Assembly (NCBI GenBank): GCA_031263195.1
Contig: JAISGD010000019.1
Coordinates: 1-64,000, forward strand
Direction: 5' to 3'
Origin: Campylobacteraceae bacterium
GTDB lineage: Bacteria; Campylobacterota; Campylobacteria; Campylobacterales; Campylobacteraceae
Length of the DNA stretch: 64,000 nt
In this document: piece by piece, positions 1 to 64,000 of the stretch
Layout: every line of letters begins with the position of its first letter
Numbering within the stretch: the stretch's first letter is position 1
Made by a program: the position numbers and the translations under genes
Notes under the pieces: generated by a model
What the model was told of the DNA's origin: nothing
Database searches by the model: none
What the model saw: only the letters and a program-made list of their open reading frames with translations

Positions 1-591
1 TGCCGGCTTCGTAAAAAGTTATTTAATATTTTTAGTTTTTCTATTCTTTATTCTTGAATTTTCATTATATCTTTTTTGTTCAATTCTCTTGCTCTTCTTT
101 GGAAGTTTTGTTTTTTATCTGGAACAATCTTTATCTATTCAAAAACTTTGATATTGGGTTTGTTGTATATTTTAACAGTTTAATATCTATATCTTTAGGA
201 TTTAAATCATCATCCTTTTATCTCGATGTGTTTTTAATTTGATTTGAAGCGATAAATTAAATTTTATCCTCGTGCATACATTAATAGACTTCATAGCTTT
301 TCCTATTCTTCATTCCAAATCATCTTTTGAAACTCTATCCACGTTAAAGATGTCCTAAATTCTTTGATTTAAGAAGTTGCTTATGTATCTGCTGATGAAG
401 AGCAACTATGTTTAGTAATAATGTGTTTTAGTAATAAAAAATGCCTTGAGACCAATAGAACAATTGATTTGGATGAAATAAATTGTATATCCAATTGTCC
501 AATCCCGTAATTACTCTTGTGTAAGAGCAGATGAAATATTAGATTCGGGAATTATTGGCCGAAGTATGTACGCTTTACTGTATTTAAATTA
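1..591. other. Non-coding or decayed left edge
   Basis: No convincing gene is visible. A plus-strand open stretch from about 372 to 508 reads for roughly 45 codons without a start codon and ends at a stop; it is cysteine-containing and resembles no family I recognise, so it may be the tail of a decayed gene. The short open frame at 54-242 is a low-complexity Phe/Leu/Ser translation typical of AT-rich non-coding DNA. The downstream Sel1-repeat gene ends at 592 on the other strand. Confidence 0.4.
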
Positions 592-1845
592 TTATGGATA
601 TTTTTCCAATGATTTCAGATTTTCGCAACTTCGCTCATATCCCATGCCGCATGCTTTTTTATAATATATTACAGCTTTTTCAGTATTTTTAACTTCGCTC
701 CTTTGGCTGTAAATATCTCCCAAACTATTACATTCATCTTTACTGTTTTTATCGCATGCTTTTTGTAAATAATATATCGCTTTATTTATATCTTTTGGTA
801 CAAAGTTGCTTATAAGAGGGTCTGGAGACATTAGCACGCTTCGATCTGCCATATCAAATGAAACATTGTAAGAGTGTTCGCTGTAAAGATACAAATCGGC
901 TGCAGTCGAACAAAACGATATTTTACCTTCATCGCAATTTTTAGCAGCATATTTTAGTTTATTTACATCGTCACTTATCCAGTGATAATAATTTACAATA
1001 CGCGAACAAGCCTCTTTATCATTTAATTCATCACATGATTTTTTGTAAAATTTCGCTGCTGTCGCATAATCATAATCGATAGCAGTACCGGGAGATGCAT
1101 ATATATTAGCAAGCCTATTGCATGAATACGCATCGTTTAATGAGCATAATTTTCTAAGTTTTAGTATATCTTGTACATAATTGTTTAAACTTTCCAATGC
1201 TTTGCAAGACGCTTCAACCTCTCCTTTGTCGCAGGCTAATTTGTAATATCTTAGGGCGTATACCAAACGAGTTTTATATTTGATATATTCATTTTTATGA
1301 TAAAGTTTGCCGAGATTATAGCAAGCTTCATAATTATTTTTTTCGCATAATTCCGTAAATATATAAAATGCTTTTGCGATACCATTCTCATAATCATATT
1401 TATTTGAGACATACATTGAGGCAATCTCAAAACAACCTTCCATATTACCGTTTTCACATGATTTTTTAAAGTAGGCTATTGTTTCATTGGAACTTTTGTT
1501 ATCGTTTTTACTCATTTGTCCGATAGTAAAACAGGCTTTTGTATTGTTGTAATTGCAAGCTTTTTGTATATATGTCAAATCATTTGCGTTGTTTGCATCT
1601 ATATACAAATCGCCGAGATATCGGCAGCTTTGCAAGTGGTTGGCATCACACCCTTTTTTTAAGTAAGTGACAGCCTGAGGTTGGTTTTCATATAAACTTG
1701 CAAGAGCGTAACAACTCATGGTGTCACTGCCGTCACATCTTTTGAGTAGAGTATTTTCAGCAGAGTAGTATAATTTTGAGATGCAAATAATCACGGCTGC
1801 TAATGTACAAAAAAGCAGTAATTCGATAAGTAATCTTTTTTTCAT
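592..1845 (-). CDS. Membrane-anchored Sel1-repeat protein (copy A)
   Basis: A 417-residue protein built almost wholly of Sel1-like/TPR-like helical repeats of about 36 residues, with recurring A-C-D and S-C/A-C positions (for example KKACGMGYERSCENL near the C terminus). Residues 7-27 form one hydrophobic segment, so it is probably anchored in the inner membrane with the repeats in the periplasm, or secreted. The paired cysteines recall the Helicobacter cysteine-rich proteins (Hcp), where each repeat carries a disulfide. It lies 8 bp downstream of a paralogue (1854-3209), and a GGAG ribosome site precedes the ATG, so the two are likely co-transcribed. Sel1 repeats act as protein-interaction scaffolds; no substrate can be read from the sequence. 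Confidence 0.85.
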   Translation of the reverse strand: MKKRLLIELLLFCTLAAVIICISKLYYSAENTLLKRCDGSDTMSCYALASLYENQPQAVTYLKKGCDANHLQSCRYLGDLYIDANNANDLTYIQKACNYNNTKACFTIGQMSKNDNKSSNETIAYFKKSCENGNMEGCFEIASMYVSNKYDYENGIAKAFYIFTELCEKNNYEACYNLGKLYHKNEYIKYKTRLVYALRYYKLACDKGEVEASCKALESLNNYVQDILKLRKLCSLNDAYSCNRLANIYASPGTAIDYDYATAAKFYKKSCDELNDKEACSRIVNYYHWISDDVNKLKYAAKNCDEGKISFCSTAADLYLYSEHSYNVSFDMADRSVLMSPDPLISNFVPKDINKAIYYLQKACDKNSKDECNSLGDIYSQRSEVKNTEKAVIYYKKACGMGYERSCENLKSLEKYP

Positions 1846-1853
1846 GTAAACTC

Positions 1854-3209
1854 CTATTTATTATTTAACTTTTTCTCAAGTCGTTCATACTGCCGGCATG
1901 GATTAGTACTGTCCAAATCACATCCTTTTTTGGCATAAAGTAGGGCATTTTGCATATCATTCATATCCTCATAAGTATAACTTAAATAAAAACAGCCATG
2001 TTTGTCGTTTTTATCACATGAGATTTTAAGATATTTTTCCGCCAATTTTAAGTCGCGCACCTCTTTCTCTCTATAATATGTCAATCCTGTTTTATAATAC
2101 CCGTCATCTATCCCGTTTTCGTAAGCTTTTTTGTAATAATACAGAGCTTTTTGCATATCTTTTGGCAATATATCCGGATTTTGCAGATAAACCAATCTAT
2201 AATTTAAATCATGTTCATATACATGCAAATACAATCTGCCGGCGTTTATGCAAAGATCATACGCTCCTTTGTCGCACGCTTTTAAAGCCGATTTCATTTT
2301 ATTGACAAGGTCATATTGGTTGTAAGCATAATGAGCCTCTTTGCAAGCTTTTATGTCGTCATATTCATCGCACGCTTTTGAATAATATTGAATTGCTTTG
2401 GTTAAATTTTTTTGAATAGTTCTTCCTCTTCTGTAAGTATATGCAGCTTTATTGCAATGTTCAGCCGAGCCGTTATCACATAATTTTTGATTTTCTTCAA
2501 GTTGTTTCAACTCTTGTTTGTGCATATCTATGGTATAGCATCCGTATATGTAACCGCCTTCGCAGGATTTCGTAAAATAACTCATTGGATCTGCCACATC
2601 GACCACTCCTTCCATATCATAGTTGTTAGCGTTATCATAATATGCCCAACCAGCTCTGTAACAAGCTGCATAATCGTTTTTGTTGCATAATTCATCAAAC
2701 ATTGATAATGCTTTTTTGTAGTTTCTTATATCAACAGGCGCATCATGTTGTGCGTGTATTAAAGCTACATGATAACAGCTGTCTTTATAATCTTTTGCAC
2801 ACAGATCTTTAAAATATGAGAATGATTTGGACAGGTTTTTCATTGTTTCGTTCATATATAAAAGTCCTATCGCATAACACGAGTCCGGCAACTTATAATT
2901 GCACGCCAAATCATAATATTTTATGCTGTCATTCAAATTGTCTGCTATGTCGCCTAAATATTTACAACTTTGTACATATTTATTATCGCAAGCTTTTTGT
3001 ATATATTTTAATGCTTTGAGAGTATCTTTTTTGACTTCATTAATTCCGTTATGGTATGCAAATCCTAAGTCATAACAGCTTGTCATATTACCGTTGTTAC
3101 ATTCTCTTTTATGAGTATTTTCAAAACCAAAATAGAAAAAATTCAGATACGCAATCAATATAGTTACAGTTAGAGTTGCTATCCAAAATATTCGTCTTTT
3201 TTTGCTCAT
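1854..3209 (-). CDS. Membrane-anchored Sel1-repeat protein (copy B)
   Basis: A 451-residue paralogue of the next gene downstream, with an N-terminal hydrophobic segment (about residues 6-25) followed by some ten Sel1-like repeats with the Y-x-K-A-C-D and S-C-Y/A-C-Y pattern typical of cysteine-rich Hcp-like proteins. It is the first gene of the two-gene unit. A plausible -10 (TATAAT, minus strand, 3230-3235) lies about 20 bp upstream of the start. The tandem arrangement suggests recent local duplication followed by divergence; repeat number differs between copies. Binding partner unknown. An enzymatic role (beta-lactamase was once proposed for Hcp proteins) cannot be supported here. Confidence 0.85.
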   Translation of the reverse strand: MSKKRRIFWIATLTVTILIAYLNFFYFGFENTHKRECNNGNMTSCYDLGFAYHNGINEVKKDTLKALKYIQKACDNKYVQSCKYLGDIADNLNDSIKYYDLACNYKLPDSCYAIGLLYMNETMKNLSKSFSYFKDLCAKDYKDSCYHVALIHAQHDAPVDIRNYKKALSMFDELCNKNDYAACYRAGWAYYDNANNYDMEGVVDVADPMSYFTKSCEGGYIYGCYTIDMHKQELKQLEENQKLCDNGSAEHCNKAAYTYRRGRTIQKNLTKAIQYYSKACDEYDDIKACKEAHYAYNQYDLVNKMKSALKACDKGAYDLCINAGRLYLHVYEHDLNYRLVYLQNPDILPKDMQKALYYYKKAYENGIDDGYYKTGLTYYREKEVRDLKLAEKYLKISCDKNDKHGCFYLSYTYEDMNDMQNALLYAKKGCDLDSTNPCRQYERLEKKLNNK

Positions 3210-3229
3210 GTTTACCCTTTAAAATAATC

Positions 3230-3235
3230 ATTATA
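3230..3235 (-). promoter_or_regulatory. Possible -10 element of the Sel1-repeat pair
   Basis: TATAAT on the minus strand, about 20 bp before the start codon at 3209. No good -35 hexamer is present at 17 bp. Weak -35 boxes are usual for sigma-70 promoters in Campylobacter, so this remains a plausible but unproved promoter. Confidence 0.4.
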
Positions 3236-3446
3236 TTTTACCATAAAAGCAGTTATGACAAAGACGATGTGCTTATTAACAAAATAAATTTCTTTTTGAA
3301 CAGAAGATTTTGTTTTTAAATATAAAAAACGAAACCTTTTTTGCATAATCTATAATTTTAAAAATAATTTTGATAAAATCTATTTGTTGTGCGCATTAAA
3401 CTATTTTAATAAAAATACCAAGCTCTTTTACTCATAAAAGATAAAA

Positions 3447-3572
3447 TATGGAAAGTATAAAAACAGAGGAGTATTGCAGCAGGCATTAAAACGGATATGA
3501 AAATATTGTTTATAAAGACCAAAAATATAGATATCAAGACAGTTGTGAGATAAATATAGCAAGAGTGATACT
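3447..3572 (+). pseudogene. Decayed fragment of a family-3 solute-binding protein gene
   Basis: About 125 bp here align, with small gaps, to codons 30-75 of the intact binding-protein gene at 5219-6001. Read in pieces, it gives RSIAAGIKTDM against RGVLVAGVKTDM, then YKDQK and CEINIARVI against YKDPK and FEIDIARAI. Frame changes between the pieces and the absence of the rest of the gene show it is a relic. It is on the same strand as the intact copy and about 1.8 kb away, with the CsgG-like gene in between, which suggests an old tandem duplication with loss of one copy. Confidence 0.75.
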
Positions 3573-3687
3573 TAGAGCGGGATAATTTTATATCACAAGA
3601 CTTAATTAATTTTATATAATAGCATCAAGTATAGTTGTGCTTAATATATAAATTAATTATTAAGCTCATAATATTTTACTCATTTTA

Positions 3688-3716
3688 TTGACATTCAATG
3701 AAAGTTATATTACAAT
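3688..3716 (+). promoter_or_regulatory. Sigma-70 promoter of the CsgG-like gene
   Basis: TTGACA at 3688-3693, a 17-bp spacer and TACAAT at 3711-3716 form a near-consensus housekeeping promoter. Transcription would begin near 3723, giving a leader of about 100 nt before the ATG at 3826. Confidence 0.7.
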
Positions 3717-3825
3717 ACTAAATTCAAATTTTTAATATTAGAAGAGATAAATTTTTATAGAAGATGAGCAGATTTTTTTAGTTTGGTGTATTCTTGCATT
3801 AATAAATTTTTTTTGAGGAGTCAAT

Positions 3826-4653
3826 ATGTTGAAGCTTTTTATTAAAAGCTGCGTTTTTGGTATTGTCATCATTGGGTTGACGGGTTGTATCGGCGGTATG
3901 CAGTTGGGCGCATCTAGTGCGAAAACAACAGCAACAGGAAGTGCTTCCGGTTCAAACGCTGAAAATGCTGAGAGTGGTCTTGATAGATGCACAGAGTCTT
4001 TAGGTACATTGGCGATATATGAAGATACAAATGCCGATTGGTATAGAATATTGCGTTATGATTATAAATTAAGACCCGTCACTCCGGTACTTCGCTTATT
4101 AGCACAACAATCAAACTGCTTTGTTGTCGTTGAGCGCGGACGCGCTATGGACAATATGGCGCAAGAACGCGCATTGGCTCAATCAGGCGAGTTACGTTCA
4201 ACATCCAGTATGGGTAAAGGACAAATGGTTGCAGCGGACTTTACACTTACACCGGAAATATTGTTTAGCGCACAAACTAAAGGTAGTAAAGCTGGTGCCG
4301 GTGGAGGCATATCAGGCTTGATAGGAGGAATATTCGGTGAATCCAAAACTACAGAATCGTCTGCTATATTGACACTGATAGAAAATAGATCAGGTGTGCA
4401 GGTAGTTGCAGCTGAGGGAAGTGCAAAAAATGTGGATTATAGCGGAGTTGTAGGTTTGCTTGGCGGCGGTTCGAGCGGCGCAGGCGGCGCAGGTATAGGC
4501 GGCTATACGAATACTCCTGAGGGTCAAGTTATAGTGGCATCAATGACCGATGCTTTCAATAACTTAGTTCGTGCTGCAAAAAATTATAAAATGCAAACCG
4601 TAAAAGGCGGACTTGGAGCCGGTAAGGGCGGATTGCAAATTCAAAAAGACTAA
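3826..4653 (+). CDS. CsgG/HfaB-family outer-membrane lipoprotein
   Basis: A 275-residue lipoprotein: the signal peptide ends in the lipobox L-T-G-C (Cys21). The body has the features of the CsgG family: a strand with FVVVERGRAMDNM near residues 98-110, then LAQSGELR, then AADFTLTPEI, and late glycine-rich segments (GGGISGLIGGIFG, GLLGGGSSGAGG) that would match the membrane-spanning part. CsgG forms the outer-membrane pore that exports curli subunits in E. coli; HfaB anchors holdfast in Caulobacter. None of csgA, B, E or F is next to it, so the secreted substrate is unknown and a periplasmic lipoprotein role (as for LpoB-like relatives) is possible. A GAGGAG ribosome site lies about 8 bp before the ATG, and a strong hairpin follows the stop. 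Confidence 0.75.
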   Translation: MLKLFIKSCVFGIVIIGLTGCIGGMQLGASSAKTTATGSASGSNAENAESGLDRCTESLGTLAIYEDTNADWYRILRYDYKLRPVTPVLRLLAQQSNCFVVVERGRAMDNMAQERALAQSGELRSTSSMGKGQMVAADFTLTPEILFSAQTKGSKAGAGGGISGLIGGIFGESKTTESSAILTLIENRSGVQVVAAEGSAKNVDYSGVVGLLGGGSSGAGGAGIGGYTNTPEGQVIVASMTDAFNNLVRAAKNYKMQTVKGGLGAGKGGLQIQKD

Positions 4654-4657
4654 CACT

Positions 4658-4689
4658 AATAAACTCTCCTTTAAATAGGAGAGTTTATT
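4658..4689 (+). terminator. Hairpin terminator after the CsgG-like gene
   Basis: A perfect 13-bp inverted repeat (4658-4670 with 4677-4689) around a 6-nt loop, starting 4 bp after the stop codon. There is no long T tract afterwards on the plus strand, so termination strength is uncertain, but position and stem quality fit a terminator. Confidence 0.7.
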
Positions 4690-5218
4690 CCTAAACACAA
4701 AAAAACGCAAATCTTTTTTTACATATAATCTTATAGCTTTAAATTGAATAATGCTGTTCTTTTAGATATGTTTTAATATAAATATTAAACTTTAGCAAGA
4801 TTAAAGTCCGCTTCTTTTAGAATATTTTATACAAAAAATGTTAAGTTTCACACCCTTTTATTTGTAAAATGAAATATTTTCATCAATATAAAAAGTTTGT
4901 TTTTAGTGCTTTATTTCAAAGCAAATTACTCTACATCAATATAGTAAATCACACAACTTATCAAGACATCTGGAAGTAAAGGACTTATTCTTAAAGTGCG
5001 TATATGGAGCGTTAATCAAATGGGACTAAAAATAAGATTGATATGGTAATTTTGTAAATAAAAGAGAATATAATACATTATATTAGAATAGTTTTTGTTT
5101 TTATAGTGTAATCATAAAAATTATAACGGCTTTAACTTATGCTTATTGCTCGTTATTTTTTCTAACATATTTTTTATACTATTTATGTTACACTTTAAGG
5201 AGTTTTAAGGAGTTGCAT
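4690..5218. other. Intergenic region upstream of the binding protein
   Basis: About 530 bp of AT-rich DNA with stop codons in all frames and no recognisable gene. It ends in the promoter zone of the next gene: TATACT at 5175-5180, then a doubled AAGGAG (5197-5202 and 5207-5212). Nothing else identifiable. Confidence 0.5.
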
Positions 5219-6001
5219 ATGAAAAAAATTACTTTTTTGATTTGCACGGTAATATTTATGGGTATGGGTTTAAATTTGGTATATGCTGATAGCGCTCAAG
5301 ATATATATAAAATAAAAAATAGAGGCGTGCTTGTAGCTGGTGTCAAAACAGATATGGAAAAATTTGGTTACAAAGACCCAAAAACAGATAACATAGACGG
5401 TTTTGAGATAGATATAGCAAGAGCGATAGCGAAAAAGATTTTTGGCGATGCTAATAAGCTTGAGTTGATTCCGGTTACAACGCAATCAAGAGAGTATCTG
5501 CTCTATAGCGGCAAATTGGATATTATTGCCGCTACTTTTACTATAACAACGCAAAGAGAACAGTTTTATAATTTTTCACCGCCATATTATACGGATGGTT
5601 TGGCTTTGATGGTAAGAAAAGATTCGAATATCAAATCACTTAAAACATTAAACGGTAAAAGTATCGGTACGGTTTATGGTACGACATCAAGAGCTGTTTT
5701 ACGCGAAGTTGCCGAGCAAAGCAGTATGAAGTTTAAGTTTTTCAGTTTCGGTGCATACTCTGAGATAAAATCAGCGCTTGCTTCGTCGGCAGTAGACTGT
5801 TTTGTGGCCGATAAGTCTATACTTTCTCAATATATTGATGATAGTATGATGATTTTGGATGATACGCTCTCTGCTGAAAATTATGGTATAGCTTCTTTAA
5901 AGGGCGATACACAACTTGGGGAGGTTGTGAATGAAGTCATAAATGAGCTCAAAAGCTCAGGTGAACTTTCTAAACTTGCCAAAAAATGGAATTTGGAGTA
6001 G
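5219..6001 (+). CDS. Periplasmic amino-acid-type binding protein (SBP family 3)
   Basis: A 260-residue precursor with a signal peptide (cleavage expected after VYA, about residue 23) and the family-3 extracellular solute-binding fold: RGVLVAGVKTDM, DGFEIDIARAIAKK, LDIIAATFTITTQRE and the hinge-region segment LNGKSIGTVYGTTS. These are the ligand-binding positions of the glutamine/aspartate/cystine receptors, such as Campylobacter PEB1 and CjaA. It would capture a polar amino acid for an ABC importer, but no permease or ATPase gene is adjacent, so it is an orphan here. The ATG at 5219 is chosen over the TTG at 5213 because AAGGAG at 5207-5212 is 6 bp before it and abuts the TTG. It ends 4 bp from a convergent gene. 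Confidence 0.9.
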   Translation: MKKITFLICTVIFMGMGLNLVYADSAQDIYKIKNRGVLVAGVKTDMEKFGYKDPKTDNIDGFEIDIARAIAKKIFGDANKLELIPVTTQSREYLLYSGKLDIIAATFTITTQREQFYNFSPPYYTDGLALMVRKDSNIKSLKTLNGKSIGTVYGTTSRAVLREVAEQSSMKFKFFSFGAYSEIKSALASSAVDCFVADKSILSQYIDDSMMILDDTLSAENYGIASLKGDTQLGEVVNEVINELKSSGELSKLAKKWNLE

Positions 6002-6005
6002 ATTT

Positions 6006-7256
6006 TCACATTTCCATCAAGGCTGATAAAAGCTTGTCTATCTCTTCTTTTGTGTGTGTGAAATGCAGAGTTATCCTTACCCAACCAGGTTTTTTACCAA
6101 AATCATCATCATCTTTGAGCCTCAACAAGTCATGTCCGTACGGACCTGCACAATTACAGCCTGCGCGTACCTGAATATTGTATTTGTTGCTTAAAATTTT
6201 TGCTGCGTCATATGGGTTCATATTCTGTATATTGAGAGAAAAAATTGGCAGCTTCTCTTGCATATGATTGCAATAAAGATTTACGTGTGCCATTTTTTTG
6301 ATATTGGAACCAAAATAGTATCTAAGTTCGCGCTCTTTTTGCGCAATGACATCAAGTCCTATTTGATCTCTTAGTTCATATGCCAAAGATGCTCTGATAA
6401 ATTGTAAAATTCCGGGTGTTCCGGCACTCTCTCTTATTTCAAAATTGCTGCTGTACCGCTGTGAAGTACGCGATACATACTCCACTGTGCCGCCTCCGAC
6501 AAATGTAGGTATGAGAGAGTTTTTGCACAACTCTTTTTTGATGATTAAAAGTCCTGAGCTCCCAACTCCGCCTAAAAGTTTATGAGGAGAGAGAAAAAGA
6601 GCGTCATAAAAATGAGAATCTATATTCATATGCGCACTTGCCGCCGCTCCGTCAAGCGCTACTATGCCGCCGTAATTTTTGACAAGTTTATATATCTCTT
6701 TATAATCGCTCAAAATACCCGTAACATTTGAAGCGACGCTGAAAGATGCTATTATTTCGCGTCCTTTATTAGCTTTTAGGATATTTTGGAGTACGTTCAA
6801 ATCAATATTTTCGTTTTTATCTAACGGTATTCTTATAAGTTCGCACAGAGCTTCACGAAAACTTACTTCATTTGAATGATGTTCGTATGGACCAATCAAT
6901 ACGAGCGGGAGCTTAAGAGGCATGATATTGAGTCTATTTTTAGTAGCCGGCGGTATATAAAGCCCCATTAACTCTTGAAATCGTTTAATCGCTTCTGTTG
7001 AACCATTGCCGCAAGGTATGATATAAAACTCTTCACCGACATCCAGTGTTTTGTGCAGACTGTGTCTCGCATTTTCATAATATTCAGCTGTTTTAATAGC
7101 ATTTGACGATACTTCCGAATGCGTATTTGCGTATGTTTTCAAAATCGTCAATATTTTTTCTTCTATGGGCATATATGCTTGCCCTGAAGCGGTATAATCA
7201 AAATATAAAATATTATCGGCGCGAATAATACCGGCGCGAATTTTTTGCAAAATCAT
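6006..7256 (-). CDS. Class V aminotransferase / cysteine-desulfurase-like PLP enzyme
   Basis: 416 residues with the class V aminotransferase fold. The PLP lysine is Lys226 in SPHKLLGGVGSSG, the PLP-pairing aspartate is Asp202 in LDGAAASAHM, and the ring-stacking histidine lies in YEHHSNE (about 126). Near the C terminus VRAGCNCAGPYG matches the Cys-containing loop of SufS/CsdA-type cysteine desulfurases. This suggests sulfur removal from cysteine or a related beta/gamma-elimination, but several class V enzymes (selenocysteine lyase, isopenicillin-epimerase-like proteins) share these parts. It is not next to iscU or suf genes, so the acceptor is unknown. Convergent with the binding-protein gene. 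Confidence 0.8.
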   Translation of the reverse strand: MILQKIRAGIIRADNILYFDYTASGQAYMPIEEKILTILKTYANTHSEVSSNAIKTAEYYENARHSLHKTLDVGEEFYIIPCGNGSTEAIKRFQELMGLYIPPATKNRLNIMPLKLPLVLIGPYEHHSNEVSFREALCELIRIPLDKNENIDLNVLQNILKANKGREIIASFSVASNVTGILSDYKEIYKLVKNYGGIVALDGAAASAHMNIDSHFYDALFLSPHKLLGGVGSSGLLIIKKELCKNSLIPTFVGGGTVEYVSRTSQRYSSNFEIRESAGTPGILQFIRASLAYELRDQIGLDVIAQKERELRYYFGSNIKKMAHVNLYCNHMQEKLPIFSLNIQNMNPYDAAKILSNKYNIQVRAGCNCAGPYGHDLLRLKDDDDFGKKPGWVRITLHFTHTKEEIDKLLSALMEM

Positions 7257-7328
7257 ATCCTTTTAAAAAAAGAGAATTATACTCCAAAAAAGGTTAAATT
7301 TTATGCAAAAAAGTCGCCCGTTTTTTAA

Positions 7329-9212
7329 TTATATAAAAGCGCGCGCGGCATTAATAAGCGCTAACATACTCACTCCCACATCGGCAAATACTGCTTCCCA
7401 CATCCCGCTCACTCCTGCAACACCAAGAATCATTAAAATGACTTTGACGCTGATAGCAAAGATGATATTTTGCCATGCTATATTTGTGGTTTTTTTAGCT
7501 AATTTAATGGCAGTTACAACCTTTTGCGGGTTAGAACTCATCAAAATCACATCCGCAGCTTGCGCTGTTATATCATGTCCGGATGTTGCAAACGCTATGC
7601 CAACATCAGCACGAGAGAGTGAGGGAGCATCGTTGATACCGTCTCCGACAAATATAAGTTTTTTATTTTTTGGTAAATTACTTGATAAAGTTTCTATTTT
7701 TTCTACTTTTTGAAGCGGTAAAAGTTCAGTGAATACTTCACTTATGCCAAGCTCTTTAGCTATTTTCTCACCGATATTTTTGCTATCTCCCGTTAACATA
7801 GCTATGCGTTTTATGCCGATTGTTTTGAGATTCTGTATAGTCTTAAAACTCTTATTTTTTATCTCATCCGTACTTACAATATATCCGGCGTAAATCCCGT
7901 CTATCGCCGCATATACGATACTTCCTGCATCGGAGGCTTTTTTATAAGAAACAGCGTATTTTTCCATTAGCCTCTCGCTGCCAACCAGAACCATTTTACC
8001 ATTAATTACAGCCTTCACGCCAAATCCCACAATCTCCTCGTGACTCTCAATCAACTCTTGGTTTATCTCTTTACCGTATATTTTGAGTATGGAGTGAGCT
8101 ACGGGATGACGTGAAAAATTCTCGGCATATGCGCAAAAATGCAGCAAATCATCTTTGCCAAAGCCGTTTGCAGCTTCTATTTTTGTGACTCCGAACTCTC
8201 CTTTTGTGAGAGTACCTGTTTTATCAAAAACGACAATATTTGTGTTACTTAAAGATTCAAGATAGTTACCTCCTTTGATAAGTATGCCGTGTCTTCCGGC
8301 ACTGCCCAGACCGGCAAAAAAACTAAGCGGCACAGAGAGTACCAGAGCGCATGGGCAAGAGATGACAAGAAAGATTAAAGCGCGGTATATCCATACGTCA
8401 AACTCAGCGCCCAGCAATAAAGGCGGCAGAGTTGCCAATAAAACAGCACAGGAGACGACTATAGGCGTATAAATTTTCGCAAATTTTGTGATAAATCGCT
8501 CAGTTTCAGCCTTTTTCTTACTTGCGTTTTTAGTAAATTCCATGATCTTTGAAATAGTAGAATCTTTAAATTCACTTGTTACCTCAATGTATAAAAGTCC
8601 GTTTTTATTAATAGAACCGGATAGTATCTGCGAACCTTTTGTCACCTCTTTTGGTATTGACTCGCCGCTTAAATTTGACATATCCAAAAATGATTCACCG
8701 CTTACTACAATACCATCAAGTGGCACTTTTTCACCGGCTTTGACAACTATAACGCTGCCCTTTTTGACCTCTTTCGGAGCGACTTTTATTATTTTGCTAT
8801 CCTGCTTTAAATTTGCAAAGTCCGGTTCCAAGTCTAAAAGAGCCGAAATGGATTTAACGGAGTTATTGACGGCACGCTCTTGCAACCACTCTCCTGCTTG
8901 ATAAAAGAGCATGACGGCTATACCCTCCGGATATTCACCTATAGCGAATGCACCTATAGTAGCGGCACTCATTAAAAAGTTTTCATCAAAGAGATTTTTG
9001 CGTTTTTGTATATTACTGAGCGCGCGCAGCAGTACATCAGCACCTATCAAAAGATAGCTTGTTAAAAAAAGAGTAAGTTTTAAGCTGTTTTCAATATTTG
9101 TTAATAGACAAAATGAAAATAGTAATGTGCCTACTGCTATCCTTATCTTTTTGAAATCTTTTTTTTGGTGTCCGCTGTGACATGAACAAGCGATATGTTT
9201 TGTATTTTCCAT
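7329..9212 (-). CDS. P1B-type heavy-metal-exporting ATPase (Zn/Cd/Pb class)
   Basis: 627 residues with all P1B landmarks: actuator LSGES (about 181-185), the metal-binding transmembrane CPC (SCPCAL, 286-288), phosphorylation site DKTGTLT (Asp330), the HP locus (RHP, 368-370) and the hinge GDGINDAP. The usual N-terminal heavy-metal-associated domain is missing; instead residues 9-15 form a short Cys/His cluster (CSCHSGH) that could bind metal. The CPC motif and the linked SmtB-type regulator, 2 bp upstream, point to zinc, cadmium or lead export (ZntA/CadA class) rather than copper. Expected in the inner membrane, using ATP to expel metal; expressed when the repressor releases its operator. Confidence 0.92.
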   Translation of the reverse strand: MENTKHIACSCHSGHQKKDFKKIRIAVGTLLFSFCLLTNIENSLKLTLFLTSYLLIGADVLLRALSNIQKRKNLFDENFLMSAATIGAFAIGEYPEGIAVMLFYQAGEWLQERAVNNSVKSISALLDLEPDFANLKQDSKIIKVAPKEVKKGSVIVVKAGEKVPLDGIVVSGESFLDMSNLSGESIPKEVTKGSQILSGSINKNGLLYIEVTSEFKDSTISKIMEFTKNASKKKAETERFITKFAKIYTPIVVSCAVLLATLPPLLLGAEFDVWIYRALIFLVISCPCALVLSVPLSFFAGLGSAGRHGILIKGGNYLESLSNTNIVVFDKTGTLTKGEFGVTKIEAANGFGKDDLLHFCAYAENFSRHPVAHSILKIYGKEINQELIESHEEIVGFGVKAVINGKMVLVGSERLMEKYAVSYKKASDAGSIVYAAIDGIYAGYIVSTDEIKNKSFKTIQNLKTIGIKRIAMLTGDSKNIGEKIAKELGISEVFTELLPLQKVEKIETLSSNLPKNKKLIFVGDGINDAPSLSRADVGIAFATSGHDITAQAADVILMSSNPQKVVTAIKLAKKTTNIAWQNIIFAISVKVILMILGVAGVSGMWEAVFADVGVSMLALINAARAFI

Positions 9213-9214
9213 CG

Positions 9215-9583
9215 TTAGATCTCCTTTATGTGGTGAAACGCTTGGTCAAATATATTTTTAATATGTTCGTCGTCTAACGAATAAAAAACTATTTTGCCGT
9301 CTTTTTTATATTTAACCAGTTTTGCCTGTTTTAAAACCCGCAATTGATGAGAAATGGAGGATTTTGTCATACCAAGCAGTGCGGCTATGTCGCATACGCA
9401 CATTTGATGTTGAAAGAGAGCATAGAGGATCTTTACTCTTGTCGAATCGCCGAAAACTTTAAAAAGTTCAGCCAGATCAAATAGTATCTCATCATCAGGC
9501 ATTCTGTTTTTGACTATGTTTACGATATCTTCATGTATGATATTGCAGTCGCATCTATCTTTAAAATTATCTGTTTGCACCAT
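9215..9583 (-). CDS. SmtB/ArsR-family metal-sensing repressor
   Basis: A 122-residue winged-helix repressor. Two metal sites can be read: an alpha3N-type thiolate set with Cys11 and Cys13 plus the CVC pair Cys62/Cys64 (as in CadC), and an alpha5 site with Asp105, His107, His118 and Glu121, whose 0/2/13/16 spacing is identical to the SmtB zinc site. The recognition helix is KSSISHQLRVLKQA. It sits 2 bp before the P1B ATPase gene, and its promoter carries a perfect palindrome. The expected logic is autorepression relieved by Zn, Cd or Pb. Having both kinds of site resembles S. aureus CadC. Confidence 0.93.
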   Translation of the reverse strand: MVQTDNFKDRCDCNIIHEDIVNIVKNRMPDDEILFDLAELFKVFGDSTRVKILYALFQHQMCVCDIAALLGMTKSSISHQLRVLKQAKLVKYKKDGKIVFYSLDDEHIKNIFDQAFHHIKEI

Positions 9584-9595
9584 ATTTTGAAACCT

Positions 9596-9635
9596 TTATA
9601 ATTATAGTTGAACAATTGTTCAACTATAATTATAA
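9596..9635. promoter_or_regulatory. Perfect 40-bp palindromic operator for the SmtB/ArsR repressor
   Basis: Two exact 20-bp half-sites with no spacer, centred between 9615 and 9616. The core TTGAACAATTGTTCAA matches the TGAACA...TGTTCA imperfect repeat known for SmtB/ZiaR/CzrA-class operators. The palindrome covers the -10 box and the likely start site of the repressor-ATPase operon, so bound repressor would block RNA polymerase. Confidence 0.88.
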
Positions 9636-9657
9636 GGAAATATTCTCAAAAAGTCAA
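9629..9657 (-). promoter_or_regulatory. Sigma-70 promoter of the metal-export operon
   Basis: On the minus strand TTGACT (9652-9657), a 17-bp spacer and a perfect TATAAT (9629-9634). The -10 lies inside one arm of the 40-bp palindrome. The start codon is at 9583. Confidence 0.8.
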
Positions 9658-10152
9658 GAGCAGTTTTTTATCTGGAAGCGAACAGTTTGGCAATAGCTTA
9701 AGTCATTAACATAGTAGCTGTCATTTCAGGCAAAATAACTAAAAGTAACGGAGTTGTCGAAAATTAAAAGAGGTGGGATTTGATTTTATGAATTGCTATA
9801 CATTGACAGTAGAAAAATAACTTTTGCCAAGCTTGTAATAATATATTTTATCGTCGAAATACAAAAATCAAAATATGAAGATAAACCTGTTTTTATTTGA
9901 GTGTTTGGGAGTTTATAGTTTTTTAGATACATATTTTTTTGCGGACACTTTATTGAAATGGCGAAAGAGATGCACGGTTGATGTATATTGTCGTAAAAAA
10001 GCTTTGCATTATTTGGTTTGCGCTTGACCTTTAAAAGAAAGAGTGCAATAAAAGAGTTTAATGATTTTGAATTTACTTGGTTTTGCCATTCTTGATACAC
10101 GAGAAATCCTTACATACATAACATATGAATGCCAAAATGGATTTAGGTTGCA
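9658..10152. other. Intergenic region without a recognisable gene
   Basis: About 500 bp between the metal-resistance promoter and the ftsI stop. A minus-strand frame at 9786-10100 (104 codons) and a plus-strand frame of about 50 codons starting near 9875 are both open, but neither has a recognisable domain or a good ribosome site. It may contain a decayed gene; I cannot assign one. Confidence 0.4.
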
Positions 10153-11931
10153 TTATCGTACTAAAACGGAGTGGAGTTTGCCATCTTCAATCATGCCTAT
10201 TACTATATCTTTGAAGATCGGTGCGGCGGATTGTGAACCGAAATAGTTACGGTTTGGTTCTATGACCAAAACTCCTATGGTAAATTTTGCTCCGTCATCA
10301 TCATTAGCAAAACCTATAAATGAGCTGTTATAACGTTTATGATAGACGCCGCCTTGAGCTATTTGCGCTGTGCCTGTTTTACCGCCGACGATTACGCCAT
10401 CTACAAAAGCTTTTATACCCGTACCTTCCTTGACGGTTTCTATGAGTGTTTTTTGCACTATAGTGGCTATATTTTCGCTGATAACTTTTACGGGTTCGTC
10501 ATTTTTTATATCGTGTCTGATATTTTGTTTGTCTATGACATAACTTGCAATTTTTGGATTGACCATTAAGCCGTTATTATTGAAGACATTAAAAGCTTTT
10601 ATAAGCTGTAAAAAATTAACATTGAGTGAGTAACCGTATCCGATGGTACTGCGAATGGTTTCTTTGGTAAAATCATTGACAGACGGCATTTCGCCCGCGT
10701 TTTCATATGCCAAATCTATACCTGTTTTGCTGCCAAGTCCAAATGATTTTAAACCGCTATAATACGGTTCGGGTTCCATTTTTTGAGCAAGTTGCGCCAT
10801 GCCGATATTTGACGAATAAACTATGACATTTTTTGCACTTATCCATTCGGACTCAAAGCGATGTTCATCGGCAATAGTATATTTGCCCATAGAGTATTTA
10901 CCTCCATAAGTACGTACTATATCGTTAGGAGTTGCTTTACCGCTTTTTAAAAGCAATGCGTAAACTATCGGTTTCATAACCGAGCCCGGTTCATAAGCAT
11001 ATTCGGCGGCTTGGATATTTAAATATGGATATTCCTCTTTTTTGAAAGAGTTGACATCATATCTATTGGAACTGGCAAGCGACAGGATTTGACCTGTACG
11101 GCTATCCATGATTACTGCGATAATCTCTTTTGCCTCAAGACGTTTTTGATGCAAGTCAAGCTGCCGCTCAATCATTTTTTGAAGTTTTAAAGGTATGGAG
11201 AGTTGGATATTTTGTCCGTTAATTGGTTCTTTAACTTTAACTTTTTTGTTTAAAATGATAGAGTTTATTGCATCTCTATAACCCACGATATATGAGTCTT
11301 GCGCAAAGCTTAGCCTGTCCTCGTAAAAGCGTTCTATGCCTTTTACACCCTCCCTTCTTGTAATGGTATCTTGCTCAATTTTACGCACATATCCTACTAT
11401 TGGAGCGAGCGTATCTTTGTATGGGTAAACTCTAAGTTCGCCGCTTTGAATGATATCCATGCCATGCAAAAATACAATACCGTTTGGCTTGGTATAGCTT
11501 TTGAATACGCCGAGTTTTAAAAGTTTGCCGGCAAGAGATTGTAAATGTTCCGCATTTTTGGAGTCTATGCCATATGAAAGGGTAACGCTGCTATTATCGT
11601 TATCTATAATTTTTCTCACTCTGTCTTCATTGTCGTTTGTATACAGGCAGTAGAGCTTGATAAAAAGTTCTTTTTTTTCAGGATCAATATTTCTTGTATC
11701 TACAACAACTTTATAGAGTCTTTGACTGTTGGCGAGCATATAATTATCTGCGCTTAAAATAGAACCTCTCAGGGACATTTTAGCGTCACTTGTTTGGAGA
11801 TTCGGCGAGCGTAAATCTATGCTTGACCAATACAAAAGCGTAGCTACAAATACAATAAAGCCCATCGTAACAAATATAAAAAAAGTGAGAAATTTTGACT
11901 TGACTTCGTCTCTCATGAAATAACTATCCAA
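10153..11931 (-). CDS. ftsI: Class B penicillin-binding protein, division transpeptidase FtsI (PBP3)
   Basis: 592 residues: a short cytoplasmic tail, one membrane segment (about 14-35), a dimerisation domain, and the transpeptidase domain with the three active-site motifs SVMK (nucleophile Ser317), SSN (373-375) and KTGT (518-521). It cross-links septal peptidoglycan in the periplasm and works with the SEDS glycosyltransferase FtsW, which is encoded divergently 97 bp away. There is no PASTA domain. PBP2 (MrdA) is the main alternative, but the neighbouring ftsW and murG favour FtsI. Confidence 0.9.
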   Translation of the reverse strand: MDSYFMRDEVKSKFLTFFIFVTMGFIVFVATLLYWSSIDLRSPNLQTSDAKMSLRGSILSADNYMLANSQRLYKVVVDTRNIDPEKKELFIKLYCLYTNDNEDRVRKIIDNDNSSVTLSYGIDSKNAEHLQSLAGKLLKLGVFKSYTKPNGIVFLHGMDIIQSGELRVYPYKDTLAPIVGYVRKIEQDTITRREGVKGIERFYEDRLSFAQDSYIVGYRDAINSIILNKKVKVKEPINGQNIQLSIPLKLQKMIERQLDLHQKRLEAKEIIAVIMDSRTGQILSLASSNRYDVNSFKKEEYPYLNIQAAEYAYEPGSVMKPIVYALLLKSGKATPNDIVRTYGGKYSMGKYTIADEHRFESEWISAKNVIVYSSNIGMAQLAQKMEPEPYYSGLKSFGLGSKTGIDLAYENAGEMPSVNDFTKETIRSTIGYGYSLNVNFLQLIKAFNVFNNNGLMVNPKIASYVIDKQNIRHDIKNDEPVKVISENIATIVQKTLIETVKEGTGIKAFVDGVIVGGKTGTAQIAQGGVYHKRYNSSFIGFANDDDGAKFTIGVLVIEPNRNYFGSQSAAPIFKDIVIGMIEDGKLHSVLVR

Positions 11932-12028
11932 TGAATTAAAGTGAGATTATATAAAATTTTTCATAAAAATCAGTTTTTAAACCATTTTTTAGTAGAATTT
12001 TGCACTAAAAATAGTAAAAGAGGAATGT

Positions 12029-13189
12029 ATGACAGCGGATAAAACGCTTTTTGCACTATGCGCTTTTTGCGTATTTGTCAGCATTGTAGCTTCGTATTCG
12101 CTTTCTGCTTATATAGCGGTACGCTATGCGGATTCATACCATTTTTTCATTAGGCAGTTTTGTGTTGGTATGGTTGGTATCGGCGTTATGTGGGCTCTTT
12201 CACGCTTAAATCCGGATAGATATATAACGATTATTGGCTTTGGGATATTTTTTTTATGCCTTTTAACTATGGGCTTTATGCACTATCTGCCCGAACATTT
12301 GGTAACATCTGTGGGGGGGGCGAAGCGTTGGATAAAATTTCCACTCTTTTCGTTTGCGCCTGTTGAGTTTTTTAAAGTAGGCTTTGTCTTTTTTTTAGCA
12401 TGGAGTTTTGCAAGAAAGATAAATCCTGGACAAAAAACATTCAAAGAAGAAGTATTTGTACTGTTGCCTTATCTGGGTGTTTTTTTGATTGTTATATATT
12501 TGATAGCCGTTATGCAAAACGATATAGGACAGGTTATTGTGCTTGCCCTTACGCTTGCTGTAATGGCGTATTTTGCGGGAACAAGTTTTAGGTTTTTTTC
12601 ATTGGCAATACTCTTTTCTGCGATAATATTCGTACTTGTTGTAGTAAGTTCGGAACGCAGGATAATGCGTATAAAAATATGGTGGGCTTCCGTGCAAAAT
12701 TTTATCTTATCGTTTTTTCCGGACAGTATCGCGAATATCTTAAGAGTAGAGAATGTTCCGGACCCGTATCAGCTTTCTCATTCGCTAAATGCCATTAAGC
12801 ATGGCGGATTGTTCGGCGAAGGTATTGGAAATGGGCTTGTGAAGCTTGGTTATCTGGGAGATGTTCATACTGACTTTGTGTTAAGTGGGGTTGCTGAAGA
12901 GATAGGAGCTATCGGTGTTGTCGGTATCACTTTAGTTATTTATGTTATTGTATATCGGATATTCAAAATCTCAAGCAGGTCATCGGATCGCGTGTATCAA
13001 CTCTTTACATTGGGTATAGCCATGCTTATTATTTTTTCATTTTTGATGAACGCTTATGGCGTTACTTCCATCACGCCTGTCAAGGGCATCGCAGTACCAT
13101 TTCTAAGTTACGGCGGAAGTTCGCTGTTTGCTACTTGTATAGGAATAGGAATGGTTTTAATGATCAGTAAAAAGGCGGATTTAAAATGA
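12029..13189 (+). CDS. ftsW: SEDS-family peptidoglycan polymerase FtsW
   Basis: A 386-residue polytopic membrane protein of the FtsW/RodA/SpoVE family. Signature stretches are SVGGAKRWIKF (about 95-105), the loop with DPYQLSHSLNAIKHGG followed by GEGIGNG, HTDFVLSGVAEEIG, and the C-terminal VPFLSYGGSS. It polymerises lipid II into glycan strands at the septum together with FtsI. An AGAGG ribosome site precedes the ATG. Its 3' end overlaps murG by 4 bp (ATGA), which implies translational coupling. A run of eight G lies inside the conserved SVGGAK codons (see separate entry). Confidence 0.93.
   Translation: MTADKTLFALCAFCVFVSIVASYSLSAYIAVRYADSYHFFIRQFCVGMVGIGVMWALSRLNPDRYITIIGFGIFFLCLLTMGFMHYLPEHLVTSVGGAKRWIKFPLFSFAPVEFFKVGFVFFLAWSFARKINPGQKTFKEEVFVLLPYLGVFLIVIYLIAVMQNDIGQVIVLALTLAVMAYFAGTSFRFFSLAILFSAIIFVLVVVSSERRIMRIKIWWASVQNFILSFFPDSIANILRVENVPDPYQLSHSLNAIKHGGLFGEGIGNGLVKLGYLGDVHTDFVLSGVAEEIGAIGVVGITLVIYVIVYRIFKISSRSSDRVYQLFTLGIAMLIIFSFLMNAYGVTSITPVKGIAVPFLSYGGSSLFATCIGIGMVLMISKKADLK
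12313..12320 (+). repeat. G8 homopolymer inside ftsW
   Basis: Eight consecutive G residues encode part of S-V-G-G-A-K in FtsW, and the frame is intact at length eight. G tracts of this length slip in Campylobacter and act as phase-variation switches, but they normally lie in surface-structure genes. A one-base change would truncate an essential division protein. Confidence 0.9.
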
Positions 13190-14208
13190 TAGCAATAACA
13201 GGCGGCGGTACCGGCGGACATCTTAGTATAGCTAAAGCGATAGCCGAGGAGTATAATAAAATAGGCATTAAGCCGCTTTATATAGGCTCTACAAACGGAC
13301 AGGATAAGAGTTGGTTTGAAGATAGTCCGCTTTTTTATAAGAGTATTTTTTTACCTTCATACGGTGTTGTCAATCAAGGATTTTCAGGCAAAATAATATC
13401 CGTTTTAAATATTATAAAACTCTCTTTTAAAGTGAGAAAAATATTGAAACAAGAGAATATTACAAAAGTCTTTTCTGTTGGCGGTTATTCATCGGCTGCC
13501 GCATCGTTTGCGGCAGTTTTAAGTGGCACGGCACTTTTTATACATGAACAAAACGCTTATATGGGTAGACTAAATAGAGCAATTGCCCCTTTTGCTAAAG
13601 AGATTTTCAGCTCTTACGACAAAAATTCAAAAGTCAAAGATTATCCCGTGAACGATGAGTGGTTTAGGCTGCAAAAAAAGCGTGATAAACTAAAAAGTAT
13701 AGCTTTTTTGGGAGGCTCTCAAGGCGCGAAATTTATCAATACTTTAGCGTTGGAAACAGCTTCATGGCTTAATGAGAACGGTATAAAAATCATCCATCAA
13801 ACGGGTAAAAATGAGTATGAAAAAATAAAAGAATTTTATAAGCAAGAGGACATCAGGGCCGATGTTTTCGCATTTTATTCGCCGCTGTGTGATAAACTTA
13901 AAAATGTTGATTTTGCCGTTGCACGTTCCGGTGCCGGCAGTATGTGGGAGTTAGCCGCGGCTAAAATCCCGGCTGTTTTTATACCGTATCCGTATGCTGC
14001 AAACAATCATCAGTACCTAAATGCCAGAGTATTGGAAGACAAAAATGCCGCTATTGTTGTAAAACAGGACGATATGGATACAAAGACTCTCATATCCGTC
14101 TTGTGCGGCGCGGATATAGCCTCTTTGAATAACGCGTTAAAGAGTGCTATAGAACCAAACGGCGCGAAGAAGATAGTGGAGATAATAGAGGGCTATGATA
14201 GAATTTGA
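13186..14208 (+). CDS. murG: UDP-GlcNAc:lipid I N-acetylglucosaminyltransferase MurG
   Basis: 340 residues of the GT-B family GT28. The N-terminal glycine loop GGGTGGHLSIA binds the lipid/diphosphate side; AFLGGSQGAKFIN begins the second domain; ARSGAGSMWELAAAKIPAVFIPYP and the following NHQ contact UDP-GlcNAc. It adds GlcNAc to lipid I to make lipid II, the substrate of FtsW, at the cytoplasmic face of the inner membrane. The start ATG overlaps the ftsW stop and the 3' end overlaps the next gene by 14 bp, so ftsW-murG-lysE form one unit. Confidence 0.95.
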   Translation: MIAITGGGTGGHLSIAKAIAEEYNKIGIKPLYIGSTNGQDKSWFEDSPLFYKSIFLPSYGVVNQGFSGKIISVLNIIKLSFKVRKILKQENITKVFSVGGYSSAAASFAAVLSGTALFIHEQNAYMGRLNRAIAPFAKEIFSSYDKNSKVKDYPVNDEWFRLQKKRDKLKSIAFLGGSQGAKFINTLALETASWLNENGIKIIHQTGKNEYEKIKEFYKQEDIRADVFAFYSPLCDKLKNVDFAVARSGAGSMWELAAAKIPAVFIPYPYAANNHQYLNARVLEDKNAAIVVKQDDMDTKTLISVLCGADIASLNNALKSAIEPNGAKKIVEIIEGYDRI

Positions 14209-14830
14209 TGTATTTTGGCTGTTTTTGTTAACATCTATAGCGTTAGCACTGGCTCCCGGACCTGACATATTATTTGTCATAACGCAAGGAGTTACAAGGG
14301 GTGCTAAAGCTGCCATTACTTTAGCGTGCGGTTTATCTTTCGGTATTATTGTTCATACTGCGCTTGCTGCGCTTGGCGTTTCAGTTATCTTTAAAACTTC
14401 GCCGACGGCATTTTTTATTTTAAAAATTATTGGTGCGGCATATCTGTTTTATCTATCTTATCAAGCTTTTGTCCACAGAGATGAGATTGTGCGCATAAAG
14501 ACTGAAAAAAATAGAAAAAATTTGAGTGCGAAGGGGCTTTTTATAAGAGGTTTTTTTATGAATGTGTTAAATCCCAAAGTCATACTTTTTTTCCTGGCTC
14601 TATTTCCGCAGTTTGTGAGAGAACAAAACGGACTTGTGGTGCTTCAAATGGCGCAGTTGGGATTTATTTTTATGTTGAGCGCACTTAGTGTTTTTATATT
14701 AGTTGGTGTTTTAGCCGATAGAGCCTCAAAGACGCTCATGAATAACCGCAAATTTGCTAAATTTGCCAATCTTTTAACGGCTTGCATATTTTTGGCAATA
14801 GGGATAAAATTAGCGCTTTCTCAAGCATAA
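14195..14830 (+). CDS. LysE/RhtB-family amino-acid exporter
   Basis: A 211-residue membrane protein with about six hydrophobic segments and the N-terminal LALAPGPDILFVITQG, whose PGP motif is diagnostic of the LysE/RhtB superfamily. GFFMNVLNPKVILFFLALFPQF is the second conserved block. Members export amino acids or homoserine lactones; the substrate cannot be told from sequence. It overlaps murG by 14 bp and ends immediately before a convergent MATE gene. Confidence 0.88.
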   Translation: MIEFDVFWLFLLTSIALALAPGPDILFVITQGVTRGAKAAITLACGLSFGIIVHTALAALGVSVIFKTSPTAFFILKIIGAAYLFYLSYQAFVHRDEIVRIKTEKNRKNLSAKGLFIRGFFMNVLNPKVILFFLALFPQFVREQNGLVVLQMAQLGFIFMLSALSVFILVGVLADRASKTLMNNRKFAKFANLLTACIFLAIGIKLALSQA

Positions 14831-16162
14831 TTATGTGATTTGACGTGCTTTGATGATTTTATTAAATAAAAACAGCTCTACAAAAACTATAACAAATTCG
14901 GCTATCGGCATAGTAATCCAAACACCGTAAACTCCGATATAAAATGGAAGTATTAAAACCATCGGAACAATAAGTCCGAAAGTTCTTATAAGTGCTATTA
15001 CCGTTGAGATTTTACCTTTTGAAAAAGATGTAAAAAGAACTGATATAAGGATATTTGTACCGCTTAAAAGATATTTAAATGTAAAAATTATGAAGCCTAT
15101 TAGCGCGATATCGTATAAAGCAGCATTGTCTTGGCTAAAAACTTTTACTATATCAGACGAGAATAATAACATCGCCAAAACCGTCAAAAGCGATAAAATA
15201 GCTATCGTGATAAAACCTTTTTTTAAAATATACTCTATCCTTTGCCGATTTTGCGCCCCAAAATTAAAGCTTACGACAGGTGCGATACCGACACAATAAC
15301 CAAGAAAAATAGAGTTAAATACATACTCCATATAAGCTATAATCGTAGCTGCCGCTACTCCTGTTTCTCCTAAAAGTCTTAGCATGGCATGGTTAAATAA
15401 AAATGCTATGACGCCTGTAGCCAAAAAATTTACCAACGCTGATGAGCCGTTTATGCTGCTTTGTCTGATAATTTTAAAATTCCATTTAGGGATCGTGAAA
15501 CAGAGCGTTTTTTTCGGATTTAAAAAAAATATAATTCCCATAATAGTCGGAATAGCACTGCTTATTACTGTTCCATATGCGGCACCCTCTATGCCCATAT
15601 CAAACCAAACTATAAATATGTAATCCAGTATTATATTTGTAAATCCCGCGCTTAAAACCGCAATCAAACCCATTTTAGGTTCTCCTGCTACAATAAAAAA
15701 GCTCTGAAACAGAAATTGTCCCATAAATACCAAAAGTCCGAACAGTATGATTTGAAAGTAACTTTTCGCGTAAGGCATCAGGATTTCCGTTGCTCCAAGC
15801 CAATCTAATATCTCGTTCATAAAAATAGAACCGATCAGTATGTCGATAAGTGATATAACTAAAAGTACAATAGATATCATAGAAAAATCGCTGTTAGCCT
15901 CTTCATGTTTTTTCTGACCCATTTTTTTGGCTATAATGGCGCTGCCTCCTACGCCGAACATTGTACCTGTTCCCATGAAGAATAAAATAGCCGGCATAAC
16001 TATATTTATTGAAGCAAAAGCGTCTATATTGACAAAACGGGCTACAAAGATACCGTCTACGATTGAGTACAGGGATTCAAAAAGCATCATTACCATTGTC
16101 GGTAACGCAAATAAAAATAGTGTTTTGGTGTTAAAATCTTTCGATAGATTGTTTTTTATCAT
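14831..16162 (-). CDS. MATE-family multidrug/Na+ antiporter
   Basis: A 443-residue, roughly 12-helix transporter of the MATE family (NorM/DinF/MepA-like). Typical segments are SIVDGIFVARFVN near residue 36, GTGTMFGVGGSAIIAKKMGQKK near 60-80 and the second-half equivalent FGAQNRQRIEYILKKG near 303-318, matching the pseudo-twofold repeat of the fold. It would expel cationic drugs or metabolites in exchange for Na+ or H+. It ends against the lysE-family gene with no gap, and no terminator is obvious between them. Confidence 0.88.
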   Translation of the reverse strand: MIKNNLSKDFNTKTLFLFALPTMVMMLFESLYSIVDGIFVARFVNIDAFASINIVMPAILFFMGTGTMFGVGGSAIIAKKMGQKKHEEANSDFSMISIVLLVISLIDILIGSIFMNEILDWLGATEILMPYAKSYFQIILFGLLVFMGQFLFQSFFIVAGEPKMGLIAVLSAGFTNIILDYIFIVWFDMGIEGAAYGTVISSAIPTIMGIIFFLNPKKTLCFTIPKWNFKIIRQSSINGSSALVNFLATGVIAFLFNHAMLRLLGETGVAAATIIAYMEYVFNSIFLGYCVGIAPVVSFNFGAQNRQRIEYILKKGFITIAILSLLTVLAMLLFSSDIVKVFSQDNAALYDIALIGFIIFTFKYLLSGTNILISVLFTSFSKGKISTVIALIRTFGLIVPMVLILPFYIGVYGVWITMPIAEFVIVFVELFLFNKIIKARQIT

Positions 16163-16365
16163 ATTGGTACTTTATTGATTTTATCTGTAATTATAGTATA
16201 GAACAGCAAATACAAACATAAAAGAATGCGGAAAATACGGGAGAAGCGTTTGTTGATGTTAAAAACCGCCACTGTAAAAATAAGCCGATTTTTATATTGA
16301 CGAAGTAGAGATGCGTGATTTTGTAAACTGTAACGATAGAAGTTACAATCTAAAAATCGAACAAG

Positions 16366-16442
16366 TGGTACGCCCGAAGAGATTCGAACTCATGACCTTC
16401 TGAACCGCAATCAGATGCTCTATCCAGCTGAGCTACGGGCGC
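16366..16442 (-). tRNA. tRNA-Arg, anticodon GCG
   Basis: A complete cloverleaf on the minus strand: acceptor stem GCGCCCG paired with CGGGCGT (G-U at the first pair), D arm GCTC/GAGC, anticodon stem TCTGA/TCAGA around loop TTGCGGT (anticodon GCG, reading CGC and CGU), T loop TTCGAAT, and an encoded CCA end (16366-16368). The T stem has one U-U mismatch (second pair). Most bacteria read CGU/CGC with an inosine tRNA (ACG), so a GCG form is notable. Confidence 0.93.
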
Positions 16443-17319
16443 ACTTAAAATTAAGGAAATAATTATAACCATATTTTCTTAAATTATTATTTTTTGGTGT
16501 ACCGCGGATACAGTGTTGGATTTTTGAAAATTTCGTAAACCATATATGCGAATGCCAATTTATAAAGTTACGGGAATTATAGAGAATGATATTTTTAAAT
16601 AAAATATTTAATTATATTAAAAGATAAAACAAATATAAGCTATTAATTTTTCACTTATATAGTTGTATATCTAAGTCTATTTAAAGGCTTTGTATATCTA
16701 TTATTTTTATTTTATAGCAAATAAAAAGGCTATTTTTACTATTTTTTGAAGCAACACAATAGTTTTATTTTTGACCATAATAAAAAATAAATAAAGTTAT
16801 TAATATTTTACGGTAAAACTTTATAGTTTACTGTAACTATTCCGCTCTACTATACTTTAATATTTTCTTGGATATAATATCAAATAAACTTGAAAAATAA
16901 AAGCTTTAAAATAGCTATTTTACGCTAGTAAAACCAGTTTGCGCAAGAGAAGAAGAGTCTAAAACACTTAATTCAAAATTAAGTTATTTTGACATGTGAT
17001 TTATGTCGGAGTGACGAATTACCCCTTTCGTCATTCCGCCTTGAATCATATCAGTATTTCATACTTGACTGATGTTTATAACATCCATACTCTTTTATCT
17101 GAAAAATGAATCGGATTCTTTACGAGGATAGATACAAAAAGGCTTGTCTTGCATAGTACTTGGACGTATTTAAATATAAGTTTAAATCTATATAAAAGCG
17201 GCTATAAAAATTATCATAATGAAATAGCGATTATTTTACAGAATAAAAATTGTCCGAAAATAATCAAATGAATAAAAAGCGCGATTTATCAGACGAATTT
17301 TTTGCTTAGAATTAAGTAC
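16443..17319. other. Gene-free intergenic region with a hairpin element
   Basis: Nearly 900 bp between the tRNA and the LRR gene without a credible open frame on either strand. The first 500 bp are very AT-rich. Around 17007-17100 lies a cluster of inverted repeats (see the repeat entry). Nothing else is identifiable; promoters for the tRNA would lie on the far (16443-16500) side. Confidence 0.5.
17007..17038. repeat. REP-like intergenic hairpin
   Basis: CGGAGTGACGAA (17007-17018) pairs with TTCGTCATTCCG (17027-17038) with a single G-T, around an 8-nt loop. A second short inverted pair (ATCAGT/ACTGAT, about 17048-17073) follows. The CGTCATTCCG core is of the kind found in dispersed REP-like palindromes of many bacteria; I see no second copy in this window. 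Confidence 0.45.
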
Positions 17320-18474
17320 TTATTTGGCTGTATTATCACATACTATTTGAATAGTTTTGAGCCATTCTTGTTGTTCTATAGATAGCGACAGTTCCGGATT
17401 GCCCGATATGTCAAGGCGTAAAAGTTTGAGCTTTGTAATCTCCTGAGGCAAGCTTTTGAGTTTATTGGTGCTTATGTCCAAATATTTCAAATTTTCAAGA
17501 TTAGAGATAGAGCGCGGCAGGGCTTCTAATTGATTATTGGCAAGGTTGAGTTTTGACAGGTTACTAAGAGCACCTATTTCCTCGGGTAAATCCAGTAAAA
17601 TATTGTCGCACAGATTGAGGCTTTGCAGGTTTTTCAGCGCGCCGATTTCGGAAGGCAAGTGCATAATACGGTTGATATTTTGGATATTTATTATATTATT
17701 ACCAGCTTCAAACTCTGACAAACTCTCAAGCTCGCTTATCTCTTTTGGAAGTGATGAGAGTTGATTGTTTTGAATATTGAATTTTGTCAATTTTTTCAAT
17801 CGTCTTATGGTTTTTGGAAGCTTTTGTATGAAGTTGTTTGACAAATTTAACTCTTCCAAATCTTCAAGCTGTCCTATATACTGTGACAATTCCGTAATCT
17901 CATTTTCATATAAAAAGAGCTTTTTTATAGCTTTGGCTTTGAACATTTCGGGCGGAAGTATTTTAATGTGGTTACTGCCGAGGTCAAGCAGTATTAAATT
18001 TTCAAGATTACCTATATCTTGCGGTATAAACATCAATTGATTATGGCAAAACAGGATAGTATGAAGGTGCGCAAGATAGCAAATCTCGGACGGTAATTCG
18101 CTGATAGCATTGTATGAGGCGTCAAGAAAACGGAGATTTTTTAGATTGCTTGTTTCACGCGGCAGGATTTGTAGTTTGTTGTCTTTGACATTTAACGAAG
18201 TGATAAGTCCCAAAAAGAAAAGTTCCCGAGGGAGTTCTGCGATACCAAAACGCGATAGATTTACATCTCTTAATATAAGCAGTTTTTGTTTGTCGCGCGG
18301 GAGTCCGCGTTCACACTTAAACCTTATGTCATAGTAGAGTTCATTTATGCCATGTTGATTAGCCCATGATAAAAGTCTGTCAAAAAAGGCATTTGCTATA
18401 TTTGAGATTTCTGCTTTTTTTTCATTTTTTTTTGGCAGCAACTTTTTGATTTTATCGAAAAAACTGTCTAACAT
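17320..18474 (-). CDS. Leucine-rich-repeat protein
   Basis: 384 residues: a charged N-terminal segment of about 70 residues, then some 12-13 tandem LRRs of 23 residues with the pattern L-x-x-L-P-x-E-I-x-x-L-x-N-L-x-x-L-x-L-x-x-N (for example LKSLPQEITKLK). There is no signal peptide, membrane segment, LPXTG or E3-ligase domain, so it is predicted to be cytoplasmic or exported by a signal-less route. LRR solenoids bind proteins. The 23-residue SDS22/Leptospira-like class with LP-x-E-I is common in environmental bacteria. The gene stands alone between a gene-free region and the divergent alaS. Function unknown. Confidence 0.85.
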   Translation of the reverse strand: MLDSFFDKIKKLLPKKNEKKAEISNIANAFFDRLLSWANQHGINELYYDIRFKCERGLPRDKQKLLILRDVNLSRFGIAELPRELFFLGLITSLNVKDNKLQILPRETSNLKNLRFLDASYNAISELPSEICYLAHLHTILFCHNQLMFIPQDIGNLENLILLDLGSNHIKILPPEMFKAKAIKKLFLYENEITELSQYIGQLEDLEELNLSNNFIQKLPKTIRRLKKLTKFNIQNNQLSSLPKEISELESLSEFEAGNNIINIQNINRIMHLPSEIGALKNLQSLNLCDNILLDLPEEIGALSNLSKLNLANNQLEALPRSISNLENLKYLDISTNKLKSLPQEITKLKLLRLDISGNPELSLSIEQQEWLKTIQIVCDNTAK

Positions 18475-18661
18475 AAATCACTTCCTGCATTTGTAATGTC
18501 CTATTCTATCATAATTTATTTTTTTTAACAAAGATTCAGTACTGTCTAAATATATCGCTTGACATGTTAAAAAAGAGAAAAAACCGAAAAATAGACAATG
18601 AAGTAAAATCACTTTAAAACTATTTAGATAAAATATTGGGATTTTTTTATAGGGAAACTAA

Positions 18662-21217
18662 ATGGATATACGGGAAGAGTTTTTAAAATTTTTTGAAAAA
18701 AAAGGACATAAGATAATATCAAGTGCTCCATTGGTGCCCGACGATGAGAGTTTGCTTTTTACAAATGCAGGTATGGTACAATTTAAGAGTATATTCACAG
18801 GCGAAATGCCTGCGCCAAAACCGCCGAAAGCGGCAAGCTGTCAAACTTGCATAAGAGCAGGCGGAAAGCACAACGATCTTGACAATGTCGGTTATACCGC
18901 ACGCCATCACACGTTTTTTGAAATGCTTGGTAATTTTTCGTTTGGAGATTACTTTAAAGAAGAGGCTATTTCACATGCATGGGAGTTTGTGACGGGAGTT
19001 TTGAAATTACCGAAAGAGAAGATTTGGGTAACCGTACACAGTTCGGATGATGAAGCGGAAGCTATCTGGTTACAGTATCTGGATAAAAGCAAGATTTTGC
19101 GTTTAGGTGATAAAGATAATTTTTGGCAGATGGGCGATACGGGACCGTGTGGACCATGCAGCGAAATATTTATAGACCAGGGCGAGGAACATTTTAACAG
19201 TAGTGAAGATTATATGGGCGGTGATGGAGACAGGTTTCTTGAGATTTGGAATCTTGTTTTTATGCAATATGAAAGGGGAGTAGATGGTAAATTAACACCG
19301 CTTCCAAAGCCATCAATAGACACAGGAATGGGGCTTGAGCGTGTTACGGCGATAAAAGAGGGTAAATTTAATAATTATGAGAGTTCGCTTTTTATGCCGC
19401 TTATTGATGAGGTTGCTAAACTTTGTAACAAACCTTATGCGAGCGAAGAGGGGGCAAGTTATAGAGTTATAGCCGATCATATTCGTTCAGTTGTGTTTTT
19501 ACTCGCTCAAGGGGTCAATTTTGACAGAGAGGGCAGGGGATATGTTTTAAGACGTATTTTGCGCCGAGCTGTAAGACATGGTTACCTTTTAGGGCTGAAA
19601 GAGCCGTTTATGTATAAACTTGTAGAACCTTTGATAAAACTAATGGGTAAACACTATGGATATTTAAATCAGAAAAAAGAGGCTATAAAAGAGCAAATTT
19701 TTCTTGAGGAGGAGAGGTTTTTTGCTACTATTGCATCCGGGCTAGAACTTTTTGAAGATGAGCTTAAAAGGACAAAAGAGGAATTCAGCGCTGATGTAGC
19801 TTTTAAGCTTTACGATACTTTTGGTTTCCCGCTTGACTTGACGCAGGATATGTTAAAAAGCAACAATATAATTGTTGATACTGTGCGGTTTGACGAATTG
19901 ATGAACGAGCAGAAAAAACGGGCTAAAGCTTCGTGGAAAGGAAGTGGCGATAAGGCTGTACACGGTGACTTTAAAGAGCTTTTAAACAGTTTTGGACTCA
20001 ATAAATTTGTAGGATATGAAAGTGAACGTGTTACTTCTAAGGTTTTAGCGGTTTTAAGTGAGGATTATAAAAAAATAGACACTTTAGATACATATAAAAA
20101 AGGGTGGGTTTTTTTGGAAAATACTCCTTTTTATGCACAAAGCGGTGGACAGTGCGGCGATAAGGGTGAGCTTTTAGGAGTGGGCGAAGTTATAGATACG
20201 CAAAAGTTTTTTGATTTAAATCTCTCTTTGGTAAACGCTAAAAAAGCTATTCAAGTCGGCGATATAGTGGAAGCCGTAGTTTCAAAAGATAGAATAGAAA
20301 TCTCCAAACATCACTCTGCTACACATCTTTTGCATAGTGCATTAAGGGCTGTTTTGGGTTCTCATGTAGCGCAGGCAGGTTCTTTAGTGGAAGCCGGACG
20401 GCTTAGATTTGACTTTTCGCATCCAAAGGCGATGAGTGTTGAAGAGTTAACTAAAACAGAGCGATTTGTAAATGAAGCGATATTAAAGGCGATAGAAACT
20501 AAAACGGAGATTATGAGTATAGATGATGCTAAAAACAGCGGCGCAATTGCACTTTTTGGCGAAAAATACGGAAGTAAAGTTCGCGTGGTGAGTTTTGAAG
20601 ATACGAGTATAGAGTTTTGTGGCGGTATACATGTAAAAAACAGCGGCGTTATAGGTAGTTTTTTTATAACAAAAGAGAGTGGCGTTAGTGCGGGAGTAAG
20701 ACGTATTGAGGCTGTGTGCGGAAATGCTGCATTGGAGTTGGTACGCACATGGAGAAGCGAACTTGGCATGATAAGAGAGAGTTTGAAATCCAAAGAGGCT
20801 TTAATTGGTATAGAGAGACTAAAAAATGAGATAAAAGAGCTAAAATTTAAAATCTCATCACTTGAAGAAAGCGGTAACGATAAAAAATTTACAGGCACTA
20901 GTATAAATGGTGTAGAGGTTATCATAGATGAGTTGCAATCCGGCGATATAAAAAAGAGTATAGATGAGTTAAAAAACCAAAAAGAGCGTGTCGCTATTCT
21001 TCTGTTTCAAAGTAGCGGCGACAAGGTTACAATAGCCGCAGGCGCGAAAAACTGTGTTTTGAAAGCCGGCGCATGGATAAAAGAGATAGCTCCTATAGTT
21101 GGCGGCGGCGGCGGCGGAAGGGATGATTTCGCGCAAGCAGGCGGCAAAGATGCTTCAAAAATCAAAGAAGCTAAAGATTTGGCATTAAAATATGCCATTG
21201 CAGCACTGGAGCAGTAA
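18662..21217 (+). CDS. alaS: Alanyl-tRNA synthetase
   Basis: 851 residues, full family length. Class II catalytic core at the N terminus (motif with [17 protein letters not shown], and DTGMGLERV), the editing domain with the zinc-site [12 protein letters not shown] near residue 543 and CGGIHV near 658, and the C-terminal DHHA1/oligomerisation domain ending in the Gly-rich [15 protein letters not shown]. It charges tRNA-Ala in the cytoplasm and hydrolyses mischarged Ser/Gly. It heads the unit alaS-maf-ABC ATPase-pbpA, a conserved Campylobacter order apart from the ABC gene. Confidence 0.97.
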
Positions 21218-21254
21218 TTGAAATTTAAAGAGTTTACGCAGGATTAGAGTGCAA

Positions 21255-21827
21255 ATGAAAAAAATAATAGCTTTGGGTTCTTCATCGTCTACAAGAGTAA
21301 AAATTTTGAAAAATGCCGGTATAGCTTTTGTTCAAAGAAGTTTGGATTTTGATGAGAGCGGTATTAAAAGTATAAATGCATATGATTTTACATATGAGAT
21401 AGCTAAAGGTAAAGCGACTCATTATCTGAAAACGTATCCTTTTGATATGCCTTTTCTTGTCGCTGATACTGTTGTGGCAGTTTGCGGTAGACTTCTTGGA
21501 AAAGCACGCGATATAAATGAGGCGCGTGAAATGCTCTCTTTACAAAGCGGCAGCAGTATTTCAATTATTACTTGCATGATATATAAGAGTTTGAAATCGG
21601 AGCTTACCGACTTGTCATCAACTTTATATGAATTTGATAGATTTAAAAGTGATGATTTGGAAACTTATCTTGAAAGCGGTGAGTGGCAAGGTAAAGCCGG
21701 CGCTTGCATGGTGGAGGGCTTTTGTAAACCGTATATTAAAAAGTCTATTGGACTTGAGAGTACCGCAATGGGGTTAAGCCTTGAGCGATTATTGCCATTT
21801 TTGGAGCTTGAAGATGGTGGAGTGTAA
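21255..21827 (+). CDS. maf: Maf-family nucleotide pyrophosphatase
   Basis: 190 residues with the Maf signature: IALGSSSSTRVKILKNAGI at the N terminus, LVADTVVAVCGRLLGKARD (catalytic Asp), and KAGACMVEGFCKPYIKKSIGLES near the C terminus. Maf proteins hydrolyse non-canonical or damaged NTPs to NMP and PPi and can block septation. The ATG at 21255 is used; a GTG two codons upstream (21249), 5 bp after AGGA, is an equally possible start. The 3' end overlaps the next gene. Confidence 0.9.
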   Translation: MKKIIALGSSSSTRVKILKNAGIAFVQRSLDFDESGIKSINAYDFTYEIAKGKATHYLKTYPFDMPFLVADTVVAVCGRLLGKARDINEAREMLSLQSGSSISIITCMIYKSLKSELTDLSSTLYEFDRFKSDDLETYLESGEWQGKAGACMVEGFCKPYIKKSIGLESTAMGLSLERLLPFLELEDGGV

Positions 21828-22506
21828 AAAGCTCAGAATTTTAAACGGCAAAAAAGAGCTTTTAAATATACAATTCAAACTAAGCGGTTCGCTCTCTTTT
21901 GTGGGACAAAGCGGAAGCGGTAAAAGTCTGACTTTAAAAGCGATTTTAGGGCTTTTGCCAAATAGTCTTATATGCGAAGCAGAATTTAATGCTGATTTTC
22001 GTATGGAGGCGGGAAGTACGATAAGTTTCGTACCTCAAAATCCTTTTACCGCGCTATCGCCGATGACGAAAATATCAAAGCAGTTTTTTGCATCTAAAAT
22101 TAAGCAAAAAGAGTGTATAAATATGGTGGGATTGGATGAGGAGTTATTGGATAGATTCTCCAGTGAACTTAGCGGAGGGCAGTTACAACGTGTAATTATT
22201 GCGATGGCATTGGCAAAAAATCCGAGACTTTTACTGCTTGATGAGCCTACGACTGCTTTGGATTTTGATATGAAAGAGAGAGTTATCGCTTTGTTGGAAG
22301 AGTTGCATAAAAAGATAGGTTTTGAGATGATTTTTGTAACACACGAGTTGTTTTTGGCAAAAAGAGTTTGCAAAGAGTGCATTGTATTAAAAAATGGTAT
22401 AGTTGTAGAAAGAGGAGCAAGCGAGAAGATTTTTAACTCCCCGACATGTGAATATACAAAAGCGCTTTTAAATGTAGGATTTGAAAATAGGAGTTTCAGG
22501 CAATGA
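21814..22506 (+). CDS. Orphan ABC ATPase, peptide/nickel (DppD/NikD) type
   Basis: 230 residues, one nucleotide-binding domain: Walker A GQSGSGKS (31-38), Q-loop FVPQNP, signature LSGGQLQRV (119-127), Walker B LLLLDEPT and H-loop FVTHE. The composition of the signature region and the C-terminal SPTCEYTKALL fit the dipeptide/oligopeptide/nickel importer class. The first ATG with a GGAG site (21814) is chosen over the upstream TTG at 21781, giving a 14-bp overlap with maf; it overlaps pbpA by 4 bp. No permease or binding protein is adjacent; a matching-type permease stands alone at 45308-46267. Confidence 0.85.
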   Translation: MVECKKLRILNGKKELLNIQFKLSGSLSFVGQSGSGKSLTLKAILGLLPNSLICEAEFNADFRMEAGSTISFVPQNPFTALSPMTKISKQFFASKIKQKECINMVGLDEELLDRFSSELSGGQLQRVIIAMALAKNPRLLLLDEPTTALDFDMKERVIALLEELHKKIGFEMIFVTHELFLAKRVCKECIVLKNGIVVERGASEKIFNSPTCEYTKALLNVGFENRSFRQ

Positions 22507-24536
22507 GTGGAAATATGCAAGAGTCGAAAAATAGTGGTAAAAAAAGTACTATTGTAACATCTTTTGTTATGATAATACGTATTTTAAAGTACTGTGTGCA
22601 AAGCAATAAGCGAATCATTATCGCCGGTTTAGTAGTGATTTTAGCAGCGTTTTGCATATTTGCCGTTAATATTTATCAAAATGCCTATTATCAAGCTTTT
22701 GGGCTTATTAATTATTACCCCAAGCTTACAACACAGTTTTTTGATAGAAACGGTGAATTGGTAGCGAACTACTTTGAAGATGAAAATAGATTATACGCGG
22801 AATTTGAAGAGATACCATATCGTATGGTAGAGGCGCTTGTGGCTATTGAAGATACAGTCTTTTTTGAACACGAGGGAATAAATGTAGAGGCAATTTTTAG
22901 AGCAACCCTCAAAAATATAAAAAGTATGAAGTTTTCCGAAGGGGCAAGCACATTGACGCAACAGCTTGTGAAAAATACGCTTCTTACGCGCGAGAAGACG
23001 TTCAAAAGAAAATTGAACGAAGCGCTAATTGCGCTTATCATAGAGCGAAATTTGACCAAAGAGCAGATAATGGAGCGGTATCTTAATCATATCTATTTCG
23101 GACACGGTTATTACGGTGTGAGGACTGCTGCTGAAGGATATTTTAGGAAATCTCTTGCACAATTGAGTCTCAAAGAGATAGCGATGCTTGTCGGTATACC
23201 ACGACAGCCGAATAGCTATGACCCGACAAAAAATCTTAATTTAACGCTTGCTCGCGCCAACTCCGTATTAAGCCGTATGAAAAATTTGGGTTGGATAAGT
23301 GAAGAGGAGTATAATGAAGCGGTTGCGGAACAAGTAAATGTTTACAATGATACGCTCTCTAAAAATCAAGCTCCATATGCTGTAGATGAGGCTATTAGAG
23401 AGGCAAATATTTTATATGATGATGTGCGAAGCGGCGGATACAAGATATATCTGGGAATTGATTTAAAAACTCAACAGTTAGCCAGTGAGGCGCTTGAGTT
23501 TGGATATCAAAAGATATTGGAGAGATATAAAGACGCCAATACATCTATACTAAATGGCGCGATTGTTGTGCTCGATAACTTTAATGGTGATATTTTAGCT
23601 CTTGTAGGAGGGCATAATTACACATTCAGTGCGTTCAACAGAGCTGTTTTGGCAAATAGACAACTTGGAAGCAGTTTCAAGCCGTTTTTATATCAAATAG
23701 CATTGGATGCCGGATACTCAACGATGGATTTGATACCGGACATATCAAGAGTTTATGTTGAGGAAGGAGCTGCAAAAAATGAGACAAAAGAGTGGACACC
23801 TAAAAATATAGAGGGTAATTTTCAAGGATTTATTACGTTAAAAGATGCTCTAATGCGTTCGCGCAATCTTGCTACGATAAATTTAGTATCAAGCATAGGA
23901 CTTGAAACTGTGCACAGAGAACTTATAGGTATGGGCTTTGAAAATGTCCCCAAAGATTTGTCTATATCACTTGGAAGTCTCGGTATGTCACCTTTGGAGT
24001 ATAGTAAATTTTATGGAATGTTTGCAAACGGCGGTATTCTCGTAGAACCTAAAATGATAAAAAAGATTGTGAATAGATATAATGCGGAACGACTGTTCGA
24101 GAGTGAAAAGAGGCAGGTTCTGGACGCAGCTCAAAACTATCTGATGATTGATATGCTAAAAGCGGTGGTCGAGAGCGGAACGGGTAGGGCAGCACATGTA
24201 AATGGCATAGAGATAGCCGGTAAGACAGGTACTTCAAATAATAACGTGGATGCGTGGTTTTGCGGTATAAGTCCGGATATAAACGTGATGGTTTGGTATG
24301 GAAATGATGATAATACACCTATGGCGGCAAGTGAAGTCGGCGGGCGCACATCAACAGCGCCGTTTGCCTATTTTATGCAAAATTATCTAAAGCTTTATCC
24401 GGAGACAAGACGCAAATTTCCAATACCACAAGGTGTTACAAAGAGCATATATAATGGAAAAGAGGAGTATTTTACAGTTAAATCACCTCTACCGTCAAGT
24501 TCAAGAACTGCGGCAACGGATAATATACTCTTTTAA
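22503..24536 (+). CDS. pbpA: Bifunctional class A penicillin-binding protein (PBP1a)
   Basis: 677 residues: cytoplasmic tail, membrane anchor (about 38-60), glycosyltransferase GT51 domain with EDTVFFEHEGI (catalytic Glu116) and EGASTLTQQLVKN, then the transpeptidase domain with SSFK (Ser390), an S-R-N motif and KTGT near 570. It polymerises and cross-links peptidoglycan in the periplasm. It overlaps the ABC ATPase gene upstream and, by 4 bp, the convergent cpoB downstream. The order alaS-maf-pbpA is conserved in Campylobacter; the intervening ATPase is the extra element. Confidence 0.95.
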   Translation: MSGNMQESKNSGKKSTIVTSFVMIIRILKYCVQSNKRIIIAGLVVILAAFCIFAVNIYQNAYYQAFGLINYYPKLTTQFFDRNGELVANYFEDENRLYAEFEEIPYRMVEALVAIEDTVFFEHEGINVEAIFRATLKNIKSMKFSEGASTLTQQLVKNTLLTREKTFKRKLNEALIALIIERNLTKEQIMERYLNHIYFGHGYYGVRTAAEGYFRKSLAQLSLKEIAMLVGIPRQPNSYDPTKNLNLTLARANSVLSRMKNLGWISEEEYNEAVAEQVNVYNDTLSKNQAPYAVDEAIREANILYDDVRSGGYKIYLGIDLKTQQLASEALEFGYQKILERYKDANTSILNGAIVVLDNFNGDILALVGGHNYTFSAFNRAVLANRQLGSSFKPFLYQIALDAGYSTMDLIPDISRVYVEEGAAKNETKEWTPKNIEGNFQGFITLKDALMRSRNLATINLVSSIGLETVHRELIGMGFENVPKDLSISLGSLGMSPLEYSKFYGMFANGGILVEPKMIKKIVNRYNAERLFESEKRQVLDAAQNYLMIDMLKAVVESGTGRAAHVNGIEIAGKTGTSNNNVDAWFCGISPDINVMVWYGNDDNTPMAASEVGGRTSTAPFAYFMQNYLKLYPETRRKFPIPQGVTKSIYNGKEEYFTVKSPLPSSSRTAATDNILF

Positions 24537-25450
24537 TTTCTATTTGGAGAGGCTTTTGCCTCTTTGCTTTCAGGATAGCTTGTCTTTAAGAGTTTGTAAA
24601 ATTGATTTGCATTAGCGGTGTCGCTAAGCTTATCAAACGATATAGCGGTGTGATACAAAAGTCTTGGCATATAATCTGCTTTATCATAAAGCTTAACGCT
24701 TTTTTTATAGTTTACGATAGCTTCGCTCCAATTTTCACTGAAGTATTCTGCTTCGCCAAGCATGTAATTGTTTCGTGCAGGTTTATATCCGCGCGATATT
24801 AATTCGGAAAAGTACTTTTTGGAGTTGCTATACTCTCTATTGGTAAGTAGTTTTTCGCCCTCTTTGGATAACTCTTCAGATGAGATATTTGCACTAAATT
24901 GACTTTGAACCGTAACTGTTTGGTTTTTTTTGCCTTCAAGTGTTGTTATGCGCTTGTCTAAAGCAGCGTAATTTGCGCTCAAAGTATCCACCATAGATGT
25001 AAGTTCTGCTAAAACAGATTTAACTGTTTGTTGATTGGTGATCTCTATATTGCGACTCTCTTTGGCATATTTTTCAAGTTCATTGATATCATTTTTAAGC
25101 TTTGCAATATCAGTATTTTGTTCGGTTTGATTAGCGTCTATAGTTTGAATAGTTTGTGAGATAGAAGCGATTTTGCCGTTTAAGCTATCCAATAGCGATA
25201 TAACTCCGTCAGACTTTTCGATCGTAGCGTCTATTGTATTTTTAAACCTTTTTAATTCTAACGATAAATCTTCGGTTTTTTTGTTTATATTCAGCAGATA
25301 CTTTTCACTGTCAGTTAATCCATATGGAGAGTTTGAGTCAAATTTACCCGCGTCAAATGCAGATGGTTCGGCGTTAAGAACCGATATTAATAAAAAACCC
25401 CATATGCAAAAAACATATGAGGTTTGTATTTGAAAAAAAACTTTCATCAA
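24533..25450 (-). CDS. cpoB: Tol-Pal coordinator CpoB/YbgF
   Basis: 305-residue periplasmic protein: N-terminal signal/hydrophobic segment (about 10-27), a long coiled coil (about 60-180) with heptads such as NDINELEKYAKESRN, then C-terminal TPR repeats (GEKLLTNREYSNSKKYF, YMLGEAEYFSENWSEAIVNYKKS). CpoB links the Tol complex to PBP1b and peptidoglycan synthesis in E. coli; here it is the last gene of the Tol-Pal unit and abuts the convergent pbpA, a PBP. It starts right after the pal stop (no intergenic bases). Confidence 0.88.
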   Translation of the reverse strand: MMKVFFQIQTSYVFCIWGFLLISVLNAEPSAFDAGKFDSNSPYGLTDSEKYLLNINKKTEDLSLELKRFKNTIDATIEKSDGVISLLDSLNGKIASISQTIQTIDANQTEQNTDIAKLKNDINELEKYAKESRNIEITNQQTVKSVLAELTSMVDTLSANYAALDKRITTLEGKKNQTVTVQSQFSANISSEELSKEGEKLLTNREYSNSKKYFSELISRGYKPARNNYMLGEAEYFSENWSEAIVNYKKSVKLYDKADYMPRLLYHTAISFDKLSDTANANQFYKLLKTSYPESKEAKASPNRN

Positions 25451-25957
25451 TTATGGGATAAGTTTAAAATCAACTCTTCTATTTTGGCTCCAGCACTCTT
25501 TTGAAGAGCTTGTACAAGCAGGATTGCTCTCACCGTAACTTACTATGGTTACTCTGCTCTCCGGAACACCATTGGCTACAAGTTCGTCTTTAACAGCTTT
25601 AGCTCTTTTAAGACCAAGCGCATAATTGTACTCGTCTGTACCCCATTCATCACAATTGCCCTCAACCTTAACGTTTAATCCGGCAGCATCGGCACCAGTA
25701 AATAAGTTAGCGTTATTTTCAATAGCATTAAGCTCGCTTGACTTAACACTAAATTGGTCAAAATTAAAATAGATGCTTCTTGCCGCACCCTCCAGTTTTG
25801 TAATCAAATCCAACGCATTCGCATCATCAGTGATTGTAGAAGCGCCACTAGCTTTTACATCAACATATTCATCGCCCGCATCAACTTGAGCTTTCTTTGA
25901 ACAACCGCTCAATAAAAATAGCGCCATTACGGCACATATAAGTAACTTTTTACTCAT
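25451..25957 (-). CDS. pal: Peptidoglycan-associated lipoprotein Pal
   Basis: 168-residue lipoprotein: signal peptide with lipobox L-S-G-C, then an OmpA C-terminal domain with IYFNFDQFSVK, VEGNCDEWGTDEYN and NRRVDFKL, the residues that hold meso-diaminopimelate. It tethers the outer membrane to peptidoglycan and is loaded by TolB. In Campylobacter this is Omp18. It sits between tolB and cpoB in the usual order. Confidence 0.96.
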   Translation of the reverse strand: MSKKLLICAVMALFLLSGCSKKAQVDAGDEYVDVKASGASTITDDANALDLITKLEGAARSIYFNFDQFSVKSSELNAIENNANLFTGADAAGLNVKVEGNCDEWGTDEYNYALGLKRAKAVKDELVANGVPESRVTIVSYGESNPACTSSSKECWSQNRRVDFKLIP

Positions 25958-26017
25958 AACCTCTTACCACCTTTCTTTTAGGAAAATTTTTATAATTCTA
26001 TCATAAATTTATTAAAA

Positions 26018-27292
26018 TTACCAATCTAATGACTGTATTTTACCTACGTGTATGGGAAAGTGAAAACTTTTATTGACGCTTAGTCTCACAATGCCTAATG
26101 CGCTCTCATTCGCATAATCTTTTATAAATAATACGCTGCCTCCGTCATGCGAAAAACGGGGAAAAAGATTTTTGCTTGTAGCCGTGAGTTGCCTTATAAA
26201 ATCGGTCTTTGTCGAGATTAGATAGAGATTAAATACTTGCTGACCAAATTCACTTGCTTTGTCGCGTCCGGAATAGACTATATAATGTTTGTATGTTGAA
26301 GCGGAAGAGTTATTTTTGCCGTGATAAACCATCTGTTCAACTCTATCCTCTTTTAATGCTTTTGAAAATATATTCGGATATCCCAATCTATCGGATACAA
26401 AAACTACTCTTGTGTCATCATCTACAAAATTTCCACTTACATCAACGCCTCGATAGTTTGTAATTCTGGTAAGCGCTTTACTGTTTAGATCATACATAAA
26501 AATATCGGCTTGTTCATCAGGCGCCATTGTTAAAAGCAGTTTATTGCTGTCATTGCTTATATCAGATACTATCAGTATTCCATCACCGCTTATAATCTCT
26601 TCTCTTTGTCCACTCATAATGGAAACTTTGTAAACTGTCGGTCTTTTACCGCTGTTTGAAGTGTAATAAAAACTATTTTGCTCTTTGTCTGCCCATTTGG
26701 GAAATATATTAAGTCCACCTTTTACGATAGTTTGCTGAAAAGTTAGAGTATAGTCTGAAATGACTATCTCGCTTTCACCCGGAGCCGTATTTTTAGAGAA
26801 AACAATATACCTGTTCATCCAATCCACAGGTTCCTGTTTAGTATCCTTGACTACGCTCATTATAATAGAGTGCGCTAAAAACGGATAGTGGCTTGCTTTG
26901 GATATTTTAAAACTTCTGTCGCTTATGATGCTGCCACTTCTTGTATTAATAAGTTTTGTATTTACCGTAACAGAGTCGTCTAACTCTTCTGTGATTTTAT
27001 ATCGCAATACAAGGTCTGTTTTTGTGTCTATGCCATATCCGACACGGTTGCTGTCATCCCAACCCGAAACGCCGTAAGATTCGTTAATACTATAATATGT
27101 AGTGATTTTTAAATCCGCTACAAGGAGTTTGAAAATGTTATTTCTTAAAAGACTGCTTACTCCCGAGTTGCTAGCGTCTTGGAGTTGAATAATAGGCAAT
27201 TTATCCATAGTTTTTATTACCTCTATTGTAGCGTCGTTGACTGCAAACAGGCTTGTAAGACTAAAAATGACTGCAAAAATTATCTTTTTCAT
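26018..27292 (-). CDS. tolB: Periplasmic beta-propeller TolB
   Basis: 424 residues: signal peptide (about 1-17), an N-terminal alpha/beta domain, and a C-terminal propeller with WD40-like/PD40 repeats (ISNDSNKLLLTMAP, VVFVSDRLGYPNIF, NLFPRFSHDGGSVLFI). TolB binds Pal in the periplasm and passes it to the TolQRA motor. Only 3 bp separate it from the TonB/TolA-like gene, and 60 bp from pal. Confidence 0.93.
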   Translation of the reverse strand: MKKIIFAVIFSLTSLFAVNDATIEVIKTMDKLPIIQLQDASNSGVSSLLRNNIFKLLVADLKITTYYSINESYGVSGWDDSNRVGYGIDTKTDLVLRYKITEELDDSVTVNTKLINTRSGSIISDRSFKISKASHYPFLAHSIIMSVVKDTKQEPVDWMNRYIVFSKNTAPGESEIVISDYTLTFQQTIVKGGLNIFPKWADKEQNSFYYTSNSGKRPTVYKVSIMSGQREEIISGDGILIVSDISNDSNKLLLTMAPDEQADIFMYDLNSKALTRITNYRGVDVSGNFVDDDTRVVFVSDRLGYPNIFSKALKEDRVEQMVYHGKNNSSASTYKHYIVYSGRDKASEFGQQVFNLYLISTKTDFIRQLTATSKNLFPRFSHDGGSVLFIKDYANESALGIVRLSVNKSFHFPIHVGKIQSLDW

Positions 27293-27295
27293 TGT

Positions 27296-27997
27296 TTACT
27301 CCATCTCATCTTTAAAAGTTGTGTTAAATTTAAAAACTCCATCACCCTCATAAGGCGGAAAAACTTCGCTTTTCATCTCGTCTAAAAAGTTTTTGAGTTT
27401 TTCATTAAAGTTACTATTATACGATAAAGATACTATTGAATAGCTAAAATCGCCTCTATTATTTATCGTGATCTCTACTTGAGCATATGTGCCCGATACA
27501 GTATAAACAGTTTCACTCCACTTTTCCGAAAGCATATCCTGAATCTTCCCGATAAAAGGGTCATATATGCCAGAATTTGCTGAAGTGACAGTAAGTGTAC
27601 TTTGTTTTTTAAAAGTTAATTTATCAAGTAGTTTGCTTGCGTTGTTCGGCTGATTTTCTTTGCCATCAAGTCTGCTTGGCGTTGAGGCTTTAGCGCCAAT
27701 TTTTGTAAGATTTGTTTCATCAATGTTGGCAAAAAGGTCTTGTACTCCCATTGTTTGAGTTTGTATAGCTGCTGGCGATGAGTCTTGTTTGATGACAGTA
27801 ACGGTTGAAGTTTTGTCCTCTCCGCTCTCCTGTTTTCTTTCAACAAGCATAATATCTAAAAAATTTTCTTTCGCGGTGAAACGCTGTAAAATATCCGGTG
27901 CATTTCCATACATGTGAGCTAAGGCTATGAAAATCGCGATATAAAGTCCAAGCGAAATATAAAAACCGATAATATAAAATCGTTTTTCAGCACTCAT
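27296..27997 (-). CDS. TonB/TolA-like energy-transducing protein
   Basis: 233 residues: one N-terminal membrane segment (about 8-28), a polar variable linker, and a C-terminal TonB/TolA-type domain (YDPFIGKIQDMLSEKW ... YAQVEITINNRGDFSYSIV). Placed between exbD/tolR and tolB it fills the TolA position, carrying force from the TolQR motor to TolB/Pal. It overlaps exbD by 1 bp. It may be annotated tonB in related genomes; the linker is much shorter than in E. coli TolA. Confidence 0.85.
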   Translation of the reverse strand: MSAEKRFYIIGFYISLGLYIAIFIALAHMYGNAPDILQRFTAKENFLDIMLVERKQESGEDKTSTVTVIKQDSSPAAIQTQTMGVQDLFANIDETNLTKIGAKASTPSRLDGKENQPNNASKLLDKLTFKKQSTLTVTSANSGIYDPFIGKIQDMLSEKWSETVYTVSGTYAQVEITINNRGDFSYSIVSLSYNSNFNEKLKNFLDEMKSEVFPPYEGDGVFKFNTTFKDEME

Positions 27998-28389
27998 CAG
28001 CCATTTGTTTCCAATGCTACTTTGAGAAAACCGGCGCTTTTTACAGCTTTCATCACGTACATTACATCATCATACAAAAGAGTTCTGTCAGCTTTTATAT
28101 AGATAGTTGTCTCTTTGTTGTATTTGTTAGCTAACAGTATCATATTGTCCGGAAAGCTTTTCAGTTCGAATTTATCTTTACCCATATAAACTATTTTATT
28201 TTTATCTATTCTGATTTCAAGTGTTGGTATTTTACTCATTTGGGTCGATTTCGAACCGTCAGGAAGCGTAATATTCTCTTCAAATACGAGCGTTGGCGTG
28301 GTAACCATTAAAATAGCAAGTAATACAAGCATAATATCCACTAAAGGTGTGATATTTAATTCCGGTTTTTCATCCCAATCTATTGCCAT
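27997..28389 (-). CDS. ExbD/TolR motor subunit
   Basis: 130 residues with a single N-terminal membrane segment containing the essential aspartate in LNITPLVDIMLVLLAI (Asp near 17), and a periplasmic ExbD/TolR domain ending KAVKSAGFLKVALET. With the ExbB/TolQ protein encoded just upstream it forms the proton-driven stator. The 20-bp overlap with the upstream gene indicates coupled translation. The context favours a TolR role. Confidence 0.92.
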   Translation of the reverse strand: MAIDWDEKPELNITPLVDIMLVLLAILMVTTPTLVFEENITLPDGSKSTQMSKIPTLEIRIDKNKIVYMGKDKFELKSFPDNMILLANKYNKETTIYIKADRTLLYDDVMYVMKAVKSAGFLKVALETNG

Positions 28390-28969
28390 ATAGCGGTTGC
28401 TCTTTATTGTAGTTTTGTTCGTTTGACATCAAATCGATTTGTCGTCCTATATACGCCATAACATCGTAACCTTTTCGTTTTAAAATAATATGAAAAGTAT
28501 ATGCGGGAATAGCGACAAATATACCGCCGGCAGTTGCTACTAAAGCTTCGCTAATTGCCGGAGCTATGACGTTTAGGCTTGCGTTTGAAGATTGCCCAAG
28601 TTTACCGAATGTCTGCAAAATAGATACTACCGTACCGAAAAGTCCTATAAAAGGCGAAGTTGAAGCGATAATAGACAGCCAAGAGAGTCCCGTAGTTACG
28701 CTTTTTTCAGCTGCATTTTTGCATACGCTTAAAAAAGCGGGCGAGTATTTTTGTGACGCGCACTTAGCTAAGATAGAACTGTTTTTTGGTACTTTCGCGC
28801 CAAGCAGCATTTTCTCAAGCGATTCCTGTTCCCTCTCTTTCCACGCCGAAAGATAGAGGCTTCGAGATATAAAAACAGTAAATGTAAGTATAAAATATAA
28901 GGATAGCCATCCTAAAACAAACCAAGTTACCGGATGGCTGTTTGTCAAATATGTAAATATTGCGCCCAT
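28370..28969 (-). CDS. ExbB/TolQ motor subunit
   Basis: 199 residues with three membrane segments. The MotA/TolQ/ExbB signature is LSIIASTSPFIGLFGTVVSILQTF, followed by AISEALVATAGGIFVAIPAY. It forms the proton-conducting channel around ExbD/TolR. The start is placed at the ATG at 28967-28969 (MGAIFTYL), which falls 5 bp after atpC; the longer frame beginning at 29110 would overlap atpC by 136 bp and adds a basic, non-family extension, so I reject it. Confidence 0.9.
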   Translation of the reverse strand: MGAIFTYLTNSHPVTWFVLGWLSLYFILTFTVFISRSLYLSAWKEREQESLEKMLLGAKVPKNSSILAKCASQKYSPAFLSVCKNAAEKSVTTGLSWLSIIASTSPFIGLFGTVVSILQTFGKLGQSSNASLNVIAPAISEALVATAGGIFVAIPAYTFHIILKRKGYDVMAYIGRQIDLMSNEQNYNKEQPLYGNRLG

Positions 28970-28974
28970 AAGAT

Positions 28975-29361
28975 TTAGTATATCTTTTTCGACATAGAAT
29001 CGACTTTTGCCATAGCAAGAGAAACATTTGAGTCGCTCATGCTCTGAATTAACTTTCTCGCTTTTTCCAAAGACGCTGCTATTTCGCTTTCGTTTTGTCC
29101 ACTTATGCAAACTGCACCATCTGCTAAAACAGTGATTTTTGTCTCTTCAACTTTTACAAATCCCCAATTTATTGCTATAGCCTCTTTTTTATCGTTGCTA
29201 AGCTCTATATCTATAACTCCTACTTTTAGGGATGTTAATAAAGCGGCGTGATTTGGTAAAACTCCAAATTCGCCTTCGCTTCCGGGAAATGTTACCGATT
29301 TTACATTACCGGAAAAGATAAGACCTTCCGGAGTAACAATTTCTAAATTTATAGTATTCAT
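28975..29361 (-). CDS. atpC: ATP synthase epsilon subunit
   Basis: 128 residues: N-terminal beta-sandwich with LEIVTPEGLIFSGNVKSV and GSEGEFGVLPNHAALLT, then a C-terminal helical hairpin. It is the rotor-stalk subunit that couples and inhibits F1. Last gene of the atp group and directly before exbB/tolQ. Confidence 0.96.
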   Translation of the reverse strand: MNTINLEIVTPEGLIFSGNVKSVTFPGSEGEFGVLPNHAALLTSLKVGVIDIELSNDKKEAIAINWGFVKVEETKITVLADGAVCISGQNESEIAASLEKARKLIQSMSDSNVSLAMAKVDSMSKKIY

Positions 29362-29372
29362 AACGAAACCTT

Positions 29373-30803
<1,431 letters not shown>

Positions 30804-31700
30804 TTATTTCATAGATTCCATACCGCTGATAATCTCAATAAGTTCAGTGGTAATAGACTCTTGTCTTGCTTTGTTATAAGCTATCGTCAAATGACGAACC
30901 CTCTCTTTTGCATTGTTTGTCGCATTATCCATAGCTTGCATTCTGGCGCTGTGTTCGGCTGCTAACGAATCTATAAGCGCATAGTACATGTTGTATTCGA
31001 GATATTTTTTCATCAACTCTTCAACTATCTCTTTATCGCTTTCTGCTTCTATCTCCAAAAGGGATTTTGACTCGTTTACTGCTTGTATACTGTCAATTTT
31101 TGGAGTCTCTACAGGCAATACATCAACTATTTTAAGTTCTTGAGATATCATATTTAAATAACCGTTATGAACCAAAATAATTTTATCGGTTAAATTTTCA
31201 GAAAAATCCTTAACGGCGTCTTCTATAATTTCTTGCGATTTTTTATAGCTTGGAGATGACGATACGCCTATATATTTTTTTAAAAGCTCGGTATCTTTGA
31301 AGGTAAAATAATCAATTCCTTTACGTCCCACGGCGCGCAATCTAACTTTTACATTAGCAGTTTTAAACTCATTCATTAATCGTCTCACAGCTTTAATCGT
31401 TTGGACGTTGAAACCGCCGCAAAGCCCTTTGTCTGCTGTTATGAATATAATATCTACAATTTTCGGCGCGTTATTTATCTTTAAAAATTTACTATCTATA
31501 CTGCCCGCTTTATATTGTGAAAGCTTATAAGAGATTTCAGAGAGCATTTCATTGATTTTATTTGCATATACTCTAGACTGCCTTGCTACCTCTTCGGCTT
31601 TACGCAATTTAGCGGTAGATACAAGCTTCATGGCACGCGTTGTTTTTTGCGTGTTTTGAACGCTTTTTATCTTCCTTTTTATCTCTTTAAGATTTGACAT
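30804..31700 (-). CDS. atpG: ATP synthase gamma subunit
   Basis: 298 residues. The N-terminal [20 protein letters not shown] and C-terminal [12 protein letters not shown]...[16 protein letters not shown] helices form the central rotor shaft; the middle [13 protein letters not shown] is typical. It starts 3 bp after the atpA stop. Confidence 0.97.
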
Positions 31701-31703
31701 GCG

Positions 31704-33224
31704 CTATCCTTTAACTGCAAAGGTAGTTTTAAAATCGTTTAATGCTTTTTTCAAAGTATCTTCAACATCTTTATCAAGTACTTTTTTTACTCTAATTTGT
31801 TCTAAAATATCAGGATATTTTGCTTCAATGAACGGGTATAGTTCGCTTTCAAATTTACCTATATCAGCAGTTGCCACATCATCCAAAAATCCTTTTGCGC
31901 CGGCATATATGATTACAACCTGTTTTTCAACGGCAAGCGGAGAATATGGAGGCTGTTTCAAAAGCTCAACCATTCTTTGTCCGCGCTCAAGTTGTTTTCT
32001 GCTTGCTTCGTCCAAATCGCTTGCAAATTGAGCAAATGCTTGGAGTTCTCTATATTGAGCCAAATCCAATCTTAATGTGCCTGAAACTTGCTTTATAGCT
32101 TTAATTTGAGCAGCGCCGCCGACTCTTGATACCGATAGACCGACGTTTATAGCGGGGCGTATACCTGAGTTGAAGAGGTCTGTTTCAAGAAAGATTTGAC
32201 CGTCCGTGATAGATATAACGTTTGTTGGAATATATGCCGAGACGTCGCCCGCTTGCGTTTCTATAATAGGAAGCGCAGTTAGCGAACCGGCTCCTAATTC
32301 ATCGTTTAATTTTGAAGCGCGTTCCAACAATCTTGAATGGAGATAAAATACGTCTCCGGGATATGCTTCGCGTCCTGGCGGTCGGCGTAAAATCAAAGAC
32401 ATTTCGCGGTAAGCGATAGCATGTTTTGTTAAATCGTCATAAATGATGAGCGCATGGCGGGAATTATCTCTAAAATACTCTCCCATAGTTACGCCCGCAT
32501 ATGGAGCCAAATATTGAAGCGCTGCTGAGTCGCTTGCGCCCGCACTTACGATAATAGTATATTCCATAGCTCCGTGTTCTTCAAGTTTTTTTACAACTTG
32601 CGCTACCGTTGATTGTTTTTGACCTATAGCTACATATATACAAATAACGTTTTGCCCTTTTTGGTTGATGATTGTATCAACAGCTACGGTAGTTTTGCCC
32701 GTTTGTCTATCGCCAATAATAAGTTCTCTTTGTCCGCGTCCTATCGGAACGAGCGCGTCAATTGCTTTAATTCCTGTTTGAAGAGGCTCGTGTACGGATT
32801 TTCTTGCCATAATACCGGGAGCTTTTTCCTCTACAAATCTACTCTCTTTTGTTTCGATCGGACCTTTAGCGTCTATCGGGTCGCCAAGCGAATTTACAAC
32901 GCGTCCGATAATGGAATCGCCTACGGGAACTTGCAAAAGTTTCCCCAATCTTTTAACTGACGCACCTTCGTAAATGCCGTCGCTTTTACCAAGAACAACG
33001 ATTCCCACGCTTGATTCTTCAAGGTTTAACGCCATTCCGCGTTCGCCGTTTTCAAACTCCACCATTTCGCCAGCCATAATATTGTTTAATCCATAGACAT
33101 TTGCAACGCCGTCTGCTACCGCTATAACTTTGCCTGTCTCTTCAATATTTACGCTTAGATTAAAGTTTTCGATTCTCTCTTTTATGATGGAACTGATTTC
33201 GTCTGCTTTAATTTTAGTTGCCAC
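31704..33224 (-). CDS. atpA: ATP synthase alpha subunit
   Basis: 506 residues. P-loop GDRQTGKT (about 171-178), the [20 protein letters not shown] segment, and [13 protein letters not shown] near 370. It provides non-catalytic nucleotide sites in the F1 hexamer. It is 20 bp downstream of atpH. Confidence 0.98.
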
Positions 33225-33244
33225 TTTTATTACTCCTTAATTTT

Positions 33245-33775
33245 TTATATTGCTTTAAGTATATGCTCAGCCATTTGAGCTTTTAATCTATCAAGCGAAA
33301 AGCTTGTCTCAACACCAAGGTCATCAATCTCTATTTTGACCCCTTTATAATTTGATTTTTCACTTTTAAATGTTATGTCTGCTCCGAATTTTTTGCTAAA
33401 ACTCTTTTGTAAACTTTCCACCTGCTCTTTACTTATCTCTTTGTCCGCATAGATCTCACCCTTATAACGGTTGTTTTTAAAGGAAATTTGAAGCTCAAGC
33501 TCTTTATAGATGTCAGATAAAAAGAGTAACCTCCCATTCTCATTTAAAAGAGAGATAAAGTTAATAAGTTTTTTATTTTCATATTTTAAGATAGAGATAA
33601 TAAGCTTCTTTTTATTCTCTTTACTCACATCCGGAGTTGAGATAATCGTCTTAAATTTTGTTATGTCAAATGCGCTACTAAGCTCTTTCAATGAGTCGCG
33701 CACTTTTGTAAGCTCTTCACCTTTAAAGCTCTCAAGCAGCGCTTTAACATATCTTTTTGCTATAACCGTGCTCAT
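33245..33775 (-). CDS. atpH: ATP synthase delta subunit
   Basis: 176 residues of the OSCP/delta family: an N-terminal helical bundle (IAKRYVKALLESF) and a C-terminal domain ending GVKIEIDDLGVETSFSLDRL. It fixes the peripheral stalk to the top of F1. It overlaps atpF by 1 bp. Confidence 0.94.
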   Translation of the reverse strand: MSTVIAKRYVKALLESFKGEELTKVRDSLKELSSAFDITKFKTIISTPDVSKENKKKLIISILKYENKKLINFISLLNENGRLLFLSDIYKELELQISFKNNRYKGEIYADKEISKEQVESLQKSFSKKFGADITFKSEKSNYKGVKIEIDDLGVETSFSLDRLKAQMAEHILKAI

Positions 33776-34281
33776 TATGCTACCTTCTTTAAGATAATAT
33801 TGATAAATTTTTCTCTATCAATAGCAATAGACTCTTCTGTAAAAAGTTCACAAAGTATCTCATTTACAACTATGCGCACCATTTTGCGTCTTTCTATATT
33901 CATTTGGTCTCGACCGGCTTTTTCAAGATTTTCAAGCTCCAAAGTCAAATCCGATGAGATTTTGGCAAGCATTATTTTGCTCTCTTTTTCCGACGTGCTA
34001 AGAAGTGCTTTTGCATTCGTTTTAGCCTCTTCAATTTTTTCCAAAGCCTCATTTTTTCGCTTTTTAGACTCTTTTAATTTTTCTTGGATAGCGTTTAACT
34101 TATCAGCAATAGAACTTTTTCTGTTTTTAAAAAAGTTTTTGATGATATTTGCCAGCAGATAGTATAAAAGTCCTGCAAATAAAAGAAAGTTTACGGCTCT
34201 TGGAAATATATCCGTTTCACTGCCGCTACTGTTTGCAAATATTAATACAGGAAAAATAAATAGTATGATATATCGCAACAA
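33775..34281 (-). CDS. atpF: ATP synthase b subunit
   Basis: 168 residues: N-terminal signal-like/membrane segments (about 1-17 and 28-46), then a long charged helix (KLNAIQEKLKESKKRKNEAL) for the peripheral stalk. It follows a second b-type gene (b'), so the stator is a b/b' heterodimer, the usual state in Campylobacterota. The a and c subunit genes (atpB, atpE) are not in this window. Confidence 0.93.
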   Translation of the reverse strand: MLRYIILFIFPVLIFANSSGSETDIFPRAVNFLLFAGLLYYLLANIIKNFFKNRKSSIADKLNAIQEKLKESKKRKNEALEKIEEAKTNAKALLSTSEKESKIMLAKISSDLTLELENLEKAGRDQMNIERRKMVRIVVNEILCELFTEESIAIDREKFINIILKKVA

Positions 34282-34290
34282 TGTCCTCTC

Positions 34291-34713
34291 CTATATCTTG
34301 CCAAGTTTAGCTTTAATAGCTTCTCTGAAAAGCGGCATTTGGCTTTTCAGAGCATTTTTAAGCTCAACTCTTTCGTTATCAAGTGTTTTTATAAATTCAT
34401 TATACTCGGTCTCAAGTTTATTTTTTTTCGCATTAAGTTTTTTATTGGCGTCAGAGCGCGCAGAGGCTAACAATTCCATGCGTTTTGCCGCCGCTTTATT
34501 TTTGGCATCCAATATGATTTGGTTTGCTTCATTTTGATAGATACCGACATCATCAGAATTTTTGGCTACATCTTTCAAATCTTTCCCGACAAGACTATTT
34601 CTGTTATCAATGAAACTAAGCAGAGGCTTGTAAAGGATTTTGTTAAGCACAACAAGCAGAACTAAAAACAATACTACTGTTGACAGTAACAGTGAAAAAT
34701 TCATATCCAGCAT
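34291..34713 (-). CDS. atpF': ATP synthase b' subunit
   Basis: 140 residues: N-terminal membrane helix (FSLLLSTVVLFLVLLVVL), then a coiled-coil stalk helix. It pairs with the b subunit encoded 9 bp downstream. First gene of the atp group, 131 bp after parB; this gap is the largest within the long operon and could hold an internal promoter. Confidence 0.92.
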   Translation of the reverse strand: MLDMNFSLLLSTVVLFLVLLVVLNKILYKPLLSFIDNRNSLVGKDLKDVAKNSDDVGIYQNEANQIILDAKNKAAAKRMELLASARSDANKKLNAKKNKLETEYNEFIKTLDNERVELKNALKSQMPLFREAIKAKLGKI

Positions 34714-34844
34714 AAAGTATTCTCCTTATTTTTTATATGTAACTTTAAGATTAAACCTCTTTTTTATATGCGACAAAAGAAGACAGATATCAACGTGAGA
34801 TTTTACCATTTAAAACAAAAAAACTTATTAAATTTCACGCAAAA

Positions 34845-35705
34845 TTATTCCCACTCTCTTATGCGTACTAAAAAGTTTTCTATCTCTTGAGTATTTTTGA
34901 AATTGATCGTTAAACTCTCTTTTGTTGTTTTGGCTTTTAATCCTATGCTTGCTATCTTCTCTTGTATTGCCTGTAATGATGGGTGCGCTTTTATTGTCTC
35001 TAATCGTCTCTTTTTTAAAGATGACGGGTTTGATTTAAGCTGTTTTACAAGATTTTCCGTTTCTCTTACGCTTAAATGTTGTCCTAAGATGGTATTTACT
35101 ATTGTCTCTTCGTCAATAGCGTCAAGTCCGACTATAACTTTTGCGTGTCCTTGAGATAGTTTACCTTCGGCTATTAAATGTTTCGTCCTGTCACATAACG
35201 ATAAAAGTCTGATAGTATTTGTTATTTGAGCGCGTGATTTGTGTATAATTTCCGAGAGACCGTCTTGTGTTATGTTGTATTCGTCTATAAGTTCTTGATA
35301 TGCCCGTCCAAGTTCTATAGGATTTAAATCTTCTCTTTGAATATTTTCAATAAGAGCCAATTCGCGAAGTTTTTCAGACTCATAATCGGCGATAATGGCT
35401 TTAATAGTTGTAAATCCTGCCATTTGGCTTGCGCGCAGTCTTCTCTCGCCTGCCAAAAGCATAAAATCGTCATCTTTTTTTATAACAAGTATAGGTTGCA
35501 AAAGCCCGTGCTTTTTAATAGAGGCGGCTAAATCTTTCAGCGCATCCTCTTTAAAAACAAATCTGGGTTGATATGGGTTGGGCTTAATTTTGTCTATATC
35601 TATCTCTTGAACTCTTGAGTTATCGTGTTGAAACTCTTGCTTGTAAGCCTCTTCTACATCCTCAAAAATCGCGCTTAAACCCCTTCCTAATGCTTGTTTT
35701 GCCAT
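34845..35705 (-). CDS. parB: Chromosome-partitioning protein ParB
   Basis: 286 residues: the N-terminal ParB/CTPase domain with RPNPYQPR-like IKPNPYQPRFVF, LLAGERRLRASQMAG and ENIQREDLNPIELGRAYQ; the helix-turn-helix QDGLSEIIHKSRAQITNTIRL; and a short C-terminal dimerisation domain. It binds parS and slides as a CTP clamp. It lies 7 bp after parA. No consensus parS is present in this window. Confidence 0.96.
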   Translation of the reverse strand: MAKQALGRGLSAIFEDVEEAYKQEFQHDNSRVQEIDIDKIKPNPYQPRFVFKEDALKDLAASIKKHGLLQPILVIKKDDDFMLLAGERRLRASQMAGFTTIKAIIADYESEKLRELALIENIQREDLNPIELGRAYQELIDEYNITQDGLSEIIHKSRAQITNTIRLLSLCDRTKHLIAEGKLSQGHAKVIVGLDAIDEETIVNTILGQHLSVRETENLVKQLKSNPSSLKKRRLETIKAHPSLQAIQEKIASIGLKAKTTKESLTINFKNTQEIENFLVRIREWE

Positions 35706-35712
35706 ATTGTTC

Positions 35713-36495
35713 CTAACCTGCTAAAATAGAGTAAGCGAGGTCTTGATAAGCGACTGACCCCGGTGACTTATCGTCGTATAATATTATCGGTTTGCCAAAA
35801 CTTGGTGATTCCGCTAACTTTACGTTTCGCGGGATCAGCACGAGAGCTTCACCGTCTTTATTTAAAAAAAGTTTGTTTTTAAAGTGCTGTTGCAAATCTG
35901 CCACTACTTGACGCGAAAGGTTGTTTTGAGTGGTAAACATTGTCGGTAAAAATCCTTTTATCTCAAGGGGCGGATTAATAGTTTTTTTTATAAGTTTTAT
36001 AGTGTTTAACAGTTGCGCTAATCCCTCTAGAGCATAAAATTCACATTGAATCGGGATAATAACCGAATCTGCAGCACTCAAAGCGTTAATTGTGATACTG
36101 CCAAGAGCCGGAGGCGAGTCTATAATAACAAAATCATAATCGTTTTTTATTTCACCAATAGCATTTTTGAGTATCAATTCACGTTCTTTTGTATTATTGT
36201 CGTAAAACTCTTTTTCTATGCCTACGAGTCCTATGTTTGATGGGGCGAAATAGAGATTTTTGATATCTGTTTTAAGGAGTATTTGAGAGAGTTTTTTGCG
36301 TCCTATAAGTACATGGTAAATGTTAAATTCGTAATTATTACGAAAACCAAGTCCGGTTGTAGCATTTGATTGCGGGTCAATGTCTATAAGCAACACCTTT
36401 TTACCGGCAATGGCGAGTGCGGCAGATAAGTTGATAGCTGTAGTTGTTTTTCCAACTCCGCCTTTTTGATTGGCGACAGTAATAACCTCACTCAT
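35713..36495 (-). CDS. parA: Chromosome-partitioning ATPase ParA (Soj)
   Basis: 260 residues with the deviant Walker A KGGVGKTTTAINLSAAL (about 11-27), Walker A' DIDPQSNATTGLG and Walker B IIDSPPALG. It drives segregation of ParB-parS complexes on the nucleoid. It overlaps birA by 4 bp and precedes parB in the same operon. Confidence 0.97.
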   Translation of the reverse strand: MSEVITVANQKGGVGKTTTAINLSAALAIAGKKVLLIDIDPQSNATTGLGFRNNYEFNIYHVLIGRKKLSQILLKTDIKNLYFAPSNIGLVGIEKEFYDNNTKERELILKNAIGEIKNDYDFVIIDSPPALGSITINALSAADSVIIPIQCEFYALEGLAQLLNTIKLIKKTINPPLEIKGFLPTMFTTQNNLSRQVVADLQQHFKNKLFLNKDGEALVLIPRNVKLAESPSFGKPIILYDDKSPGSVAYQDLAYSILAG

Positions 36496-37127
36496 CTTAG
36501 ACTATATACCTTTTTATTATTTATCTCAATTGACCCGTCAAGGCATAGCTTCGCTTCTTTCAAGGAGCAATATTTACCCTCTATATGAACGCCAAAACTT
36601 TGACTTAATTGAAATTCTAACTTATATTTACTAAAAGTCTGCTTCCACGAAGGAAAATTTTTTATATACTCCATAAATCCCTTCACTAACTCTTGCGGAG
36701 TAATCGCTATATCAAGCATTGCGTACTTGTTTGAAGATGCGTGAAGATTTATTCCAACGGATATTATAAAATTCTCTTTTACTTTTGCTGTTATCATACC
36801 TCCTGCCTTTTTTTCTCCGATATAAAAATCGTTAGGCCATTTTAACCATACACTTGAGCCGAAATTTCTCAAAAATTCCAATAAGAGCTGTGAAAAGTAA
36901 ATAGACATCGAAGGTTGCGGTAAATCATCAGGAAGAGTTGATGAAACGGGTACAAAACTTAGATAAAGATTTCCATCGCCACTCTCCCATGTGTTACCGC
37001 GACTCCCTATACCTTGCGTTTGTTTAGCTGCGTATATGGCAAATGGAGGTGTTATATCATTATTTTTTATCGCTTCACAGAGCCATTGATGTGTTGAGCT
37101 TATCTCCTCAACAAAATGTATCTCCAA
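36492..37127 (-). CDS. birA: Biotin-[acetyl-CoA-carboxylase] ligase
   Basis: 211 residues, catalytic domain only: the biotinyl-AMP loop QGIGSRGNTWESGDGNLYLS and KWPNDFYIGEKKAGGMI. It lacks the N-terminal helix-turn-helix of E. coli BirA, so it should not repress transcription itself. It attaches biotin to the carboxyl carrier protein. It overlaps fmt by 20 bp. Confidence 0.92.
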   Translation of the reverse strand: MEIHFVEEISSTHQWLCEAIKNNDITPPFAIYAAKQTQGIGSRGNTWESGDGNLYLSFVPVSSTLPDDLPQPSMSIYFSQLLLEFLRNFGSSVWLKWPNDFYIGEKKAGGMITAKVKENFIISVGINLHASSNKYAMLDIAITPQELVKGFMEYIKNFPSWKQTFSKYKLEFQLSQSFGVHIEGKYCSLKEAKLCLDGSIEINNKKVYSLR

Positions 37128-38031
37128 CTTTTATCCTTTTTCCATTTACGTATGAAGACGCGTCCGTCTCTTGTTTTGATGGAGCCGCTATGCGCGATAA
37201 TTTTACATATCCGTCCGCGCATGTCACAACTACGTCTTTTTGATTGATTTGCGCAATAATGCCAATGCTATTATTGTGATTTTCTTTTTCGCACTCAAAA
37301 GATTTAAGTTTTAATCCGTTTGATAAAAAAACTCCTGGCCAAGAGGTAAAAGCAAGCAATTTTTGTTTTAACTCTTTACATGTAAGATAAAAATTTATCT
37401 CGCCGTCTTCTTTTGTTATTTTTGAAGTTTTTGAACTAAGTGCGTCATTTTGCCTTACATGTAGTATATTTTCATAAGAGCGAATAACTTTAAGCGTCAA
37501 ATCGGCGGCTTTTTTCGAGAGCAGTTCAAAAAGCGCGTCGGAGTTTAAATCTTTTATTTTTACATAACTAAATCCCAACATTTCGCCGTTATCAAGTCCT
37601 TTAGCCATTTTCATCGCGGTAACGCCGCTGTATTCGTCATCATTTAATATAGCTTGCTGTATTGGACTGGCACCTCTGTATTTAGGCAGCAAGGAGGCGT
37701 GAAGATTTATACAAGGCGCTATTTGTAAAATACTTTCGGGCAATATCTTTCCATACGCCGCGACAATTATGAAATCAGGTTTTAGCGACTTTATATATTC
37801 CGCCGTATCATTATCTTTTATGCTTTCAGGTTGCAGTATGTTTAGTTGTAAATTATTATCTTTAGCGAATTGTTTTATATGAGGCGAGCTTAAAATTTGT
37901 CCGCGTCCGACTTTTTTATCAGGTTGCGTAAAAAGCGCGCAAACATTCATATCGTAAGCTTCAATCAAAGCTTTAAAAATAGTCGTCGCGTAATGGGGTG
38001 TTCCCATAAAAATTATGCGATATTTTTTCAT
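37108..38031 (-). CDS. fmt: Methionyl-tRNA formyltransferase
   Basis: 307 residues: formyltransferase domain with FMGTPHYATTIFKAL, the catalytic block INLHASLLPKYRGASPI and the C-terminal OB-like domain. It formylates initiator Met-tRNA with 10-formyl-THF. It overlaps birA and lies 6 bp after proB. Confidence 0.96.
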   Translation of the reverse strand: MKKYRIIFMGTPHYATTIFKALIEAYDMNVCALFTQPDKKVGRGQILSSPHIKQFAKDNNLQLNILQPESIKDNDTAEYIKSLKPDFIIVAAYGKILPESILQIAPCINLHASLLPKYRGASPIQQAILNDDEYSGVTAMKMAKGLDNGEMLGFSYVKIKDLNSDALFELLSKKAADLTLKVIRSYENILHVRQNDALSSKTSKITKEDGEINFYLTCKELKQKLLAFTSWPGVFLSNGLKLKSFECEKENHNNSIGIIAQINQKDVVVTCADGYVKLSRIAAPSKQETDASSYVNGKRIKVGDTFC

Positions 38032-38037
38032 TAGAAT

Positions 38038-38805
38038 TTATTTTTTAGATGCGAACAGAGTCCCGCCGCTATGCTTATTTTTCAAAATAAAATTCTTAAC
38101 GTCGCTCAAATCAAATCCGCTCGCTAAAAACATAGAACGTCTGTTTGATAGCAAAAAATCGGCGGCTTTTAGTTTTGTCACAATGCCGCCTGTGCTGAAT
38201 TCCGAACCGACGTTTGTGTTTTTGCATAGTTCGCTTTCATTTATTTTGTCTACATGTAAGATAAGTTTCGCGTTTTTATTCTCTTTTGGGTCGGTATCGT
38301 AATATCCGTTGATATCCGATAAAATCACCAATAAATCAGCGTCAAAAAAGTGCGTTACATGTGCGGACAGTTGGTCGTTATCGCCAAATACAATCTCCTC
38401 AACGCCTACCGTGTCGTTTTCGTTTATTATGGGCAAGATACCGTTTTCTAAAAGCGTATTTATAGCGTCTCTTGCTGCTTTTGTACGTTTTCTTGAGTCA
38501 AAATCATCCGAGATTAATAAAATTTGCGCCCCGAATTTTCCATATTTTTGCAAAAATTCATTATAGTATTGCATGAGGTACGGCTGTCCGATAGCCGCTA
38601 AAGCTTGTTTGTCCGATACTATTTTTTTGTTTAGTTTTATTTTTGAAAATCCAGTTGCCACAGCGCCAGAACTTACTAAAATAACTTCGTGTTTTTCCAT
38701 AGCAAGCACTAAAAATTCGATGAGTTTTTCAAATCTTGAAACGCACAATTTCCCATTTTCCGTTAGAACGTGCGTTCCTACTTTAACTACTATTCGTTTT
38801 TTCAT
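38038..38805 (-). CDS. proB: Glutamate 5-kinase (short form)
   Basis: 255 residues: amino-acid-kinase fold with [45 protein letters not shown] and GTGGI-like [13 protein letters not shown]. It phosphorylates glutamate for proline synthesis. The C-terminal PUA domain of E. coli ProB is absent, as in other Campylobacterota. It overlaps obgE by 23 bp. Confidence 0.95.
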
Positions 38806-39883
38806 CTTTCGCCTCTTTCAAGATGTCGTTTAATGCGAAAATCAACGCTTTTATATTGAAGTTTGTTGCCGAGGATATCGGAAATATAAAACTAATATCA
38901 TCTTTTTTCGCCTCATCGCGCAAATAATTTGGTAAATTATCCGATAAAGCGTATCTCGCGTCATAATTTTTGTCTACATGTAAAGAGTTAAAAAAAGAGA
39001 TAATTTTACTGTTCGCCTCTTCTAAATCCATAGCGTCCGTTTTTGTAATCGCTATGGCGAACTTTTTATTTGTCATCTTTTGTGAAAATCTGTTTAATTC
39101 AAACTTTAAGATTTCAAACTGCTCTTCAAGACTTCTTTGATTTGTGATATCCAACATAAAAAGTAAAAATTTTGTTCTTTCTATATGTTTTAAAAATTCC
39201 AGTCCCAAGCCTCTGCCGTCGCTTGCTCCTTCTATGATTCCTGGTATATCAGCCATCACAAAAGAGTTAAAATCGTCTACTTGCACTACGCCGAGTTTTG
39301 GAGTTAGAGTCGTGAATTCATAATTTGCTATTTGTGGTCTTGCGTTTGATACAACCGATATTAGCGTGGATTTGCCGACGTTTGGAAATCCTACAAGTCC
39401 GATATCCGCTATTAGTTTAAGTTCTAATCTTACAGAAGCGCTTTTTCCTTCAAGTCCTTTTTGCGCGTAACGCGGTTGTTGATTGGTGGAACTTCTAAAA
39501 TGCCAATTTCCAAGCCCGCCAAGCCCGCCTTCTAAAAAAAGGATTTTTTGGTCTTCATTTATCAAATCAAATAAAACTTTTCCGCTTTCAACATCTATGA
39601 CTTGAGTTCCCGGAGGTACTATTACCTCTAAATCCTCACCTTTTTTGCCGTGTTTTTTGCTGTTAAGTCCATTGTCGCCGTTTTTGGCTTTTAACTGCTT
39701 TAACCCGCGAAAAGAGGATAATGTGTGAGAATTTCTGTCTACTTTAAAAAAAACGTCCCCGCCTCTTCCGCCGTCCCCGCCGTCAGGTCCGCCGTTTGTT
39801 ACAAATTTTTCTCGTCTAAATGTTGCCGCTCCGGCTCCGCCTTTTCCTGAACTTAATGTAAGTTCTACGCTATCTATAAACAT
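38783..39883 (-). CDS. obgE: GTPase ObgE/CgtA
   Basis: 366 residues: glycine-rich Obg fold ([18 protein letters not shown]) then a G domain with G1 GFPNVGKST (about 165-173), G3 DIPGIIEGA and the N-K/T-x-D equivalent ITKTDAMD. It assists 50S assembly and the stringent response. It sits downstream of rplU-rpmA, the common bacterial order, with one small exported protein in between; it overlaps that gene by 1 bp. Confidence 0.97.
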
Positions 39884-40230
39884 TATTTGCTACTTATAAA
39901 ATATAAATTATTCTCTTCATAACTAGAAAGTAATCGCTTTGCGCTTTCTATTTTATGTTGAGTTTGTTTTGTGTGGTGCTCATCAAAGAGTGTTGTTTGG
40001 AAGCTTTCACATGTAGATTTTTCAAAAAAATGGGATAATTCTTTGTATTTCCACGCTGTATTTAATATTGTCTCGCTTTCCAATCTCGCTTCGCATTTGT
40101 CGTAAATGCTGTTTAAATTTGTGATTTCATATCGGTATGTTTGAATTTTAGTTGTGTAATGTTCGTTGGCTATAGCGTTTGCGATGATAAACAGAGTAAG
40201 AAAAATTGTTTTTTTAATGCCGTTTTTCAT
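39883..40230 (-). CDS. Small exported protein of unknown function
   Basis: 115 residues with a signal peptide (about 1-20, cleaved after ANA). The mature part is polar with two cysteines (near 43 and 74) that could form a disulfide. It resembles no family I recognise. It lies between rpmA and obgE, an otherwise conserved pair, and overlaps obgE by 1 bp, so it is probably made in step with it. Confidence 0.7.
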
Positions 40231-40251
40231 TTTTTAGCCCTTTTTGAGAAA

Positions 40252-40270
40252 GACCCTCTTGTCGAGGGTC
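40252..40270 (-). terminator. Hairpin after rpmA (possible attenuator)
   Basis: GACCCTC/GAGGGTC, a perfect 7-bp GC-rich stem with a 5-nt loop, 20 bp past the rpmA stop on the minus strand, followed by TTTCTC. The weak T run suggests partial termination, lowering expression of obgE and later genes relative to the ribosomal proteins. Confidence 0.6.
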
Positions 40271-40290
40271 AAGAAGAGAGAGCCTTTAAA

Positions 40291-40548
40291 TTAGGCAATC
40301 GGATAAACAGATACTTTTTTACGTTTAGCATCTTTTTGTTCAAATTTTACAAAACCGTCAATGAGTGCATATATAGTGTGATCAACGCCAATGCCGACAT
40401 TTTTGCCCGCATGCGTTTTAGTTCCGCGCTGACGAATAATAATATTTCCAGCTCTCACAAATTCGCCGCCAAATTTTTTTACGCCTAACCTGCGTCCTGC
40501 TGAGTCGCGGTTATTCTGGGTACTGCCTTGACCTTTCTTATGAGCCAT
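40291..40548 (-). CDS. rpmA: 50S ribosomal protein L27
   Basis: 85 residues: [20 protein letters not shown] and [19 protein letters not shown] are diagnostic of bL27, whose N terminus reaches the peptidyl-transferase centre. The N terminus begins directly with the conserved AHKKG and lacks the cleavable extension seen in Firmicutes. 10 bp after rplU. Confidence 0.98.
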
Positions 40549-40558
40549 TATTTTCTCC

Positions 40559-40867
40559 TTAAGCGCTTATTTTTACTATTTTAACGCGAGTGTATTGTCG
40601 TCTAAAGCCTCTTTTCAGTTTTGAGTCTTTTCGTCTGCGTTTTTTATAAATAACAACTTTTTTATCTTTGCCTGAATTTACTACTTCAAGCTCTACAGTT
40701 GCACCTTCGACATATGGAGTTCCGACTTTAAGCTCTTGGTCGCCAACAGCTAAAACTTCCGTAACTTCAATCTTATCCTTCGGCTGAGCGTCAAGTTTGT
40801 CTACATTGATGTAGTCGCCTTCTTGAACTTTATACTGCTTCCCGCCGTTTCTGATAATAGCGTACAT
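40559..40867 (-). CDS. rplU: 50S ribosomal protein L21
   Basis: 102 residues: [18 protein letters not shown] and the C-terminal [22 protein letters not shown] of bL21. First gene of the long leftward operon that continues to cpoB, with an extended -10 promoter about 70 bp upstream. Confidence 0.98.
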
Positions 40868-40937
40868 TGCTATCCTTTATGGGTGGATTTTTATACAAGG
40901 GCAAAATAATACCGAAAAATACATTAAGGGCAGTTTA

Positions 40938-40946
40938 ATTATACCA
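40938..40946 (-). promoter_or_regulatory. Extended -10 promoter of the rplU operon
   Basis: On the minus strand TGGTATAAT: a perfect TATAAT (40938-40943) with the TG of an extended -10 one base upstream. The leader to the rplU start would be about 65 nt. No strong -35 is present, consistent with Campylobacter promoters. Confidence 0.65.
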
Positions 40947-40998
40947 TGGGTAAAAAAGCGTATTTACGCAACGGTCTATAATAATTTTTGTAAAATTA

Positions 40999-41007
40999 TG
41001 TTATGAT
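40999..41007 (+). promoter_or_regulatory. Extended -10 promoter of the 41056 lipoprotein gene
   Basis: TGTTATGAT on the plus strand, a TATGAT box (41002-41007) with an upstream TG, about 50 bp before the ATG at 41056. Confidence 0.5.
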
Positions 41008-41055
41008 AAACGATGAAAATCGTTATTAAAATTCAATAATTAGAGAGTTTCATAT

Positions 41056-41874
41056 ATGAAATATCTGTTTTTTATACTGCTTGTTTTTGGTTTAGGTGGG
41101 TGTGCAAACCATGTGCCCAATACTTTGAAAAATAGTTTTTCAAATGGCAAAAGTATTGTCATAGTTCCAAAACCGATAACTCGTGATAAACGTATATACT
41201 GGAGCAGGATGGAAGATGACACTTTAAAAGATTATTTTTCCGGCGGATATAATGTAGGTTATGATTATATGGCTATCCCTATGGATGCCGGAATATACTA
41301 TATAAGAGAACTTCGCTTTATCACTCAGAATGCAAAAACTATAACAGACAACAATATGTATATCTCCGACTTAGGATATGTCACTATAGTAAAAACTACT
41401 GCAAGAAATACTAATAGCTATCTATTTGATAACGATAACATGATAGGTTTTTTCACAGTTGAACCTGATGAAGTTGTGTTGTTGCCGTCTGTATTGATAG
41501 ATGCGGATATCGCTGAAAATTCTTGCAGGCTTGTCAACGCTGTTAATAATGAAAAAGAGTCGTTTTTATTTCAGATGCTGATTAGCAATCAAAAGACTTT
41601 ACTTGGCAGGATATTGGATGCATTGGATACGAGTGATGGAAATGAAATACAGGAGTGGAGATGCCCCATGAAAGCGTTTTTTGTTACGATAGAAACAAAA
41701 AGTGTAAGTGACTTTTTGACTCATGTTAACGAGAAAAGCTTTCCTGACGAAATGTTGGACAATATTCAATTTCGCGGTTTTGAATTTGGAAGTATGCTTG
41801 AAAAAGCGCAAAAAATGGAGATATTTATACCAAATATAGAGCAATATGAAATTAGAGATCTCAACGATTTTTAA
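41056..41874 (+). CDS. Lipoprotein of unknown function
   Basis: 272 residues with a lipoprotein signal (MKYLFFILLVFGLGGC; lipobox L-G-G-C, Cys16). The mature part is a mixed, aromatic-rich sequence with two distant cysteines (about 157 and 203) and no recognised domain. It stands alone: divergent from rplU and convergent with another lipoprotein gene. Probably sits in the outer membrane facing the periplasm. I do not recognise the family. Confidence 0.75.
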   Translation: MKYLFFILLVFGLGGCANHVPNTLKNSFSNGKSIVIVPKPITRDKRIYWSRMEDDTLKDYFSGGYNVGYDYMAIPMDAGIYYIRELRFITQNAKTITDNNMYISDLGYVTIVKTTARNTNSYLFDNDNMIGFFTVEPDEVVLLPSVLIDADIAENSCRLVNAVNNEKESFLFQMLISNQKTLLGRILDALDTSDGNEIQEWRCPMKAFFVTIETKSVSDFLTHVNEKSFPDEMLDNIQFRGFEFGSMLEKAQKMEIFIPNIEQYEIRDLNDF

Positions 41875-41905
41875 AATATCTTGATTTCATATGCTCTACA
41901 ATACT

Positions 41906-42448
41906 TTATCTTATTGCTTCTATACTTTTTGCGATAGTGTTGGCAAATGCGTCTATAAATTCCAGTTCATCTTCTTTATCTCTTAATTGCCCTGCTAATA
42001 TTTTTACATTCATAACAAAGCCGCCTTTAAATTGAAGATTTCCTCTGCTTATTTCTCTAAGAATTGTTTGACTGTTATCCAAAACCTTTATGCTGTAGTC
42101 AAACATCGGATATCCGAGAGAATCTGACTTCACAGGCGTTTCATCACCCAAAAATCTTCTAAAATATAACGCGTGAATATCTAATATATTGGCATTTTCA
42201 TTATTTGTAAATAGTCTTTTTTCGATCATGGATTTGGTAATTTTCTCATTAAGCATACTTTCAATTTCTTGGGCTGTGTGATAAACTATGGTTGCGTTAT
42301 GAAGTTGGGCGAGTTCAAAGTTGCCAATACCTTCAAATCTAAACTGTTTGGTTACAGGCAGGTTCGGAGTGCCTGAGGAACTTCCGCCGCATCCTGCAAA
42401 CACCGCAGCGATAGCACAAAAAATGAAAGCATAAAATGACTTTTTCAT
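41906..42448 (-). CDS. Lipoprotein of unknown function
   Basis: 180 residues with a lipoprotein signal ending A-G-C (Cys20), then GGSSSGT. The body has a DUF-like alternating strand/helix pattern with a C-terminal helix (FIDAFANTIAKSIEAI). Such short envelope lipoproteins with NATIVYHTAQEI-type segments resemble components encoded with transport or assembly systems, but none is adjacent. Convergent with the 41056 lipoprotein, 31 bp away. Confidence 0.72.
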   Translation of the reverse strand: MKKSFYAFIFCAIAAVFAGCGGSSSGTPNLPVTKQFRFEGIGNFELAQLHNATIVYHTAQEIESMLNEKITKSMIEKRLFTNNENANILDIHALYFRRFLGDETPVKSDSLGYPMFDYSIKVLDNSQTILREISRGNLQFKGGFVMNVKILAGQLRDKEDELEFIDAFANTIAKSIEAIR

Positions 42449-42675
42449 AAGTTACCTTTTAAAGAGTTTTGCGGATTGTACCATAAAGTATTTGAATTGA
42501 AATATAAAAACTGTTTCCGCTTTTTTGGCAAGAGAGTCCAAACTGTTGTAGTATCTATGTTTGTAATTTTAAAATTTTGTATTTGCCGGCAATCATTTTA
42601 TTTGGCGATTAATTTATCCGATGTAGTTTTTTGCCGATATTGCGTAAAAGGCTGAAATTTGCGATGACGACACCA

Positions 42676-43038
42676 TTAAAACTTTTTGCTAAGCGTCTCT
42701 TTGTGCTTTTTTGTCAAGGAATCAAAAACGATTTCATACGATTCTTGTATTAACTGCTCTATAAAATCCTCACTTATCGCCGTATGTTTATAATATAGTG
42801 TGTTCCAATGTTTTTTGTTCATATGATAAGCGGCGGTAATATCGGGGTAATTTTCTCGCAAGTGAATATTGATAAACGGGTCGTTTTTGAAATTCATCAT
42901 AGGCGTTTGTCCGTGCATAAGGAGCAAAAACATTCTGTTGCCTATCCAAAACAGCGTAGAATCCCAGCTTGGCTTATATTCTTTAAGCGCACCTTTTTGT
43001 TTAAGCGCCAATTTTTCTATAGTAGAAAAGTTCAACAC
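42676..43038 (-). CDS. MmcQ/YjbR-family protein
   Basis: 120 residues matching the small MmcQ/YjbR fold: a strand pair around WDSTLFWIGNRMFLLLM, then FINIHLRENYPDITAAYHMNKKHWNTLYY and a final helix IEQLIQESYEIVFDSL. The fold resembles a DNA-binding domain, but no biochemical role is established. Probably co-transcribed with the flavin reductase gene 9 bp upstream. Confidence 0.85.
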   Translation of the reverse strand: MLNFSTIEKLALKQKGALKEYKPSWDSTLFWIGNRMFLLLMHGQTPMMNFKNDPFINIHLRENYPDITAAYHMNKKHWNTLYYKHTAISEDFIEQLIQESYEIVFDSLTKKHKETLSKKF

Positions 43039-43047
43039 AAACTCGCT

Positions 43048-43593
43048 TTATATAAATTGCGGCCATTTTGTCATCAGCTGTTTTAAATCCCGCCGCTCGC
43101 CGTCTATAACAAATGTGCCGTCTCCAACGGCGTGAAATGTGCGTTTTTCTTCTTTGTCGTTAATCCATGCCTTAACGCCGCGCATGACAAAAAGTCCGTA
43201 GCGATCAACAAAATCAATGTCAATAACTTTGCATTCGATATTGGCTAAAACTTCTTTGATAAGCGGCGGCTTGACTTTTTGCGATTTTATGGGAGTTAAA
43301 CCGAAGGTTTCAAACTTATCCATATCGCTTCCGGAACAGTTACCGATCTGTACGACTTTTTCCATAATATCAATCGCTGGTATGGCGATAACGCACTCTT
43401 TTGTTCTTCTCAAAATCTCGTAGCTATAATCGCCCGGGCTTAAAACACAGCCGATAATCGGATCAAAATCGATCAAAATACTCCAACTCAGCGTCATCAT
43501 ATTAAATTTATCGTTTTCACTTGTAACGAGTAAAATCACAGGTCCGGGTTCTATAAATTCAAACGCTTTATACAGAGGAAATTCGCAATTCAT
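43048..43593 (-). CDS. Flavin reductase / flavoredoxin-family protein
   Basis: 181 residues of the FMN-binding split-barrel flavin-reductase-like family: GPVILLVTSENDKFNMMTLSWSIL near the N terminus (FMN phosphate contacts), SPGDYSYEILRRTKECVIAIP and a C-terminal HAVGDGTFVIDGE. Expected to bind FMN and reduce flavin or act as a flavoredoxin; partner unknown. Paired with the MmcQ-type gene downstream. Confidence 0.85.
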   Translation of the reverse strand: MNCEFPLYKAFEFIEPGPVILLVTSENDKFNMMTLSWSILIDFDPIIGCVLSPGDYSYEILRRTKECVIAIPAIDIMEKVVQIGNCSGSDMDKFETFGLTPIKSQKVKPPLIKEVLANIECKVIDIDFVDRYGLFVMRGVKAWINDKEEKRTFHAVGDGTFVIDGERRDLKQLMTKWPQFI

Positions 43594-43751
43594 ATATTTC
43601 CTTTAAGTTTATAATTCTATCAAAATTTAAAGGAAGATGCAATTAAAACTTTTAATGCTGTTTATAAACTCGTCTTAGGATTAGTTTTTACTGTATAAAA
43701 TAAATCAAAGAGCTGTAAATTTGCAATTTTATAATCTTTTTGCGGCCTAAA

Positions 43752-45200
43752 TTAAGCCTCTAAAGATGCCAAATAATCTATTTCGCTCTTTTTAACTATT
43801 CTTATAAAGTTTGTACTTCCTTCTATACCGGCGGGATAGCCTGCCGTTAGTATATAAGTGTGTTCACGGTCGACCCAGCCTGATTTTAAAGCATTTGTGA
43901 AAGTACTGCCAAGCATTCCGTTTAGAGTTGATTTTTCTATGACGAGTATCGGTTCGATTCCCCATGCGATAGTAAGTGAACGCGCCACTCTCTCATCGTG
44001 GCATACCGCATAAATGTCGTTTTTTATCCTGTAACGCGCCATCTTTTTGGCTGATTTGCCGGAACCCGTGATTGATATAATAGCTCTTACATCAAGTCTT
44101 TCGGCAAGCTGTCCTGTGGACGAGGCTATCACATCCGTTTCATCAAAGAAAGCAAAATCTGCAAATTTGTTATATCGGTAGATTTTTTCTGCTTCTTTTA
44201 TTGTATTTGACATTGTCTCTACTACATTTATAGGGTTTTTACCTATCGCGCTCTCTTCCGAGAGCATCACTGCATCTGTTCCGTCAAGTACGGCGTTTGC
44301 CACATCGCTTATCTCCGCGCGAGTTGCAGTCTCTTTTTCGGTCATTGAAAGGAGCATTTGCGTTGCTGTTATTATAGGTTTTGAAGCTGCATTAGCTTTT
44401 CTGATAATGCTTTTTTGAATGCTCGGCACTTTATAGTATGGCATCTCTATGCCCAAATCTCCGCGAGCCACCATCAAACCATCGCTTGCTTCCAATATAT
44501 CGTCTATATTTTCAACTGCGTCAAATTTTTCTATCTTCGCAAAAATATGCGCGTTGCCGCCATACTCTTTTAAGAGTTTTTTGGCGTATAAAATATCCTC
44601 TTTTCTTTGCACAAAAGAGATTGCTATAAAATCTACCTTATGCGCTATACCCCAAGCCAAATCGCTTTTATCTTTTTCAGTGATGACGTCTATATTTATT
44701 TTGGTATTTGGGAAATTTACACCCTTATTTGATGAGAGTTTGCCTAAATTGTGCACTTGCGTCGTGATAAAATTCTTATTTATGGCAGTAACTTTTGTTT
44801 GAATATTGCCGTCGTATAAGTAGATAAGTTCGCCGACTTTTAAAAGACTTAAAACTTGAGGCTGATTGATACTGAGTCTATAGCGTCCGTCAGCGATTTT
44901 CTCTCCCTCTATCGAATTAATATGAAACTCTATCAAGTCGTCTTGCTGTAACTCAAAATCATACTTTAATTTCCCGACTCTTATTTTAGGACCGCACAAA
45001 TCCTGCAAAACCCCAACCCTTTTGCCAACCCTTTTTTCGGCCTCTTTTATATTGTTAAAAGTTTGCGAGTGGTAATCGTGCGAACCGTGGCTGAAATTTA
45101 GGCGAAATACATTTACACCCGCTTTTATCATTCCCTCTAAAATATCAACAGAATCGCTTGATGGCCCTACTGTAGCTAAAATTTTTGTCTTTTTTTCCAT
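43752..45200 (-). CDS. pyk: Pyruvate kinase
   Basis: 482 residues. KTKILATVGPSS start, RLNFSHGSHDYH, the signature FAKIEKFDAVENIDDI (catalytic Lys), MVARGDLGIEMP and ITATQMLLSM. It makes ATP and pyruvate from PEP. The start at 45200 (MEKKTKI) is used rather than the upstream TTG-type or ATG frame at 45251, whose extra 17 residues are not part of the family; GAGGG lies about 12 bp upstream of it. Confidence 0.95.
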   Translation of the reverse strand: MEKKTKILATVGPSSDSVDILEGMIKAGVNVFRLNFSHGSHDYHSQTFNNIKEAEKRVGKRVGVLQDLCGPKIRVGKLKYDFELQQDDLIEFHINSIEGEKIADGRYRLSINQPQVLSLLKVGELIYLYDGNIQTKVTAINKNFITTQVHNLGKLSSNKGVNFPNTKINIDVITEKDKSDLAWGIAHKVDFIAISFVQRKEDILYAKKLLKEYGGNAHIFAKIEKFDAVENIDDILEASDGLMVARGDLGIEMPYYKVPSIQKSIIRKANAASKPIITATQMLLSMTEKETATRAEISDVANAVLDGTDAVMLSEESAIGKNPINVVETMSNTIKEAEKIYRYNKFADFAFFDETDVIASSTGQLAERLDVRAIISITGSGKSAKKMARYRIKNDIYAVCHDERVARSLTIAWGIEPILVIEKSTLNGMLGSTFTNALKSGWVDREHTYILTAGYPAGIEGSTNFIRIVKKSEIDYLASLEA

Positions 45201-45307
45201 AATTTTATAATCCCTCTGTTTTTTTAATATGGTACCATTGTTTGGTTGCATAATTATTTCTAAAAATACTTAAAATTCGGCGTGTTTTTGGAAGTTAATA
45301 TTAAATT

Positions 45308-46267
45308 CTATTTTTTCGCATGCTTAAAGTGCGGATTTATTGCAGCTAACCATATATCAGCCAACATATTTCCAAGAAGAGTCAAAAAAGAGGATATAAT
45401 CAAAATACCCATTATGACAGGATAATCCCTCGCTAATGCGCTTTGATAAAATAGAAGTCCCATTCCGTTGATAGAGAATATGGACTCTAAAATAACGCTG
45501 CCTCCGATAAGTCCCGGAAGCGATAATCCAAGCATTGTAATAAGCGGCGGCATAAGGTTTGGCAATATGATGTATCTTAAAAGATTTTTCCCTTTAATGC
45601 CTCTGGCTTTCGCAAAAAAGAAATAATCGCTTTTTATTATAGCCAAAGTAAGTCCTCTGATGTATAAAATCATACTTCCTATTCCGCCGAAAATTATGAC
45701 TGTTACAGGTAAGAAAAGATGCCATGCCGTATCGAGCCAATTTGGAATTTGAGTATATGTGGAGTTCAATCCGCCTATTGGAAACCATCCTAGATATACG
45801 CTAAAAAACAGTATCAACAGTAGTGAAAGATAAAATGATGGCATAGCGTAACTTACAAGAGAAAATTGCTTGACGGTATAATCATATGTTTTACCCTCTT
45901 TAAGAGCGGACTTTACGCCGAAGTATACAGATAAGCAAAAGATAAAAATCAAGCTTACCGCATTTATTAAAAGCGTAATTAAGATGCGAGACATTATCTC
46001 CGCGCTTACGCTTTTCCCGCTCGCAAACGATATACCAAAATCCAATGTCAGTATAGCCTTAAACCACGATATATATTGCATAACAAGAGGCTTATCCAGT
46101 CCGTATATAGCTTTTAATTGTTCTATGTCTTCAGGCGTGATATTTGGATTCAATTCGCCGCTCGCAAAAAAAGAGTTTGGCGCCAGATGAATTGCCACAA
46201 AAGATATGATGCTGATCAAAAACAGCATAAATATAATATAGCCGATTTTCTTAAACAGTATTTTCAT
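45308..46267 (-). CDS. Orphan peptide/nickel-type ABC permease (DppB/OppB family)
   Basis: 319 residues with six membrane helices. The N-terminal FVAIHLAPNSFF...YGLDKPLVMQYISWFK and the EAA loop FAKARGIKGKNLLRYIILPN with PGLIGGSVILESIFSINGMG are typical of DppB/NikB/YejB. It would pair with a DppC-like permease, two ATPases and a binding protein, none of which is adjacent. It starts within the stop codon of the upstream broken nucleotidase gene (1-bp overlap), so it is probably transcribed from the gap-fabI direction. A related-type ATPase is found alone at 21814-22506. Confidence 0.88.
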   Translation of the reverse strand: MKILFKKIGYIIFMLFLISIISFVAIHLAPNSFFASGELNPNITPEDIEQLKAIYGLDKPLVMQYISWFKAILTLDFGISFASGKSVSAEIMSRILITLLINAVSLIFIFCLSVYFGVKSALKEGKTYDYTVKQFSLVSYAMPSFYLSLLLILFFSVYLGWFPIGGLNSTYTQIPNWLDTAWHLFLPVTVIIFGGIGSMILYIRGLTLAIIKSDYFFFAKARGIKGKNLLRYIILPNLMPPLITMLGLSLPGLIGGSVILESIFSINGMGLLFYQSALARDYPVIMGILIISSFLTLLGNMLADIWLAAINPHFKHAKK

Positions 46268-46701
46268 TACGAATTTCTATACTTAGCGTTAAAATATCTG
46301 TACACAATTTGCCAACCCGAAAATTTATCACTCCCAAACAGTATCGATTCATCGCGAAAATCACTCGCGCCGTTTCTTGTGCGGTCATCTATCAGATAAT
46401 CCCCGATATTTAAATCTTTGCGGTGAGTCAAGATTGATCTTTTTCTTGCATTTTCGCCAAGATACTTGTTTACCATGTAGCTTTATCGCTCCATGCGGAT
46501 GCATTTTCCCGCATATATTTTTGACAAATTTGCAAAGCTCCCTAGCGCATCTTTCATCGGCGGTAATTTGGAAAAGAGATTTGGTATCTTGTCTTCTCTA
46601 TCGGTATATTCTCTTAAGATACTTTCATTTTGAACTCTTAATCCCAAATCAAAATCCGCAAGCATGCCGTCCATTTGAAATCTATATACAGGATTTTGCA
46701 C
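46267..46701 (-). pseudogene. Broken HAD-family 5'(3')-deoxyribonucleotidase (NT5C type)
   Basis: Two in-frame pieces of one gene. The 5' piece reads FQMDGMLADFDLG ... REDKIPNLFSKLPPMKDALG; the 3' piece reads VNKYLGENARKRSILTHRK then IGDYLIDDRTRNGASDF, the N- and C-terminal signatures of cytosolic 5'-nucleotidase C. Between them is a TAA (46483-46485), and the middle block S-A-W-S-D-K appears only in another frame, so frameshifts and a deletion of the STAPW region have occurred. The nucleophile Asp of D-M-D-G is replaced by Gln. It would have dephosphorylated deoxynucleotides; it cannot now. Confidence 0.85.
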
Positions 46702-46702
46702 A

Positions 46703-47542
<840 letters not shown>

Positions 47543-48250
47543 CTATTTTTGTGCTATTTGTATAAGTTTACAAAAATTTGCCGCTTCTAAAGCAGCATTA
47601 CCGACCAATACCCCGTCACACGATTTTAAAGAGATGATCGATTGTAAATTTTCCGTATTCACACTGCCGCCGTAGAGCAGGGGAGTGCTTTTGAGTTTAT
47701 CTTTCAATCTGTCTAAAACTTCGGCTATATCTTCGGTTTGCGCACTCACTCCGGTTCCAATTGCCCAGATAGGTTCATAAGCTACAGACAGATTTTGATA
47801 GTTTATATCTATGCCGTCAAATTCAGCCCAAAGATATTCCATCACAGCCTCAAAGCCATTATCTCTTACTTCTTTAGGCTCTCCTATACAGTAGATAATT
47901 TCCCAGTCGTTTGAGAGTGCGAAAGTATATTTTTTGGCGATAAAATCTTGCGTCTCTTTAAGTACTATACGCCTTTCGCTATGTCCGATTAAGACATTTT
48001 TTATGCAAAATTCATCCAGTTGCTGCGCTCCTATCTCGCCTGTGTACGCACCATTTATTGCGGGATAGAAGTTTTGTGCTCCGATTTTGACGTTAGGGTA
48101 TAAATCTCCTCTTAAAAGAGCAGTAAACGGCGGGTAGACTCTAATATCGCTCTTAATGCCGGATGTGTTTAAAAAAAACTCCAAAGCATCCAAATATGCA
48201 GCTGTACTCTCTCTTGCATGGTTTGTTTTAAAATTTGCTGCGATTATCAT
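47543..48250 (-). CDS. tpiA: Triosephosphate isomerase
   Basis: 235 residues: AANFKTN (Lys8), IGHSERR (His90), and [12 protein letters not shown] (catalytic Glu159), closing with LLYGGSVN. It interconverts DHAP and G3P. It overlaps pgk by 4 bp. Slightly short for the family (usually 245-255), as in Campylobacter. Confidence 0.97.
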
Positions 48251-49449
48251 TCGTCGTCTCTTATTGTCAAGACTTTAACGCCCGGAAGTTCTTTGCCCTC
48301 TATCAATTCCAGGCTTGCCCCGCCGCCTGTTGAGATAAATGTCATTTCGTCAGCGTCTCCGGCACGGTTTACCACGTCTGCCGTATCGCCACCGCCGACT
48401 ACCGTCGTAGCGTGTGCCTCAGCTATTGCGTGAGATATTTTTATACTTCCTTTAGAAAATTTATCTATCTCAAAAACACCCATAGGACCGTTCCAAAGAA
48501 TCGTTTGAGCGTCTGAAAGCGCCTCTTTGAAGACTCTGACGGATGCCGGCCCTATATCAAGTCCCATCCAGCCTTTTGGTATCTCTTGCGTGGTAACGAA
48601 TTTTATAACGGAATCCGCTGAAAAAGTCTGCGCTGCAACAATATCCACAGGAAGATAAAATTTAACTTTTAACTCTTTGGCTTTTTGTATAATATCATAA
48701 GCTTCCTGTATCAAATCGTCTTCCACAAGCGAGTTACCCACTTCATATCCTCTTGCTTTTAAAAATGTAAAAGCCATTCCGCCGCCTACGATTATCTTAT
48801 CGACGCGCGGAAGGAGATTGTTTAGCGCTTGAAGCTTTCCGCTCACTTTGCTGCCGCCTACTACCGCTACAAACGGACGAGTCGGTTTTTTAAGCAGACT
48901 TTGTGAAAATTCTATCTCCTTTTGAAGCAAAAATCCCGCCGCCTTATGTGTGTCATCAAAAAACCTTGTTATCGCTTCAACCGAAGAGTGCGCTCTGTGG
49001 CATACGCCAAAAGCATCATTGATATAAACATCGGCTAAGGTTGATAACTCTTTGGCTAAATTCTCATCGTTTTTAGTCTCGCCTGTCTCAAATCTTACAT
49101 TTTCAAGCAGTAAAATATCCCCGCTTTTAAGATTTTCAGCTTTATCTTTCGCATCTTTGCCGATTATATCGTCAGCCATTATAACATCGCGTTCAAGTAA
49201 GCGACTCAAACGTTTTGCAACAGGCTTTAACGAAAACTTAGCGTCAATTCCTTTCGGACGTCCCAAGTGGCTTGCTAAAACAACACTGCAGTTATGGTCT
49301 AAACAGTATTTGACAGTGGGAATAGCCGAGTGGATACGCCTGTCGTCCGTGATATTTGAGAATTCATCCATAGGGACGTTGAAATCGCAGCGAATGAAAA
49401 CCTTTTTACCTTCTATATTTAAATCCCTAATCGATTTAACAGTACTCAC
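48247..49449 (-). CDS. pgk: Phosphoglycerate kinase
   Basis: 400 residues: [12 protein letters not shown] near the N terminus, [18 protein letters not shown], and the C-terminal nucleotide loop [14 protein letters not shown] / [19 protein letters not shown]. It transfers phosphate between 1,3-bisphosphoglycerate and ADP. Between gap (9 bp) and tpiA (overlap). Confidence 0.98.
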
Positions 49450-49458
49450 TATAAATCC

Positions 49459-50460
49459 TTAATATTTTGAGATATAAAGCGCCATATCTATAAGTCTGCT
49501 GGTATAACCCCACTCATTATCATACCAAGCCATCACTTTTACCATATCGCCGTCTATGACTTGCGTTAAATCAGCTGCGACAATAGAGCTGAATGAACTT
49601 GTCTGAAAGTCTTGCGATACTCTAAAATCCTCGTCGATTGATAAAATACCTCTAAGCGTACCTTCCGCCTTTTCTTTTAAAAGTGCGTTTATTTCCTCTT
49701 TGGAGGTATTTTTTGAAACTAAAACATTCAGATCCACCATAGAAACATTCGGCGTAGGCACTCTGACGCTTTGACCGTGCAATTTTCCTTTCAGATGAGG
49801 TAAAACCAAGCCTATGGCTTTTGCGGCGCCCGTAGTTGTAGGTATCATGTTTAAGCCTGCAGCCCGCGCTCTTCTTAAATCTTTTGAGTGTTTTACATCA
49901 AGTATATTTTGGTCATTTGTATATGAGTGTATAGTCGTCATCAGACCTTTTTTGATACCAAAGCCGTCATCAAGTACTTTGGCTATAGGCGCCAGGCAGT
50001 TAGTTGTGCAGCTTGCATTTGAGACTATCTTTTCACCCTTGTAATTTTTCTCATTTACCCCTAAAACAAATGTTGGCGTATCGTCTTTTGCGGGCGCTGA
50101 AAACAGGACTTTTTTTATACCTCTGTCTATAAAAACTTCAGCCTTTTCCTGCGTTAAAAATGCCCCTGTGCATTCAAGTATCAAATCCACGCCTAAAGCT
50201 GCAAAATCAAGTTCTTTAGGATCGCGCGTGGAGAACATTTTAACTTTTGATTTGCCAATTTGAAGAGTTGTATTGTCAAGCCACTCAATATCTCCTTTGA
50301 ATGTTCCGTGAACACTGTCGTATTTTAACAGTTGTTTCGTCATCTCTTTGCTTGCAGTATCGTTTACTGCCGCAAGCTCTATATCGCTTCTTGTGTTGAT
50401 TATTCTCGCTGCGCATCGCCCAATGCGCCCAAAGCCGTTTATAGCCACTTTTAACGCCAT
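49459..50460 (-). CDS. gap: Glyceraldehyde-3-phosphate dehydrogenase
   Basis: 333 residues: Rossmann INGFGRIGR (7-15) and the active-site ASCTTNCLAP (Cys151), HSYTNDQNILDV, and WYDNEWGY near the end. First gene of the gap-pgk-tpiA-fabI unit and divergent from rsfS. In C. jejuni nadD lies between gapA and rsfS on the rsfS side; it is absent here. Confidence 0.98.
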   Translation of the reverse strand: MALKVAINGFGRIGRCAARIINTRSDIELAAVNDTASKEMTKQLLKYDSVHGTFKGDIEWLDNTTLQIGKSKVKMFSTRDPKELDFAALGVDLILECTGAFLTQEKAEVFIDRGIKKVLFSAPAKDDTPTFVLGVNEKNYKGEKIVSNASCTTNCLAPIAKVLDDGFGIKKGLMTTIHSYTNDQNILDVKHSKDLRRARAAGLNMIPTTTGAAKAIGLVLPHLKGKLHGQSVRVPTPNVSMVDLNVLVSKNTSKEEINALLKEKAEGTLRGILSIDEDFRVSQDFQTSSFSSIVAADLTQVIDGDMVKVMAWYDNEWGYTSRLIDMALYISKY

Positions 50461-50654
50461 TATCGTCTCCTTGCCATTATTCTAGGTTGCAATATTAACT
50501 AAAACGAAGTATGAAAAAGTTTAAAAAAACCAGATGAAAATGCTGTATTTAAATTTTTTAAAACCCTTAACAATAATTTCATTTTTCTTTTGGCAAATTG
50601 TTGCAAAAAATAGTTATAAATGCTAAAATTGGCGTTTTAATATTACTAAGGGCT

Positions 50655-50987
50655 ATGATGGACAATAGGTTATCGTTTATAATGAATTTATTGGAAGAGA
50701 AGAAAGCTGACGGCGTTCAAGTATTTGATATGAAAAATAGCGATTATTTCGTTGATTATGTAGTTGTGGCGACTACTATGGGCGAAAGGCATGGGTTAAG
50801 CTTACTTGATTTTTTAAAAGCGGAACTCAAAAAAAACGGTGAACAGATATTAAATATTGAATCGAGCAGCGAATGGATAGTCGTAGACTTGGCTGATATT
50901 TTAGTACATCTTTTAACCCCTGAATTTAGAGCTAAATATAATCTCGAAGAGTTTTTATCAAAAAGAAACGAAAATAAAAACAGATAA
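50655..50987 (+). CDS. rsfS: Ribosomal silencing factor RsfS
   Basis: About 110 residues of the RsfS/Iojap family: ADGVQVFDMKNSDYFVDYVVVATTMGERH, then SSEWIVVDLADILVHLLTPEFRAKYNLEEF. It binds L14 and blocks subunit joining under starvation. The longer frame from 50598 adds a non-family N terminus before the AAGGG at 50648, so the start is the ATG at 50655 or, with better spacing, at 50658. Followed 10 bp later by dapE. Confidence 0.92.
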   Translation: MMDNRLSFIMNLLEEKKADGVQVFDMKNSDYFVDYVVVATTMGERHGLSLLDFLKAELKKNGEQILNIESSSEWIVVDLADILVHLLTPEFRAKYNLEEFLSKRNENKNR

Positions 50988-50997
50988 GGGGAATGGA

Positions 50998-52125
50998 ATG
51001 GAAGATAGAGAACTTTTTTTTGCACTTTTAAATACTCCGTCAATTACTCCGCAAGATGGGGGATTGTTAGCTTTTATAGAGGACTATTTGCCGGGTTTTA
51101 CGGCACAAAGGCTAGATATTGGAGATGTAAGAAACCTCTTTTTGTATAAAAAATTCGGAAATGGTCCGCATTTTTGTTTTGCCGGACATGTGGATGTAGT
51201 GCCTCCGGGAGATGACTGGGATAGCGATCCGTTTGAGCCTGTAGAAAAAGATGGTTTTGTTTACGCAAGAGGCGCTCAAGATATGAAGAGTGGTGTTTGC
51301 GCTATTTTACAGGCGTGCAAAAGTATCACAGGATTTAACGGTACCATATCTGTTTTGCTGACCAGTGATGAAGAGGGAGAAGCGGAAAACGGAACCGTAA
51401 AGGTATTGGAATTTTTAAAAAGTGAGAATTTTTTACCGGATTTTGCTCTTGTAGCGGAACCAACATGCGTTAAAAATTTTGGAGATACTATAAAAATAGG
51501 CAGACGAGGTTCTATAAACGGTAAAATCGAGATTAGAGGCGTGCAGGGGCATGTAGCTTATCCGCAAAACGCGAAAAATCCAATTCACCAAGTATCATTC
51601 ATACTGCCGAAAATCGCAGAGCATAAATTTGATGACGGAGACGATGTATTTGAACCGAGTATGCTTACTATTACGGATATAAGGTCAGGGGAGGGCGTAA
51701 CAAACGTAACGCCAAAAACTCTTACTCTTATGTTTAATATCAGAAATTCACCGCTAACAAAAATAGAGAATGTGGAACGATATCTTAAATCAAATTTCGG
51801 TCTTTTATATATGGTAAATCATCCCGGTAAGGATAAGTTAGACTTTGATTTGGAGTTAAAAGAGTCGGCAAAGCCTTTTCTGACAGATAAAAGTTCTATT
51901 TTGATAGCGTACCTTAGCAGAGTTATTGAAGATGTAACAGGATTTGTACCTGAACTTAGTGCCTCAGGCGGTACAAGCGATGCTAGATTTTTCGCTGAAT
52001 TTGGCGTAAGTACAGTAGAATTCGGCGTCTTAAACGACACTATACACGCTACAAATGAGAGATGTTATCTATCACACTTATATGATTTAACCAAAGTCTA
52101 CAAAGAACTTTTGGCGAAATTTTAA
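50998..52125 (+). CDS. dapE: Succinyl-diaminopimelate desuccinylase
   Basis: 375 residues of the M20 metallopeptidase family: zinc ligand FAGHVDVVPPGDDW, the next ligand block YARGAQDMKSG, catalytic SDEEGEAENG, and GGTSDARFFAEFG near the end. It frees L,L-DAP from its succinyl form for lysine and peptidoglycan. AAGGGG lies 6 bp upstream of the ATG. Confidence 0.96.
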   Translation: MEDRELFFALLNTPSITPQDGGLLAFIEDYLPGFTAQRLDIGDVRNLFLYKKFGNGPHFCFAGHVDVVPPGDDWDSDPFEPVEKDGFVYARGAQDMKSGVCAILQACKSITGFNGTISVLLTSDEEGEAENGTVKVLEFLKSENFLPDFALVAEPTCVKNFGDTIKIGRRGSINGKIEIRGVQGHVAYPQNAKNPIHQVSFILPKIAEHKFDDGDDVFEPSMLTITDIRSGEGVTNVTPKTLTLMFNIRNSPLTKIENVERYLKSNFGLLYMVNHPGKDKLDFDLELKESAKPFLTDKSSILIAYLSRVIEDVTGFVPELSASGGTSDARFFAEFGVSTVEFGVLNDTIHATNERCYLSHLYDLTKVYKELLAKF

Positions 52126-52141
52126 AAAAAGCGAGCAAATT

Positions 52142-52513
52142 ATGAAAATTGTATCTACAAAAAACGCGCCTGAAGCTATAGGCCCGTATTCGCAAGCCAT
52201 AATAGCAAATGGTTTTATATTTACGTCCGGACAAGTGGCTCTGACAAGCGACGGAAAATTTTTAGATGAGGATATAAAAGTCCAAACAGAGCAAGTATTA
52301 AAAAACCTATCTGAAATTTTAAAAAGTAGCGGCAGTTCATTCGATAAAGTTGTAAAGACTACTATCTTTTTGGCGGATATTAGTGATTTTGCGACGGTAA
52401 ATGAGATATATGCCAAAGCATTCGGCGAGCATAAGCCGGCGCGCAGTACAGTCGGAGTGAAATCGTTGCCGAAAAATGCCAAAGTAGAGATAGAAGCTAT
52501 AGCCGTTATCTAA
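52142..52513 (+). CDS. ridA: Reactive intermediate deaminase RidA
   Basis: 123 residues of the YjgF/YER057c/UK114 family: EAIGPYSQAIIANGFIFTSGQ, NLSEILKSSGSSFDKVVKTTIFL, KPARSTVGVKSLPKNAKVEIEAIA, including the Arg of the active site. It hydrolyses enamine/imine products of PLP enzymes. 16 bp after dapE. Confidence 0.95.
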   Translation: MKIVSTKNAPEAIGPYSQAIIANGFIFTSGQVALTSDGKFLDEDIKVQTEQVLKNLSEILKSSGSSFDKVVKTTIFLADISDFATVNEIYAKAFGEHKPARSTVGVKSLPKNAKVEIEAIAVI

Positions 52514-52567
52514 ATTTCGGTAAAATTATAAACTTTCTGATTAAAATTCACAATGTAGGAATAAATT

Positions 52568-52864
52568 ATGAAAAAATCTATATGGGCAATATCTATTTTA
52601 CTGTTTTTGAGCGGCTGCTATGATAAAAAAGATGTTATTGATAACGCTATAATAGGCGAAGACGGGAGCGTCATACGCGTTGTCTTTTATGATGACAGGG
52701 CTAACATTACACTTCCTGATGATAGTAGCGTGCTGTTAAAGGGCATACCTATGGCTTCCGGCATAAAATACGCAAACAGCGAATACGAATACAGCGAGTG
52801 GCATGGAGAGATAGAACTTAAAAAAGATAATAAAACTATCTTTAAAGCAAAAAACGATTTTTAA
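52568..52864 (+). CDS. Small lipoprotein of unknown function
   Basis: 98 residues with a lipoprotein signal (lipobox L-S-G-C, Cys17). The mature part is a short beta-rich domain (VIRVVFYDDRANITLPDDSSVLL). Family not recognised. A ribosome-binding site TAGGA lies about 9 bp before the ATG. It may be expressed with ridA and the amidotransferase. Confidence 0.75.
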   Translation: MKKSIWAISILLFLSGCYDKKDVIDNAIIGEDGSVIRVVFYDDRANITLPDDSSVLLKGIPMASGIKYANSEYEYSEWHGEIELKKDNKTIFKAKNDF

Positions 52865-52876
52865 AAGCCTAAAAAA

Positions 52877-53569
52877 GTGTTTATTATATTGAAAATGGGC
52901 GACACTATGAAACAGTGCGCGAAAAAATACGGCGACTTTGAAGATTGGACGTTAAGGGCTGCCGGTATAGACAGTCAAAAAGTTTGTATAGCAGACCCAA
53001 GAAAACAAGAACTTCCGGATTTTAAAAATATACAGGGCATCATAATAACAGGTTCTCACGATATGGTTACCGATGGGTTTGACTGGATTGAAAGATCTTC
53101 AAAGTGGCTAAAAGAGGCAGCTAAAGACAGTGTGCCGATTTTTGGCATATGTTTTGGACATCAGCTTTTAGCTCAAACTTTTGGCGGAGTTGTAGCCGAT
53201 CACCAATGCGGTCCGGAAATAGGTACCGTCAGTATTAATCTAACCGGCGAGGCGGCTAATGACCCACTTTTTAAAGATTTGCCGCAAACTTTCTTAGCGC
53301 ATGCGACACATACGCAATCAGTCCTGAAGTTGCCTGAAAATTGTGTGCTTTTGGCGTCGAATTGTTACGAGAACTGCCACGCTTTCAGGATAGGTAAATC
53401 CATTTGGGGCGTTCAATTTCATCCCGAACACGATACGCAAATCATCAAAGAGTATATTTCACAGCAAGCTGAAAATATAGACAGCGTCCCGACTGTTTTA
53501 AGAGATGTTTGTGAAACGCCTTATGCTCGTAGCGTGCTTAAGAGATTTGCTGATTTTTGTCTTTGCTGA
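52877..53569 (+). CDS. Class I glutamine amidotransferase (GATase1-like, GuaA N-terminal type)
   Basis: 230 residues, one amidotransferase domain. N terminus IILKMGDTMKQCAKKYGDFEDW; oxyanion/nucleophile elbow GICFGHQLLAQ (Cys92); catalytic His182 and Glu184 in GVQFHPEHD. It starts with GTG (52877); the first internal ATG would remove the first strand. Such stand-alone domains hydrolyse glutamine or gamma-glutamyl compounds; a partner synthase is not adjacent, so the amidated product is unknown. Confidence 0.88.
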   Translation: MFIILKMGDTMKQCAKKYGDFEDWTLRAAGIDSQKVCIADPRKQELPDFKNIQGIIITGSHDMVTDGFDWIERSSKWLKEAAKDSVPIFGICFGHQLLAQTFGGVVADHQCGPEIGTVSINLTGEAANDPLFKDLPQTFLAHATHTQSVLKLPENCVLLASNCYENCHAFRIGKSIWGVQFHPEHDTQIIKEYISQQAENIDSVPTVLRDVCETPYARSVLKRFADFCLC

Positions 53570-53710
53570 TAGTTACAAAAAATCACACAAAACCAAATTT
53601 AGCATATTTGTAAAAACGCTAACTTAGGGATATAAGCTAATATTTACGCAAAAAATGTTTAAATTAATATTATTTTCGAAACTACTTATACTCTAAAACA
53701 AGGAATTAGA

Positions 53711-55054
53711 ATGACGGAAAAACATTATGACGTTGTTATTGTCGGCGGCGGTATATCCGGCTCGGCACTCTTTTATACACTGGCTAAATATACTGATATA
53801 AAATCTGTTGCGCTTCTTGAGAAATATGATGCTTTGGCTACACTTAGTTCAAGCGGTAAAGGTAATTCGCAGACCATCCATACCGGCGATATCGAAACAA
53901 ATTATACACTCACCAAAGCCAAACAGGTCAAACGTACTGCAAATATGATAAGGCGTTATTGTCTTCAATACGGATATGAGGGTAAATTTATGTTCGCTCA
54001 CCAAAAGATGGCTGTGGGTATCGGCGATGAAGAGGTAGAGTATATGAAAAACAGATATGAGGAGTTCAAAGGATTGTTCCCATATCTTGAGATTTACGAT
54101 AAAGAGAAATTAAAAGAGATTGAACCTAATGTCGTATTTGACGAAAACGGTAACGAGCGACCGGAAGATATCGTAGGAGTGGGCGTTTTAGACCAGTATT
54201 CTACTGTTGATTACGGAGCAATGACGCAAAGCCTTGCCGATAATGCACAAAAAGTGAAAAATAAACAATTTGATATATTTTTGGATTCGGAAGTGACAAA
54301 TATAAAACAGCTCGGCGAAGAGCATGTGTTGATGACAAAAAAAGGCGATGTGTTTACGGCTGATTTTGTAGTGGTAGACGCAGGCGGGCACTCTTTATAT
54401 CTGGCGCACTCTATGGGGCACGGGAAAGATTTTGGTTGTTTGCCTATAGCGGGAAGTTACTATATCACTAAAGGGCATTTTTTAAAAGGCAAAGTTTATA
54501 TGGTGCAAAATCCCAAACTTCCATTTGCAGCTTTACATGGCGATCCGGATGTACTTTTGAATATGGCGACAAGATTTGGACCTACTGCGCTGGCGCTGCC
54601 TGTTTTGGAAAGATTTCATGGACTATCGACGTTTCCGGACTTTCTAAAAACGCTAAATCTCGATGGAAAAATCATCAAAATCCTTTTTAATTTATTTAAA
54701 GACAGAGATATCAGAAACTACATTTTGAGAAACTTTGTTTATGAAATACCGCTAATCAATAAGCGCGCTTTTCTAAAAGATATAAGGCGTCTTGTGCCGT
54801 CATTAAAACTTGACGATATTGAATACGCTAAAGGTTTCGGCGGTGTCAGACCACAAGTTTTAAATAAAACAGAGATGAAATTAATGTTAGGAGAAGCCAG
54901 TATCAATCCCGGCACAGGGATAATATTTAATATGACGCCAAGTCCGGGCGCTACGAGTTGTCTTGGCAATGCCGAACGCGATGTGCAGCTTGTTTGCAAA
55001 CACTTAAATGTTGCATTTGACCATAAATCATTCCTTGCAGATTTAGTAGAATAG
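53711..55054 (+). CDS. mqo: Malate:quinone oxidoreductase
   Basis: 447 residues of the MQO family: N-terminal FAD loop VIVGGGISGSALFYTLAKY, TLSSSGKGNSQTIHTGDIE, and C-terminal GTGIIFNMTPSPGATSCLGNA. It oxidises malate to oxaloacetate and feeds electrons to the quinone pool at the inner membrane, replacing soluble malate dehydrogenase as is usual in Campylobacterota. TATACT (53687-53692) is a likely -10 and AAGGAA is the ribosome site. A strong hairpin follows. Confidence 0.93.
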   Translation: MTEKHYDVVIVGGGISGSALFYTLAKYTDIKSVALLEKYDALATLSSSGKGNSQTIHTGDIETNYTLTKAKQVKRTANMIRRYCLQYGYEGKFMFAHQKMAVGIGDEEVEYMKNRYEEFKGLFPYLEIYDKEKLKEIEPNVVFDENGNERPEDIVGVGVLDQYSTVDYGAMTQSLADNAQKVKNKQFDIFLDSEVTNIKQLGEEHVLMTKKGDVFTADFVVVDAGGHSLYLAHSMGHGKDFGCLPIAGSYYITKGHFLKGKVYMVQNPKLPFAALHGDPDVLLNMATRFGPTALALPVLERFHGLSTFPDFLKTLNLDGKIIKILFNLFKDRDIRNYILRNFVYEIPLINKRAFLKDIRRLVPSLKLDDIEYAKGFGGVRPQVLNKTEMKLMLGEASINPGTGIIFNMTPSPGATSCLGNAERDVQLVCKHLNVAFDHKSFLADLVE

Positions 55055-55088
55055 CAATGTCGTAACTCTATTGCCGATATTTTTTATT

Positions 55089-55122
55089 AATGCATAAAAG
55101 TAACGCTTCGCTTTTATGCATT
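55089..55122 (+). terminator. Hairpin terminator after mqo
   Basis: A perfect 12-bp stem AATGCATAAAAG / CTTTTATGCATT around a 10-nt loop, 35 bp after the mqo stop. There is no clean T run, but the stem is the strongest in the area, and the polysaccharide locus begins beyond it. Confidence 0.7.
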
Positions 55123-55541
55123 GATGGTTGTATTTTAAGATGATTTAAGTATTAAATTTTGATGTAGGCAACAAATATCCGTCTTATCGTCTGTCCTGAA
55201 AAAAGATTATAGCATTGTGCACAGCAATTTATCTGTTTTTTATTGCCGTCACACGGCACTCTGAAAACCCCAAAAATGTATTCACCAAATTTAACCAAAA
55301 ATAATCCATCCTGTTCACAGCTATGAAAATAACTCAAGTTTATTACAAATCTCAAATAAAACATATTCTTACAAATTATATTCAATAAATAATCAAAAAA
55401 TCAGTCCCAGAAACTATTTGTATCAGAAATAAAATTATTAAAATATATAATAAAATAAGAAAATTTTAATAAAACTTTTATATATATATATATATATATA
55501 ATTGCTTCTTAATTTCGATTTAACTTAAGCAAAGATTTATT
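55123..55541. other. Intergenic region before the polysaccharide locus
   Basis: About 420 bp without a convincing gene; a minus-strand frame at 55152-55385 (77 codons, cysteine-rich) lacks family resemblance and a clear ribosome site. The last 100 bp are extremely AT-rich and contain the TA tract. This is where a promoter and any phase switch for wecB should be. Confidence 0.45.
55479..55500. repeat. (TA)11 dinucleotide tract upstream of wecB
   Basis: Eleven TA units ending 41 bp before the wecB start. TA tracts of 9-11 units between -10 and -35 control phase-variable fimbriae in Haemophilus influenzae (hif). Here the tract lies at promoter distance from a surface-glycan operon. Confidence 0.85.
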
Positions 55542-56681
55542 TTGAAGATACTAATCATTTTTGGAACAAGACCCGAGGCTATAAAACTGGCGCCGCTGAT
55601 TATAGCTATGAAAAAGCATAAAATTGAACACAGAATTTGCGCTTCTGCACAGCATAGAGGTATGTTAGACCAAGTTTTAAATACGTTCAATATATCCGCA
55701 GACTATGATCTTGATATCATGAGACCTCATCAGACTCTATCCGATATAACATCGTCTATTTTGGTAAAAATAACTCATGTTTTGGATGAATATAAACCCG
55801 ACATTCTATTTGTCCATGGCGATACTACTACGACATTTGCTGCAAGTCTGGCCGCTTTTTATCACAAAATAGATATCGCGCATGTGGAAGCAGGACTTCG
55901 TACCGGAGATATGTATTCGCCTTATCCTGAGGAAGCGAACAGGAAACTGACTGCCGTTTTGACGAAATACCATTTTGCGCCCACACATCATGCGAGAAAA
56001 AATTTATTAAACGAGATGATTTCTGACGATTTTATATTTGTGACCGGAAATACGGTCATAGATGCTCTTTTATTAGTTAAAGATAAGATAAACAGGACTG
56101 TAAACTTAAAAAAATCATTAGAAGAGAGATTTAGTTTTTTGCGTTTGGACGCAAAAATGGTATTGATTACCGGACATCGCCGTGAAAACTTCGGCAATGG
56201 ATTTGACAATATCTGTTCGGCTATAAAAATGCTTGCCGAAAAATTTACAAATGTGGACTTTGTATATCCCGTGCATCTCAATCCGAATGTAAGAGAACCT
56301 GTAAGGCGATATCTGAGCGGTTTGGATAATGTTCATTTGATAGAACCGCAAGAATATGTACCGTTTGTATACTTGATGATGCGTTCATATATCATCTTGA
56401 CAGATTCTGGCGGTATACAGGAAGAAGCTCCATCTTTAGGAAAACCCGTACTTGTCATGAGAAATACGACAGAGAGGGTTGAAGCTCTGGAAGCAGGAAC
56501 AGTAAGATTAGTCGGCACAAATATCAATGTTATCATTGACGAAACAACGAAGCTGCTTACAAATCGCGCTCTTTACGATGATATGGCAAAAGCTGTCAAT
56601 CCGTACGGAGACGGCAGAGCCTGTAAGCGAATTTTACAATTTATGCAAGAAAAACAATTAATCAAAAGGGGTATTTATTAA
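55542..56681 (+). CDS. wecB: UDP-N-acetylglucosamine 2-epimerase (non-hydrolysing)
   Basis: 379 residues, GT-B-like fold: IFGTRPEAIKLAPLI at the N terminus, HVEAGLRTGDMYSPYPEEANR, TGHRRENFG and DSGGIQEEAPSLGKPVLVMR with ERVEALEAGT. It interconverts UDP-GlcNAc and UDP-ManNAc. The only start near the conserved N terminus is TTG at 55542, and the ribosome site is poor, which hints at low or regulated translation. It overlaps the fused dehydrogenase/glycosyltransferase gene by one base, so the two steps to UDP-ManNAcA are coupled. Confidence 0.93.
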   Translation: MKILIIFGTRPEAIKLAPLIIAMKKHKIEHRICASAQHRGMLDQVLNTFNISADYDLDIMRPHQTLSDITSSILVKITHVLDEYKPDILFVHGDTTTTFAASLAAFYHKIDIAHVEAGLRTGDMYSPYPEEANRKLTAVLTKYHFAPTHHARKNLLNEMISDDFIFVTGNTVIDALLLVKDKINRTVNLKKSLEERFSFLRLDAKMVLITGHRRENFGNGFDNICSAIKMLAEKFTNVDFVYPVHLNPNVREPVRRYLSGLDNVHLIEPQEYVPFVYLMMRSYIILTDSGGIQEEAPSLGKPVLVMRNTTERVEALEAGTVRLVGTNINVIIDETTKLLTNRALYDDMAKAVNPYGDGRACKRILQFMQEKQLIKRGIY

Positions 56682-59600
56682 TGTCGGATAAAACAGTATC
56701 GATCATAGGTTTGGGATATATAGGTCTTCCAACAGCCGCTATGTTTGCGGCTAGCGGTATAAAGGTTGTGGGCGTTGATGTCAACAGTTACGCGGTTGAT
56801 ACTATCAACCAAGGCAAAATACACATTGTAGAGCCCGAACTTGACAAACTTGTAAGCGATGTTGTAGCAAACGGATATTTAAGGGCGGTTACAAAGTCTA
56901 TAGCGGCAGATGTTTTTATAATTGCCGTGCCTACTCCGTTTAAAGGTAGACATAAACCCGATATCTCATATATAGAATCTGCCGCAGAAGCTATCGCCCC
57001 TGTGATCAAAAAAGGCGATTTGGTGATTTTGGAGTCCACATCTCCCGTAGGCACAACCGAACAGATGGCAGAGTGGCTCTCGTACGCACGTCCTGATCTT
57101 ACCTTTCCTCAAACTCACGGAGAAGATTCGGATATAAGAATAGCGCATTGTCCGGAGAGGGTTTTACCTGGACGCATACTAAAAGAACTTGAGGAAAACG
57201 ACAGAATCATCGGCGGTATAACTCCAAAATGCTCATATGAAGCCGCTAAGCTTTATAAGACTTTTGTTAAAGGCGAATGTATCATCACAAATGCCAAAAC
57301 AGCGGAAATGTGCAAACTGACAGAAAATAGTTTTAGAGACGTAAATATCGCATTTGCCAATGAGCTATCCGTCATATGTGACAAACTAGGCATCAATGTA
57401 TGGGAGCTTATATCTTTGGCAAACCGTCATCCAAGAGTCAATATTTTACAACCCGGCTGCGGAGTAGGCGGACACTGCATAGCGGTTGATCCATGGTTTA
57501 TAGTCAGTAAAAGTCCAAAAGAGGCAAAGTTAATACGCATGGCAAGAGAGGTAAATAACTATAAAAGAGAGTGGGTTGTTGGTAAAATCGACGAGGCTGT
57601 ATCGATATTTTTAGCAAAAAATCCGACAAAAAACAAAGATAATATCAAAATAGCTTGTTTCGGGCTTGCTTTTAAGCCAGATATTGATGATTTGAGAGAG
57701 AGTCCGGCTGTGGAGATTGTTAAAGAAATCGCTGATCAATATAAAAATATATTAGTTGTTGAGCCGAATATCAAAGAGTTGCCGCGCAAACTTAAGTTAG
57801 AAAATATTCGTTTATGTACATTTGATTATGCACTTGACAATAGCGATATTGTATTGTTGCTTGTTGAACACAAAGAGTTTAAGGAAGTGCAGCCTAAAAT
57901 ACATCCAGATCAATACATTGTGGATACAAAAGGTATTTGGGATTCGAGCAAATTTGTAAAAGCATTGTCTGAAAAACAGCGATTAAACTATGCTGAAGAG
58001 CTTAGAATATCACAGGTGCAAAAAATAGAGATTGAAAAGCAAGAGCAAGATAAAGAGATTTATTATGAGGGGGTATTTAGTGAATATCAATCCAAAGTTG
58101 AAGATTTAACAAATCGACTTACAGAGCATCAGAGAAATTTAAAGATATTTGAAATAAGCGAAAAAACCTTAAAGGAACAGCTAAAATATCAGCAAATTGC
58201 ATTAGAAAAAGAGGAAAAACAACATAGAGATACAATATTAAAAAGAACGAATGAAACAGAGGCGATAAGATCATCAGTTCCGTTTTTATTAGGAAAAGCT
58301 TTAATAGAGTCAAAGAAAAGTTTTAAAAATCTTATTTTATTTCCATTTATAATTTATAGTATCAGTAAACAAAGCAAGATACAAAATAAGAGTATCGCAA
58401 AAGTAAAAGAAAATATAACTGCATCAAATTGCAATAAAAGCTTGATTGAACATATAGATGTAATTTATGTTGAGCAAGGATTGGAAGCAGCAGAGTTTTT
58501 TATAGAGAATAAAATAAAAAGCAATCGTGATAAAGCATCGGCATTAGTGAGACTATCACGTCTAGTATTAAATATTAATACATATGAATCAGCACGTATT
58601 GCCCGTAAAAGTGTAGAGTTAGACCCGCGCATTTTTCGCATAAAATGGCTTGCTTTTTTGCTGTTTGATACAGGTTCGATAATCGAATCAAGTGCAATGC
58701 TTGATTCCTTACCGGAAACAATAGTTATGAATGAAGCGGAGAAAAATAAAGCAAAATACATTAAGGGTTGTTGCGCGATCTTTCAAAAACCTCCGAAGAT
58801 TTTACACGCAAAGATTTCCACTATAAAATCTATCGATAAGAAAATACTTTATGTAGCTTCAAGTTCATTGCCTCATCAAACGACAGGTTATACCACTAGA
58901 ACACATGCTATTCTCAAAGGTATTTGTGCAAACGGATGGGATGTAACTTGTACAACAAGACCCGGATACCCTTTTGACAGAAATGATTTGAGCGTTAAGT
59001 ATTCAGATGGAGTATATGAATTGGATGGCATAATTTATGAGTTCCTGAAAGGCAAAGGAAGAAGAGAGACTCCACTTGATGAATATATATACGAATCTGC
59101 TGAAATTCTCAAAAAAGAGATGATCCAAAAATGTCCATCTATTGTGCATGCTGCTTCTAATTACGAAGCAGGGCTTCCCGCATTGATTGCAGCAAAAGAG
59201 CTTGGAATTCCTTTTATTTATGAAGTACGCGGTTTTTGGGAATATACCAGCGCTTCAAAAATCGAAGAGTGGGAAAAAACAGAGAGATTCGCGCTTGATT
59301 ATCAACTTGAAGCACTTGTTGCACAAAATGCTGATTTGGTTATAACGCTCAACATGGCAATGGCAGATGAGCTTGTTTTGCGCGGCGTTAGAAGAGAAAA
59401 AATAGTTTTTGCTCCGAATGCTTTAGATATTGAAAAATTTTATCCTGTAACTAAAAGCAACATTCTTGCAGAAAAATTGGGGTTAAAAGATGATGATTTT
59501 GTTATCGGCTATATCGGTTCTATAGTCAATTATGAAGGCTTGGATACTCTAATAGAAGCTTTTTGTAAAGTTTGTCAAAAGATCCAAAATGCCAAGCTTT

Positions 59601-60061
59601 TAATCGTTGGCAATGGAAAAATTTTATCTGGATTGGAAAAACTTGCTGCTTCTTTTAATGTAAGCGATAAAGTTTCATTTACAGGAGCCGTTGCACATAA
59701 AGATGTACAACAATATTTTAGCTTGATTAATGCTATAACTATTCCGAGAAAACCTCATAAAGTTTGCCAGCTTGTTTCGCCGTTAAAGCCACTTGAAGCT
59801 ATGGGTATGGAGATTCCGCTCATTGTCTCAGACGTATCTGCTTTAAAAGAGATGGTTAAAGACGAACAAACCGGACTTATCCATAAAACAGATGATCCTG
59901 ATTCTCTTGCAGAAGCTATTTTACGATTAGCTCAAAATCCTGCATTAAGAGAACAGCTTGCAAAAAATGCAAAAGAAGAAGTTATCACCAATAAAACATG
60001 GAACAAAGTTACAAAAGATATATCAAGGCATTATGAAACGCTTATAAAAAGTAGAGGATAA
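56681..60061 (+). CDS. Fused UDP-ManNAc dehydrogenase (WecC-like), coiled-coil linker and family-4 glycosyltransferase
   Basis: 1126 residues in one uninterrupted frame. Residues 1-430: nucleotide-sugar 6-dehydrogenase with IIGLGYIGLPTAAMFA, VPTPFKGRHKPD, ESTSPVGTTEQ, catalytic Cys260 in QPGCGVGGHC and KPDIDDLRESPA. Residues about 432-525: charged coiled coil. 549-562: a hydrophobic stretch. About 590-700: helical, TPR-like. About 720-1126: GT-B glycosyltransferase family 4 with YEVRGFWEY, FAPNALDIEKFYP, VIGYIGSIVNYEGLDTLIEA and PLKPLEAMGMEIPLIVS. It would oxidise UDP-ManNAc to UDP-ManNAcA and then transfer a sugar; channelling is my inference. WecC is normally a separate protein of about 420 residues. 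Confidence 0.88.
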   Translation: MSDKTVSIIGLGYIGLPTAAMFAASGIKVVGVDVNSYAVDTINQGKIHIVEPELDKLVSDVVANGYLRAVTKSIAADVFIIAVPTPFKGRHKPDISYIESAAEAIAPVIKKGDLVILESTSPVGTTEQMAEWLSYARPDLTFPQTHGEDSDIRIAHCPERVLPGRILKELEENDRIIGGITPKCSYEAAKLYKTFVKGECIITNAKTAEMCKLTENSFRDVNIAFANELSVICDKLGINVWELISLANRHPRVNILQPGCGVGGHCIAVDPWFIVSKSPKEAKLIRMAREVNNYKREWVVGKIDEAVSIFLAKNPTKNKDNIKIACFGLAFKPDIDDLRESPAVEIVKEIADQYKNILVVEPNIKELPRKLKLENIRLCTFDYALDNSDIVLLLVEHKEFKEVQPKIHPDQYIVDTKGIWDSSKFVKALSEKQRLNYAEELRISQVQKIEIEKQEQDKEIYYEGVFSEYQSKVEDLTNRLTEHQRNLKIFEISEKTLKEQLKYQQIALEKEEKQHRDTILKRTNETEAIRSSVPFLLGKALIESKKSFKNLILFPFIIYSISKQSKIQNKSIAKVKENITASNCNKSLIEHIDVIYVEQGLEAAEFFIENKIKSNRDKASALVRLSRLVLNINTYESARIARKSVELDPRIFRIKWLAFLLFDTGSIIESSAMLDSLPETIVMNEAEKNKAKYIKGCCAIFQKPPKILHAKISTIKSIDKKILYVASSSLPHQTTGYTTRTHAILKGICANGWDVTCTTRPGYPFDRNDLSVKYSDGVYELDGIIYEFLKGKGRRETPLDEYIYESAEILKKEMIQKCPSIVHAASNYEAGLPALIAAKELGIPFIYEVRGFWEYTSASKIEEWEKTERFALDYQLEALVAQNADLVITLNMAMADELVLRGVRREKIVFAPNALDIEKFYPVTKSNILAEKLGLKDDDFVIGYIGSIVNYEGLDTLIEAFCKVCQKIQNAKLLIVGNGKILSGLEKLAASFNVSDKVSFTGAVAHKDVQQYFSLINAITIPRKPHKVCQLVSPLKPLEAMGMEIPLIVSDVSALKEMVKDEQTGLIHKTDDPDSLAEAILRLAQNPALREQLAKNAKEEVITNKTWNKVTKDISRHYETLIKSRG

Positions 60062-60068
60062 AGAGTAG

Positions 60069-60143
60069 ATGAGCAAAAAACACTTACTTTTATCGCGTTT
60101 TGATTTTAAATTTATAGTTGACAAAAGAAAAGATGGTAGATAG
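60069..60143 (+). CDS. Possible 24-residue leader peptide or gene remnant
   Basis: An ATG 7 bp after the preceding stop, with an AGAGGATAAAGAG purine-rich ribosome site, opens a 24-codon frame (MSKKHLLLSRFDFKFIVDK and four more codons) that ends at 60141-60143, 11 bp inside the next gene in another frame. Its start (K-H-L-L-L-S-R-F) resembles the N terminus of some glycosyltransferases. It may be a translated leader that couples to the next gene, or the remnant of a deleted gene. Confidence 0.35.
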   Translation: MSKKHLLLSRFDFKFIVDKRKDGR

Positions 60144-62772
60144 TACATTGCGTGATAATCTTGATTTCATCGAACACATGCATATAAAAGATGATTCCCA
60201 TAATTTCGTTATAAATCCTATAGCATTTGGCAGATATGAGTTTGAATTTAAACTAAGCAGTGATGATAAGGAATATTTGGAAGGTGCTATAGCTTCTTTT
60301 GAATTTAATAAAGAGTCCGAGTTGCTTGAGGGATTGTTCAAATCTCAAGTGAAAAATATGGGTTACTTTCGTTATCTACAAACTTCAAGAGATGGAGCGA
60401 TAACAAAATTTATTATAGATATACCGCAAGATGTGGAGCTGAATAAAATAAAGATTATTCCATGGAGTGCAAAAACAATCCCTATATTCTTAGACGACAT
60501 AAAAGTAACAAAACAGCATGATAAGATAACGCTTTCTGTGTCAGCAGATGATACTAAGATATATGCCTCCATAGCTCCTTTTCAAGATGAAAATTATGCC
60601 TTTTATGTGATACGTAACGATGAAGTTATTTATCGTCAAACATATACGTCCCAAAACAGTTTTGAATTTATGCACGATAAAATCTTAGGTAGACATCGCG
60701 TCAAAGGATATGCCCGCTCAAAAAATGGGCTTACAGGCAGAGGGCTTTCACAGGATATGTTTGTTTTTGGACAAGAGCGTCCACTGGAAAATATCTCAAA
60801 AGATAAATTGAGAGATACATATTTGCTTATAAAATCCGGCAATTACAGTTTTCATTGTTTATATTTTGAAGGTAAAGTAAATAATCTTTTTGTCTTATTA
60901 AGTGGAGCTATAGATAGAAACAAGAGAAAACCACCGTATTTTACAAGATGGAAATGGAGAGATAAATTTCCGGGTCACATTATTTGCATATCCGACCCTA
61001 CGCTTTTACTTAACGAAACCATAGAACTTGGTTGGTATATCGGCTCTGAAAAGTATAATGCTACGGACGATATGGCGAAGTTAGTCAAACATATCGCAAA
61101 GATACTTGGAGTTCCGAATGAACGTATAATCTCCTATGGCTCATCTGGCGGCGGTTTTGGAGCTTTAATGCTTGCAAGCAAGATAGATGGTTCATTGGCT
61201 GTTGCTATAAATCCGCAAACTAATGTTCTTAGCCATTATCAAAGAGTTGAAAAAATGGTTGATGTATGTTTCTCCGGTAGAGATCAAGAGTTTATAGAAA
61301 AAAACTATAATGATAGAATATGCGTGCAAAAAGCTTTGAAAAACTCAAACTCTCGTGTTTTTATAATACAAAACACTCTTGATGAATTTCATTGGAAAAA
61401 CCACTATCCTCCGTTTGCAAAAGAGATGGAACTGCCTTTGGTTTCCGGCATTTCTAAAAATGGCAAACATAAAGCCATCATATATAATGACCCAAAAGGA
61501 CATGGTGAAGAATCATCGGAAATATTCGCAGAGATTATACGCAATATAGATGAAATATTAAACAATGATACTATAAAGATATTTTCTTCTCAAAGTAAGA
61601 AAGCTATAAATACATACATAGAATTTGATGAAAAGATATATAATCTGACTTTTGAGTTAATCGAGATGGAAAATAAAAAGAGTATGTATTTTATGCAGGA
61701 TTGTATATTTGAAGATGGTACAAGAGAAATAATTGCGTTAAATTATAATCGAACAGCAATATACTCATCTTTTGATGTGGGTTTAACATGGCAGCTCAGA
61801 TATATATCAGTGAAATGGCTTGGTAGGATAATAACAGTATTTACTACTTCTTTTCAAGAAAAGTTGGTATGGGTTGAGGGTGGTTATTTGTATCACTTTG
61901 ATGGTAATGAGCAACTGATGGCTTTACACAATGACAGACAATATCCTTGGCATGGTTCTCAAGGTATAGGAGAATCAGAAAATGGTGTTATTATGTATGC
62001 TGAGTATTGTTCAAAACACCATGAAAATGAAATTATACCGCTTAACGTTTGGAGATATAGATTTGATACAAAGGAGTGGAAAAAGATATTTACATTACAA
62101 ACGACTATGCAGCCAAACAAAGAGATATTTAGCGATATACGCCATTTTCACATATGCAGACCAAATCCTTTAAATAAAAATCAATGGATATTAAGTACAG
62201 GTGATAAAGACACACATTGTCGTATGTGGATAAGCAGTGACGAGGGTGACAATTGGCAGGAGCTAACAAACTTTAAGCCTGCTCCAAAATCACCATATAC
62301 TAACAGCAATTCTGTTTTTAGATTTGTACAATATGCTGTTACAATAAATGGAGATTTAATATGGGGTACAGATGATACAAACCTCTCAACTACTCGTCAA
62401 TCAGCGATTATAAAAATGAGTATTAAAGAAGATAGAAAACAATCTGAAATTTTAACATGGCTTGGGGATAATTGTATACGAAATATTATCTCTTGCGGTA
62501 ATGACATCTTTTTGCTATTATCGGAGGCAAAAACTACCATATATTATGCAGATTGTTTTTTGTATCATTTAAGAACAAACAAATTAGTACATATTCCCTT
62601 GCCTATGCTAAACAATAAAACGACAAAGTCTGGTTTTACATATTCTTTTGGTTCTACAATGATGGTCAACAATGCCGCTTTTGTGTATACAAGCTATATT
62701 TTGACAAAAGAAAATCGCGGAATAATCAAAATATCATTTAATGAAATAGAGCAAAATGATAAGAGAATATGA
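60133..62772 (+). CDS. Alpha/beta-hydrolase domain fused to an Asp-box (BNR) beta-propeller
   Basis: 879 residues from the ATG at 60133 (a TTG at 60118 is an alternative). Residues about 1-225: beta-rich N-terminal region. About 230-475: alpha/beta-hydrolase-like domain with a nucleophile elbow SYGSSGGGFGAL (G-x-S-x-G, Ser338), PKGHGEE (His457) and candidate acid Asp417. About 495-879: repeats with two Asp boxes, SFDVGLTW (546-553) and SSDEGDNW (701-708), the S/x-D-x-G-x-T/N-W mark of sialidase-like propellers. No signal peptide. The hydrolase half resembles proteins annotated in capsule loci of the XcbB/CpsF type. Role in glycan acyl modification or trimming is a guess; enzyme class unproved. 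Confidence 0.8.
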   Translation: MVDSTLRDNLDFIEHMHIKDDSHNFVINPIAFGRYEFEFKLSSDDKEYLEGAIASFEFNKESELLEGLFKSQVKNMGYFRYLQTSRDGAITKFIIDIPQDVELNKIKIIPWSAKTIPIFLDDIKVTKQHDKITLSVSADDTKIYASIAPFQDENYAFYVIRNDEVIYRQTYTSQNSFEFMHDKILGRHRVKGYARSKNGLTGRGLSQDMFVFGQERPLENISKDKLRDTYLLIKSGNYSFHCLYFEGKVNNLFVLLSGAIDRNKRKPPYFTRWKWRDKFPGHIICISDPTLLLNETIELGWYIGSEKYNATDDMAKLVKHIAKILGVPNERIISYGSSGGGFGALMLASKIDGSLAVAINPQTNVLSHYQRVEKMVDVCFSGRDQEFIEKNYNDRICVQKALKNSNSRVFIIQNTLDEFHWKNHYPPFAKEMELPLVSGISKNGKHKAIIYNDPKGHGEESSEIFAEIIRNIDEILNNDTIKIFSSQSKKAINTYIEFDEKIYNLTFELIEMENKKSMYFMQDCIFEDGTREIIALNYNRTAIYSSFDVGLTWQLRYISVKWLGRIITVFTTSFQEKLVWVEGGYLYHFDGNEQLMALHNDRQYPWHGSQGIGESENGVIMYAEYCSKHHENEIIPLNVWRYRFDTKEWKKIFTLQTTMQPNKEIFSDIRHFHICRPNPLNKNQWILSTGDKDTHCRMWISSDEGDNWQELTNFKPAPKSPYTNSNSVFRFVQYAVTINGDLIWGTDDTNLSTTRQSAIIKMSIKEDRKQSEILTWLGDNCIRNIISCGNDIFLLLSEAKTTIYYADCFLYHLRTNKLVHIPLPMLNNKTTKSGFTYSFGSTMMVNNAAFVYTSYILTKENRGIIKISFNEIEQNDKRI

Positions 62773-62979
62773 AAATATTACCAGTGTATCAATGACAAAA
62801 TTAGAGCAAGAGTTGAGTGCAGGATGGTCAATAGGAAAATATCCTACTATCAAACTTAATGAAAAAATTCCATGGGAGATGACTTCAGATATATAGGAGT
62901 TGGAAGTTTCACATTCAGTATAGAAAGAGTGCTGGATGACGGTATCATTTATAAAAAGCAAAGGACAGATATAAAATGA
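62756..62979 (+). pseudogene. Small gene broken by an apparent one-base frameshift
   Basis: Two frames join into one short protein. The first (ATG at 62756, overlapping the previous gene by 17 bp) reads MIREYENITSVSMTKL to NEKIPWE and stops at 62894-62896. The second reads DDFRYIGVGSFTFSIERVL to DIK and stops at 62977-62979, inside the next gene's ATG. One extra G in the GGG at 62873-62876 would rebuild P-W-G-D-D-F in one frame of about 74 codons. The second part is well conserved in character (aromatic, charged). Family unknown. Confidence 0.6.
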
Positions 62980-64000
62980 GATTTGTTTGGAAAGAGAAAA
63001 AAGGTACATCAAAATATCGTTTGACTTTTAGAGATGCTAAAACCAATGATATAATTTCCTTAAAAGAGGTTATAGGGCAAGTAGAGTTTAATATACCTGA
63101 AGAGTTAAATCAATACGGTGATGATCTATTACTTAGGGTTGAATATTTTGAAGACAGTATCAAAAAATATATAGTTTGGTTTCCGTATTTTCATCCATTT
63201 TATGGTATTCAAAAAACAAAATTAAAAATAAAATCTTCTATTGACAATGATGGATTTCCGTTGCGCTTAATACTCAAAGATATCAATAATAATACTTTAT
63301 TGGATTATGTCTATCTTGGCGAAACATTTTATGTACCCGATAATTTGATTGCTTTGGAGAGAAATACTAAGTATAGATTTCTTAAGTTTGACCATAAGAC
63401 AAAAAAATGGAATTGGGATGTAGATAATGGAGGATACAAATATCTGTTTTTATCACATTTAAGCCTCAAATCTACAAAACCTTTAGAGGGTAAATTTGTG
63501 ATTGCTGAAAGAAGAGATGGTTTAGGTGCTAGATTAACTGCCGTTTTTAATGCCATATTGATATCGGAAGTAACAGGTATATCGTTTTATGTTTATTGGT
63601 CAAAAAGTGGTATCGGAAAAGAATTTCACTCTGTTGAATCTGTCGATAGCATTTTTTCGAAAGAGTTTATAAAAAATCATCTGCTTGGAGAAAAAGTGTC
63701 TGAAAAATTCAGGCTTATACCATATTGTCGAGAAAATATAAAAAATATAAAAGATTTTTGGATAGAGTCTATAAATCAAGATAATTGCATAGCTGGACAT
63801 GGCTATTTACTGGATATGCCTCGTATGTCTGGTGAAGAAAAACATATGTGGACAAAAAGAGTTTTAAATAAACTTGATTTTTCGGAAGAGATAAAACTTG
63901 CCATAAAAGAAGCTTATAATATTCCTTTACCAAGAAGTGTTGTAGCCATACATATAAGATCTGGAGATGTAGTTTATGGAAAATATGAAACACGCATAAC
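62976..64000 (+). CDS. Fucosyltransferase-like protein with HIRSGD motif (partial, runs off the window)
   Basis: An open frame from the ATG at 62976 (overlapping the previous stop, ATGA) to the window end: 341 codons without a stop. Residues 1-about 110 look like a fibronectin-III-type domain (FVWKEKKGTSKYRLTF, LLLRVEYF). Then FVIAERRDGLGARLTAVFNA (about 177-195), the donor-site block of HxRxGD-type fucosyltransferases, and AIHIRSGDVVYG (HIRSGD at 326-331), the GDP-fucose-binding motif of the GT11/GT23/GT65 superfamily. It is probably a glycosyltransferase with an added N-terminal domain; the donor could be GDP-fucose. The C terminus is outside the window. Confidence 0.75.
   Translation, partial: MRFVWKEKKGTSKYRLTFRDAKTNDIISLKEVIGQVEFNIPEELNQYGDDLLLRVEYFEDSIKKYIVWFPYFHPFYGIQKTKLKIKSSIDNDGFPLRLILKDINNNTLLDYVYLGETFYVPDNLIALERNTKYRFLKFDHKTKKWNWDVDNGGYKYLFLSHLSLKSTKPLEGKFVIAERRDGLGARLTAVFNAILISEVTGISFYVYWSKSGIGKEFHSVESVDSIFSKEFIKNHLLGEKVSEKFRLIPYCRENIKNIKDFWIESINQDNCIAGHGYLLDMPRMSGEEKHMWTKRVLNKLDFSEEIKLAIKEAYNIPLPRSVVAIHIRSGDVVYGKYETRI

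Follow-up and report, generated by a model that had tools for sequence, protein, structure and literature searches.

Gene organization of the locus

The window, a stretch of 64,000 nucleotides from a Campylobacteraceae bacterium, contains close to its end a gene (60118-62772, forward strand, as for all features below) whose product is divided into an N-terminal beta region, a domain resembling the capsule O-acetyltransferase CsaC, and a C-terminal region with Asp boxes. The gene is a real and intact reading frame, running without interruption from a TTG at 60118 through an ATG at 60133 to the stop codon at 62770-62772. The protein comprises 884 amino acids when counted from the TTG and 879 when counted from the alternative ATG, and which of the two is the start codon is uncertain. 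Residue numbers given here count from the TTG and are thus higher by 5 than those of the earlier note, which counted from the ATG, so that its Ser338, Asp417, and His457 correspond to Ser343, Asp422, and His462. A further ATG at 60069 opens a 24-codon frame in another phase, which stops at 60143 and overlaps the 5′ end of the gene. The best-looking ribosome site lies upstream of this ATG and is better than those of the TTG and the ATG at 60133. The short frame is possibly a lost or shifted 5′ start of the gene. No signal peptide or membrane segment was seen, with the top 19-residue hydrophobic mean reaching 0.33 in the first 60 residues, which upholds the placement of the protein on the cytoplasmic side in the earlier note. 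The N-terminal region (aa 1-224; 60118-60789) is predicted to be mostly beta at low model confidence, and at most weakly resembles, in colinear fashion, the N-terminal domain found in Burkholderia relatives (E 0.053 and 1% probability in hhalign).

Upstream of the gene lies wecB (55542-56681), encoding a non-hydrolysing UDP-GlcNAc 2-epimerase that makes UDP-ManNAc (TIGR00236, 508.6 bits against a cut-off of 210). It is followed by a gene of 1126 codons (56681-60061) in which wecC, for the UDP-ManNAc dehydrogenase that makes UDP-ManNAcA, is fused to a GT4 glycosyltransferase. NF008286 matches this protein with 707 bits over aa 1-420 and Glycos_transf_1 over aa 930-1099, the two parts being joined in one frame via a charged linker; relatives such as those in Malikia and Bordetella have wecC as a gene of its own. 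As judged by these profile matches, the two upstream genes are a route to UDP-ManNAcA. The next gene downstream (62976-64000, where it runs out of the window) encodes a 614-aa protein weakly similar to the fucosyltransferase NodZ. Past it on the contig are a heparinase II/III-like gene, a CgeB-type glycosyltransferase gene, and then gltD/gltB-like genes. The glycan locus proposed in the earlier note can therefore be specified as one for an acidic surface glycan, given wecB, the wecC-GT4 fusion, and the further glycosyltransferase genes.

Two observations concern the heparinase-like gene, which lies beyond the window (L004:12817-14655, contig C5), near the putative acetyltransferase gene. Its product has no signal peptide, and dermatan-sulfate epimerase is related to heparinase II/III-like proteins. 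By this analogy, the cytoplasmic heparinase II/III-like protein may be a uronyl C5-epimerase instead of a lyase. In addition, the 5′ end of this gene recurs as a decayed copy at 62727-62917, directly behind the gene under study and overlapping its last codons. The copy has 81-83% identity to L004:12788-12992, a stretch that includes the tail of the preceding gene, and recombination between such copies may have brought in the NodZ-like gene.

The KpsC/KpsS (Capsule_synth) genes of the source genome are located on another contig, in a row resembling kpsM-T-E-D-C-S. This kps-type export cluster (L087, G000:C12:3523-11044) is separate from the presumed synthesis locus, and no polymer-specific genes were found inside it. 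It is reasonable to suppose that the polymer passed to this exporter comes from the window locus.

Catalytic domain and its family

The central domain (aa 225-482; 60790-61563) was modelled by AlphaFold2 from a 33-row alignment at a pLDDT mostly above 90, and has an alpha/beta-hydrolase fold of the CsaC/Asp2 type according to its model, Foldseek search, and profile matches. The serine alpha/beta-hydrolase read from the sequence in the earlier note is thereby borne out by the structure prediction recommended there as a check. When the model was compared with PDB chains by Foldseek, the best match was CsaC (6yus; E 4e-8, TM 0.70 by target length), followed by 6oyc (E 4.5e-8), the Streptococcus agalactiae Gap123 complex with its Asp2 homologue. 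DPP4-type structures rank third and lower, with a TM of about 0.26. For CsaC of Neisseria meningitidis A, also named SacC, activity as a capsule O-acetyltransferase has been proven (PMC7501274), and Asp2 has been reported to O-acetylate a glycan (PMC5578698). A domain profile built from 8 relatives also ranked SacC first among PDB sequences (E 2.8e-5) and Asp2 next (E 0.0028). The 33-row profile matched Asp2 (6lnw; E 0.0015) via common SDPxL and YxG motifs, with CsaC itself falling below threshold in that search. Curated libraries hardly recognize the domain: UPF0227 (YqiA-type, PF05728) scores just over its gathering score (23.1 bits against 21) in a partial match overlapping aa 311-425, while Peptidase_S9 (20.5 bits, Pfam cut-off 22.6) and XcbB_CpsF (NF033892; 30.1 bits over aa 313-419, cut-off 125) do not reach theirs.

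The predicted nucleophile, Ser343 (61144-61146), lies in the GSSGG motif (G341-S-S343-G-G), a nucleophile elbow of the GXSXG form, and is invariant in 42 sequences. Counting only relatives that align at the position concerned, Asp422 and His425, both in the DEFH motif (61381-61392), are conserved in 38 of 39 each, and His462 (61501-61503), the predicted catalytic base within GHG, in 35 of 36. Ser343, Asp422, and His462 occur in the canonical order, so the elbow and the Ser, Asp, and His named in the earlier note are supported. Gln367 (61216-61218) is conserved in 41 of 42 relatives. Ser343, Gln367, Asp422, His425, and His429 do not vary in the 33-row alignment. Because the patterns used to collect the loci were built around LGWYxG or SGGGF, conservation of those stretches is not independent; Gln367, Asp422, His425, and His462 fall outside them.

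In CsaC, the S114-H228-D198 active site is extended by Q138 and H201, and the Q138A exchange removes about 97% of the activity (PMC7501274). The spacing of these residues recurs here. Gln367 is located exactly 24 residues past Ser343, as Q138 is past S114, and His425 is three residues past Asp422, as H201 is past D198, with His462 as the equivalent of H228. Independently of residue counting, the profile alignment of the 8 relatives with PDB sequences places Gln138 of CsaC under the NPQ motif. In a control set of 16 YqiA-type esterases recovered by the family's profile, the position of Gln367 is occupied by Ala or Ser in every case. Conservation of Gln138 in uncharacterised proteins had also been remarked upon by the CsaC authors (PMC7501274).

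Relatives of the domain were found in several collections. A tblastn search of plasmids returned five, at 26-29% identity, two of which have wecB and wecC nearby in capsule loci of enterobacteria. Two Campylobacterota genomes added L002 and L003, and a three-row alignment fetched 41 domain loci from GTDB genomes. The family spans Campylobacterota, Pseudomonadota, and Actinomycetota. No relative of the full-length protein was found in the genome contig collection searched. The full protein also had no match in phages, and alignment-based scans of viral contigs were likewise empty; a phage origin of the gene is rejected. No true XcbB member scored above cut-off among 298 Campylobacterota genomes. 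A tree of 41 rows places the window protein in a group with Pseudomonadota (7 rows, support 99/98), apart from the other Campylobacterota rows, in a bootstrap that is not fully settled. This grouping suggests that the protein was acquired by horizontal transfer.

The relatives sit in capsule-type loci, often adjoining wecB and wecC as in the window. Among 52 loci holding the domain, counted with short flanks, the neighbors include wecC (25), CgeB-type glycosyltransferases (24), wecB (22), GT4 glycosyltransferases (19), KpsT-like ABC ATPases (14), DUF6270 (10), GSCFA (8), and heparinase-like genes (5). The locus of Bordetella genomosp. 7 runs from wecB and wecC through a glycosyltransferase gene, two copies of the domain, and a CgeB-type glycosyltransferase gene to an ABC exporter and kpsS-type genes.

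The domain also occurs alone, as proteins of about 260-340 aa, and in several fusions. It is joined to Hepar_II_III_C in Bordetella pseudohinzii (L069), to a glucuronyl C5-epimerase C-terminus in Ornithinimicrobium (L077), to DUF6270 in Pseudomonas and a Campylobacteraceae genome (L015, L049), and to asparagine-synthase-like domains on an E. coli plasmid (L006) and, by similarity, in Kocuria (L082). Several of these fusion partners belong to families that act on uronic-acid chains. The asparagine-synthase-like fusions sit in capsule loci (L006:5887-8232 and L082:5013-7814). The copy in L006 has neither the catalytic Asp nor the His, which suggests that its hydrolase-type domain is a pseudoenzyme half, and a tandem repeat of the domain in L043 has a degenerate first half.

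C-terminal Asp-box region

The C-terminal region (aa 485-884; 61570-62769) contains two strict Asp boxes, SFDVGLTW (aa 551-558; 61768-61791) and SSDEGDNW (aa 706-713; 62233-62256). When the region was shuffled 20,000 times, two boxes arose in none of the shuffles and one box in 0.6%, so the Asp boxes that the earlier note had seen in the C-terminal half hold up. The second box lies within a conserved HxH...P...WxxxTGDxDxH...SxDxG stretch. A search of 399 genomes of the order turned up a single relative of the region (E 2.4e-6, with 26% identity across 92 aa). This 631-aa protein begins like a lipoprotein and contains a bacterial surface Ig domain, and a second lipoprotein-like relative was found in a related genome. 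The region and these two relatives (L083 and L089) have HxH...P...WxxTGDxDxH...SxDxG in common. The Asp boxes together with the motif common to the three proteins make a propeller likely, and the region is probably an Asp-box beta-propeller.

Modelling and profile searches gave a fainter picture. In the full-length AlphaFold model the region consists mostly of strands at a pLDDT mostly below 50, and when predicted alone by single-sequence AlphaFold it reached a pLDDT of 36. Weak BNR, Kelch, and Sortilin profile matches fall in the region, and a profile search extended to E 10 returned no sialidase family. Profile searches of PDB yielded antibody chains (E at least 0.035) or weak xyloglucanase matches, both at chance level. 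No match to the region was found by tblastn in plasmids or in 152 other genomes of the source family, and no relative was found in viral contigs. A fusion of the hydrolase domain with an Asp-box region was found in no other locus examined.

Proposed function and comparison with known systems

The earlier note had proposed that the protein deacylates, acylates, or trims a nascent polysaccharide. Because CsaC is the best fold match and the domain possesses CsaC's additional Gln and His, O-acetylation is selected among these activities; trimming is unsupported, as no sialidase family was matched, only two Asp boxes are present, and both AlphaFold models gave low confidence for the presumed propeller. 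The protein is probably a cytoplasmic O-acetyltransferase that modifies a nascent capsule polysaccharide, itself probably containing ManNAcA. In the proposed mechanism, His462 and Asp422 would activate Ser343, which would then become acetylated from acetyl-CoA, the presumed donor. Gln367, positioned by His425, would hold the acetyl-serine such that it is removed by a hydroxyl of the acceptor sugar rather than by water, directing the reaction toward transfer. The two regions flanking the domain (N-terminal beta, C-terminal Asp-box) may hold the chain while the enzyme acts, or dock the enzyme to the synthesis/export complex. Export of the polymer would follow through the Kps-type transporter, whose genes lie on the other contig. 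A more elaborate version, which we put forward tentatively as a possibility, is that the Asp-box propeller grips the growing uronic-acid chain and thereby makes acetylation processive or sets its spacing. The protein would then be one case of a modular family that joins a CsaC-type acetyltransferase domain to varied glycan-modifying modules (heparinase II/III-like, glucuronyl C5-epimerase-like, asparagine-synthase-like, and DUF6270).

Acetylation is not expected throughout the wider superfamily. The XcbB_CpsF profile matches the domain weakly (30 of 125 bits), and the capsule of serogroup X is not known to be O-acetylated. Since meningococcal XcbB, a protein of unknown function, is included in NCBIfam XcbB_CpsF (PMC3647402), the superfamily appears not to be uniformly acetylating. 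In an alternative reading, suggested by XcbB and by the transport role of Asp2, the domain chiefly serves the structure or assembly of the capsule machinery, and catalysis would be of secondary importance or of a different kind. The transport function of Asp2 is separable (PMC5578698), CsxB (XcbB) and Cps1C have been tested as candidate transition transferases (PMC11666461), and degenerate copies of the domain exist, as described for L043 and L006. However, the catalytic positions are all intact in the window protein and nearly invariant among its relatives, making this reading quite unlikely. An esterase that uses the Ser-Asp-His triad to remove acetyl or other acyl groups from a nascent or imported glycan is also unlikely, though hydrolysis is the commonest activity of the alpha/beta-hydrolase fold, the UPF0227 profile passes its Pfam cut-off, and CsaC without an acceptor slowly hydrolyses acetyl-CoA (PMC7501274). 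The additions linked to transfer in CsaC, Gln367 and His425, are conserved in the family, and the Gln is absent from the YqiA-type controls. Moreover, a cytoplasmic de-O-acetylase in a synthesis locus would depend on another enzyme to add the acetyl groups, and no such acetyltransferase was recognized among the locus genes examined.

Two further readings turn on a possible propeller. Asp boxes are known from non-enzymatic propellers too, and it is very doubtful that the C-terminal region is a sialidase-type glycoside hydrolase that trims the polymer. The two boxes and the weak BNR, Kelch, and Sortilin matches could be taken in this sense, but two boxes are all that the region contains, neither a sialidase family nor a solved structure was found by sequence, and cleavage of the chain is more plausibly assigned to the locus's heparinase-like gene; the sialidase reading was rejected. 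A peptidase of the S9 type (DPP4 or acylaminoacyl peptidase) would likewise combine a propeller with an alpha/beta-hydrolase, and both the Peptidase_S9 profile and the DPP4 structures appeared in the searches. Nonetheless, this candidate is hardly credible and was rejected, as the profile score is under the Pfam cut-off, CsaC is far better covered as a target (TM 0.70 against about 0.26), the propeller precedes the hydrolase in S9 enzymes and would follow it here, and the gene is surrounded by glycan genes.

O-Acetyl groups on capsules often decide recognition by antibodies and phages, and few capsule acetyltransferases of the alpha/beta-hydrolase type have been studied so far. The CsaC authors asked whether the addition of a Gln to the Ser-His-Asp triad is a general route from esterase to transferase (PMC7501274). 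The domain family described here, recurrently found beside ManNAcA genes, offers many testable members for this question, and the window protein contributes a new fusion partner to it. The catalytic type itself is already known, with OatC as an example alongside CsaC; what is new is its combination with an Asp-box region.

Among known systems, the UPF0227/YqiA esterases overlap the domain in profile over aa 311-425, yet they are small, single-domain proteins without the Gln. By prediction, ORF5 of E. coli K15 is of the same catalytic type (PMC7387560). Along with XcbB/CpsF and App Cps1C, it resembles the window protein in carrying a domain of the superfamily in a capsule locus; the XcbB_CpsF profile score, however, is far under its cut-off, the functions are predicted at most, and K15 ORF5 and Cps1C were compared by papers only. 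L083 and L089, from another Campylobacterota family, have the motif of the C-terminal region in common with it, but possess lipoprotein-like N-termini and no hydrolase domain, and no capsule genes were among the few neighbors seen. Asp2/Gap2, the second fold match, is similar in its SDPxL and YxG motifs, its Ser-Asp-His triad, and its O-acetylation of a glycan, with a sequence match that stops short of the Gln367 position. In contrast to the window protein, it acts on serine-rich repeat glycoproteins with an accessory Sec system and has no Asp-box region, whereas the neighbors of the gene in the window are sugar-nucleotide and glycosyltransferase genes rather than an operon for accessory Sec and a serine-rich repeat adhesin.

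CsaC (SacC/MynC; PDB 6yuo, 6yuq, 6yus, and 6yuv) has in common with the window protein the alpha/beta-hydrolase fold, the Ser-His-Asp triad, the Gln at Ser+24, the His at Asp+3, and a capsule locus with a UDP-GlcNAc 2-epimerase. It differs as a stand-alone enzyme of about 250 aa acting on a ManNAc-1-phosphate polymer, while the window protein, about 15% identical to it in the fold alignment, has extra N- and C-terminal regions and wecC, for ManNAcA, in its locus. The acceptor is positioned in CsaC by Arg148 (PMC7501274), which lies at Ser+34. The window protein has Arg376 at Ser+33, a residue kept in 7 of 42 relatives. As Arg148 thus has no conserved counterpart in the family, the acceptor, or its site, is expected to differ from that of CsaC.
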